DNA of 64,000 nt, taken from positions 8,409,057-8,473,056 of the forward strand of contig OZ014415.1 in NCBI GenBank assembly GCA_963965975.1, given 5' to 3'. Both the position numbers and the translations under genes were made by a program. The stretch is from Xestospongia bergquistia (taxonomy: Eukaryota; Porifera; Demospongiae; Haplosclerida; Petrosiidae). The notes under the pieces are model-generated. The model was not told the origin of the DNA. It ran no database searches and saw only the letters and a list, made by a program, of their open reading frames with translations. Position 1 is the stretch's first letter, and each line of letters opens with the position of its first letter. Below, piece by piece: positions 1 to 64,000 of this stretch.

Positions 1-330
1 AAGCACCAATGATGGCATTTAATAAGTTGTAGGTAGGTGTCTTCTGAGTGAGAATATTGTAGAGAAATCTTATTGCAACCATCAACAGAACAGCACCAAC
101 ATTTTGTCACAATAAGGAACAAGACAAGATAACCTAATATAATATTCATAGTCAGAAGTGTTGCAAAAATATCATGAATTCTACAAAACGCTACCTTATA
201 TACGTTCCCTCCAATAAAAGGTGTGGCTACTCTGCATCTGCCGTCCAAAATAAGGAGGAAATAACGACACACGTCTTTACTAAACTGTGCATGCGCAATT
301 AAATATGCAAAACAGCAGGAAGGTTTAGTT

Positions 331-939
331 ATGATGAAGACCTACTCTATATTTGTGGTACTTCTTAGTTTGAGTGGTTGTTGTACTGCTCAGCCTAGTG
401 GAAGTGGTGATTACTCAAGTGACAATATAGATGAGGAGGAAACTACTGTTTGCATCTGCTATGAATATTATTATAATGCTATGACATATAAGATAGCAAT
501 CGTGCATACTAGCTGGAAACTTTTATCATTCATTGCAGATAATACAGTTCTCTTGTTCTTTATTATGTTTGTATTATTGGTGTTGTTGCTGTTGTTGGTG
601 GTGGTGGTCCTGGTGATGATGATGATCCTACTATTGATGTTACTACTATTGATACTGTTTGTATTGGTGATGATGAAGATGTTGCTACTGATGTTGCTAC
701 TATTGGTGTTGTTGCTACCAGTGTTGTTGTTCTTGCTACTATTGCTTACTTACTATGAACAAAACAATATAGCATACAGCAATGGAGTACTGGCAGTAGA
801 TGAAGGAAAACTGGACACAGAACTGACTTTTTCATGTAACATCAGGTCTACTACAACATCTATTAATAATTATATCTACACCACTCCTGATGTACAGGCC
901 AAGGACAATAGATTTTATAATAGTCAACTGGTACTTTAA
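331..939 (+). CDS. small secreted-type single-pass membrane protein, copy A of a local family
   Basis: I do not recognise this protein. The ATG opens a clear signal peptide (MMKTYSIFVVLLSLSGCCTA), followed by a short Ser/Gly/Asp/Glu-rich stretch, a very long run of Leu/Val/Ile/Met, and a hydrophilic tail of about 60 residues carrying TELTFSCN. The frame is open throughout, but I favour one intron from 419 (CAA|GTGACA) to 538 (TTCATTGCAG). Copy C has an acceptor at the same place, and splicing keeps the frame. The spliced product would be about 160 residues with its tail in the cytoplasm. The hydrophobic run of over 60 residues is much longer than one membrane helix and is written in near-repetitive TTG/CTA/ATG codons, so it looks expanded. 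The tail resembles those at 14.2 kb and 15.4 kb. Only this copy of the three has a signal exon. Confidence 0.5.
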   Translation: MMKTYSIFVVLLSLSGCCTAQPSGSGDYSSDNIDEEETTVCICYEYYYNAMTYKIAIVHTSWKLLSFIADNTVLLFFIMFVLLVLLLLLVVVVLVMMMILLLMLLLLILFVLVMMKMLLLMLLLLVLLLPVLLFLLLLLTYYEQNNIAYSNGVLAVDEGKLDTELTFSCNIRSTTTSINNYIYTTPDVQAKDNRFYNSQLVL

Positions 940-1817
940 TATAATACTATAATATATTTACTATTGTTATTTTGTTTTGTATTGTTACTAATATAATTGT
1001 TGTTCTATCCCTCATATAAATATCAGCTGTTAAGATATGTTGTCCACCAATGTGGATTTGTCTTCTTTTTATATATTTGAAATTTAAAATTTAGCTCAAA
1101 ATTAAACTTATACTAACTAATTTAAGATGAATACATAATGTTGCTACTTGCTAGTCTCCTAAAAGACTCGACTTCCTCTATCTAAGTTCCTCCACAATCT
1201 TTCCATGTTATAATTAGACTCATTCCATGATCATACAACAATAATAGGTGCATGTTCTTCAACACATTGTTTCAACTAACAAACAGACAGTCCTTCTTCT
1301 TTAGTTTAGCAGGAAGTAAATACTACATTATAACTTGATTAGTATAAAAAAAGAAGTAAATAGCAAATGATTGAACAATGGTAGCAATTAGATGGATGGA
1401 TATTGATCAAAAATAGATGAATATATGATAAATTAATGGACAGATAGATTAAGGAACTGGATGTTATAATCTCAGGACATACAGTTATATTAAAAGCACT
1501 CTCAGTATTTATTATCACTCTCATATTGTCAATATTTGTACTTGTATAGGTACTTAAAGTTGTGTAATGGAGCTATTAATACACAGTTAAGTCTGACAGT
1601 TAAAAGATGCAATTAAATTACACAGACATTATTATCATTATCAGGACATATTATTTATAAAAAGTAATACAGTTACTTGCTTACATACAAACCATAAACA
1701 AATAGTACACCCACTCATGATGACTATCATGTTAAATTGCAATACCTATACCTCATGGTACATGTACTTGTAATAGTATATCATAATATATAACATGTCA
1801 TGAATATTTTATACATG

Positions 1818-1848
<31 letters not shown>

Positions 1849-2003
1849 TATATTTCTACTCACACAAACAGGACAGCACAACTCCTAAATATATATTTAT
1901 ACTGATATAAGTGTTACTTTTAAATCTATCTGTCATAGTTTATCAAGTTATTACATTATCATATCATTAGGTATCCGGGCTCTTCTCTCAGGAGTGTGAT
2001 CGT

Positions 2004-2411
2004 ATGAAGGACTTTATACATGTCCACTCATTTACATATGATTTTCATATCAGAATGGTGTTGAATATTATACGAGGGAGGACAAAATTTCATGGAAATC
2101 TAAACTGTGGGACTTGTTGGACCAGTTTTGGCAATGTTATCAACACCCTCCCAATTTTATTGCTATTGATGTTGTTGCTACTTCTAGTACCAGTGTTGAT
2201 ACTCTTGCTACTACTGCTTGCTTACTATGAACAAAACAACATAGCATACAGCAATGGAGTACTGGCAGTAGATGAAGGAAAAATGAACACAGAACTGACT
2301 TTTTCTTGTAACATCAGGTCTACTACAACATCTATTAATGACTATATCTACACCACTCCTGATGTACAGGCAAAGGACAATAGATTTTATAATAGTCAAC
2401 TGGTACTTTAA
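2004..2411 (+). pseudogene. copy B of the membrane/tail exon, no signal exon seen
   Basis: From about 2165 this frame repeats the membrane segment and tail of the gene at 331-939. The hydrophobic run is shorter (about 27 residues) and the tail from YYEQNNIAYS to the stop is nearly identical. The part before about 2150 has no counterpart in copy A and contains no signal peptide. A fragment of that upstream part (GGGACTTGTTGGACCAGTTT) recurs near 7026. It may be a decayed duplicate, or a 3' exon spliced to something I cannot identify. The intact tail argues for recent duplication or for continued use. Confidence 0.4.
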
Positions 2412-3424
2412 TATAATACTATAATATATTACTTTTGTTATTTTGTTTTGTATTGTTACTAATATAATTGTTGTTCTATCCCTCATATAAATATCAGCTG
2501 TTAATATATGTTGTCCACCAATGTGGATTTGTCTTCTTTTATATTTGAAATTTAATATTTAACTTCAAATTGAGTTAATACTAATTAATAGTTTAATACT
2601 AAGATAAATACATATGTTGCTAGTCTTATAAAAGACTCAATTTCCTCTAAGTCCCTCTGCAATCTTGCCATGCATATGATATAAGACTCATACAATGATC
2701 GTACAATGATAACAAGTGGATGTTCTTCAACACATTGTTTATACTAGCAATCAGATAGTTCCTCTTCTCTGGTTTAGCATGAAATAAAACTACTACATAA
2801 TAACCTGATCATGATCAGTAGAAAAGAAGTAAATAGCAATTTATTGAACAATGGTAGCAACTAGATGGATGAATATTGATGGACAGATAGATGAATGGAT
2901 GATGAATGAATGGACAGATAGATGAATGGACAAACTGATTAAATAAATGGATGTTATAATCTCATGTTTTAGTTTAAAATCCATCAAATGGTTTGGTTCA
3001 AACTGTACAATTTGCTAGTATTTTATATAATCACTACATATATATATAATAAATTCTTCCTATTAAAAAAATTGCATGTAATAAATTTTTTACCAACCAT
3101 TTGATGGGTTTATTCATACATGCATTATTACATAGTATAAAATTCATTGTATGACCACCTTATGTAAGCATTACATCAACACATTAACACATTGTTCAAG
3201 TCTGACAGTTAAAACATACAATTAAATTATCACTATCAGGACACATGCACCTCCAAATTACAAATTGTTTTGACAACTATGTAAACATTACATGGTTCAT
3301 GGTATGTGGCCATATCACTCAATGGACTTAGATGAAGGTAGGAATTGATGATCGAGCATTATTTGTAGGATTAACTATGAATATTTTGTGACAACATAAA
3401 CTCTGGAGTAGGAACAGGAGAGGA

Positions 3425-3545
3425 CAAGATTTCATGATCATACAATGATAACAAGTGTGTGTTCTTCAACACATTGTTTCACCTAACAAACAGACAGTCC
3501 CTCTTCTCTGGTTTAGCATGAAATAAAACTACATTATAATCTGAT
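3425..3545 (-). pseudogene. decayed copy of the ELMOD last exon
   Basis: Read on the minus strand, this segment gives AKPEKRDCLFVR, a stop, then NNVLKNTHLL. This follows the intact ELMOD last exon (AEPENIMAFSSIRDSFVRHL, then a segment ending RLKERPLI) with gaps. The open frame is broken and no splice signals remain. It has the same orientation, relative to the membrane/tail exon, as the real ELMOD 3' end has to the small membrane gene at 15.2 kb. Confidence 0.55.
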
Positions 3546-4800
3546 CAATAAAAAAGAAGTAAATAGCAATTGATTGAGCAATGATAGCAACAAGATGTTT
3601 TATAGTATACACAGATAGATGAATGGATGGACTGACTAAAGAAATGGATGTTATAATCTCATGTTTTACTTCAAAATCCATCAAATGGTTTGGTTCAAAC
3701 TGTATACTATTATACAGTTTACAGTATACAAACTGTATACTGTAAACAAACTGTATACAAACTGTATACTGCTGTATACTGTAAACTCTATTTCCTTCTT
3801 TAGTAGCTTGATTCCAAAAAATGTACATGGAATGAATTTTATAACAACTATTTATACACTTTAAACTAAACCATTTGAAATTTATTGACACCTTGTTAGT
3901 ATATGTTAGCATTATATGAATGTTGGCTAGATGTTCCATTTCCTTCCTATAATGGTAACTTGATCCTAGTAAATATTACATACAAGTCAATATAAGGTTT
4001 GTATATTAATGTGTATTGAAACATTAAACACATTAGTATTTATTATATAGTCAATATTTATACTTGTATTAGTGCTTAAGAGTGTCTGACAGTTAATACA
4101 CATAATTAAATTACACAGAGAATTATTATCATTATCAGAACAATCAATAAGAACAGATCATTAAACATTAGCTTTTTGAAAAAAGAATTGCTACTGCAAT
4201 AAACAAATTACTTCATTACATCAATATGTTACACTATAAAGAAAGCGTAAACTGTTAATATGATGTCCTTTTACATGTACTTGATCTGTTAGTACATGTA
4301 TTAACAGCATATGACAATTAGATGTACCAATACAAGTACAAATATTGATTGTATAATAAATACAAAGAGTGTTTATAATAACATTAATACACAAACCTTA
4401 TATTGACTTGAATGTTAAATTATTGGAATTAAGGCACCATTATAGGAAGAGGGAAGATCTAAGTTAAATGTACTAACTTCCTGTAGTATAACCATTATGT
4501 GTTATCATTATGTAATGTTTATATACAGTTATATAATGAAATTTTTATACTAACAATGTGTACAGTTTGAGCCAAACCATTTGATGGATTTTGAACTAAA
4601 ACATCCATTTCCTTAATTAGTCCATCCATCTCTCTATCCATCATTAACTATTCATCTATTTTCTATCAATATCCATCCATCTAGTTGCTACCATTGTTCA
4701 GTCATTTGCTATTTACTTCTTTTCTACAGATCAAGTTATAATGTAGTATTTACTTCCTGCTAAACTAAAGAAGAGAGACTATCATTTTGTTAATGTAAAC
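3480..4800. repeat. large imperfect inverted repeat
   Basis: The left arm (about 3480-3715) runs from the block with GTCCCTCTTCTCTGGTTTAG to TCCATCAAATGGTTTGGTTC. The right arm (about 4560-4800) carries the reverse complement in opposite order, from CAAACCATTTGATGGATTTT to CTGCTAAACTAAAGAAGAGA. The core between them is about 850 bp, AT-rich and without a credible gene. It contains overlapping short palindromes built on CAAACTGTATAC (about 3700-3790). The same arm sequence occurs once more in forward orientation at about 2730-3020, so the inverted block probably arose by inverted duplication of the local repeat unit. I saw no transposase or target-site duplication. Confidence 0.65.
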
Positions 4801-5166
4801 AATATCTTGAAGAACATCCACTTGTTATCATTGTATGATCATGGAATGAGTGTTATATCATATAAATTGTAATGTTCTACCCCATGGTAAGGAATAAGAA
4901 ACTCATAAATACTATTGCTATATAGGTATTCATTGAGTTACACCTCTTCTTGAATATAATTTATTATTTGTATACAGTGCTCACAGACTATGAATGCTGG
5001 ACTATGAATATGATTATATGAGATGACTAGAGTAGTTTGTGTCTTGCTAGACTATGAATATGATTATATGAGATGGCTAGAGTGTAGTTGTTTGAGTCAA
5101 TATTATCAGTCGTGGAAACTAGCTGGAAACTTTAATAAACGAGGTTATTTTTATATTTCATTGCAG

Positions 5167-5486
5167 ATAGTACAGTTCTCTTGTTCTTTATTATGTTTGT
5201 ACTATTGATGTTGTTGTTGTTGGTGGTGGTGGTGGTCCTAGTAGTGATGATGATCCTACTATTGATATTACTACTATTGGTGATGTTGCTACTCGTTTAT
5301 TATGAACAAAACAATATAGCATACAGCAATGGAGTACTGTCAGTAGATGAAGGAAAAATGAACACAGAACTGACTTTTTCATGTAACATCAGGTCTACTA
5401 CAACATCTATTAATAATTATATCTACAACACTCCTGATATACAGGCCAAGGACAATAGATTTTATAATAGTCAACTGATACTTTAA
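5167..5486 (+). pseudogene. copy C of the membrane/tail exon
   Basis: A good acceptor (TTTATATTTCATTGCAG) ends at 5166. The exon reads in the same phase as exon 2 of the gene at 331-939: a run of about 40 Leu/Val/Ile/Met residues, then the conserved tail with TELTFSCN and a stop at the same place. No matching signal-peptide exon is visible upstream. A partial tandem repeat (about 4990-5085) lies there instead. It is either an orphan 3' exon or a terminal exon of an unrecognised gene. The following 1 kb closely matches the DNA after copy A. Confidence 0.4.
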
Positions 5487-7249
5487 TATAATACTATAAT
5501 ATATTTACTATTGTTATTTTGTTTTGTATTGTTACTAATATAATTGTTGTTCTATCCCTCATATAAATATCAGCTGTTAATATATGTTGTCCACCAATGT
5601 GGATTTGTCTTCTTTTTATATTTGAAATTTAAAATTTAGCTCAAAATTAAACTAATACTAACTAATTTAAGATAAAATACATAATATTGCTAGTCTCCTA
5701 AAAGACTCGACTTCCTCTATCTAAGTTCCTCTGCAATCTTTCCATGTTATAATTAGACTCATTCCATGATCATACAACAATAATAGGTGGGTCTTCTTCA
5801 ACACATTGTTTCAACTAACAAACAGACAGTCCTTCTTCTTTAGTTTAGCAGGAAGTAAATACTACATTATAACTTGATTAGTATAAAAGAAGTAAATAGC
5901 AAATGATTGAACAATGATACCAACTAGATGGATGGATATTGATAGAAAATAGATGAATATATGATAAATTAATGGACAAATAGATTAAGGAACTGGATGT
6001 TATAATCTCAGGACATACAGTTATATTGAAAGTACTCTCAATATTTATTCTCACTCTTATATTGTCAATATTTGTACTTGTATTGGTGTTTAGGGGTGTA
6101 TACTGGAGCTATTAATACACAGTTAAGTCTGACAGTTTAAATATACAATTAAATTACACAGACATTATTATCATTATCAGGACATATTATTTATAAAAAG
6201 TAATACAGTTACTTCCTTATACTTCCTCAACAAATAGTAAACCCACTCATGATGACTATCATGGTAAAAATTGTATGTACTTTATGATAGTATTCATAGA
6301 AGAATTTATCATTACAATTACTCCTACTGTGTATGAGGTTTCCTTCAGCTTAAAGGGTTTCCTTCACCTTGTGTAGTCACAGGTTAGAAAGATATGATAG
6401 TGAATTATATTATTAAATGTATTCATTTATTACTTTACTATGACAATCATAGACTATGTATCCATGGTTACTATATCATTTATCCATTCATTTTACAATC
6501 TATCCATTTAGATCTCAGAAGAAGATGAGATATAGCAAAGTACAGTACATGAGAACTTCCTCAATATGTCATTTATAAATAATTTATTTCATGTCAAATT
6601 ATATTCCATTGAACACTCCAGATTACCTCCTCCTAGTTATGAGGTGGGCAGAGTTATATAATATTACATGTATGTTGTCTTTATTAGTTAAAGGAGTATA
6701 TTCATTATAAGTAATAGAACAATAAACATATTAAATATGTCCTTTAATAATGTTAGCACAAGTCCTCTGTTTTGTTGTAAACATTTATAGTCAAATTCCA
6801 ATACTTGTTTCAATACTTCTTTCACACTACATGTATATATACTGATATATATATATCAGTATGTATGTATATATGTATGTATATTACATACATAGATATA
6901 TATATATATATACATACACACACACACACCTATATATATATATTTCTATTCACACAAACAGGACAGCACAACTCCTAAATATATATTTAACTGATATAAT
7001 TGTTACTTTTAAATCTAAACCTTTAGGGACTTGTTGGACCAGTTTTGGTAACATTATCAACACCCACCTAATTTTATAATTGTTATCATCCTATGATCAT
7101 GGAATGAGTCTTATATCATATAAGTTGTAATACTATACTCTATGGTGCATGTACTTATATAATATTTCATAGTTTAACTTGCTGCTATGAATATTATTGA
7201 AGAATAGACTAGGCTCTCTCAAACTCTATTAAAACATCTTGTTTCCTCT

Positions 7250-7395
7250 GAGTCACTCAGTCTTGTATTAAAACTCAATCACTGATTCCATGACCAATAA
7301 CAAGTGAGTATTTTTCAACACATTATTTTAACTAATGAATAGAATAGTCCATCTTCTTTGGTTCAGCATCAAATCAAATTACATAGAACTCGATC
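7250..7395 (-). pseudogene. decayed copy of the ELMOD last exon, more divergent
   Basis: On the minus strand this reads DAEPKKMDYSIH and then a stop, matching the ELMOD last-exon start DAEPENIMAFSSIR. At DNA level TTGGTTCAGCATCAAATCAA is very close to CTGGTTCAGCATCAAACCAA in the intact exon near 15830. Further fragments with the same order of landmarks lie at about 1182-1340, 2640-2815 and 5715-5880, and inverted at about 4725-4860. Confidence 0.5.
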
Positions 7396-8662
7396 AGTGA
7401 TAAAAGACATTGTTTTAAAATTGTAAATTATTGAGCAATAGCAACTAAGAGGATGGATTAATGGAAGAATAGATAAATGAGTTAATGGACAGATATATGG
7501 ATATATAGATGAAAGAATTGAAAGAAGGATCAGATAAATGGATGGATGAAAGAATGGATGGATGGATGGATGGATGGATGGATGGACTGATGTCAGGCAA
7601 AGAAAATGATTAATGCTCAGTTAAACTTAGTTATTTTAAATGGTTCAAAATATCAAATTGTTTTGGCAATATTCCTATTTATTGTATGTAAACATTACAT
7701 AAATAGGAGTGTAGGATATAGCACATTCCAAGTGAACAACTATAACAATATCAGAAGATCAATAGCCATCAGTTGTTATGTGTGTCTCGTTATGAAAACC
7801 TATCCCATTAATGATGAAAGTTACATCATCACTATATACCAAATATTATATTATATTTGGTATTTAGTGACAATATAAGTCACATGATCAAATCATGATT
7901 TGGTAGTTATAGGATACTCAATTATAAATGTAAGTATTGATGTCAAATTGGATAATATATAAGAAATGTTTAATCTGTAAGATTACTTCTATAAATGGAT
8001 AACACATGATAAGTAAATGGACAAATATATAGATGGATGAATATAGTATTAACAACTACAAATAGTGAAATAAGAACAGTGGGATTTGTAAGAGGGGCAA
8101 ATTGTCCCCCAATAATTGAGGGTCTCGTATAACACCAACCTGCATAATTAGTTATCAATTAGATCTAAATAGAATCTGATTATCTCCCAATCTTATACAT
8201 CATACTCCATTGAAACATAACTGTAATTTAAACAATTTATTAAATATTTAACATTAATATCATTATACTCCCAAAATGTTAGCAATATCCCTCTCTAGTA
8301 AAAAACATATTATAGTTAGATCATCGGTAGATCACAGATGATGGCCTTAACTGCTCATTTAATATGATTTAAATGACTTAATATACACAAATGCACATCA
8401 CCTTCATCACAAACTTTGACACCTGAACAGTTGTCACATAATATAGAAAATGGACTAGAAATAGACCAACTTCTACACCAGCATCTTCAAAATGTTAGAG
8501 AACGGACACTCCAACAGACTAGATTCATTGAATTGATGGGCAGATGGATGAATGGATGATGAATGAATGGACAGATAGATGGAAGGAGAAAAAAATAAAA
8601 AAGAATTAATAAAGAATAGATAAATGGATTGATTATCAAACAAACAATTGATATTTTAGTTC

Positions 8663-8723
8663 ATAATCTATCAATACATATAGTTTGTTCAAATTGTACA
8701 AACTATATGTATTGATAGATTAT
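8663..8723. repeat. perfect 26-bp hairpin with 9-nt loop
   Basis: The left arm at 8663-8688 and right arm at 8698-8723 are exact reverse complements, separated by TCAAATTGT. The arms resemble the ends of the repeat that reads ATCCATCAAATGGTTTGGTT elsewhere in the left region, so this may be a collapsed remnant of that inverted repeat. Confidence 0.85.
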
Positions 8724-9385
8724 GTTAATAACATGACTCACCAAATTTGTCTCACTCCAAGAATAATTGTAGTTTTGTTTTACAGCAAAGAATGAATATC
8801 TTGAGAATACAACTCTTACCTCTAGAGCGTGTATGCATATGTTGGACTAAGGTACATTTTCAAAACACACATACAAACAAAATATTAACTTTATAATACT
8901 ATACTATACTAAGAATTTTTCAATACACATTAATAACAGAGTATAGTCTAAATATACTCTATAGAATAAATGAAGCTTGCTATGTTATAGGAGTTTATTA
9001 GTTGTTACTGTTATTAAGTTATATTCAAAATCATTTATTTTCAGTAATTGGATCTTTTAAATAGATCTGGTTACTGACTTGGAAGCCCTATTATCAAAAC
9101 TATTTAAATTCTGCTATGAATGGTTCTATAAACAGTTTGATGTATAGTTGTTTTTGTGGTTGTAATTAGAGGAAGAGGCATGTGCATATGTAGCTACTAC
9201 TACTCTATTTTAAGACAACTTTCACGTAACACCTAATAGTCATTCATTGATCAAGTTGAGCGTAAATCAAAATTTGCGTTGAACTATATTAAATATGAAT
9301 ATTTTAATAATATTCATTACTATATATGTGATGATAGTAACTTCAACTGTTGCTTGTCAGTATTGACCACTAGGCGGTTGCAAAG

Positions 9386-12033
9386 ATGAAGAGAGCGCCT
9401 GTCAAGAAAGACCGGTTACCACGATTTCTAGTAAGTCAATGAGTGTTGTTTGTTATGTCATAGATACTTACCTTCCTCGTAGGTAAGCACCTATGGTTTT
9501 GTTAACAATTCTTACCACTAAAATGTTATAAATAGTCCTGATGAGATACCACTAGTCTTACAATTATATTGCCTGCTAGTTAACTGACAATAGCTAGAAT
9601 TGTTGTGCATTTTGAAACAATTGTGGAAGAACCTTAAAAAGCTGGAATTGCCTTATAATTAAATATGCACGTGAACTCTGACCTTTTTCTTTGCACTAAT
9701 CTTACTTCAAAGTACAATGCATGATAGGAATATGCTGTAGGAGAGTAATGAGACACAAATGATCTCCTAGGGAGAATAAGGAGATATAAATGATGTCCCA
9801 ATGATCAGCCAAAAGGTTATTTTGTTAGTAGTTACAAAGACACTAAGCTAAGTCCAATACCTGAGATGGTTCAACATATTAAATCTATCATGCATTCTAC
9901 TTTGCACTTTTTTATAAGGAGCTGATGAAGAAGCCCTTTAGGCCAAAATGTTGTTTTATAATAAAACTTTTTACCATCTTTAAAACAAAAATACCTCTTA
10001 ATCTCCATAATATTAAGGTAGTGTAGAATGCAGGTTATAGATGGGAAGTTAATACTATATATTCCAGACCCTAAACCTTAAACATCAGAACCTAAATGTA
10101 ACAATATCACGTTAAAGTATGATGTTCAACTACCAGCACTCTAGACATTGCCTAATAAATATTAAATTCCCATCAAAGTACAGCATTTTATTATCATGCC
10201 TTAATTTTAGCTCTCTCTGTCTCTATCTCTCTCTCTTTCTCTCTCTCTCTCTTTCTCTAGATCACAGTTATTTTACTACATTGTAATAATAATGTATTTG
10301 CTATCAGATCAACTTTCACTTCTACATTCTATGAAGTGTCAGTTAAAGAGGATGCACAAGTAGGTTACTACTTTGATCTCTTACAAATTGTTAATATGAG
10401 CAGTTATAATTCAAACATTAAGTGCAACTTTATATTTCATAGCAAGTTTGTTTGCTAACTAGTAATTATCACTTGTTTCCTCTATCTCACTTCCTTGTCT
10501 CCCGCAGATTGGCCACGTACTACTCCATTCCTTAGAGGCTGATACTAGTAATGTTACAACAAAATATAGTCTTGTTGGAGAACAGAGCCAAGACTTCTCT
10601 ATCACACCTTATGGATCTCTACAAGTAGCTAGACCTTTAGATCACGAACAAAAAGATCATTATGAATTAACTATAGCTGGAATTAGTGTTACATACCCTT
10701 ATGAAACTGCATATTCACTGGTTGCTATAGATATTGAGGATGTCCCGGATAATTACCCGGTATTTGAGAAGGCAATGTACACAGTGTGGGTTAAAGAAAA
10801 TCAAACGATCAAAGAAACTTTTTTTTCAGTAACAGCCACTACAAAAGACTCTTTTCCTTTGAAATATGAAATTATTGGTGGTAACAAAGAAGGACTTTTT
10901 ATTATTAACACCACAACAGGGGATCTAAGTCTAGCTAAATATTTGTACTACCAAAGCAAGAATAGCTATCGACTTGTCGTACAAGCTAGCTATGTTGCAG
11001 ACAATTCTTTGTATCAAGATGTTGTTATTTCTATAGCTGTGACTAATACTGGTACACCTGTTGTATTCAGTGAGGAACAGTATAGTTTTAATGTGTCAAG
11101 TTCTGTTGTGATGTCTGATGACATATTTGGTTATGTTTTTGGTAGACCTTGTAATGCCTCGGTTATCAGCTCTGGTATAATGTACTCCATTGATAATGTA
11201 AGTGAATGAATGTATGTATGTATGTATGTATGTATGGATTAATTGATGGATAGATGGAGATATGAACGGATGTGTGTATCGAATTATTTACGTTTGGTGG
11301 AAACTTAGATGACTTCTTTTAAAATAATTATTTAATTTAGTAAATTCTTAGTTTGGTAGTTTAGTTGAATGTTTGGCTACTTACATAACAACAATACATG
11401 CATATATGTAAATAATATTGTTGTATGTTTGCCAAAAAGTTTTGACTCTAGTGTAAGTTGGTTAATATTCTTTGTATGGTCTCTGACAACATTAGAGTAC
11501 ATTATAGTCATCTTCTTTCTTGATAGACTTACAATGTAGTTTATATAATTATATGAGGTTAGTATTTAGTATTGTGTTTTGGTCAAATGTGAAATGTCTC
11601 TTTTTTCTGTTTGATGTAAGAGGTAATAAGTGGTATTGAGTTATCGACAAGTGGTTACTTGGAAAAGTAACAAGTTTAACAAAGACAAGTTTCATTTTGT
11701 AATCATACCATTTTTGTTATCATAATAATTGTTACATCTCTCTCTCTGTCTCTCTCTCTCTAGAATAATATTACAATTGATCCCTCTACTGGTGCTCTCT
11801 TTTTTAGTCACTCCCTTCCTATTGGAACAACCACATATGCTAAAGTAACAGCTGTCTCCAGTACAGATGAAGACACTACCCAATTGACAATAAATGTAGT
11901 GACAACTCCCTCATTTAATCTTTCGAAAACTCAGTACAAAGTCGATGTCAATGATGACATTACCCCAGGTACTCATGTTGTTACCATTAATGGAGAGGAT
12001 GGTGACAACTTTAAGATTATAGCAGGAAATTGT
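9386..12033 (+). CDS. cadherin gene copy 1: duplicate of exons 1-4 of the receptor at 29-43 kb
   Basis: Four exons in phase 0: 9386-9430 (MKRAPVKKDRLPRFL), 10261-10359 (hydrophobic signal core ITVILLHCNNNVFA, then the first cadherin strand), 10508-11197 and 11764-12033. Together they encode a signal sequence and about three and a half cadherin-type repeats (the linker IEDVPDNYPVFEKA is visible). Exons 2-4 and their introns are almost identical to 29698-31467. Similarity to that gene stops in intron 4 at about 12560, where copy 2 begins, and exons 5 onward are missing. No stop or membrane segment follows exon 4 directly. Because all introns are phase 0, exon 4 could splice into exon 2 or 3 of copy 2 and give a complete membrane cadherin. 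Otherwise it is a 3'-truncated pseudogene. All four exons are open. Confidence 0.7.
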
Positions 12034-12639
12034 GTAAGTATTCTCTGTACATAGTACATCCATATTACAATAAAAGTGGATCGGTATATGTACTTATTTA
12101 ATTTAATTTATCAACCTTACTACCATCTGCCATTATTACATTCATATGTTCAACCATCCGTCCATCTATTCATTCGTCCGTCCATCCATTGATCCTGTTT
12201 GTGTGTATCAGTTCAGAAATTAAAATTTCCAATTTTCATTTGACTGCTTCAATCAAATTAAATGTCTGTATTTAATATAATTAATAACTGCTCCAAATAT
12301 TTCTTAACAAAAATCTCATTGAAGTACTAAAGTACATTGATACACTAATATGGTATTATAATATGGTTACAAATCACAACCTATTTTGGTGACAGTGAAA
12401 ATATATTTTTGACAAAGAGTGTTCTTGTATGACTATACTTATTATTGAATTTATTTCATGTCTGTGGTTGATCTTATATACAGGTAGTGATTGATCTATG
12501 TCAGATGTTAGCATGCCTTAATTATATGGTCCAGTGACCAGTTGTGTTTTCACACGTAATGAATATTTATATGAATATATATAATAATATTCATATTATA
12601 TTGTGTGATGACAGTAAGTCAGTATTGACCACTAGCGAG

Positions 12640-14287
12640 ATGAAGAGAGCACCTGTCAAGAAAGACCGGTTACCACGATTGCTAGTAAGTCAATGAGTGT
12701 TGTTTGTTATATCAGATACTTATCTTCCTCGTAGGTAAGCATCAATGGTTATATTAACAATTCTTACCACTAAAGTGCTATAAATAGTCCTGATGAGATA
12801 CCACTAGTCTTACAATTATATCGCCTGCTAGTTAACTGAGCTAAAATTATTGTGCATTTTGAAACAACTGTGGAAGAAGCTTAAAAAGCTGCTAGAATTA
12901 TAATTATGCCTTATAATTAAATATGCACGTAAACTCTGACCTTTTCTTTGCACTGAGCCTTATAATTAAATTGCATGTGAACTCTGACCTTTTCTTTGCA
13001 CCAATCATATTTTATATACACAAAGTACATTGCATGATAGGAATGTGCTGTAGGAGAGTAAGGAGACACATATGATCTCCTAGGGAGAATAAGGAGATAT
13101 AAATGATGTCCCAATGATCAGTCAAAAGGTTATTTTATTAATAGTTACAAAGACACTAAGCTAAGTCTAATATCTGAGATGGTTCTACACATCAAATCTA
13201 TCATGCATTGTACTTCACTCTTTTTTATAAGCAGCTGATGAAGAAGCCCTTTAGATCTAGACCATAATGTTGTTTTATAATAAATTTTTTTACCATCTTT
13301 AAAACAAAAAATACCTCTTAGTGTCCATAATATTAAGGTAGTATAGAGTGCTGGTTATAGATGGGAAATTAATACTATATTCCAGACCCTAAACCTTAAA
13401 CATTGAAACCTAAATGTAATGATTTCACATTAAAGAATGTTGGTTCAATTACCAGCATTTAAGACACTCCTTAATATTAAACTCCCATCAAAGCACAGCC
13501 TTTTATTACCATGCCTTAATTTTAGCTCTCTTTCTCTAGATCACAACCATCTTCCTACTTTATAATAATAATGTATTTGCTATCAGACCAACTTTCACTT
13601 CTACATTCTATGAAGTGTCAGTTAAAGAGGATGCACAAGTAGGTTACTACTTTGATCTCTTACAAATTGTTAATACGAGCAGTTATAACTCAAACATTAA
13701 GTGCAACTTTATATTTCATAGCAAGTTTGTTTGCTAACTAGTAATTATCACTTGTTTCCTCTGTCTCACTTCCTTGTCTCCCGCAGATTTGTCACATACT
13801 ACTCCATTCCTTAGAGGCTAATACTAGTAATGTTATAACAAAGTATAGTCTTGTTGGAGAGCGAAGCCAAGACTTCTCTATCACACCTTATGGATCTCTA
13901 CAAGTAGCTAGACCTTTAGATCACGAACAAAAAGATCATTATGAATTAACTATAGCTGGAATTAGTGTTACATATCCTTATGAAATGGCATATTCACTGG
14001 TTGCTATAGATATTGAGGATGTCCCGGATAATTACCCGGTATTTGAGAAAGCAGTGTGGGTTAAAGAGTGTCAAACAATCAAAGAAACTTTTTTTTCAGT
14101 TATTTTTTTCTCTTCACTAGTTCTAGCAATAATCATTGTTATGCTTCGTATTTTACGAATACAAGGTAATGATCCACTGGTCAATCATGGACGCGATAAT
14201 CTTGAGCTAGAAGCAAGAGGTAATATAAAGCAAACTGACCTGGTTTATTCTTGCAACAGATTTACTACAACATTTAAGATCAATTAA
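12640..14287 (+). CDS. truncated cadherin fused to a membrane segment and short tail (copy 2)
   Basis: Exons 12640-12684, 13540-13638 and 13787-14287 give 214 residues: signal sequence, one cadherin repeat, the start of a second (VWVKECQTIKETFFSV), then at once a membrane helix (SSLVLAIIIVMLRILRI) and a 45-residue tail with TDLVYSCNRFTTT. The cadherin part matches copies 1 and 3. The switch comes right after TTTTTTTTCAG, where the other copies continue into repeat 2. The new part resembles the small membrane protein at 15.2 kb and the tails at 0.9-5.5 kb. Exon 1 and intron 1 closely match copy 1. AATAAA at 14465-14470 may be its polyadenylation signal. It could stand alone as a single-repeat membrane cadherin or serve as the 3' end of a transcript starting in copy 1. 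Confidence 0.65.
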
Positions 14288-15207
14288 CTATATTTACATC
14301 ACTATACAGATCTGTATGAGGTTTTAAACCTTAAAACTTGTTGAGCCCATTTTGTTTATATACTTTTGTTATTAATTAATTTGTTCTTTCATTTATTGTT
14401 ATATAATCTTTAATCTTTATTTTATTCATTTATTGAAATTAATGAAGAATAGTCTTAAATATGTAATAAATATGTATAATATAAAAATATGTAATAGATA
14501 TAAGAGTATGGATGATGGATGGATGAATGGATAGTCAATCAGACACATACATTATACTATCATAAAGTCAGTAATTGTAACAATTCTCCTTTGTGTAGTT
14601 GTTAAGGAAATTAATAATAATGTTACAATGTTTATAATGTTACATTTTAGTTGAAGTAGTTCAAACAATACAAATTGTTAGTATGATAACAAATCCATTA
14701 CATGACTATATATAAATATTTACTACTATGTGATAATGATACACATTATATAAACTACATAGTATTAATTGTTGTGTTAACTATTTAGAGTATAATTTTT
14801 AGAATTTAGAATTATATCATTAAAAATTGAGAGTGACATTTTCTGCTGGTACCAATGGCTATCAAAATGACAGCTGGAGACTTAAACTGACTTAAAAGTT
14901 GCTCGTGTATAAATTGATGGGTGGACAGATAGATGGACAGACTAACATGTATAAATATTATAATTATATTCCATTAAATTTTAGTTATTTAATTATTAAT
15001 TACAAAATTTAATAATTATTATTATTCAAAATTAATAAGTTGTGGGAAATATTAATATTATTATACGTTTATATATTATACTTCCTGTTCCGTTTCCACT
15101 TTTATTATTACTCTATTAAGAGTCGAGTAGGTTGAAAACACGTGTCATTTCGGCATTCCTTGCTAAGTAGCTGCAACTTCTAGCCGTCGAATATTTAATT
15201 TCCAGTA
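14288..15207. other. intergenic stretch with an ELMOD exon relic
   Basis: AT-rich DNA without a gene. It contains a possible AATAAA at 14465, a GGAT-rich patch (about 14512-14535) and, at about 14555-14606, a segment close to the ELMOD exon at 16081-16120. Several runs of TTAAT/ATTAA occur near 14980-15060. Confidence 0.6.
14555..14606 (-). pseudogene. relic of an internal ELMOD exon
   Basis: TCATAAAGTCAGTAATTGTA and the following bases line up without gaps with the ELMOD exon at 16081-16120 (CCATAAAGTCAGTTACCGTG onward). Roughly three quarters of the bases match over about 41. It lies downstream of the fused membrane/tail exon of cadherin copy 2, just as intact ELMOD lies downstream of the small membrane gene at 15.2 kb. 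Confidence 0.55.
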
Positions 15208-15579
15208 ATGGAAGCTTTGTTTCAAGAATCGAGTTTGTATCGTAAGTTCAACAAAAGAATTAGCTGTTAAGTTACCCTTTCCTTCTCAACAGCTTTAAAC
15301 GACGCGTATCTTGTTCTTTCGTTGGCATTTCTATTAATTATTCTGTTGATTATTCGTCTCCTGCTCATTATCGCCCAACGAGACGATGACCATGGAGCTG
15401 ATGGTGATTTAGAACTAGAGATAAACGATGGCACAAGAGCCACAGAGCTGGCTTATTGTTGCAACAGATTTTTTAAATATCCAAGAACAAAGCTGTCTTC
15501 CCCATGGCATACTAAAATTGACGGTATTTCATATTTCCATATTAGGCGTGTGGCAAAAAGGACAAAATGTTCGAACTGA
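15208..15579 (+). CDS. small single-pass membrane protein with family tail
   Basis: Two exons, 15208-15241 and 15293-15579, separated by a 51-bp intron (GTAAGTTC to TTCTCAACAG), give 106 residues. A short N-terminus without signal peptide is followed by a strong helix (VLSLAFLLIILLIIRLLLII) and a charged tail with LELEINDGTRATELAYCCNR. That tail matches LELEARGNIKQTDLVYSCNR of the fused cadherin at 14.2 kb and the TELTFSCN tails at 0.9, 2.3 and 5.4 kb. The C-terminal 40 residues are basic and unique to this copy. ATTAAA at about 15646 may serve as polyadenylation signal. It faces ELMOD tail to tail with 138 bp between stops. I do not recognise the protein. It may be the ancestral form of the tail family. 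Confidence 0.55.
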
Positions 15580-15717
15580 ATATTTAGAAAAATTGCTAGG
15601 TTGACGTTCTATTTACTTTTTTTTATTATAATTTTGTTAAATTGTATTAAAGTCATTCATTTAATTCCTAATTATTGAACTTGAACTCCAGTCCAAACTT
15701 GATTGCAGACATTTCTC

Positions 15718-16417
15718 TCAATCTTGTACAAGACTCATTCTAATAATCAGTGGGCGTTCCTTAAGACGTTGCCTTAAATGTCGAACAAAACTGTCCCTTA
15801 TACTTGAGAAAGCCATTATGTTCTCTGGTTCAGCATCAAACCAAAATTTATTGAAACTGTACAAGATATAACCTATAATGTTAAAAGAAGAACAGTTTGA
15901 AATGTAACTATATAGAGGAATGGATGGATAGATGCATAGCTGATGAGATGTATAGATGTTAAATTGTAACATTAAATGTTTAATTCTATTATTTTTGGTC
16001 AAGCTATATATCAATTGATTTAGTTACATTGGCTATCTAAACTGTCATAATTGTGTGTTTTTGCTGACATATTATCTTACAATGTGCTTCCATAAAGTCA
16101 GTTACCGTGACAACTCTCCCCTCAGTAGTCACATAGAAGTAATACTCCAATGTATTATCCATTACCATATTATAAAGTATACTAGTTATATTAATACTTG
16201 TAATAGCTAATGGATACCTACATGTAGAGAACAGATTATATAATATTGTTATATTAAAAGTTTTACTAACCCTTTTGTTGGATGTTGGGAATGTCCATGT
16301 ACTTGACGTGCTTTTCCATTGTGGATTTCAGCAAAGTAACTATATTTAAAGAGAAGTTAATAAAGTTATATCTGGCAATAGGATATGCATTTACTAATTT
16401 TCATTTAAAACAGCAAT

Positions 16418-16483
<66 letters not shown>

Positions 16484-17895
16484 TCCAGGAATTTGGTATT
16501 AAACCAACTGAATATTTCCTAAACCACAGTGGGAGGTAACAAGCTGCCACCCAAGTACACAAGGCATTTCTGTGGACAGCAAGATTTTTGTAAGCTGTAT
16601 ATATCAGTCCTATATATACTTGTCCACAGCCCCTTCCCCTCTAAGCAAAGGCATTTCTGTGGCCAGTAAGATTTTTGATGTCTGTACAAATCCTATACAC
16701 ACTTGTCACCAGGCCCTTCCTCTCTAAGCAAAGGGGAGTCAGTAACAGTGCTAAATAAATTTTCAAGATAGACAAATCTAACTACTTCTTTTATGATGAT
16801 TATATTATAATCTTTGTTGTTTGATTTATGCAAACTCAACAATTATTTTACTTACACAAGACATTGTAGTCCTAGTATACCCATTCCACGAAAATCAGTT
16901 GCTGGATCTTTTCCTTGAAAACCAATAGTACCCCAATGATTACCAAAACGATGTTTTAATTCTGTATCAGGAAGTAAGAGAGACCACAACTATAAAAGAG
17001 AGAAAAATAAAACATTTGTCCACCATCATTCATCTATCCATTGATCCATCTGTCCATTCATTCATCCATCCATCTGTCCATCTACCTTAGTCAGTAATTG
17101 TTCATGTTCAGTGTTTTCCAGTGAGTATTGTTCTTTTCTCATTTGTTCTACATCTCCTTTTAACACAGTGTATCCAATAATTGGTAAGAGACAAGGATTT
17201 AAACGCGCTACAAAACTGGAAAAATTTTAAAACATTAACAATAAACATGTTTAGCATGTGTTACTTGGAAATCGAGAGGTCAAAGGTTAAATTATCACTC
17301 ACTTTGGATCTTTTTCAGGTGGTATCTTTTTAATTCTCAAAATAATCTGTAAGGCATTATCAGGTTCTACATTCTCTGACTGACTACTGTCAACAATTCT
17401 TTTAAGATCCTATAAAGAGAGAATGGAGGCCATTACTATATACACAAAAAACATCATTATATAAACAACAAAGAGCATTCTATTATATCTCCAGATATAT
17501 GAATAGTACAATAATATTGTTCAATTCTAACAATGATAGAATACAATGTCTGAATACATACTACAATATCAAAGAGAAAATGAACAATGACATCGATTAT
17601 AGTAACCCAACCCTTTAATTAAAATTAATGAATTACTTCATTAAAAAACTGTTACATACTACAATATAGTTTACCTCATATTTAGAAGTTCTCAATGATC
17701 TAGCTACATGAAGTAATAATTTATTAAGTTAATTGATTTTATTTTCAATGGATTATATAACTTACCAATACTCACAGTCCTAATAGGAACATCCTCTGTC
17801 TTTTGACAAATTCTCTGTAACTCACATTTACCAGTTAACAGTCGTAATATCCATTTACAGATCCGCCAGAAAACGAGAGAAAAGTAACCAGACAT
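15718..17895 (-). CDS. ELMOD2: ELMO domain-containing protein (Arf/Arl GTPase-activating protein), ELMOD1/2 type
   Basis: Nine exons join in frame to 281 residues: 17766-17895, 17675-17703, 17303-17409, 17086-17215, 16856-16989, 16271-16339, 16166-16217, 16081-16120 and 15718-15872. The N-terminus has a hydrophobic segment and LLTGKCELQRIC, typical of ELMOD1/2. The ELMO domain carries HWGTIGFQGKDPATDFRGMG, including the Arg regarded as the GAP catalytic residue, then SQHPTKGYPLAITSIN and FNKFWFDAEPENIM. Known members act as GAPs for Arl2 and Arf GTPases on internal membranes. The start at 17895 is chosen because the preceding in-frame residues are not family-like. The stop of PUM3 lies only 75 bp upstream on the same strand. 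Intron 4 contains an ATCC-type simple repeat. ELMOD1 versus ELMOD2 cannot be decided by eye. Confidence 0.93.
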
Positions 17896-17970
17896 TTTGA
17901 TAGGGCTCACCCTCCTGACTCCACCCACTTTTGATAAAATTTGAATTTTATTAAATTTTGCTAACAACAA

Positions 17971-20900
17971 TTAATTTAAAGATTCCTCTATAGTTTTCAA
18001 TAAAACTTTAGCTCCTTCACTCTTTGTAGACATAGTTCTCAGTTCCTCTACAACAGGTCTTAATATCTCTAATATAACTTCCTTGGACTTGTGACAACTA
18101 ACAACCATACTAGATAATAACAAAATATTCATACTCATAATGTAATACATTCATTATCTCAGACCCAAACTCCCAATCTTAAATCTCAAAAACACACAGC
18201 TTATTTTTAACCCCAAATGTAGCATCTAAACCTACACACATCTATTGTCATGTGATAATAGAGTGTAGTTGAAAGGTTTTAAACAGAACAAGGGCTATAA
18301 ATATGACCATTATATAAATGTGTATGGAACATTACTTACTAGGTCCAAACCAAATGACCACACTATAAAGACTCAAGTAGACCTGTTATATACCACTACA
18401 TGATATTGAAAGTATATGTACAATATATGTACATGTACAATACATGTATATTGAATAACAATGACACCTGTTGTTTACAAATGTCACAATAGCAACTACA
18501 CCTAGCAAACTCATTTAATGAAGACTAAAACCACAAGGTGGAAAAAAAGACTGTGTTGTTTTGATAGCCAAATACAAGGGTCTAACCCCCCCCCCCCCCC
18601 CAGTTGGTAACCACTATTGAACTGGACCAGATCTCTCTATGAAAAGGGCCAGTTTTGGGGACTAGTTTGGGTGTACAGTCATTAGTAATACCTTCAGTAA
18701 TACTAATGACTGTATTATATAATACAAAAAATATATCGAATTACATTATATTATATTATTAACAGCTGCAGCTGTTAAATATTATATAATAAATTATAGT
18801 GTTAAGTACATACATACCTTGACAATACAAAACATCCTCTATTAGTACTAGACCAACTCTGAATAGCAGCATCAGATATGGTCTGTGTTATAATGTCACC
18901 CAATAAAGGTGTGTCTATGAGAGAAGCAATAGAAAATAATACAATAGATAAAAAGGAACACATGATGTGATGTACATATGTATATCTACATGGACATATC
19001 CCATAAATGGAGAGGACACTAGATAAATAATACCTTCTCTTGTTGTTCCTATAAGTTTTTTTAGTACCCAGTGACCACAAGGGTCAGCTGCTAAATGACC
19101 CTCTTCCTTATAAGGTAATTTCAGGTTTTCACAAAGAGATGAGTAGATCGGAGTAACATCCCCTTTTGCTGACTGGACAGTTTGGATAAGTAATGGAGCC
19201 AGAGGTTTAGTATATGCCCATTTGATGGCTTTTTCAGCAGCCAAGTTAATGAGGGGTGGAGATATTGCTGTTAGTAACTCCTCCCATCTAATGGTCTGAG
19301 GTTTCTTACTGTAGCAAATAAAGAGTTAAAATATATAAACACTGGATTGACACAGAGCAGCTGCATTATCAAATATGTTGAGTTAGCAGTTAACAATGTC
19401 AACTTCCTAAGCATAAATTACTTGAAAGACTTGACCTTTATTTAAACATAAAGGGAGTTATCAAAGGACAAAAAGAATAAACAGTTAATATCTAGTTTAT
19501 TTATTGAAAATGAAAACTATGAGACGATGAAACTGTTAGCAAAAAATATCAATAGAAATTAATTGTCAGTCATAATATTAACTTAATGTCAACTTCTGTC
19601 AAAATTTACTTCAATAGACACAAGTTTATTTATAATATACAGGATGTTTAGCAAAGGGAGATATAAACTCAATGCGTATTTATTGAAAATTAAAGCTATA
19701 AAAAGCCATCATTAAAAATCAGAGGGTATTATACCATCATGACATATATATACATAACATTACCTGTGTTGATTGTTATCTCCTGGAGTTAATAGTTGTA
19801 AGAATTGTTGGGAGAAATGTTGAGGAGATCTTGGACTCAATAAATACAACAGAACTCGACGGCCATGTTTATCTTCACAAAGCTCTTCAAGTGATGACAT
19901 CATAGGCTAAAAATAGAACACAATATCCCAATCATGTCACAGCAGTTCTCAAAAGTATCCAAAAATATCCAATAATATATCTCAATAGTATCCCAATAAT
20001 ATCCAAACTTACCACTAGTATATTCTTTGTAACTAACACAGTATCATCCACACAGTCAAACACACCTAACAACACTAAGTGACCATGTTCTTCCTACAAT
20101 AAGGAGAGCATTATAATGAACACAATATTATGTCATACTTTACATATCTTGGTGACATAATTCTTTAAAGATTTGATATATATTTTACGATCCTATAATG
20201 AAGTAAATTTCTTCCATTAATCTTCAGTAAAAATATATCTGTCTTTACTTTTGCTGTTCCATGCCATAGACAATGAAGATTGATTTTAGCACCTTCACGT
20301 GTATGTAACATCTCCACGGCAACCTCTCTTAGACTCTCTATCATTTCCTGGAAGTAAAGAGATGAGTGAAGAATTGTGTGTACAATGTCATAAATTGAAA
20401 ATAGATATCAAAATACTGGACAAGACAAACAATAAAAAGAAAACAGTTTTGATCATTTGTGGTATAGTTTGTCATGGGGGTATTCCCAGAATATCATTCC
20501 TAATTGTTATTTATAATGGAATTATTACTCCCGTCCACACACTCATTTCTCTGTAGATATTAAAATATCAACTCACAGCTTTAGAGATATCATCAGCATG
20601 AAGAACAAACTCCAGTAAAGCATAATGTACAATACTATGTCTCAATAGATTCCTATACAATATATAATAATATAAATGATGATACACAATATATTACATC
20701 ATACTTGTCTAATAATGGCATTAATGCTTGTTTCATGTGACCAATCAATTTAGTTCTCTGTTCTGGATTGGCGGACAAAATGTCACCTAAACTTTGACCA
20801 CTCCCATCTTTAAACAATGCAAATTGAGGTCCGTAAAACTCTTGTACCAGCAAAGATCTCTGTTGTACATTAGCATAATCATTATATGCTAATTCTACAA

Positions 20901-22139
20901 GCTCTACAGCCTCTTTGTGACGTACTAATGTTGGGACATGATTATAAAAACAACTCATCATGTGACCACGTTGAGTAGGAGTACTAGAATAGAGGAAAGG
21001 AAATGAGAAGAATATGCATTGTCTCATGTTACCATCCATCCATCCATCTATGAGACCATTCATCCATCCATCTATGAGATCATTCATTCATCCATCTATG
21101 AGACCATCCATCCATCTATGAGACCATTCATCCATCCATCTATGAGACCATTCATTCATCCATCTATGAGACCATTCATCCATCTATCAGTCCATTCATC
21201 CATCTATCTATCAGTCCATTCATCCATCTATCTATCAGTCCATCCATCCATCTATCAGTCCATTCATCCATCTATCTTACCAGTATTTAAACAAAGCTTT
21301 GATTGTAAATTTTGCATATTTCATTTTAGACAATTCCATCACATGATCTGATAATAAATAAATTACAACTTGTATATTTAATGACCAAAACCACCTTTTA
21401 ATTTCTCAAATATAACAGTTCTCATATCCTCAGACCCATACTTCAATACACACTGAATAATACGAGCAGTGTCATGTTTTAACGCCAGCTGGAACCAATA
21501 AATTTATTAACACATAATAATTAATAACTACCTCGTAAACTTGTAATTTAATGAGATTCATGAGCTCAGTTATTAATATATCTCTTTCCATTTTCTCCAT
21601 GTCATGTCTAATGGACAATAGACATTACATTCAGCCACACCCATCAACCACACCCACCTTCTTACTCGTTCCCATATTTGTTTTGCATGTTTGATCTTCT
21701 CCTGTGACTCAAGAGGAACTTTACGCTCTCGTCTCCGAACAAGTTTCTTTTTCTTCTCTTCCTTTCTTGTTAAAGTGGACATGGCAACTATCACAAAGGA
21801 ATCGTGATTATTAAAACAATAGGTTGCTATGGTAACAAACATTTTTGTCTTTTTGGTTGAGGTGTGTCATGTTCCTTATGATCTGTCTGCCGTTTAGTAA
21901 GAACTCCAGTAGATAGTTTTTTGTCAGTACTTTTCTCCGCATTAATTTTACTAACATCAGCTGTAGTGTTGAGTTTTTTACCATAATGTTTCACACCTCT
22001 CTTCTTAACAGATCGATTAAACTTGGGCTTAACTTTCTTAGCAGCAACTATTCTATTTGAACACCATATAAATCACGTGATAGAGGTACCAGCTGAATTA
22101 ATAATATACTTACTTTTTTCCAACTCTCTTCTTAGCCAT
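17971..22139 (-). CDS. PUM3: Pumilio homolog 3 (PUM3/Puf-A), nucleolar Puf-repeat RNA-binding protein
   Basis: Fourteen exons in continuous frame give 597 residues (human PUM3 is slightly longer). They are 22114-22139, 21841-22052, 21658-21787, 21532-21607, 21395-21488, 21281-21347, 20705-20983, 20577-20652, 20249-20347, 20013-20093, 19764-19906, 19034-19308, 18818-18914 and 17971-18109. The protein begins MAKKRVGKK with a long Lys-rich region, as expected for a nucleolar protein. Divergent Puf repeats follow ([39 protein letters not shown]), with the CPL-type block ([44 protein letters not shown]) and a conserved C-terminal region. The family binds structured RNA and DNA and functions in ribosome biogenesis. 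The 43-bp intron at 21489-21531 is among the shortest here. Introns carry an ATCC minisatellite (about 21028-21272) and a 16-base C run (18586-18601). Confidence 0.93.
18586..18777. repeat. C16 run and two palindromes in a PUM3 intron
   Basis: Sixteen consecutive C at 18586-18601. Near 18675-18715 an inverted repeat has arms TACAGTCATTAGTA and TACTAATGACTGTA. At 18760-18777 TAACAGCTGCAGCTGTTA is a perfect 18-bp palindrome. All lie in the intron between the last two PUM3 exons. Confidence 0.8.
21028..21272. repeat. minisatellite of about 20-24 bp in a PUM3 intron
   Basis: Imperfect copies of CATCCATCTATGAGACCATT pass into copies of CATCCATCTATCAGTCCATT. It fills most of the intron between exons 6 and 7. 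The core CCATTCATCCATCTAT is shared with the AP-1 mu intron array at 53.9-54.3 kb. Confidence 0.85.
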
Positions 22140-22718
22140 TCTTCTATGCCACGTGGGTAATTGATCAATTAAATTTTATTGATGCTTAATTATAGCAATT
22201 AGATGAATATTATTAAATATGGCTACCCCCACGGAGGCATGCGCTGATCTTTGTAAAATCACTCAATGGCTCTAGTTATAGATAATAGATTTATTATATT
22301 CCAGTGTGGATTTGCTGGAGAATACCCTCCTCAATGACATTTCCTATCCTATCATTATTCAACCTCTGTACTACCACAAAACAGAACATTATGTATAATG
22401 AACAATTATGTCGAAGTTATTTACTATAAATTAATATATAGCAAATATTAAACAAAGTAAGTAAATGTAATAAATGAAGTATTTGTGCACCAAATTGAAC
22501 AAAATCTAAAATAAAGTCTAACTAAACATTAAATATAACGAGAGTTTATCTTTTTTAAAACTGAGGGAATAATTTACAAAATCCATCAAACACATGGCAA
22601 TTATCTGCAAACACACACACACACACACATAAGAGATAGTGATTATAACATCACTACTACAACAGCACACAGTAAATAACTCCTAGCTTTAAAATGAAAG
22701 GATAAGTGTCTTTTGTTC
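22140..22718. other. spacer between the EPS15 stop and the PUM3 start
   Basis: About 580 bp between two minus-strand genes. It must hold the PUM3 promoter and the EPS15 3' UTR. The proximal part (22140-22260) is less AT-rich. A CA repeat lies at about 22612-22630. I saw no gene. Confidence 0.5.
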
Positions 22719-28854
<6,136 letters not shown>

Positions 28855-29096
28855 TTTTGAGGACAATTAGGTGACTGGACAGTCAATACACAAGGTAAAA
28901 AGAGATTCCCAAAAATATACGGAGACGTTCTCCTTCGTATACCTTAATGATATTTATAGTTATTAATTGGTCTATGAATATAATTAATGTTACTATACTC
29001 TTCTGCCTGCAGAGCGAAACGAGTTACTCACTTGAAACGAACTGTGCTACTAATATTGGTGATGCCTACTTCTTTTGACCACAAACAGTTGCAAAG
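28855..29096. promoter_or_regulatory. divergent promoter region of EPS15 and the cadherin receptor
   Basis: The 242 bp between the two divergent start codons must contain both 5' UTRs and promoters. There is no convincing TATA box. The sequence is less AT-rich in the middle (CTTCTGCCTGCAGAGCGAAA). Inferred from gene positions only. Confidence 0.5.
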
Positions 29097-29649
29097 ATGA
29101 AGAGAACGTTCGTCGAGAAAGACTGGATAGCGCGATTTCTTTTGGTAAGTGAATGTGTGCAGTTTTCTCTTAACATAACAATTATTACCACTAAACTGTT
29201 ACATATAATTTAGTTAGTATTAGCTGTATTGCAGCTGTGGTATCAGTGTAGTTTATAATGTAATAATTTCACTGTATGGTGTGGGCTGAATATGCAAATC
29301 AGACTAGCAGATATCAGTTAAGTTATATAGAATCATTCTATTTCCATTCCTAGCAATTATTATAATTATGTCACTGTTAAAATGTTGTATATAATGTACC
29401 TAGTACAAAAGGGATTAATTGGAGGTCTGTAGCTACAAAGATAGTATTACTCTCAGTCAATATTCACAGACATTTATCTCTCACTGATATAATATTGTAT
29501 CTAATCACCAACCATTGGAGAAATATGTTGTCTATTATTGTCTTCTATTTTAATTGGCAATATTTATATTGTGCGATTGAAAGAACTGTAGAAAAAAGAA
29601 TGGCTTAAAAATATAATGGGGAAATTTGCATAAAGTCATTTAGTTTATA

Positions 29650-29696
<47 letters not shown>

Positions 29697-32600
29697 GATC
29701 ACAGTTATTTTACTACTTTGTAATAATAATGTATTTGCTATCAGACCAACTTTCACTTCTACATTCTATGAAGTGTCAGTTAAAGAGGATGTACAAGTAG
29801 GTTACTACTTTGATCTCTTACAAATTGTTAATATGAGCAGTTATAATTCAAACATTAAGTGCAACTTTATATTTCATAGCAAGTTTGTTTGCTAACTAGT
29901 AATTATCACTTGTTTCCTCTGTCTCACTTCCTTGTCTCCCGCAGATTGGCCACGTACTACTCCATTCCTTAGAGGCTAGTACTAGTAATGTTACAACAAA
30001 ATATAGTCTTGTTGGAGAACAGAGCCAAGACTTCTCTATCACACCTTATGGATCTCTACAAGTAGCTAGACCTTTAGATCACGAACAAAAAGATCATTAT
30101 GAATTAACTATAGCTGGAATTAGTGTTACATACCCTTATGAAACTGCATATTCACTGGTTGCTATAGATATTGAGGATGTCCCGGATAATTACCCGGTAT
30201 TTGAGAAGGCAATGTACACAGTGTGGGTTAAAGAAAATCAAACGATCAAAGAAACTTTTTTTTCAGTAACAGCCACTACAAAAGACTCTTTTCCTTTGAA
30301 ATATGAAATTATTGGTGGCAACAAAGAGGGACTTTTTATTATTAACACCACAACAGGGGATCTAAGTCTAGCTAAATATTTGTACTACCTAAGCAAGAAT
30401 AGCTATCGACTTGTCGTACAAGCTAGCTATGTTGCAGACAATTCTCTATATCAAGATGTTGTTATTTCTATAGCTGTGACTAATACTGGTACACCTGTTG
30501 TATTCAGTGAGGAACAGTATAGTTTTAATGTGTCAAGTTCCGTTGTGATTGGTGACATATTCGGTTATGTTTTTGGTAGACCTTGTAATGCCTCCGTTAT
30601 CAGCTCTGGTATAATGTACTCCATTGATAATGTAAGTAGATGAATGAATGGATATATGTATGTATGGATTAATGGATGGATGGATATGGAGATATGAACG
30701 GATGTGTGTATCGAATTATTTACGTTTGGTGGAAACTTAGATGACTTCTTTTAAAACAATTATTTAATTTAGTAAATTCTTAGTTTGGTAGTTTAGTTGG
30801 AATATTTGGCTACTTACATAACAACAATACATGCATATATGTAAATAATATTGTTGTATGTTTGCCAAAAAGTGTTGACTCTAGTGTAAGTTGGTTAATA
30901 TTCTTTGTATGGTCTCTGACAACATTAGAGTACATTATAGTCGTCTTCTTTCTTGATAGACTTACAATGTTGTTTAAATAATTATATGAGGTTAGTATTT
31001 AGTATTGTGTTTTGGTCAAATGTGAAATGTCTCTTTTTTCTGTTTGATGTAAGAGGTAATAAGTGGTATTGAGTTATCGACAAGTGTTTACTTGGAAAAG
31101 TAACAAGTTTAACAAAGACAAGTTTCATTTGTAATCATACCATTTTTGTTATCATAATAATTGTTACATCTCTCTCTCCGTCTCTCTCTCTCTCTAGAAT
31201 AATATTACAATTGATACCTCCAGTGGTGCTCTCTTTTTTAGTCACTCCCTTCCTATTGGAACAACCACATATGCTAAAGTAACAGCTGTCTCCAGTACAG
31301 ATGAAGACACTACCCAATTGACAATAAATGTAGTGACAACTCCCTCATTTAATCTTTCGAAAACTCAGTACAAAGTCGATATCAATGATGACATTACCCC
31401 AGGTACTCACGTTGTTACAATTAATGGAGAGGATGGTGACAACTTTAAGATTATAGCAGGAAATTGTGTAAGTATTCTCTGTACATAGTACATCCATATT
31501 ACAATAAAAGTGGATCGGTATATGTACTTATTTAATTTAATTCATCAACCTTACCACCTGCCATTATTACATTCATATGTCCAACCATCCGTCCATCTAT
31601 TCATTCGTCCGTCCATCCATTGATCCTGTTTGTGTGTATCAGTTCAGAAATTAAAATTTCCAATTTTCATTTGACTGCTTCAATCAAATTAAATGTCTGT
31701 ATTTAATACAATTAATAACTGCTCCAAATATTTCTTAACAAAAATCTCATTGAAGTACTAAAGTACATTGATACACTCAATGGTATTATAATATGGTTAC
31801 AAATCACAACCTATTTTGGTGACAGTGAAAATATATTTTTGACAAAGAGTGTTCTTGTATGACTATACTTATTATTGAATTTATTTCATGTCTGTGGTTG
31901 ATCTTATATACAGGTAGTGATTGATCTTATGTCAGATGTTAACATACCTTAATTATATGGTCCAGTGACCAGTTGTGTTTTCACACGTAACATCATGAAT
32001 GCCTCCCTCAGTCTCTTCCCAGCATTATTTAATCATGCATTAAACACTAGCTTTACATTCTGAACTGTTGTTAACTTCATTGGTTTTCGGTTCATCTGTA
32101 ATATGCACTTAGTTCATGTAATGTTCATTCCATGTCAACACATTTTACACATACTGTGTTGTTACACTTTTTATCTTGTGTGGTCGATGTCGATAACATG
32201 AGAATTACTTTGGTGTTACTATTATAATATTATCACTGTGTTAATATGTTTTGTTAACCTTTGATTTGTTGTTGTTTTATTTGTTAAAATTTCTTTTATT
32301 GTTTTTTATTCTATATTTATTTAATTATATTCAGTGTGAAAACAATATAAATTTATTTAAATTGGCTATGTAAACTGTTTGATAATTTGAATTATCCTAT
32401 ATTGTTTATACAAATGGTTCAGGATTGTCGAGGGTTTTTGGTATGTACATTGTACATGTATCTATTTATCTTACTTTCATTTATCTATTATACAATGTCT
32501 GTCCAACTGTCCATCAAGTATCTCAGTATACATGAGTATCATGTTTGTATGTCTGTCTGTCTGTCTGTCCATCAAGTATCTCAGTATACATGAGTATCAT

Positions 32601-35600
32601 CTTTGTATGTCTGTCTGTCTGTCTGTCCATCAAGTATCTCAGTATATATGAGTATCATGTTTATATGTCTGTCTGTCTGACTGATCCATTATGTATTCCT
32701 TGTTATTTAGGGTACTTTCATCATTAATGAAACATCAGGTGAAATACGAGTGATCTCCTCCTCTCTGAAGGTGTCCACTTACTTTTTAGCTGTGGGTGTG
32801 TTTCGTCAAGGTATCGTCAAGACAGTGTGGGTGAATGTGAGTGTGAAAGATGTGAACAATGCTCCAGAATTTGATCGTGATGCATATAGAGTGAGTTATA
32901 TCCTCCGTGTATAATTATATTGCAAAGAAAGAATCCTTGTTTGTGCATTTTTAATGACAGCTGTAATATATATATACAGGTGTAGAAAAAAAACAACAAA
33001 TGTTGTTTGTATATACAACTAATACTTGTTTTGCTAGTTTTATTTACAAGTTTTACTGGTTAGTTTATAAGTGTAAATGATCAATAAATGACTGATTCCC
33101 TTTCACTTTAAAAAAAATCATTGACTTAAGAAAGACAAGTTTTAGTTAATACAAGATTATACTATACTTAAATGACATATTATATATATTCCTTGAAGGT
33201 TTCAATCTTGGAAAATGTCACTATTGGGACAACAATATTAACTGTTTATGCTGAAGACAACGATGCTGGTATTGATGGTACTGTTACTTTTACATCTCCT
33301 GATTTACCTTCTTCCCTTCATTTGTCTCGTAACGAAGGCTCCATCACAGTTACCAGCTCACTAGATAGAGAGACAGGATCTGTTATTAACTTTACTGTAA
33401 TAGCTCAAGATGGTGGGAACCCTAGTTTATCGGCAAAGACCCTAGTCATTATTACGTTAATTGATGTCAACGATAATCTTCCAATCTTTCGTGACATGGA
33501 ATATTGGGGCAATGTTGAAGAAAATGCTCCACCTGGTACGGCTATAGCACAACTCAATGCTTATGATCTCGATGTGGGCAAAAATTCAGCCATTTTTTAT
33601 CGTCTTCTGGGAACTATAGATGCTCTCACATATCTGTACGTTAGTCCACAAGGAAGGTTGTTCACTCAGTGGCCAATTGATCGAGAAAGGTATGACTCCT
33701 TTAGTGTGACTGTTCGAGCTGAAGATATGTTTAATTCTAGTTTGTCTTCTGAGGCAACAGTTTACATTTCAATTTTAGATAAAATAGACACTCGTCCAGT
33801 ATTTTTAGAACAAACTTATAATGTTTATTTGCCTCAAGTTCCAACCAGTAATACACCTATCACAACAGTGCAAGCTATTACTCAAGACAATACTGCCAAT
33901 ATAGCATATACTATTGTTAACGGTAATGATTTGTTTACCATTCATCCTGTAACAGGAGTTATCACTACTTTAACATCTCTGACTGACCCCAGTACTCATC
34001 TATTGACTGTAAAAGCTAATGTAGGTCCAATGTCAAACACGGCTACTGTCAAGATTACTATCAATACAACAAGCCCTGCCCCTCAACTCCACCCATCTAA
34101 AATATACATAAGCACCTATTTTTACCTCTTGCCATCAGTTATACACCTAGGGGTGTTAACCACGACTGGTCCAAGAGCTCAATTGAGACTTCTTCCGTCA
34201 TCGTTTGGTTCTGATAAATACTTTCTCTTAAATGAGACTGGTATATACATGTACAATACTGCCCCATCTGACACTCACGTACTCAATATCTCCATGACAA
34301 CAAGTACTGGTCAAGTTTGGTATGATACAGTGACCATTAAAGCTAACTTGATCCCTTACAGCCTCGTTCTCGAAAATGTCCTCTCTCTAACCTTTCCTAA
34401 TCTTAACATGAGTCACTTTTTGGAGCGGTTTCTTAATCCTCTGATATCTCATGTCTCAGCATTAGCCTCATGTTTCTATAACTGTGTGGATGTAGTGAGT
34501 ATTCAATCAACATCTAAAGGATCAGAGGTAGCTTTCCTTGTACGCCAACCTGACTTAATATCATATCTCCCTCGTGATGCTCTCCTACATTATTTGATGT
34601 CGCATGATAACCAACTTGAAAATCTCTTAGACTGGACTGTTCTCCTCTCCGATGACCCCTGTTCCAACTCTCCATGTACCAATTATCAACAATGCGTTGC
34701 TTCTTTAACTCTCTCCTCCACTTTTCACACAATAACCTCTACAAGTCACATATTCATTTCACACACATTTTCACACTCTTTTAGCTGCATCTGTCCAGCT
34801 GGTTATGATGTCACAGGAAACTGTAGTCAAGAAATTAATGAATGCAACTCTAACCCTTGTCAATTCGGTGGAACATGTATTGATCTAGTTAATGATTATC
34901 AGTGTGAATGTCCAATGTATACCTCAGGGAAAAACTGTTCCACGGTATGTCCTTCTTCATCATGTGAGCAGGCAATATGCTCTCCTAATCCTTGTTTTAA
35001 TGAAGGAGAATGTGATGTTCAGAGTGGACAGCTTATTTGCCAATGTCCCACTGGGTTTACTGGTCCTCTTTGTGAACTGACAACCAGTCATCTTGATGGT
35101 GATGGATATATTTTATTACCATCAATTGAACGTAGAGACTTTGTTGAATTTGAATTTTCCTTTGCTAGCATAGAACCCAATGGGGTTTTGGCTTATAATG
35201 GTTAGTTATAGATAAATAGTTGGATGAATGGCTAGAAAGATGGATAGTTATATAAATTTATTACTTTTGTTTGTTTCCAGGACAATATGGTGAAGGTCAA
35301 GATCACATAATGATAGAACTAGTCCTTGGTTCAGTGAGGATTACCGTGAGATGGGGAGACTGGTATAATGAGTTATTTATTTCATCTCGTTCTAAACTAT
35401 TGAGTGATGGTCAATGGCATAAAACAATTGTTCAATTGAGCAATAAGGTGAGCTATAAATATACTTGGTAATGAAATATAATTTTCCTATTTAGAAATTG
35501 ACAGTGTCTGTTGGTAATTGTGAAACTGTGAATTGGACTATTAATGGATCTGAACCATATTGTATCTCAAGTGTTCCTGTATCAACTCATTCCAGGTCAC

Positions 35601-38600
35601 ATATTGTCTAAGTTTATGATAATTAATACTAATTGAGTATAATATAATTTATGTCTTTGGTTTATCTCTGTAATCCAATTGTATAAGTGGGAGAGTATCA
35701 TTCTAACTGCCTGAAGTCATGTTACACATTGTACATCATGCATGCTGTGTAAGGATATTCTTTAAATTATAGAGATATGACATCACATTGCTCCTAGCAT
35801 TAAAGGGTGGGTAGACTATATTGCTAGCTCAATAGACTGTAACTAGTAGAATGCAAACAGTCTAATTTGGTTAATAAAATTGTCCCCGTCTATTTAATTG
35901 TTTGTTGATGTATCTGACTGTTACTCCCTTCAGCTATGAATCCAACCATCCCTTCCTCCCTAATTCCATCAGTCAAACTATTCTTAATTTATTCAACCAT
36001 TTTAACAAATCATCCATCCATCAATCCAAACCATTCATCCATTATATATATATTACAGTACATATTAGATGTATACCACATAATAACAAGAAAATTTCAT
36101 TTCATACCACATGGCTTCTAAGAATCCTTACTAAATTTTCCCTCCCCTTTGATCTAGCACATATCATACATTATTCTCTCACCATAGGACTCTTAATCTT
36201 CAAACACCACTCTACATTGGCGGTCTTCCTTCCTTTCTTCTCCCTTTAACCAATCAAACCATTTTAACTCGTTTTACTGGTTGCTTAGCAGACGTAAAGA
36301 TCAATCACAAGTTAATTGATTTCGCTCATGTTTCCCATGTTGGTATTCTCATTCCTGGGTGTTCACCTAAGAAAGGATGTGGGTCTGGTTGTAGTGGGTG
36401 TGATGGAGAGTGTGTTTGCCTGTGGAATGGGACTACTTGTAATAAAGATAACAATGCCTTGTCATTTAATGAGCATAGCTACTTGAGGCTTGAACCAAAT
36501 GAACTGCAGCAAATGCAGACATTGTCATTGCAGTTTCGAACATTCCAGAGTTATGCTTTGCTTATGAAGCTAGGAGATGAAGCCACAATTGAGGTATGAA
36601 GTTGTGTGATCACACACACACACACAAACACACACACATAAACTGCAGTGCTCTAGTGGATACATTACCTTTGCATGGAGGTGTTCTTGATACAGAGAAC
36701 AAACTACATACTTGTTACAAGAAGTTCATATTAAAGAGCATATGAGCACAGTGTATGCCAGAAAAAAGGGTATTTTCAAATTTCAAATATTCAAATTTAC
36801 AATAACTAATCATGTGACTTATATTCACTTTATTTGTTATTGTATATTATAATATTGTTCTCCTACAGGTACTCTATGGTACAATAATCTTCCGATATAT
36901 TCCTCCTTTATCACCTCTGCTAACTTTAACTATCAACTCTTATGCAAATGACGGTCACTGGCACAACATCAACATCAACTTCTCTCTCTCCTTCACACAA
37001 CTCTCAGTCGACAACGAAAGAGTCAGTACCTATATCAACCGAAACATATCACATGCTCCATCATATATTACATTGGGAGGGGTCAGCACATCAAATGCTT
37101 TGTATAAGAGAGGATTGTTTGGGTGTATGCAAGCAGTCGAGTATAACTTGCAGTTGTTGTCACAAATTAATCACGTTGACGGATATAATGTAACGAATGT
37201 TGGTGTGGTCAATGGATGTGATAGTGGAAATGCTTGCAATGATACCAGCCACCAAAATATATGTCCAACTAATAGTTATTGTAACAACACATGGCGAGGC
37301 CACGTTTGCAGCTGTCATAGTAATACTGTCCCAGTTGGTACAGAATGCAAGAATCCTTGTCATCCAAATCCTTGTGTTGGTGGAACATGTATACATAACC
37401 GTTATCAGAATTCAGGTATATACACTCACTTACTGGCAGTCTGCCTACCTGTTTTTGTTTGTGTTTTTGGACACTTAAAACACACACTCTCTCTCTCTCA
37501 CTCTCTCTCTCTCTCTCTCTCTTTCCCTCTCTAGGATTTATATGTAGATGTTATGCACCATATGAAGGGCTCTTATGTGATAACAATGTAAACAATGATT
37601 GTGCTACAGGTTATTATAGAGTTAGTGAAAAATGTCGACCTTGTAAATGTGATTACAGAGGAGTCAGTAGCCACTTCTGTAGTAACAATGGATCGTGTTC
37701 TTGTAATGTAAGTATTACCATGTATGTCAACATGATCTAATTATAAATGGAGCATTTTCACTTTCAATATTAGAATTATATATAATAATTGTAGTATATA
37801 TTATAACATATTATAAATGAATAATATGTTATCATATAATGTATTGTTGTCTTAGACTAACTTAGCTGTGTACTCACCCTCTGGTGATGTTGGATGTAAG
37901 TTGTGTGATTGTAATCCATTCGGGTCTTTGACTGTTCGTGAGGTGAGTTCTTTTTATTTAAGAACCTAACACACACACACTCTCTCTCTCTCTTTCTCAA
38001 GTGTGATGGTTCTACTGGTCAATGTTTGTGCAAACTTGGAGTTGGTGGACACCAATGTAATACCTGTCTAACAGGTTATGCTGGATTTGGTTCTGATGGC
38101 TGCAAAAGTAGATTTGAACATACATTATATAACTTGTATCATATTATATTTTCAGATGCTACAACTATAACTGGTTCATTTATCTTCACAAACCTGTTTT
38201 TTCAACCTGCTTGGATATATACTGAACGTCTACAAACATATATAAAAACAGAGGTAGTTTTCTGATCATTTTCTGTCTATCTGTCTGTCTGTCTCTTTAT
38301 TTTACTATTTGTCACTCATTCTTGCCTTAACTATTATCTTTCACAGCTGCTAAATCTAATTTCAAAATTCGGACTATCCACTACACAAGAGTTATCATTT
38401 ACAATCAGTAACAGGTTTGACATGAAACAAATCATACAACATTAATATTGTTTCTTTTTAGCTCTGATCTCTCTAGTGTTGAGTATACCCTTTCCTCTTA
38501 CTTTCCTTATAACAATGTGATTCTATCTTCTCCTTCAGTACACATGTTGGCCTCCATAATGCAGACAATAGTTAATAATGGTAGACTGGGATATTATAAG

Positions 38601-41506
38601 ATATCTCCCACTAGCCACATGCTTTATGGTAAAGAATTGAGTACATAGATAAACAATAAACATCTTTTAAATCTTTACTTTATCTCTTTAGGTTTATGTA
38701 CTAGCAACAATCCTTGTGATCCATTGGCACAGTGTGATCTTTCCAGTACGATCCCCAAATCTATTATATGTTCCAATTGTCCTACTGGAACATATCTCGA
38801 TGGAATCATCTGTAGATCCTTAGTCCCTCAAGTACATACGTAGATAGCTAGATAAAAAATGATAATATAGTAAATATATAAATACAATACTACAATCACA
38901 TGTGTGTCACATGTATGTCACATGTGTGTCACATCTATGTCACATGTATCTTATGATGTATCTATAGAACTGTAGTGGAAGAGACTTGGATCGTGATGGG
39001 ATACCAGACAGCTGTGACTCATGTCCTTATTGGTTTAATCCACGTCAAAATGTGACCAATCAATGTATGATTAATGTTGGAAATGGAGTATGCCCTAATG
39101 AATTTGTTGAGAAGATCATTTGGAGTCCTACAGAATCAGGACAAGTAGATAGAAAGTTATGTCCTGAACCACTTACAGGTAGGATCACACCCACACATGC
39201 ATTAATACATATGTTCCTCGTACAGGAATAGCCACCAGACTATGTAATACAAATGGGAAATGGGAGGAGCCTAATTTGACAAATTGTACCTCAATTGTCG
39301 GCCAACGTCTGACAATTATTGTAAGTTGGTTTCATTGCCTTCCGTCTTATTTGTCATCCATTAATCCAGTCATTCATTAATCTATTATTTTATATAGCTT
39401 GAAGAGATAAGAATGCAAACTCCAACATCACCTGAAAAAATACTAGACATAACCCTTGAAACACTGGTACTTATCTCATCTCCGAATCTATACAGTGGTG
39501 ATTTAAGAGCAGCCATCTTGTTAATGGAAAATATTCTCACTCTCCCACTGTATCAATCTAGTTTCAAACCATTAGTTGATATATTTGGACAGCTCTCTTC
39601 CTCCAATCACTCGGAAGAATGGCTCAAACTAGGAGATGATGGAGTTAATGATCTTCTAGAATTAATAGAAAGATTTGGTCCATTGGCGGCTTTGTCATTG
39701 AGCAATGGAGAGAAAGTTGTAGTTAATGGTACTTTGTCTAATATGCTAGTTCTGAAAGAATTAGTGAGAGACTTTAATGGACTAATATATACAGTAGTAA
39801 CATCGTCTAATGATAACAAAACTATTGTTAGTATACCAGATAACATTATAGAGAGTTCATGTGAGTGTTTTATGTCAATATTTGTTATATTTTGTTAATA
39901 TTTACTACTTAATTTTCGATAACAATCATTACCGACTTTTTCTTATAACAGGGAATACTTTGTTGACTGTCGCTATGACTCATCTTCCCACTCTCTCCTT
40001 CTCTCTTCCTTATCCCTCTCCAAACATCACTATCGGAGCTCCTGTCTGGGCAATACAGCTGCAAGAAAATGGACGTAATGTATCTCAACTTAACAAACCT
40101 ATAAACATAACATTTCCTCATCCTATGGAGGTTAGTGACTATCACATGACTATCACATGATTTAATCTGTTGTCATAGATTAATGCTGAACGTATGGACA
40201 CTGTCTGTGTCACTTGGAATAAGGAAATTCAAACTTGGGAGAATGATGGGTGTGTCATAGTTGAAGTGACATCACTCTACTCTGTCTGCTCCTGTTCACA
40301 TCTCTCTGTTTTCACACTCCTTCTTAACACATCTGAAGAAGTGAATGTTACTAGAGTGAGTAACAATAATGTTGTATCCATAGATACAGTTATCAGCTAT
40401 ATTTAATGTCTATCTCTGTCTTTTGTAGGAACCTGAAGTTCACTTCTACCAATCTAAGAAGATAGCCTTAGTGTACTATGTAGCTGTTGTGTTGACAATT
40501 GTATTTTTATTAATTCTAATTGTTGTGATCATTATTAAGAAATGGTAAGAGAATGATCACTAAAGGAACTTGTATTAAGAAAATAGGTATACCTTTATTG
40601 TTGTAGTATTTAGTAGTATCAATGTTGTATCAAAGTTGCATCAAGATGTATCAAAGTGGCATCAGTTGTATCAATGTAGCACTTGATAGTATCATAGTTG
40701 CATCAAGCTGTATTTAGTTGTATCTACAGTCGCATCAAACATCAAGTAGTATCATAGTTGCATCAAGCTGTATTTAGTTGTATCTACAGTCGCATCAAAC
40801 ATCAAGTAGTATCATAGTTGCATCAAGCTGTATTTAGTTGTATCTACAGTCGCATCAAACATCAAGTAGTATCATAGTTGTATCAAGCTGTATTTAGTTG
40901 TATCTACAGTCGCATCAAACATCAAGTAGTATCATAGTTGCATCACTGCCAATGAAAAACTTGTGTCATTAAGGCATCATTATTTATATTTCACAGGTAT
41001 AATGTGGACAGACGAGGCGACTCATTTGTTGAAGTATGGATACAACTTCTCCTATCTCTCCTCCTTCTCTACACTGTGTTCATCGCAGCAGATTGGACTG
41101 CAAATAATGTTTTATGTACAATTATCGGTTTTCTTCTACAATACCTTTCTCTTGCTGTATTCTGTTTCTTTATATTTGGAATATTTGCTGCTATAACTAG
41201 TTTGAAATGGGAGAACTACACTTGTATTATTAAGTTTATTCTCTCTGGATTAGCGTGGGGTATGGAACAAGGAGATATAGAAAATAATTGACCAATAACT
41301 CTCTCTCTCTCTTTCTAGTCTGTCCACTTCTCTTCACTGGTTTTAGTGCAGTCATAGCAATACTGACACAACCCTCACTACCAGAAGGTTATGGCTATCC
41401 TGATTATTGTTGGATAACTCCATCACTCTCCCCTTTATTGTACTTGCCATTTGTGTTTTTTGCAATTGTGAGTATCATCACACATTATCACATGTTGTTA
41501 TGAGTT

Positions 41507-41578
<72 letters not shown>

Positions 41579-43155
41579 TCTCTCCGTAGTGTTTTATCTG
41601 TTTATTGTGTTACACACTACTGACAATCAATAAAAAAGCCGAAGATACTACAAACACTTCTTTTAAAAAGCACAAACTCAATGCTGTCAAACAACTAGTA
41701 CTATTTTTGACAGCTTTACTGTTCTTCTTTGCATTCAATTGGCCGACAATAGGTCTCATGATTTACAGCAAAACTTTCTCAACATTATGGCAATGGTTAT
41801 TTGGAGGAATATCCATTATAACTATAATAATATCATTAATAGTTCTGCCTTTTCTATTCTGCTCTGATAAAGTAAAACAATTCTTTGTTTACAAGTTCCA
41901 TTTGAAACAAGGCTTTCAAAAGCGACTACAAGACACTGCTCGTACTGACATGAGAAATCCAATGATGAATTCTCGGCAACGATCATCCCTTCCTTCACTC
42001 CCACCTGAGGAGCCAGAGTATCAAACTATTGACCCAAATTCACCTTCTACGAACCCCTGTAATGAATATTTACAATGTTGTCTGCAAGCAGAGAGAGATG
42101 AAGAGGTGTCTCAAGGCACTGAATCTGAGAGAGAAGTTGAACTTGAGATCATCCAATCACCAGTTCATGAAAATCAAGGAATAGAAGAGGAAGAACAAGA
42201 TCAGCCATGGTTTGCACTAGATGATGACGATGATGGCCCATGTTCTCCATCAAATCAACCCTTCTTCCCAGCTGTAGGGAACACGTTACCCTCCCAAATC
42301 AATGATGTTGATGATGATAACGAGAGTAGAGTTATAGATGTACTATACCAACGTAGTAGAAATTGCTTACAAGTTCTTCCACCTCCTTTGTACGCAGAAA
42401 TAGGTGATGTCTGTTCCAATGAACAGACCCATCAATATGCTAGACCTTTGACCCCACCTTGGTATAAAAGTATTGAGTCTGATTGTGGCACCCCTCAAGG
42501 TCAACCCTTGTATCCTTCAACTCCCATGTTAAATAAATACTTGCCAAAGACACGCCCTTTGCCTTTACCTCCCTCTCTTGAGGGGCTCCCACTACCCGTG
42601 TCTCCTCAGGAACCTAATCCCAGTAGACATGATGAAATACCAGATGATAAAGTTTATGCCAAAATTAGAAAAAACTCAAATTCTTCAAGTGTAACTTCAG
42701 AAAACCCAAGAAGGTACATGTACCGCTAATCTGTTTATCCAGTTGTACATTAATCTAGCTAGCCATCCATCTATTATTTTTATGTATAATCTTTAGGACA
42801 CCTATCCAATCAGTACAATCTGTTGGGTCTCTTACTCGTATGAATACTTCAGAAGGAATGACAACATCTCCAATTGATAGGAGCTTCTCTATGTCCAAGT
42901 GCAATGAATCCCAACAGTAAGCAGTAAATATGATAATATTGCACTCTCTCTCTCTCTAGCTCTCCACATCGTCAAAGCAATACTAAATCTCAGTCCAGCC
43001 ATCAGCAACCCAAGCCACCTCCTCTTAATAGGCGCCTCTCTTATCAAATGACACAACAAGATACGTCTGTTAGTTCACAGTTAATTAATCATCCTCTCAG
43101 AGAACAAGTGGTCCAACTCCAAAATGGCTCGCAAACACTTCAATCATTAGTTTAA
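29097..43155 (+). CDS. CELSR: Flamingo/CELSR-like cadherin adhesion GPCR
   Basis: Twenty-eight exons (first 29097-29144, largest 33199-35200, last 42960-43155), all in phase, give 2,812 residues. Order: signal sequence; at least seven cadherin-type repeats (about 30-820; linkers VKDVNNAPEF and LIDVNDNLPIF); a region without clear homology; three EGF modules (about 914-1075); laminin G, a Cys-rich EGF-like module, laminin G, EGF; laminin-type EGF (about 1525-1625); an SEA-like stretch (about 1625-1735); EGF; a thrombospondin-type-3-like Ca loop (DLDRDGIPDSCDSCP, about 1790); a hormone-receptor domain; a GAIN domain; a GPS motif ending CSCSHLS, with cleavage expected before Ser at about 2141; seven membrane helices (about 2165-2430); and an acidic, Pro-rich cytoplasmic tail of about 380 residues ending QSLV, a class I PDZ-ligand pattern. 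Flamingo proteins are cell-surface receptors in planar polarity and adhesion. The order fits the family, but the SEA-like and TSP3-like inserts are unusual. Confidence 0.92.
29651..29697. repeat. CT array at the exon 2 acceptor of the cadherin receptor
   Basis: CT dinucleotides lead straight into CTCTAG before exon 2. The equivalent place in copy 1 (about 10211-10260) has an interrupted CT tract, and copy 2 (about 13526-13539) has only a few CT units. The tract therefore differs in length between paralogs. Confidence 0.95.
32512..32670. repeat. 58-bp tandem repeat in intron 4 of the receptor
   Basis: Nearly three copies of a unit containing TCCATCAAGTATCTCAGTAT, ATGAGTATCATGTTTGTATG and a TCTG run. 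It lies just before exon 5 (32711). Confidence 0.85.
40686..40950. repeat. 60-bp tandem repeat in intron 23 of the receptor
   Basis: More than four nearly identical 60-bp units containing CATCAAGCTGTATTTAGTTG, TATCTACAGTCGCATCAAAC and ATCAAGTAGTATCATAGTTG. Upstream (40610-40685) are looser relatives. The intron separates membrane helix 1 from helix 2. Confidence 0.95.
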
Positions 43156-43369
43156 AGACATCATAATATCTGCTTTAACTCATCTATGTAGATATGTATC
43201 TCCGTCATTTTGTCTGTCTGTCTGTGTAGTCAATGTACACTTTATATTTTAAACCAACATTTAATAACTATTAATAACTTTTAATAGTTATATAATTATT
43301 ATAATCGTGGATGTTAAGCTTAAATAATTAAATATTTTGTTCATTTAAAACAATCAATGTGGAATTCTT

Positions 43370-43375
43370 AATAAA
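43370..43375 (+). terminator. possible polyadenylation signal of the receptor gene
   Basis: AATAAA lies 215 bp after the receptor stop and five bases from the stop codon of the convergent cytochrome b561 gene (43380), so the two 3' ends probably overlap. Confidence 0.4.
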
Positions 43376-43379
43376 ATGT

Positions 43380-44744
43380 TTACTTTAAAATTCCTACATA
43401 AACAATAGCAGCCACACCCAAACCAATCATTGGTAATATTCCTATTGCCATGACAACCACACGACACACTGCATCCTATAACAGTAACAATTGATGTTAA
43501 ATTGATAATGGTAATGTCCCAGCTTTTGCAATAGGAACTTAAACGATTAATGCACTACTTACAGGAGAAGACTGGAGTGGTATCTTTCGATTATAATTTC
43601 TACGCTGAGGAAAATCATTCTCCTCATTAGCATCTAATCCTTGTTTCTCCTGGATCAAAGCAGGAACTTTTTCAGGACGTGGGATATCTAGACACAAATA
43701 ACAAAAATTGGAACATCCCTTATATACAGCTATACCTTTATGATAGCGAACAGGATAAATATTGTATAGAGCCAACAAAAATACTACATAGCCAACAAGA
43801 GCAGTAATGAGTATTGTCACAATTCGAGCTTTATTGAAGTCGTTGGCGACAAAAGCCGGTAACATATGAACTGCTATCAACATTGTTATATCTGTTAAAG
43901 AAAATATATTATGTTTAGTAGTTAGTTTTATGTTTTAGTAGTTACAAGCAGGTATTGAGGCAAGGAAAATGCCAGTACCACCATGGGCAAAATTGAATAG
44001 CCCTCTCCTGTATGTGGGATAAAAATTGTAGTAAGAAAGGCTCCTGACTGACCATTTTGACTCTTCTTTTGGCCTAAAAACTGCAATAATTAACTGAAAA
44101 GAGAAATAAATGAGAGGAATCAAAATCCCAAATAACTTTGAAAGGATAGATGTATGGATTATCACTTACATTAAGTACTAAACCAAACAAAGCACACAAT
44201 CCTATTACTTGATGTGGTGTGTTAAGTGACTACAGATATAAGTAGAAGAGATGTCATTACACACATAGTTACCTGTGTTGTTAGCCAAGTGAATTCTGAA
44301 TGAAGTAAGACGAGAAGTAGAGAAATGAAGGCAATGATTACACCTAATAGCATGACTGTCAAGTGTGCCTGCATTAAATGGGACACATATAAACTAGTAA
44401 TATACTTTGTTTGCACAGAAGCACATAGCTTTGTAAAGGAGGAAGAAATATCTACACTATGTAATGCAGCATCAAGCAAAAACACCTTTGTGTATGACCA
44501 TATAAAGAATTATGTACTTAATTTTCCAAATATGGTCATGACTCATGAAGTGGTTTGTCTAATGCTGCAATAGCTTTTGTAAGGCAGTTGCATCTTCCTC
44601 CCTCCTTTGTAAGGCTATGAGCTACTTGTTTGTATAACTACTTACAAACATATATCCTTTGCCTGGAAGGATACTCTTGCACATCAATGCTATACTTATA
44701 CCAAACGGAAGAATCAAACACCAAGCACTTATCATTCCAATACC

Positions 44745-44784
<40 letters not shown>

Positions 44785-44936
44785 CATAAAACTCACAGCA
44801 TAAAATACAAGAGCACTAAATACTTACCATGTAATTTCAGTAATATTGTTAGCTCGAGATTTGTATCATTGTTGTTAGTATTTTGAGCAGACACACAAAC
44901 TCCTAAAATCAAAAGGAAAAACAGATTGAAAAACAT
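43380..44936 (-). CDS. cytochrome b561-domain membrane protein
   Basis: Eight exons give 295 residues: 44828-44936, 44646-44743, 44273-44368, 44170-44229, 43946-44093, 43736-43891, 43563-43687 and 43380-43475. The start is placed at the signal-like MFFNLFFLLILGVCVSA. A short Asn-rich stretch follows, then a b561-type core with hydrophobic helices and four His in the family pattern, about residues 36 (LHGIGM), 71 (AHLTVM), 107 (PHQVIG) and 158 (AHGGTG). These would bind two haems. A further helix after exon 6 precedes a polar Gln/Glu-rich stretch and a C-terminal helix. The family moves electrons across membranes, often from ascorbate to ferric iron or monodehydroascorbate. No DOMON or reelin domain is present, unlike many animal b561 proteins with signal peptides. 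The substrate cannot be told. PRR5 ends 113 bp upstream on the same strand. Confidence 0.85.
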
Positions 44937-45049
44937 CTTTGCAGTAAGAAAGGGAGGTGCTCTAATAAAAATCACAATTCAAAATTAACATCATTCATTA
45001 CTAGAATACTCAAAATATGAATATTAAAAAAATGTAAAGTTAAAATTGT

Positions 45050-46365
45050 TCATCTTTCAGGATCAAATAGAGTCTTCATGTCTGGACTGTTCAATCTTTG
45101 TGTTTGATTAATTAGTTTATCTTGTATTCCACCTAAACTACTATGTCGTTTGACGGAGGTTGTTACAGGTTGAACACCTATGTAAAAATAACATATTATT
45201 TATCAATAACATCTGTCTGTCTGTTTGTATAACCATTCATCCATTGTTTGACCCATCCACTCATTTTTTAATTTATCCATCCATCTGTCTATTTGTCTAT
45301 CTGTCTTCCATAATACTTAGTGGAGTCTGAGGTTCCATACAAAGATACGGATGAACAACTTTCTTAACAAGATTTTGCAACTGATAAAACTGATCACTGG
45401 GAGGGATCTTGTGAACGCTCTGAAGTACCAATAGCATTTGCTTTATTTCCGGTGGTATTGAGTCTACTGAGATACAATCATCCAATGCCTCTATTTTCAA
45501 ATAAATTATAAAATTTTAAAATGTTTAATGTACAAACCTGTTATGTTAGTTTTTAAAACCACAACATCACGAAAACTAATAATGGTAAGGGCACGCACAG
45601 ACAAGCCTTTAAGCTAGTAAGAAAATGATCTATATAACAGGCTTTTTTAGTATTTTAATTCACTTGAATAGGAGCAAAGAATGCCTGTAATGTTGGAAGT
45701 ATGGAAGTGTAGAATTGTGTCCAAACTTGTACTAATTTACTAAGGAGATGTGTGCCTATGGAGGGAGAGGAAGAATATAACAAAGAGTAAGAGAATAAAC
45801 TAATATATTACCTTGTTCCTCTACCACATCTTGTCGGAGAATGATCATACATTTCTTTAAGAGTTGTTCCTATTAGACGGATATATATATACAGAGAGAG
45901 AGAGAGGGAGAGAGAGAGAGAAACAGACAGACAGTTAAATAGATAGACAAATAGTAATATTATTGAAATGGACAGACAGACGGACAGATGATTATCACCT
46001 ACTTGATAAAATTCCCCCAAAAAGGGACCGATGCTAGACTTTGAGAGTTTTCTAGACAACAAGTGAATTTATCATATATGACACTAGCTGAGTGTATCAA
46101 CAATGACATATTATATGACTTACATTAATTTCTCATTCATAATAGGTAATTCTGTCACTAAATCTGGCAATCTCCTCAACTGAAACAATCTTGTCATGAT
46201 AGCATGCACGCTACAATATAAATAAAATAAATATCAAAACTTGTTTTATTTCATTACTGACATGCTCCAGTCCTCTCCCTTAAGTTCAGTTTGCCATTGG
46301 ACTTGTCTAGCGTCTTGTTCAGATAGATTGGCCAAGTAGACGTTAGAAGATTCCTTCTGGTTCAT
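45050..46365 (-). CDS. PRR5: PRR5/Protor-like mTORC2 subunit (HbrB domain)
   Basis: Eight exons in frame give 255 residues: 46262-46365, 46124-46210, 46003-46051, 45812-45869, 45664-45755, 45538-45613, 45317-45490 and 45050-45177. Family features are SIGPFLGEFYQ, QLLKKCMIILRQDVVEEQ, WTQFYTSILPTLQAFFAPIQ, the LSVRALTIISFRDVVVL block and LVKKVVHPYLCMEP. PRR5 (Protor-1) binds Rictor in mTOR complex 2, which phosphorylates AGC kinases such as Akt and SGK1. The protein is shorter than human PRR5 and lacks the long Pro-rich C-terminus. The donor of the penultimate exon (CTAA|GTATTA) is chosen to keep the frame into the last exon; reading through would give a stop a few codons later. The start is 127 bp from that of the divergent amidohydrolase gene. 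Confidence 0.85.
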
Positions 46366-46492
46366 TGGCGACACAGTTAAAAGCGTCGCCAACCTCGGGC
46401 TTCCTTAGTTGCTTAAGACTACTTAGGATTGCATTCCAGTAAATCCAAGGAACTGGGTGTGGCTGATATATGTACATGATACGTCTTCAAAT
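46366..46492. promoter_or_regulatory. divergent promoter region of PRR5 and the amidohydrolase gene
   Basis: Only 127 bp separate the two divergent start codons, so both promoters must lie here or overlap the 5' coding ends. The central part is GC-richer than its surroundings (GTCGCCAACCTCGGGCTTCC). No clear TATA box. Confidence 0.5.
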
Positions 46493-47314
46493 ATGTCTTC
46501 TAATCATAAATGGCTGCTAGCTGCATATCATGGCTCTTCTGTTGTCTGCAATAAAGAGGAGAATCTAAGAACTATGAATAAGCAGATGGAGAAGGCAAGT
46601 GCTGCTGGTGCTCAGCTCATTATCTTTCCAGAGCTATTCACAACTGGTTATATTCTTCCTAAAGGGCCTGAGGATATTAGAAGACTCGCTGAGGCCCATG
46701 ATGGTCCTTCTTTTCAAAAACTATCCCAGTGGGCAAAAGAACTGAGCATAGCAGTGATCTATGGTTATGCAGAAAGAGTTGATGGTAAAGACGTTAGTTT
46801 CTATAATTCTGCTCAATTTATTGATAAAGATGGAAAATCTTTAGCAAACTTCCACAAACTTCATCTTTGGCCTGCAATGGATATCCCAGCTTTTACACCA
46901 GGTTCACAAGAAGCTATCATTGATTACGAAGGCATAAAGATTGCTTTATTGATATGTTATGACATTGAGTTCCCTGAAATAGTTCGTTCTGTGGCCTTAA
47001 AGGGTGCTCATTTAATTGCAGTGCCTACAGCATGTGTTAATAAATTATCATCAGCAATAGTGTCAGCACGAGCATTGGAGAACCATCTTTTTGTTGCCAA
47101 TGTTAATCATTGTGGCATGGAATGTGGACAGAAGTACTTAACAGACAGTTGTGTTGTTGGTCCTACAGGAGACCCAATAGTGACTGCACGAGCTGATGAT
47201 GGAGACCAGCTTATATTAGCAGATATTGATATTGACCAGTGTCAGTTAGTACAGGAGACCAAGTCATATTTAAAAGCAAGAAGACCAGAACTGTATGGAG
47301 ACTTAGTTAAGTAA
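46493..47314 (+). CDS. nitrilase-superfamily carbon-nitrogen hydrolase
   Basis: Intronless, 273 residues from ATG 46493. Upstream in-frame codons to 46457 have no ATG. The catalytic triad of the superfamily is visible: Glu47 in IIFPELF, Lys122 in NFHKLHLW and Cys155 in LLICYDIEFPE. Length and the motif spacing fit aliphatic amidases and omega-amidase or beta-ureidopropionase-like branches. The enzymes hydrolyse amides or nitriles to acids and ammonia; the substrate here is unknown. No targeting peptide is evident, so it is probably cytosolic. Lack of introns is unusual beside spliced neighbours and could reflect retroposition or acquisition from a microbe. Base composition does not stand out by eye. 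AATAAA at 47521 is a possible polyadenylation signal. Confidence 0.88.
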   Translation: MSSNHKWLLAAYHGSSVVCNKEENLRTMNKQMEKASAAGAQLIIFPELFTTGYILPKGPEDIRRLAEAHDGPSFQKLSQWAKELSIAVIYGYAERVDGKDVSFYNSAQFIDKDGKSLANFHKLHLWPAMDIPAFTPGSQEAIIDYEGIKIALLICYDIEFPEIVRSVALKGAHLIAVPTACVNKLSSAIVSARALENHLFVANVNHCGMECGQKYLTDSCVVGPTGDPIVTARADDGDQLILADIDIDQCQLVQETKSYLKARRPELYGDLVK

Positions 47315-47597
47315 TTTACTGAACTTGATAATTTTACTAAAACTGATGAAAAATGGTAAATTTCTTTTTTGAAAACGTAAGATTATGTACAACTAGGAAA
47401 AAATATGTTATTAAATATAGTTCATTGTTATAAATGTAACAAATCACGTTGAGTCTTCCAATAATCACTGATTATAATTGATAAGTCTTCGTTATATTCA
47501 CTGCAAAATAAGCTAGTTCAAATAAAATGTATCCAGCTGTAACTCGTCCAATATTTCTTTCATTTTTTATCTGAGCTTCTTTCAGTTTTTGTTTTCA
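47315..47597. other. convergent 3' spacer
   Basis: 283 AT-rich bases between two convergent stop codons, with a plus-strand AATAAA at 47521. No gene seen. Confidence 0.5.
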
Positions 47598-50500
47598 TTA
47601 TAAACTTTTTCTTGTGGAAAATATACTGTAATCTTTTAAGCAATTCCAAAGATCTCTGTATGTTCTAGATCCATTACCTTTCTTTATCCATTCGCTAACA
47701 ATAAATTGAGTAGATTTAGAATCTCTTTGAGGAAAAAAAGGTTCTCCTAAAATTTGAGATAACTCCATAGAGTAAGAAGCAAAGACCATAGACAGATGCT
47801 CAATGTCTTCTACTGATAATGGTAAATCTGATTGTTGTGAATTAAAGATCTTGTCCGTAAAACTCTTTCTTAAGAGAAACAAGGGCTCAAATCCGGCAAG
47901 ATCTTCACAAGAGCATTGAAAAGCTTGTTCAGTTTTTCCCAATGTTGCAATAACATAGGATACAGGAATGACAGCAAGATCTGGGTCTTCATTGACATGA
48001 AATGTAGTCATACATGAAGGATGAAGTAGGTACTCCTGTGTATGTAGCTCAGGAGAGAGGTCTTCCTTTAAAGTCAGGATGTCTTGCACAATCTGTGAAC
48101 GCTTTCGGGCAAGTGCCAATTTTTTTTGGCGTGGACCATTCACTATAACTAGTATGGCTTCTCCTCTTAAGTGTGTAATGACAGATTGAATGTCTTTGTC
48201 TGTCCAATGAATGCCACCATTCCATATACGATAGCTACCATTCTGTTTATTGTAAGAAGACAATGGAGGGTCTGTAGAAGTTGCAGCAATAACTGGTAAC
48301 TGAGTACACAGATCCATGCTGAAAGTACAAGGAGGTTCTGACTGTACCAACCAGCCTAGTGTGAGGTCATGAGGAGAATTGGTATGTATCACAAGTCCTT
48401 GAGGTTGGATAGCTGGTAGCAAACCAGGAAAGAAGAAGAGTGGTTCTGATTTAGCATGTTGTCGCCTCTTCTTAACAATTGACATTTGAGAGACATCGCT
48501 ACATGTACCAAGGTATTTAAGAATATTCATAAACAGTGATGGATTGAAATCTTCAGCTTTAGAAACCAGTTCAGCAAATGAAGCTAACCCAACAGTACTT
48601 GAAGGTTTAAAGCTTCTAATAGCTCCTTGAACAATAGCTAATATGGTGTCAACCTCAAGAACCACCCAGCTTTGAGCAACATCTTCAACATTCTTTAAGA
48701 AGAGGATGTAACCATTTTGACACAAGGTTTTAAAAATGTCAGAGAGATCCTTTGTATCAGTAGGCAGAGGTGCATCATAAGCAATAATTCTTGCTGCAAT
48801 ATCTGACAGCTGACAATAGAGCTCTCCTTTTAACTGATCAACAGTAAAAGCTCTGAGAGCAATTGGAAGACTTTTGAGAGATAGAGATTGTTGAAGCATG
48901 TTGCCATGACAGCTTAAAAAGTTGAGTAACTTTGGCAAACCATATGGTTGTTCACAGTCTATATTGAAATGAATTACCTGAGTTGAGAGTAATTGCTTAC
49001 AATCAGGAATAGAAAGAGATAATAGATGTGTGGTAATAGCTTCTGATTCCACCATATCAATATTTTCTCCTTCTTTAATAGCAAAAAGGAGAGTTGGTTC
49101 TATAGTTGGATTCTTGACAAGATGCAACAAGGTACTTATAAATTGTAGCCAATAGTTTGATTGGTATTCTGCTGCAAGAACTCCTTGAAGGGAATCAATA
49201 CCCACAACAAAGACAGGACGTTCACATGAAAATACAGCATCTGATAAAACTCCGTCTAGATTGACAACAGAGTTGGTGACTTCATAAAAAATGGTATCAC
49301 CGAACACAAAATTGCTTTTGTAGAACAACCATACAGGTAGTTGATGACAAGATGTTATAAGATGCTGACTATCATCACCAATGCCAATTTGCTCTATTTG
49401 TCTAGCAAGGCAAACAGATTCTCCCAATAAAAATACTTTCATATATGAATACAATGGTAGGAAAGATTTCATGAATTTACAAGGTAATGGTGCAACCTCC
49501 AATAGCAATTCAGAATCAGCTCCGCAACGTATAAATTCAAGTAAGATGTCTTTGGTAATAGTGTTTGATCTTTTAGCATGCTGTAAAGGTGTCAGACCAA
49601 CAAGATCTTTAGACAATACTTGTTCAGGGTTTTTTGATAAGAGTTGCTTGATGATAGCGAAATGCCCTTTGTCACAGGCTAAATGTAATGGAAGATGACC
49701 CTTAAAGTCAGTTGTCATTACATCACAAAATTCTTCATCTGTGAGGAACTGAACAATCTCAGTGTGACCTTTCAGACATGCCCAATGAAGTGCAGTAAAT
49801 CCATTGCTACCTCTCTTCTGGGGGTCACAAATTACATTAAACACAAGATGGCGGACTATCTCAACATGACCTTGTTCTGCAGCTTGATCCAAGGGGCTAC
49901 TACCTAGTTCTTGGTGCCAATTTTGGTTGTATTTTGGATTCTCTAAAAGATACAGGAGTACTTCCATGTGACCTCCTTGACATGCTGCATGAATTCCTGT
50001 GGCACCTCCTTTTGTCTTTTTCATAGGGTCTGCATTTCGCTCTTCAATTAGATAACGGGTCAGTTCAAGGTGGCCATTTAAAATAGCCATGTGTAAAGGC
50101 ATAGCATTTTGACAGTTAGGAACCTCAAGCTCGTGTTGGCAGTCCTGAAGTAGAAATTTAACCACCTCTTCATGGCCATTAGAACAAGCTAGATGTAGAG
50201 GTGTCATCATTTTGTTTTTACTTGTTAACTTAATGTTACATTTGCGTTCTTTGATCAAATACTTGACAACATCTAGTTTTCCAAGCATACAAGCCTTTAA
50301 CAGTGGAGTAGTACCGGAATCTCCTTCCTGGCTAAAGATGTCTGGATTGCATTTTCGGTCTTCAAGTAAATACTTCATCACATTCATAGCACCGCCTTCA
50401 ATGGCATAATGCATAGCAGGAAACCCAACATCATTCAAAGCTTCAGGATCGAGATGCTTCTCTGTTATAAGAATTTTAATAATCTCCACCCAGTCATTAG

Positions 50501-51722
50501 TGGCAGCAAATGCAATTAACCCTTTTCCAGAGCTGGTTCCAATTAGAACATTACATTGTTTTTCTTTTATTAGATAATTAACTATGTCCAGCTGTCCATT
50601 TTTGGCGGCAACTATCACAGGTGTTTCACCTGCATTATCCAATAAATCAACATCAGCTTTCACTTCTTCACTTGTTAGATAAACAACAACATCCATGCGA
50701 CCTTTCATGGAAGCATAATGCAATGGAGCCCTGCCTGTCTCATCTTGAACATTGGGATTAAAGCCCTCTTTTATGCTACATAAAATCTTCACCACTTCTG
50801 TTCTTCCTTCTTGTGCTGCACAGGCTAATGGAGTCACACCAGCTCCATCTTTGACATGTGCAGGGCATTGTTGTTCCAAGACTAAGTATTGTACTAAGAC
50901 TACACTTCCTTGGAAAGAAGCTCCATGTAGCGCTACTCTTCCAGCGGCAACTTTACCATTGGCTAAAGCAGGATGATTAGGATCACAACCTTTTTCTTCA
51001 ACCAGATACTTCATGATGTCAACACTGCCACCATCTCCTGCTAACAGAGCAGGAGTCTTACTAAAATCATCTTCAGCATTAGGATTGCAGTTACACTCAT
51101 CAACCAAATATTTTAGAATATTTAAGTGACTATGTAGAGCTACAAAATGAACAGGGGATCTTTTGTCTTTTCGAGGCCCTGTTTTACTCTCAGGATCCAC
51201 ACCAGCTTTTTCAACTAGATACTTAACTATTTCTAAATTGCCATCTTTGGATGCTATGTGTAAGCAATTGAGCTCTTCTTCCACAGTAAGTTTAAGTGGA
51301 TCAAGATGGACATCCTCCACTAAATACCTCAGTAGCTCCAACCTTTGGTTAGCTACAGTTGTATGAAGGATAGTGTAACCATCGCTATTTGTTAGTCCAG
51401 TATTAAACTCACTAACAAATAACTTAACAAAATCTATATGTCCTTTTTGACAAGCAATATGAAGTGGTGTGTTCCCACTTTTATCAGGATCATCTAGTTT
51501 CGACAGTCCTTCTGATAGAAGATAATAAGCACCATCTAGATACCCGTGTTCTGCTACCACATGGAGTACAGTAAATCCTTTTTCTCTAGTATGTAATACG
51601 TCACAAAGATGACTGCTGTCAGAAAGAGTGGACTTGAATCCTTTTAAATCCTTGTTTCTAATGGTTTTCTTTAGTTCATCCAACATTATCTGAGGATCAT
51701 CACTAACGCCAATATCATCCAT
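47598..51722 (-). CDS. large ankyrin-repeat protein with degenerate Roc-COR-like region and C-terminal half death domain
   Basis: A single intronless frame of 1,374 residues. About residues 45-745 are some twenty ankyrin repeats, many with the pattern G.TPLH.A...GH...V.YL. The next part looks like a Roc-COR module that has lost its GTPase features. MKVFLLGESVCLARQIEQIG stands where a P-loop GxxxxGKS/T is expected but has no Lys-Ser/Thr; ERPVFVVGID and YWLQFISTLLHLV match the core strand and helix pattern; no G3 or G4 motif is seen. A COR-like winged-helix stretch follows (NGYILFLKN, SWVVLEVDTILAIV, LFFFPGLLPAI). The C-terminus (IVSEWIKKGNGSRTYRDLWN) resembles the last helices of a death domain. 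As I recall, such ankyrin-Roc proteins are expanded in sponges. A role in innate sensing or scaffolding is only a guess. Roc-COR is inferred by pattern, not by search. Confidence 0.8.
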   Translation of the reverse strand: MDDIGVSDDPQIMLDELKKTIRNKDLKGFKSTLSDSSHLCDVLHTREKGFTVLHVVAEHGYLDGAYYLLSEGLSKLDDPDKSGNTPLHIACQKGHIDFVKLFVSEFNTGLTNSDGYTILHTTVANQRLELLRYLVEDVHLDPLKLTVEEELNCLHIASKDGNLEIVKYLVEKAGVDPESKTGPRKDKRSPVHFVALHSHLNILKYLVDECNCNPNAEDDFSKTPALLAGDGGSVDIMKYLVEEKGCDPNHPALANGKVAAGRVALHGASFQGSVVLVQYLVLEQQCPAHVKDGAGVTPLACAAQEGRTEVVKILCSIKEGFNPNVQDETGRAPLHYASMKGRMDVVVYLTSEEVKADVDLLDNAGETPVIVAAKNGQLDIVNYLIKEKQCNVLIGTSSGKGLIAFAATNDWVEIIKILITEKHLDPEALNDVGFPAMHYAIEGGAMNVMKYLLEDRKCNPDIFSQEGDSGTTPLLKACMLGKLDVVKYLIKERKCNIKLTSKNKMMTPLHLACSNGHEEVVKFLLQDCQHELEVPNCQNAMPLHMAILNGHLELTRYLIEERNADPMKKTKGGATGIHAACQGGHMEVLLYLLENPKYNQNWHQELGSSPLDQAAEQGHVEIVRHLVFNVICDPQKRGSNGFTALHWACLKGHTEIVQFLTDEEFCDVMTTDFKGHLPLHLACDKGHFAIIKQLLSKNPEQVLSKDLVGLTPLQHAKRSNTITKDILLEFIRCGADSELLLEVAPLPCKFMKSFLPLYSYMKVFLLGESVCLARQIEQIGIGDDSQHLITSCHQLPVWLFYKSNFVFGDTIFYEVTNSVVNLDGVLSDAVFSCERPVFVVGIDSLQGVLAAEYQSNYWLQFISTLLHLVKNPTIEPTLLFAIKEGENIDMVESEAITTHLLSLSIPDCKQLLSTQVIHFNIDCEQPYGLPKLLNFLSCHGNMLQQSLSLKSLPIALRAFTVDQLKGELYCQLSDIAARIIAYDAPLPTDTKDLSDIFKTLCQNGYILFLKNVEDVAQSWVVLEVDTILAIVQGAIRSFKPSSTVGLASFAELVSKAEDFNPSLFMNILKYLGTCSDVSQMSIVKKRRQHAKSEPLFFFPGLLPAIQPQGLVIHTNSPHDLTLGWLVQSEPPCTFSMDLCTQLPVIAATSTDPPLSSYNKQNGSYRIWNGGIHWTDKDIQSVITHLRGEAILVIVNGPRQKKLALARKRSQIVQDILTLKEDLSPELHTQEYLLHPSCMTTFHVNEDPDLAVIPVSYVIATLGKTEQAFQCSCEDLAGFEPLFLLRKSFTDKIFNSQQSDLPLSVEDIEHLSMVFASYSMELSQILGEPFFPQRDSKSTQFIVSEWIKKGNGSRTYRDLWNCLKDYSIFSTRKSL

Positions 51723-52568
51723 TTTCTGCTAGCTGTGAAAGTTAGTCTAGACAGGGATATCACAGAGAGGGGTGTGAGCATCATGTGAGAGTGATATGAC
51801 TAAATAAAGGACTTACTTTACTAACAACTCTAATTAAGAATCACTAGGACAGAGGAAACTGTTTGCGGTGGTGGGCGCGTCATTAGCAAAAATAACATAA
51901 TACTTTTGTCTATGAATTCTATTGTATATTGTGCAATAAATAAAATATATAATCTAGCGTCAATGGTCTATTCAACAATAACATACTTTACACGAATAAC
52001 CAATTAAGTACAAGACAGTCTATTAAAGGAATTCCTGAAATAGTGGTCTATCATCATAACCTGCTGAGTTTGATAAGATCTAGATTGCTTGTGATTGTAT
52101 AATGAAATCCAGATATATTTCTTAGAAATTGTTTTATGTACTTGGCTCCTGGTTATATTACGAACAAGTACTATCTGTCTTCCACTAATCAGATAAGCTG
52201 CTGATATATTGTGTAATCCCTGACAAGTAATGAACAATTTAATTTAATAATTAATGTGATTAGTGTATCATTTTAAAATACTGTAAAATGTTCATAACTA
52301 TATTGACTAGACACATAGAACAGCTTACCAGTAAATATAACTAGTAAGTAAAAAAAAAACAAAGAAAATTGAACCTAAATGTCAAAATTGAACTGCTATT
52401 CACACTCAAAATATGAACATAAATAGAAGCAGCTGTCCAACATATAAATATATCGACATTTTAAAAGTAATAGTAGTTGTTATGACACAAACTACAACGA
52501 AAAGATTACCAGATAAACAAACAACAGAAATAAGAAGTTAGTTAATAGCTGTACAATGAAGGTAGTTG
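51723..52568. other. spacer between the ankyrin gene and AP-1 mu
   Basis: 846 AT-rich bases before the ankyrin start and after the AP-1 mu stop (both minus). The part nearest the ankyrin start has a GC-richer patch (GGTGGGCGCGTCATT near 51870), a possible promoter element. A short open frame at 52004-52237 (minus) has no support. Confidence 0.5.
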
Positions 52569-55402
52569 TTAAGTTGTCCTAAGTTGGTAATCTGTTAGAA
52601 TAGAAGAAAATCATGTGACATTATCGTATGCAGCAAATATCCAATTAACTCTTACCTCCATTTTGTGTGATATAGCGTACCCATGGCAACGCTTGATAGC
52701 CACTCTTTTCAATAATTTTCAGATATCGAACCTGAAACCAAAACCAGTTATATAAGCTAGTAAAACAAATAAACAAATTAACTTTACCTGTATTCCTGAA
52801 GTTGTGAAGTATGGGATTTCAAACTTTACTGATATAGGAGGCCTTCCCTCGCCTTCCTCTGCAAAAGAAACATCACGTGACAATCATGTGACTATCACAG
52901 ATCTAACCTGCTGTTACACTTGGTAAACCAAAGTGTGCTCGTAGCACAAACTCTTTCCCTCCCTAAAGAAAACAAGAAAATATTAAATCATAAATCCCAG
53001 CTGTGATAGTATACAGGAAATGACTTGATCTTCCAGACTAGGGCGTTCTTCTCAGGAGCATAGCTAGCTACACCAGCTGTACACTACAGGAAAATAGACA
53101 CATATACATAATAAACAGGTGTGTGGAATAATTGATTGATAAAGAAATGGATAATCAGAGAGAAAGAGATAGAGTGAGTCCAAGAAATAAATCCAGAGGA
53201 AAACAGATAAAGTAGATTGGTAGACAGATAAAGTAATGAAAGATAAACAGACAGATAGAGTTATAACTCATCAGATAAATCATACTCGATGTTTCGGAGT
53301 GTCAGCATCAGCTGGTACAGGAATGTTGATTTCTACATCATTAGCTGTTGATCGTCTCTTAAACTGCCCCTTAGCCTGAGGAGAAAATAAAAATATTAAA
53401 ACAATTACTTAATAATGTACTGACCTTAATGAGGTATTCTACTCTGCTGTGGGAGTGTCTCTCTATCACAGACTCCACCCATATCAACGGCTTAACCTGT
53501 GTGTTCAATCGATAAGACATCAGTTCAAATTCTCCATCAGGAGGAACGAATGAGATTGTACGATCATTTTCAAAACGAGAGAGACGAACACATTGATGAA
53601 ACTTTACATCTTCTAACTCAACAGCTTTAGACCTTGTTCCTATAAATACGATGATATTTAAAATACATTAGTTTAAATACTGACTTCCAGTATTTTCAAA
53701 GAGGATTTTATCATTTAGTCCGAGTCTCAATTCAGGCATTCCACTTAAACGAACATTCATTTTAACACTTCCAACAATCTCACTTTGTAAAACTTGAGCA
53801 TTAGCACTTACCTAGAGAAAGTATGATAAAAATTTTGAAGATAAATATTACAAATTTTAAAGTTAGTAGTTTGTTCTGTTACATTCATTCAATGTGTTTA
53901 TCCATCCATCCATCCATCCATCTATCTATCCATTCATCCATCTATCCATCCATTCATCCATCTGTCCATCCATCTATCCATCCATTCATCCATCTATCCA
54001 TCCATTCATCCATCTATCTATCCATTCATCCATCTATCCATCCATTCATCCATCTGTCCATCCATTCATCCATCTATCCATCCATTCATCCATCTATCTA
54101 TCCATTCATCCATCTATCCATCCATTCATCCATCTGTCCATCCATCTATCCATCCATTCATCCATCTTTTCATCCATTCATCCATCTATCTATCCATTCA
54201 TCCATCTATCCATCCATTCATCCATCTGTCCATCCATCTATCCATCCATTCATCCATCTATCCATCCATTCATCCATCTATCTATCCATTGTTTACTTAC
54301 CAAGAGGTTCACACTTTCTATAACATCTAGAAAGACTTCATTCTTGCGATACTTAATACCTTGTTTACGCCAAGACACAGCATTTGTTACAGCATCAGGT
54401 ACACTAGGAGTCAACTCTAACTTGTGACTCTCCTGAGTTATAAACCTAGAGGAGAAAGAGAGGGAGAGGGAGAGAGAGAGAGAGAGAGAGAGTGCATGTA
54501 ATTAAAGTATTAATAATTCTTTACTTTATTGACTCACTCTTTTAAAATCTTGCTCTCTGTTGTCTGAGGGTAACCAAAGTCCATCAACTCATCCATAAGC
54601 TCGTAAATAATGACAAAGTTATCTCGCACACTCTCCTCCTCCATCTCTTTAAAATACTCTCTGAAAACCTAGCCATTAAAAAGACACATATAATAATGTC
54701 ATATAGAAACAAAAACAGTAAGTAAGAACTGCACAGTTAAATATAACAATCATTTTATTTAGCTCAATAAATGTTGTCTAAACTTACTTCAACAATTCTA
54801 TGTAAAAAGGTAAAGATCAATGTAACATTGGCATTCTTTATCATTGTAGCAACGACTGTATAATGTTAAGGAAAAAAGATGTACAATTAACAATAAGATT
54901 ACAAGACAAAATATCTCAGCCAAACTGGTAAATCTGGTTTTGTCTACTGGTTTCAAGTAATACTATGATTTCTATTACCATATATATACATGTACAAATA
55001 CTGTACTAATATATGAGCAAGTACTATTTATCTCTTATCTCAAAATTATGACAACTAATTCAAATAATATAATCTTAGTTTTTAGAACAAAGACATTGTT
55101 TGAGGATACGATAAACATTCCTGTGTTTGATGTAAACAAACGTCACTTTCTCATGGACTAAAATTGGCGTCATAAGCCCTTCCTCTTCATTATCCATAAC
55201 AAGAGGTAGAAACTTGTCAATAATACTCATATCAATGTCTCCTCTGTAGTCACGTGATATGATGGGCTAGAGGCAAAGAGGTAAGTTTAACTTCACACAA
55301 TATGATGTCAGAAAATAACCAAATATAACGATGTAATAGTTTACTGTTAAAAGATTTTACCTTGCCCTTCAAATCTAAAATATATACAGCTGAAGCAGGC
55401 AT
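52569..55402 (-). CDS. AP1M1: AP-1 complex subunit mu
   Basis: Thirteen exons in frame give 422 residues, within one of human AP1M1: 55361-55402, 55110-55266, 54788-54855, 54538-54668, 54301-54445, 53685-53811, 53425-53639, 53286-53375, 53015-53083, 52908-52962, 52788-52858, 52656-52731 and 52569-52591. It starts [20 protein letters not shown] and ends [17 protein letters not shown]. An N-terminal longin-like domain (about 1-140) is followed by the mu homology domain with [20 protein letters not shown] and [22 protein letters not shown]-1 mu binds tyrosine-based YxxPhi signals and sorts cargo at the trans-Golgi network and endosomes. AP-1 rather than AP-2 is judged from the start, the YRGD motif and the end. 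The intron at 53640-53684 is only 45 bp. Intron 5 is swollen by a minisatellite. Confidence 0.95.
53900..54295. repeat. 20-bp minisatellite in an AP-1 mu intron
   Basis: About twenty copies of CATCCATCTATCCATCCATT with variants (CATCTGTC, CTATCTAT) and higher-order structure. Two plus-strand open frames of 166 and 177 residues made of HPSI repeats are its shadow. Confidence 0.95.
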
Positions 55403-55571
55403 TTTCTTCTTACTTCACAGAACACTACCTTTCCACCTAAATCCTGTTTGTTGGGCGTGGCTACTACTAAAACGTATACGGAAACGTACGGAGTATAATT
55501 ATTATTATAATTAATTAACTTATTAAAGTGAAGATTATAAACATTAATTTGATGTTTTTTTGTGAAAGAGA

Positions 55572-56182
55572 TTATTTTGTCCAGGATACTTTAGGAATAT
55601 CATAATGTTCAGAGAGAGTATCCAATTTTTGGTTGAGCTCCTATAGCAATATATATCATGTATTATAAATTATATAATACTGTTGTTAGTAACCTCCACT
55701 CTTTGCTTGTGAGTCTGTTCAGCTTTTTTCAAGATCCGCTCTTTTTGCTGTAAAAATAAAATCAATTTATTGCTCATTAACATAAATGAACTAGCCTCAT
55801 ACCCAGACTCTTGGTATTTGGAATGAGAGTCTGAGAATGTGTCCAATGAACTGAACTTACTCTTTTCTTTTTAACTTCTTCAAACGCTTGTTCAGCAAGA
55901 GTACGAGATGCTTTCCTCTCCTCAAAAGACTGAGCAGCTTGTTCTACTTTCTCTATCGTCTCCATTACTTCCTTAGCTTTGTTCTTCTTTTTCTTTCTAA
56001 GGAGGTGAACCATATATGACAAACCAAGTCTAACTCACAACACTTCAGCTTCTGATCGACTTATCACAGTCATAATTCTACAAACATCTTTTTATCTCTT
56101 ACTTTTTCATTCCTAACGAACCAATACCTTTCAATTTCAAAGAACCTTTTACGATTTCTTCATATGCTTCAGCCTCAGCCAT
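55572..56182 (-). CDS. FAM32A: FAM32A homolog
   Basis: Four exons (56103-56182, 55861-55996, 55694-55747, 55572-55640) give 112 residues, the same length as human FAM32A. It begins MAEAEAYEEIVKGSLKLKG, has a Lys-rich basic run (KKKKKNKAKE), a central helix with AEQAFEEVKKKR, and ends KLDTLSEHYDIPKVSWTK, the family hallmark. FAM32A is a small nuclear protein; in cryo-EM of the human spliceosome it sits in the catalytic P complex and helps 3' splice-site ligation. That is knowledge from human. Its start is 75 bp from that of a divergent gene. Confidence 0.95.
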
Positions 56183-56257
56183 TTATGATGGGTGGGAAAA
56201 TGGGTGGAGCTCACTAAAATGCTGACTTTGCATAGCTAGTTTCTCAACTAAATAAAC
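56183..56257. promoter_or_regulatory. divergent 75-bp promoter region
   Basis: Only 75 bp separate the FAM32A start from the start of the plus-strand gene at 56258. It contains GCTCACTAAAATGCTGACTT. Shared promoter inferred from spacing. Confidence 0.5.
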
Positions 56258-58128
56258 ATGGCTTCCATTAATCATGTTCAGCACGATGTGTATCTTCGTC
56301 CAACTGCTACAGGTAGTCATAGTTTGACTCATGGCTCTCACCATCACCCTCTCTGTCCCCATCATCACGATCACGGTAGAATATGATTACTACATATGCT
56401 CTGATTATTCTTTATGTATCCTCTAGGACATCACTCTCACACATCTCTCTCTCACCATCAACGTGACAAAGGAGAACTGGATATGAGTAATGAATTCACT
56501 TGCTTCCTTTGTAATGGCTATCAGACTGTAATAGGATCAATCATAGTAGATCCTGTTGGAATCAAGCTGACAACTGCAATTGGGTGAGTAATCGATCCTA
56601 AAGCAAACATTTCTCTTCACAGCTGCACACATATAACATATCATAATGAGGCATCTAACACTGACAACCTAGAGATCATACATTATTTAGCCATATCTGA
56701 AGAATTAAGGTCCAACATTCTTGCACCCACATTTAAGTGATTGGTTGACCTCTTTGCTTTTCTTGAAGTTGGTAGAAGAATGTGTTTGGTCATGATAGAT
56801 ACTTATAGATAACCTCATAAAACTGTCGTGGAGACTTAACTGACCCCATTTTATAACTAGTAATTTCTTTGTTAATTTTAATATATTTAGGGGCGTACTA
56901 GAAATGGATCCGTACGATGAGTTAGTATCAGTGAACGAGATGGAACCTGAAAACAATCACACACTAGTAATTGTCTTTCCACAAAGAGTAAGTAGAACAC
57001 ATAGCAACCAACATAGCATTATAACTAGAGATATATAACTACTAATTGTATCAGACAAATAATACATCTGTTACATATAATGATTTGATTCCAATAATTT
57101 GACATTAATTTTGTAGCAGCTGTATATTGCAGCTGTTATTATTGGATGTTTCATATAATTGTCATGTTTAAAATTACCAACTCTTATTAGCACTAAACTA
57201 TAGTACTAGAATTATATAATGTATTTAAATGTATGGATTTATAACAATTAACTAACTATAGTCGTACTGTTTGATGTGTGGTTATTCTTTTGCTAGTATG
57301 TGATGCTTTCTCATTTACTAAGAAAGGAGAAACTTGTTGAGGTATTTAAAACTATAGGACTTTACAAAGAGGAGCCTCATCTACCACCTGAGGTAAGTAA
57401 AGAACTCATTCAACAATTATCAGCAATATAAAATTGATATTTAAGATAAAAGCTTATCTCCTATGATCTCTATTAGCAGATTCATAGTCTCTCTCTCTCT
57501 CTTTCTTTTGTAGGCAATAGGTTTTTATAATCCCAAGATTCTAAATGAAAGACAGTCAGGTTTAAGACCTGTTTATCCCATCAAAGATGATAATTTTGAA
57601 GAAGAAATGGAGCCAGTGGAACGAAGTGATAAAAAACCTGAAGATAACTGGACTAACCAAGAAGAACAAGATCGTCACATTCAACGTGAAATACGTCAAC
57701 AAGCTGTCCTCAACCCAGTACAGATGCTATCTTCTGAGGACTATGTTAGGAAAAAGACGATAAGTGGAGATTGGATGCAGCTGGATAAATATCCTTCGTC
57801 TACTATGCAAACAAAGGAATCAGAAACACAACAGAATGTTAAACGACCTGCAAAAATCAAACAACAACAAGGACAACAAACTTCACAACCACAGATGTCT
57901 TCCTCACAACCTCAAACACATCATTCTTCTATTCAAAGTGTTCCTAATACTTCTCATGACATGGAATCACAAAATAAAAAAACACCGGACATTTTACAAT
58001 ATCTGAAAATGCTTTTTCCAAATCATAACAACGATACTCTATTGTCAGTGTTAATTGAATGTCGTTACGATATGGAAGATACCATTACAGCTCTCCTTAA
58101 CAAAGATGAATTTGCTAATGCATTATAA
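56258..58128 (+). CDS. unrecognised protein with His-rich N-terminus and C-terminal CUE/DMA-like helix bundle
   Basis: Five exons (56258-56375, 56427-56583, 56891-56987, 57297-57392, 57514-58128) join to 360 residues. The first 65 are His-rich (HGSHHHPLCPHHHDH, then GHHSHTSLSHHQ). A compact conserved-looking part follows with FTCFLCNGYQTVIGSI and VLEMDPYDELVSVNEME, a helix YVMLSHLLRKEKLVEVFKTI, and a long polar Gln-rich linker. The last 45 residues (DILQYLKMLFPNHNNDTLLS onward to ITALL) match the pattern of CUE or DMRT DMA domains, which bind ubiquitin. There is no DM DNA-binding domain, so I would not call it a DMRT. It might be an orphan or a divergent ubiquitin adaptor. The His clusters and the CxxC pair could bind metal, but that is a guess. 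Confidence 0.75.
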
Positions 58129-58353
58129 TACTATAATAATAATTATAATTGTAATATCATCAAGACATTGTATAGATTTTAAATGTATCTACAACTTTAC
58201 TTATTATGAAGTATCTTTAAAAAATTAATCTGTTAATGGTCGTACTGTTTTATATTTTGTAAACTACATTTTAAAGATAAATATTCTAAGATATTAGAAG
58301 ATAATACATTAATTTAGATCATCACAGTGGTCTAAATAATCATATTAATTATT
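58129..58353. other. convergent 3' spacer
   Basis: 225 very AT-rich bases between the stop of the CUE-like gene and the XPF stop. Nothing else seen. Confidence 0.5.
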
Positions 58354-61300
58354 CTAATTGGTGGATAATTTACCAGTTCTAGTGGTGCTTCTATCTTTAC
58401 CTTTTCCTCTATTTTTACTCGAGGATGATGAGTTTGTTGATGAGGGAGTCATTGGTTGAGTGTGTAAGCAGTTCCATAGAAGTCCTGCATTGACATCATT
58501 TCCTAAGATATGTTCAAGTTCTTTCTCACTCAAAGAAACTAGTTCTTGCATATCTTTGACTTTATCCATTAAGAATCTGGTGTAGAAAAATAATATCATT
58601 AGTTTAGCTAGCAGCTGATCATTGATTATTATGAATGAAAAGTGAGTAGTGCCGTAAAATTTAAAATTTTGACATTGTTACCAACATAAAATAGAATTTA
58701 TTTCTAACAAAATTTTCTATAACTTTTGTTGTTGTTTTTTTTACCTGCAGTTCTTTGAGTTTATTCCTGGTAGCTTTATAAGAAAGTCCTACAGAGAGAG
58801 AGAGAGAGAGATGAGCAACATTTATCAACTAATTACATGAGATTCTATTAAAATGTACAAATTAACAGTTACTATCTGAATACAATAACAATGTGTATTA
58901 ATATAAAGTTGACATTTTTTTCTTTAAGTTATACCTGAATAATAGGATTATAACTATGTTGTCCCTCGGCAAGTTCCTTTACTATCCCTTCAGTGCCAAC
59001 AAGAGCAGTGGTTTCAGGATCAGGTTGAGGTTGACCTGCCTATTATGACAAAATCATTGATGATTTAAAAGCATCACTGAATACCTTTAACTCCTCAAAT
59101 AATTCAGCTGCAAAATGAGGTGTAGGACACCATAAAATACAAAGCTATTATTCAAAAGAGATTTGATCATTAATGTCTATTTAATTATTATGGAGTGATA
59201 CCTTTGGAAAATGCATGGTTAAGAGTACAAGCTTAGAGGCAACACTTTGAGAGGTGACATCTCCTGCAATGACACCAGCTGACTATTAAGGAGGATCAGT
59301 ACAGGTCAGTGGTAGAGGTGTGTCTTACTTGAAGAGAAAAAGGTTTTCCTTCTTCAAATTCTATCATTAAAATTGGTTTCTTGTAATAACGAGACATTGC
59401 AGTGGCTTGATTAAAACTAGTAACAAATTAAATATAGTAACAAAGCATAATGATGTCATCATGTGCATGCTATTTATAGTAGCTAGAATAAACTTACAGT
59501 CTGCCTGAGTTAAGTGAACCAATCAGATCGTTTAGACTTTTTCGCTCCACACAAATATCTGGAGTCAAAACGTAGTCACCAACCTTATATGCAATATTAT
59601 ATGTACAGAGAGAACAAAGGCTATCATCACTTACCTCGAGAGTCACTGGTGCAATATTAATTCCTCTCTTATGTAAGAGAGAAGGCAAAGAACTACGAAA
59701 CTCTCTCATGTCAACAATAATCTATCAAGTAAAAAGCACATGATACAAAGCAATAGATAAAGGTTTAATACTAACAGTAGATTTTTCATGAGTTTCTTTT
59801 TGCCCTCCAGCTTTTCTGGTACTCATTGAAGTGGTGTCCGATAATTTGGGATCTCCTCTTTTTAAAAGGGGATTGTTATCATCTCTCCCTTCTCTATCCT
59901 CAGGCACAACCATATGCTATAGAGGGAACAACTGAATGCTACTGAAGTCAAGGTAAAAAACAAACCGCTCTTTGATGTATTAATTGTTGAAATGCTTCTT
60001 TTTCTTTTCTTAGGATTGTCAAATATTTCTGCATAAAAATTGATAAATTGTAAGATCAATATTTTGATAATGAAAGTATAAGACAAACCTGCTCTTCCAC
60101 AGAACTGTCATAGACAAGAAAATAAACTCGTAGAGGCAAGCCTGGGCGAGTAGCTTTGTAAATCTAAACAACAGAATCACAAAGAAAGTTTAAACTAGAT
60201 GAAAAATATATGAACTACAATTTCATTACCTCGAGTTGTCTGACCATCTTAATATCAGCATCATACATGACCACAAAACGAGGGTTGTTATCTCTAAGAA
60301 CTTTTGTGAGGTGATAAGGATCACTACACCATATAACAATTTAATACATTAGTAGTCAAAATATAAATTTCTCACTTTGAACTGTTGAGAGCATGAAGTA
60401 ATACTAAAGGGTCTTGTAATAATCTAAAGTCACCAGGTCCTTCATCAACTCCTGCAGTAACTACTGGTTCTGGTAGTCCAAAGTTCTAGACAAGGGTTCC
60501 TGAATTAATTAATTTTTTCAGCATAAAATATACTAACTTCAAATATATCTCCCTCTCTCTCCTTATCAATCTTTTGATCATTTTCTTCATCAGAACCCTC
60601 ACTTTTCTTACTTTTCTTTGATGCTGGTTCTAGACCAGGTGCTCGAGTATTACCTCTAAATTTTCTACTCTGTCCTCTCTAAGTCAAGACAGGAAGAAGA
60701 TATAAGTAAGTATTTTAGTGAGGAATGAAGTACACCTTTATCTTAGGTTGTAATTGTTGTTGCATCTCATTAGGAAGAGCTAAAAATAAATGATAGATGG
60801 ACGGAGAGACAAATAGAGGAAGACAAATGCTTGTATTACTCACCTGTTATGTCAATCTTTTGTTTGTGAGCTAACAGTCGATCAAACTGTTTCTGAAGCA
60901 ATTTCTTACCTCCTTCACAAAGATACTACAAATGTATAAACAACGTAAAAAAACGAGTTATTAAAACAAGTTATACCTGACGTAATTGATAACAGGTTCT
61001 CTCATCGCTAGCTGCAATTAACACTCCACTGCTATCAAATTTTAGAAACATATCATCTCCATCTGTTTCATTTTTAATAGATTCATTTTCTTTTCTTTCT
61101 TTCTCTATCTCTTCTAAAACCATTGACAATAAATGCCATTTTGGGCTCTCTTCCAAAAATGTAGTGTTGCTTGTTTTTCTATCCTCATCGTTTCCGTATA
61201 CTCTCTCTTGAGCTTTCTAAACAGAACATAATATATAATAACATTGATATCCATATTCACAATACATGAAATCATCAACAAGTTAATGTCTATAAGTTAA

Positions 61301-63552
61301 TGTATAGAGATGTATATAACTTTGCAGCTATTGTATAATGTACTAACAACAAAGAGAGTATTGGCAGCTTCCATAAATATCCATGGAGATTGTTCAGCAA
61401 AAGCTTGGCTACCTCTCCTTGTGGATCTGTGAAGAATAGAATAAATATACAACTGTCTTAATAGCAATTGTATTAATTATTGAAACGAGCCCTTAAAATT
61501 AATATGTAGAATACAAGGGATAAAGTTTGCTATATATTGCATGGCCTAGAATTATTAATTGTTAGCAAGGGTAGTCAGGAAGTGTATTATCCATACCACA
61601 AATTTACTAACCTCAATGAAATTAAATAACTGTAGAAAGTGACACAATCATATTGAGTAAGAAAACTAGAAAAAAAATGTTTTAGTCAAATAAAGAGTGT
61701 CTCCAGTGCCAGTATTGAAATGTTATACTTTTGTAGGAACTATATCCCAGACCCTAAACCTTAAATATTTGAACCTATATGTATTAGTTTCACATTAAAG
61801 TATGGTGTTCCTTACCAGCAGTCTATATTCTAACATTAATAAAAGAGATCACTACTGATATAACTTACTACAATAGAGTTCTTAACATTTTTAAGTCATG
61901 AATTAATTGCTTGGTCTTGTAGCTCTAAAGAATGAGAACAGAATTCAAAATTTGTTTGAATTTTGAAGTTCTTTCAAAATGTCTTACCAGCTGATTCCAG
62001 ACTGGATCAAGTTGAAGTTTTATAATTTGATCAAAAGCTTTACCAACACAATTTTCAACAGTAACATCTTCAGTATCAACCTAGAGAAGGAGAGGGAGAA
62101 GGAGAGAAGAGGGGGAGAGAGTAAAAGAAAATAGAGGAAAGAACAAAAAAGCGAAAGCTTCTAATGCAATCTTGAAGAAGAGAACCATCTCAATTTTCTT
62201 ACACTAGGATTAATGTCCTTCAACTCTTTGATACAGGCCTTCATAATATCAAGAATAGCTAACTGTATCGCTGTCATAGTTGGTGTCATTTGTTGTCTCA
62301 ATTCCACTACATCAGGCTAACAAAACAAAATAACAATCCTTATCAGTAAAATCTCCGATAACCACCTTGTGTCTCTGGAGTGATGCATTAACAACAGCAT
62401 GAAATCTGAAAAAGAAATTATACTCATTAACACATAAAACAAAGCATATCTACCTTGGCCAGAGATAAACCTGTTTTATAAACAAGTTTTTCATGATTCG
62501 TTCTAATTGACAAAACCCACTAGTGAATTGTTCAGGAGAGTCGGAAAACCCTTTAATAAACCCTGACTATATGAATTGAAAATATTAACAATATTAATAT
62601 AACTATATTATATACTTTATTATCTTCTCTGTAAAGTCGTAAAATGAATGCTTCTGTCGAAGTATCAGTAACCCTATTATAAAAATGTTTAATAGAAACT
62701 GATTACAATATGTGTAGAGTTAATAATTATTAATGAATGATTTCAAATCAGTGTTCATAGTTCCTTTATAATGTTAAGACTTTATATCATTAATAGGAAA
62801 ATATATTAGTTACATAAAAAGAAAATAAATAGATAAAGAGAATCATTCATTTACAATCACTTACAAACTCTCCCAGTAAATTCAACAATAAGTTTAAAAG
62901 TATAACATATTATAGATTATACACATATCCAGTAATTAACGATATAGTTATTAATTATTATTAATAAACTACTGTACCTATGTGCATTATAGAGCATTAA
63001 ACCAGAAACTTTATCAATCGGACATACTTTCTTTAACATATCAACAACTAAAATACGAGAAGTAACAAAGAGGACACCCCCCTTTAAATAGAGACTCTCC
63101 CTATATAGTGAGAAGTATGTATTGGCAAGTAGTCTTAGCTGGCACCTATGTACATACCGCTCTTTTGCAGAAATTTCATTGGTCACTGATTTTGGAATAT
63201 GCTCCACCCCTTGAATTATTAGCTCGTTGACAAAATATTCCTATGGTCAATCACAATTATGAATAAAACAAAACATTAGTAAAATTAACAAACCATTACA
63301 ACAATCATACTATGCCTTACATACAAACCTCATGGGACGTTGAGGTATTCAATATCAGAACCAAACTATGCGGATCAGAGTAAAGTTTTAGAAACTTCAA
63401 GAACAGCCGGTCCAAACCAAGACCTCTGAGGGAGAGATAAATAAAAACCGACCCTTTAAATTCTACTCATACTTTGCAAGTATTGTGAGGCCATCTTCTG
63501 ATAGCAGCTCAACAAACATCTGATTCTCAAAATCTAGTTGTGACCCACTCAT
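58354..63552 (-). CDS. ERCC4: DNA repair endonuclease XPF (ERCC4)
   Basis: About 28 exons, the first at 63473-63552 ([17 protein letters not shown]) and the last ending at 58354; about 880 residues. The N-terminal helicase-like half is recognisable ([14 protein letters not shown] block, [52 protein letters not shown]). The nuclease core is at about 59500-59722 with [20 protein letters not shown]: the ERKxxxDL catalytic motif is intact, split by a 51-bp intron (59584-59634) just upstream. [19 protein letters not shown] follows. The C-terminal tandem helix-hairpin-helix ([18 protein letters not shown], then [20 protein letters not shown]) would pair with ERCC1. XPF-ERCC1 cuts 5' of lesions in nucleotide-excision and crosslink repair. 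A Ser/Lys-rich extension of about 35 residues follows the HhH region. The start is 120 bp from a divergent first exon. Confidence 0.93.
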
Positions 63553-63672
63553 CACTGAGAGTAAAAATTAATAGTAATGAATATTAATGACTTTAATTAA
63601 GAACTTTAATAATGACATCATCACTTCACATGCAAGTGGGTGTGTGTCGCGAGTTATTTCTGAAGAAGCAAA

Positions 63673-64000
63673 ATGTTTGCAGTGAAAAGTAAAGAAAGAA
63701 TTCCAGTTGTTATAATTGTAGTAAGTGTAGATAGTCAATAATCACATCAGTACTGTTGTAGATATTAACTATTTGGAAGTGTACAAACTGTTATTATAGA
63801 TATTAACTATTTGGAAGTGTACAAACTATTATTATAGATATTAACTATTTGGAAGTGTACAAACTATTATTATAGATATTAACTATTTGGAAGTGTACAA
63901 ACTATTATTATAGATATTAACAATTAGGAAGTGTACAAACTGTTAAACTATTTAGAAGTGTACAAACTGTTATTATAGATATTAACTATTAGGAAGTGTA
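63673..64000 (+). CDS. first exon of a further gene, cut by the window end
   Basis: ATG at 63673 opens 16 codons (MFAVKSKERIPVVIIV) to a strong donor GTAAGTG at 63721. The rest to the window end is a tandem repeat that would lie in intron 1. The position, 120 bp divergent from XPF, and the donor support a real start. Too short to identify; the hydrophobic end could begin a signal anchor. Confidence 0.45.
63758..64000. repeat. 38-bp tandem repeat
   Basis: About six copies of a unit made of GATATTAACTATTTGGAAGT and GTACAAACTATTATTATA, with one shortened copy near 63938. It runs off the window. It is not a CRISPR array: the copies are contiguous, without unique spacers. Confidence 0.95.

What the first reader, a model, noticed from the sequence alone, without database searches (positions are those of the whole stretch)
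1182..7395. Fossils of the ELMOD last exon scattered through the left array
Segments at about 1182-1340, 2640-2815, 3425-3545, 5715-5880 and 7250-7395, and inverted at 4725-4860, resemble the minus-strand last exon of ELMOD at 15718-15872. Translated fragments such as AKPEKRDCLFVR and DAEPKKMDYSIH track the intact DAEPENIMAFSSIRDSFVRH. Each direct copy lies downstream of a membrane/tail exon, as intact ELMOD lies downstream of the 15.2 kb gene. This suggests that a module (membrane gene plus the 3' end of its neighbour) was duplicated repeatedly and that the locus at 15.2-15.9 kb is close to the source.
Basis: partly seen in the sequence, partly recalled or inferred. Interest (0 to 1): 0.75.

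Follow-up and report, generated by a model that had tools for sequence, protein, structure and literature searches.

The report
Dead ELMOD exon copies in array
In what looks like a sponge genome, a cluster of small membrane-protein genes carries decayed copies of the last exon of its neighbour gene, ELMOD; they are real relics, but they come from one already damaged ancestor and are ordinary duplication debris, useful mainly as markers of how the cluster grew.

Summary
All six named segments are relatives of the ELMOD last exon (15718-15872), in the stated orientations. A profile made from fossils alone, with its simple repeat cut off, scores the two intact ELMOD exons at 22.6 and 27.8 bits; the best of 4000 dinucleotide shuffles is 8.4. 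The exon is a conserved ELMOD C-terminus, so ELMOD is the ancestor, not the repeat.

The history needs correcting. All 35 aligned fossils that span the sites, from this cluster, C7 and dispersed blocks, lack the same 21 bases and carry 13-14 extra ones relative to ELMOD, and stand across a 100/100 branch from three ELMOD copies. They come from one truncated, already broken founder, not from repeated copying of the 15.2-15.9 kb locus. That locus is one of two intact ELMODs 20 kb apart, flanking the window's left array; a third, dead copy lies on contig C7. Three of the five direct copies in the window follow a tail exon, not all five. Tail and fossil have partly different histories: the tail is homogenised across modules, the fossil is not.

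Verdict: real, but ordinary duplication debris.

The parts
15718..15872 (-). Intact last exon (exon 8) of ELMOD copy B, the reference for the fossils
   Evidence: Splice signals and open frame; 8 exons give 296 aa; ELMO_CED12 domain E 5e-47 at residues 111-270; F252, P261, M265, F267 invariant in 10 aligned proteins
15718..17895 (-). Whole coding region of ELMOD copy B, 8 exons
   Evidence: A vs B pS 0.089, pN 0.021
1148..1467 (+). Fossil 1 (ELMOD sense on minus strand), downstream of a tail exon
   Evidence: nhmmer; 1 of 2000 shuffles reach its single score
2617..2956 (+). Fossil 2, downstream of a tail exon
   Evidence: 2 of 2000 shuffles
3429..3654 (+). Fossil 3, starts at profile position 71, no tail exon upstream; near-identical truncated twin at C5:8383468
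   Evidence: 1 of 2000 shuffles
4598..4860 (-). Fossil 4, inverted, starts at profile position 58
   Evidence: 6 of 2000 shuffles
5687..6003 (+). Fossil 5, downstream of a tail exon
   Evidence: 0 of 2000 shuffles
7058..7118 (-). Truncated inverted fossil, left arm of an inverted pair with 7225-7501
7225..7501 (+). Fossil 6, of the second ('b') fossil clade; the best single match to ELMOD among the six; no tail exon upstream
   Evidence: 0 of 2000 shuffles
741..1140 (+). Tail exon and 3' spacer of module 1
   Evidence: reading frame
2215..2589 (+). Tail exon and 3' spacer of module 2
   Evidence: reading frame
5297..5685 (+). Tail exon and 3' spacer of module 3
   Evidence: reading frame
14548..14704 (+). 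Probable relic of ELMOD exon 7 (16081-16217) downstream of the cadherin-like tail exon that ends at 14287
   Evidence: Local score 64, 0 of 1000 shuffles as high; place chosen after a weak tblastn hit (E 0.11); the near-identical stretch at copy A, not independent, scores 55, 2 of 1000
15400..15579 (+). Part of the last coding exon of the short tail gene, convergent with ELMOD; about 140 bases lie between the two stop codons
   Evidence: Translation; sequence

Best explanation
The segments are non-processed pseudogene fragments of the ELMOD 3' end. A small membrane ('tail') gene and ELMOD converge tail to tail with about 140 bases between their stop codons, so a duplication of the tail gene whose breakpoint fell inside ELMOD carried ELMOD's last exon along. 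One such copy, without the rest of ELMOD, lost 21 bases (7 codons, in frame) and came to differ by 13-14 extra bases near its end. That broken copy was then amplified with its tail gene by tandem duplication over C5:8.359-8.416 Mb. An inverted pair of two fossil types formed within the family and is also found at C7:5.63 Mb and in larger repeated blocks on C4, C6, C7, C8 and C9. Later exchange between modules kept the tail exons and their spacers alike, while the fossils beside them kept their old differences. Shown: homology, shared indels, one-branch split, tail-fossil linkage, homogenised tail. Inferred: the breakpoint in intron 7, the order of events, unequal exchange or conversion as the agent. 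No function is proposed for the fossils; they look neutral.
For: Homology above chance. Exon 8 is ancestral ELMOD sequence, conserved from Amphimedon to Dictyostelium. The 21 bases are missing in 35 of 35 aligned fossils that span the site (33 lack 21, two lack 24 and 29), and 13 or 14 extra bases are present in 35 of 35 (the 36th aligned piece spans neither). ELMOD A, B and the C7 pseudogene on one side of a 100/100 branch, 35 fossils on the other. A fossil with the exon part at once downstream of 12 of 15 long tail exons, stubs or flanks at the other 3. Stops in all three ELMOD-sense frames of each of the six segments. Tail coding part 0.063 and 0.062 within the two fossil clades and 0.066 between; fossil exon 0.089 and 0.113 within and 0.208 between; the fossil labels do not sort the tail region (96 of 462 label sets as high).
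Against: 10 of the 24 fossil pieces in the C5 cluster lie without a tail exon, so the tail gene is not the only vehicle. Tail and fossil distances agree weakly (r 0.31), which also fits later insertion of tail units beside fossils. Single fossils match ELMOD at only about 60-65% identity where blastn aligns them, so the exact ends of homology, and thus the breakpoint, are uncertain; with the simple repeat cut the match stops inside the exon. No outgroup DNA roots the tree, and only the 21-base loss, not the 13-14 base difference, is polarised by other ELMODs.
Confidence: 0.8

Rival explanations
1. One reading: the intact membrane gene plus ELMOD 3' end at 15.2-15.9 kb was copied again and again, so each fossil is an independent copy of, or close to, that locus.
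For: Tail plus fossil recur as a unit; ELMOD lies at the edge of the array in the same convergent layout.
Against: Indels shared by 35 of 35 fossils; 100/100 split from three ELMOD copies; a second equally intact ELMOD on the other side of the window's array; the C7 pseudogene, a true copy of the locus, looks different: recognisable exons 3 to 8 and the 21 bases kept.
Confidence: 0.08
2. The fossil is a transposable element or interspersed repeat in its own right, spread by transposition, with an ELMOD piece captured inside.
For: Copies on C4, C6, C7, C8 and C9 in blocks alike over kilobases, mostly 85-97% in the long alignments; one block holds a DDE_1/HTH_psq transposase frame and one a satellite.
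Against: The dispersed blocks share far more than the fossil, so the block and not the fossil seems to be the moving unit; in the C5 cluster linkage to a tail gene is common, not free insertion. One search scored 40 of 161 candidates, so the copy number is a lower bound and no argument. Two other long frames of the blocks had no Pfam match. Target-site duplications and empty sites were not looked for.
Confidence: 0.12
3. The resemblance is chance between AT-rich sequences.
For: Single pairwise scores are modest, blastn shows only one copy clearly, and tblastn with the exon peptide finds none of the six at E up to 10.
Against: Shuffle and real-DNA controls.
Confidence: 0.01
4. The fossil is kept for a use, for example as part of the tail gene's 3' untranslated region or as antisense to ELMOD.
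For: It sits at a fixed short distance behind most long tail exons of the cluster; inverted pairs could fold into hairpins in a transcript (not tested).
Against: It diverges faster than the tail and spacer beside it (0.160 against 0.065 and 0.067) and is a stub or gone in 3 of 14 C5 modules; its low identity to ELMOD would pair poorly; none of the 13 tail exons at C5:3.3-3.9 Mb is among the fossil matches of the genome search.
Confidence: 0.04

Closest known systems
Unprocessed (duplicated) pseudogene fragments of a gene next to a tandemly expanding cluster (general knowledge, recalled)
   Same: Truncated copy of a neighbour gene, stops and indels, repeated with the cluster unit
   Different: Here the fossil keeps two old lineages while the gene beside it is homogenised, and part of the family was inverted and occurs on other contigs
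ELMOD1/2-type ELMO domain proteins (Pfam PF04727)
   Same: The intact gene at 15718-17895 is a member; best named relative is Amphimedon queenslandica, 62% identity
   Different: Two intact copies and one pseudogene in this genome; the fossils hold only the end of the gene
Concerted evolution by gene conversion or unequal exchange in tandem gene families (recalled)
   Same: Tail exon and 3' spacer are as alike between the two fossil clades as within them
   Different: The homogenised tract stops near 1161, close to where the ELMOD relic begins
Gene fragments carried by mobile or pericentromeric duplicated blocks (Pack-MULE or Helitron-like capture; recalled)
   Same: ELMOD fragment inside blocks repeated on several contigs
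   Different: No element ends, target-site duplications or intact autonomous partner were shown here

Membership tests
ELMOD (ELMO/CED-12 domain) gene, for 15718-17895 | ELMO_CED12 domain over the curated cut-off | tested here: met
   160.7 bits against cut-off 23.3
ELMOD (ELMO/CED-12 domain) gene, for 15718-17895 | Conserved C-terminus in the last exon | tested here: met
   F252, P261, M265, F267 invariant in 10 proteins
ELMOD (ELMO/CED-12 domain) gene, for 15718-17895 | Protein activity towards Arf-family GTPases (recalled) | not testable with these tools
   none
Unprocessed pseudogene fragment, for the six fossils | Sequence homology to the parent beyond chance | tested here: met
Unprocessed pseudogene fragment, for the six fossils | Intron sequence retained (not a retrocopy) | tested here: inconclusive
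   Profile match runs to 15956, past the exon end at 15872 into intron 7, but much of that stretch is a simple repeat; with the repeat cut the match ends at 15847
Unprocessed pseudogene fragment, for the six fossils | Reading frame broken | tested here: met
   Stops in all three ELMOD-sense frames of each of the six segments
Transposable element, for the fossil itself | Terminal repeats and target-site duplications at the unit's own ends | not tested
   No dedicated search of ends or empty sites was made; none caught the eye

The most novel reading that the evidence does not exclude
The step near 1161 is a conversion-tract edge: the cluster homogenises its membrane-protein tails across modules while the adjoining ELMOD relic is left out, and the relic's inverted-pair form has become part of mid-chromosome blocks on five contigs. 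If so, these relics are a built-in clock and barcode for a fast-turning-over sponge membrane-protein cluster and for its exchange with pericentromeric DNA.
Probability: 0.25. Interest if true: 0.45.

Novelty: new member of a known kind. Interest (0 to 1): 0.28.

Why it matters
It shows that the array's growth can be read from relics of a conserved neighbour gene: the shared indels trace the aligned copies to one founder, and the contrast between homogenised tails and diverged relics helps to separate gene conversion from duplication. For this genome it also warns annotators that ELMOD-like fragments are not genes. Beyond that it is ordinary duplication debris.

Tried and rejected
Rejected: chance similarity. 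Rejected: ELMOD's last exon being derived from the repeat; the exon is conserved in other animals and in slime moulds. Not found: an exon-7 relic in the 1-8.8 kb array; on the same strand the 13 tiles over 1000-8799 are reached by 19 to 197 of 200 shuffles each; of six control tiles elsewhere one (24000-24599) was reached by only 5 of 200 and the others by 42 or more. Rejected: an exon-7-like tblastn hit at L034 7135-7058 (E 5.6e-4); at DNA level it scores like plain shuffles (538 of 1000 as high). Led nowhere: tblastn with ELMOD exon 8 on single fossils. Not resolved: which ELMOD copy is nearest the root of the fossils (no outgroup DNA), the ends of the dispersed blocks, the identity of the tail gene (no Pfam match for 331-936). 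No solved structure matched ELMOD by sequence; no structure prediction was run because it would not bear on the question. Paper searches: listings and abstract starts only, no paper opened; no listed title concerned ELMOD relics or this cluster, and one search returned 0 papers holding 'ELMO domain', 'pseudogene' and 'tandem' together. Left out of the tree: one aligned piece (L015 6002-6166) and the short truncated pieces, such as 7058-7118.

Corrected on re-reading the calls: 7225-7501 was, in part, a seed of the first profile; the tail-fossil linkage is 12 of 15 with the exon part, not 15 of 15; the indel counts were recounted by script.
Full report
SETTING. The window is G000:C5:8409057-8473056 of a 146-Mb, 21-contig genome. 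Its ELMOD protein is closest to Amphimedon queenslandica, 62% identity, so a sponge is likely; the species is not known. To see the array whole, 59 kb to the left of the window and related stretches on other contigs were fetched.

THE REFERENCE GENE. ELMOD at 15718-17895(-) has eight exons with GT/AG signals and encodes 296 residues with an ELMO_CED12 domain (E 5e-47, residues 111-270). Exon 8, 15718-15872, is part of the conserved protein: four positions in it are invariant over ten aligned ELMODs, from sponge to Dictyostelium, and none of the nine relatives has a gap where the fossils have their 21-base loss. This fixes the direction: exon to fossil.

CHECK OF THE OBSERVATION. Sixteen C5 copies of the left-array segment, among them the six reported ones, were aligned and made into a profile without any ELMOD sequence. 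It finds a seventh, truncated piece at 7058-7118(-), the intact exon 8 (E 1.4e-9) and the exon 8 of a second ELMOD copy (E 4.4e-7). After cutting off the GGATGG repeat, which could mislead, the two intact exons score 22.6 and 27.8 bits; 4000 dinucleotide shuffles give at most 8.4 and window 20000-64000 at most 3.3. Singly, the six segments are reached by 1, 2, 1, 0, 0 and 6 of 2000 shuffles. Weaker tools fail: blastn shows one copy clearly, and tblastn with the exon peptide none of the six at E up to 10.

HOW MANY, AND WHERE. With the cut profile at E 1e-4 the stretch C5:8350001-8473056 holds 24 fossil pieces besides the two ELMODs, 7 of them in the window (two hits at C5:8375114 and 8375158 counted as one piece). 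A genome search with 1148-1480 gave 46 matches: 20 places plus 11 short repeat hits on C5, 6 on C7, 5 on C9 and one each on C2, C4, C6 and C8 (the tool calls such counts lower bounds). The tail exon and spacer 741-1140 has 31 matches: 14 long ones in this cluster, one on C7 at 5.634 Mb, 2 short pieces in this cluster, 13 at 68-70% at C5:3.32-3.91 Mb and one on C14. Behind the 15 long ones of the cluster and C7, a fossil with the exon part follows at once in 12; in 2 (C5:8365663 and 8386950) only the first 80 or so profile positions are left, about 30 of them exon; in 1 (C5:8375114) only the flanks of the exon part are left. The 2 short tail pieces have none, and 10 of the 24 fossil pieces have no tail. 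None of the 13 tails at C5:3.3-3.9 Mb is among the matches; one of the 13 was read, and its 398 downstream bases hold no fossil (best E 0.76).

ONE BROKEN FOUNDER. Thirty-six fossil pieces were aligned with ELMOD A and B (printed in part; recounted by script). All 35 that span the site lack the 21 bases that code seven residues in ELMOD (33 lack just these, two lack 24 and 29), and all 35 carry 13 or 14 extra bases farther on; the 36th piece spans neither. Some dispersed copies also hold a separate insertion beside the loss. The tree of 35 fossils and three ELMOD copies puts the ELMODs on one side of a 100/100 branch. Within the fossils two clades stand out, one of 26 ('a', 96/93, with the array modules) and one of 9 ('b', 100/96, with 7225-7501). 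The tree has no outgroup, so it cannot say which ELMOD is nearest.

TWO INTACT ELMODS AND A DEAD ONE. A second full ELMOD lies at L014 4973-6839 (C5:8404973-8406839); copies A and B are 96% alike over 16820-19055 and 82% over 15531-16423. Between them pS is 0.089 and pN 0.021, so both look constrained. The window's left array lies between them. A third copy, at C7:5409501-5412000, keeps recognisable exons 3 to 8 with stops, next to a decayed copy of the short tail gene, and retains the 21 bases. It is an independent duplication.

MECHANISM. In the intact locus the short tail gene's stop is at 15577-15579 and ELMOD's at 15718-15720, head-on. A duplication of the tail gene with its right end in ELMOD intron 7 takes exon 8 along. 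The profile match runs into intron 7, but the far part is mostly simple repeat, so the breakpoint is inferred. Behind the cadherin-like tail that ends at 14287 (cadherin domain) there is a probable exon-7 relic, 14548-14704 (0 of 1000 shuffles; place chosen after a weak tblastn hit; the near-identical stretch at copy A, 2 of 1000, is no independent support): perhaps another ELMOD piece behind another tail gene.

TAIL AND FOSSIL DO NOT SHARE ONE HISTORY. Over the 11 C5 modules with a full fossil, the tail coding part differs by 0.063 and 0.062 within the two fossil clades and 0.066 between; the spacer by 0.048, 0.071 and 0.072; the fossil exon by 0.089, 0.113 and 0.208. The step is near 1161. 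The clades were taken from the fossil tree, so the fossil contrast (1 of 462 label sets) is built in; the absence of that contrast in the tail (96 of 462) is the independent result. Tail and fossil distances correlate weakly but above chance (r 0.31, 108 of 9999 permutations as high). Conversion or exchange among tails is the simplest reading; late insertion of tail units beside fossils is not excluded. The tail reading frame is open in 12 of 14 cluster copies by a motif search, the other 2 not looked at further, and 11 equal-length tails give pN 0.065 and pS 0.076, close to neutral.

INVERTED AND DISPERSED COPIES. The inverted segment 4598-4860 and the pair 7058-7118(-)/7225-7501(+) belong to an inverted-pair form, with just over 100 bases between the arms, whose full version is at C5:8399201-8399905 and in blocks on C4, C6, C7, C8 and C9 (one search scored 40 of 161 candidates, so the list is partial). 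In the tree the C7:5.632 Mb copy branches first beside the dispersed ones in both arms, on forks of middling support, so the dispersed blocks may have come by way of C7. Ten such blocks were read; they are alike over kilobases beyond the fossils, mostly 85-97% in the long alignments. One holds a DDE_1/HTH_psq frame (two other frames tested had no Pfam match), and L018 holds tandem repeats of 68-85 and 190 base period. Several lie near the middle of their contigs (positions, lengths); that they are pericentromeric is a guess.

VERDICT. Observation confirmed, interpretation partly supported, and the thing itself ordinary: non-processed pseudogene fragments in an expanding cluster. What lifts it slightly is the clean single-founder signature and the contrast between homogenised tails and diverged relics.

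Noticed in passing
L014 4973-6839 (C5:8404973-8406839): A second intact ELMOD, so the window's left array lies between two ELMOD copies that form a segmental duplication.
   Followed up: yes
L035 (C7:5409501-5412000): A third ELMOD with recognisable exons 3-8, dead, beside a decayed copy of the short tail gene.
   Followed up: partly
window 14548-14704: Probable relic of ELMOD exon 7 behind the cadherin-like tail exon at 14.3 kb.
   Followed up: partly
window 331-939: 202-residue frame with a long hydrophobic tract built from GTTGTTGCT-type repeats, as if a membrane helix had grown by microsatellite expansion; the tract looks different from module to module.
   Followed up: no
L016-L025 (C4, C6, C7, C8, C9, several near mid-contig): Large blocks alike over kilobases that hold fossil copies, often as an inverted pair; a DDE_1/HTH_psq frame at L022:523-2439 and tandem repeats of 68-85 and 190 base period at L018:7695-8982.
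   Followed up: partly
C5:3324770-3913230: Another 13 copies of the tail exon at 68-70% identity to the window's, with no match in the ELMOD-fossil search.
   Followed up: partly
L029 6947-7978 (C7:5626947-5627978): Stretch 76% identical to window 18767-20000, the region upstream of ELMOD, close to the C7 fossil cluster; suggests an old copy of the whole neighbourhood.
   Followed up: no
window 10247-10830 and 13526-14100: Two cadherin-like gene copies 94% identical; a similar copy lies beside ELMOD A in L014.
   Followed up: no
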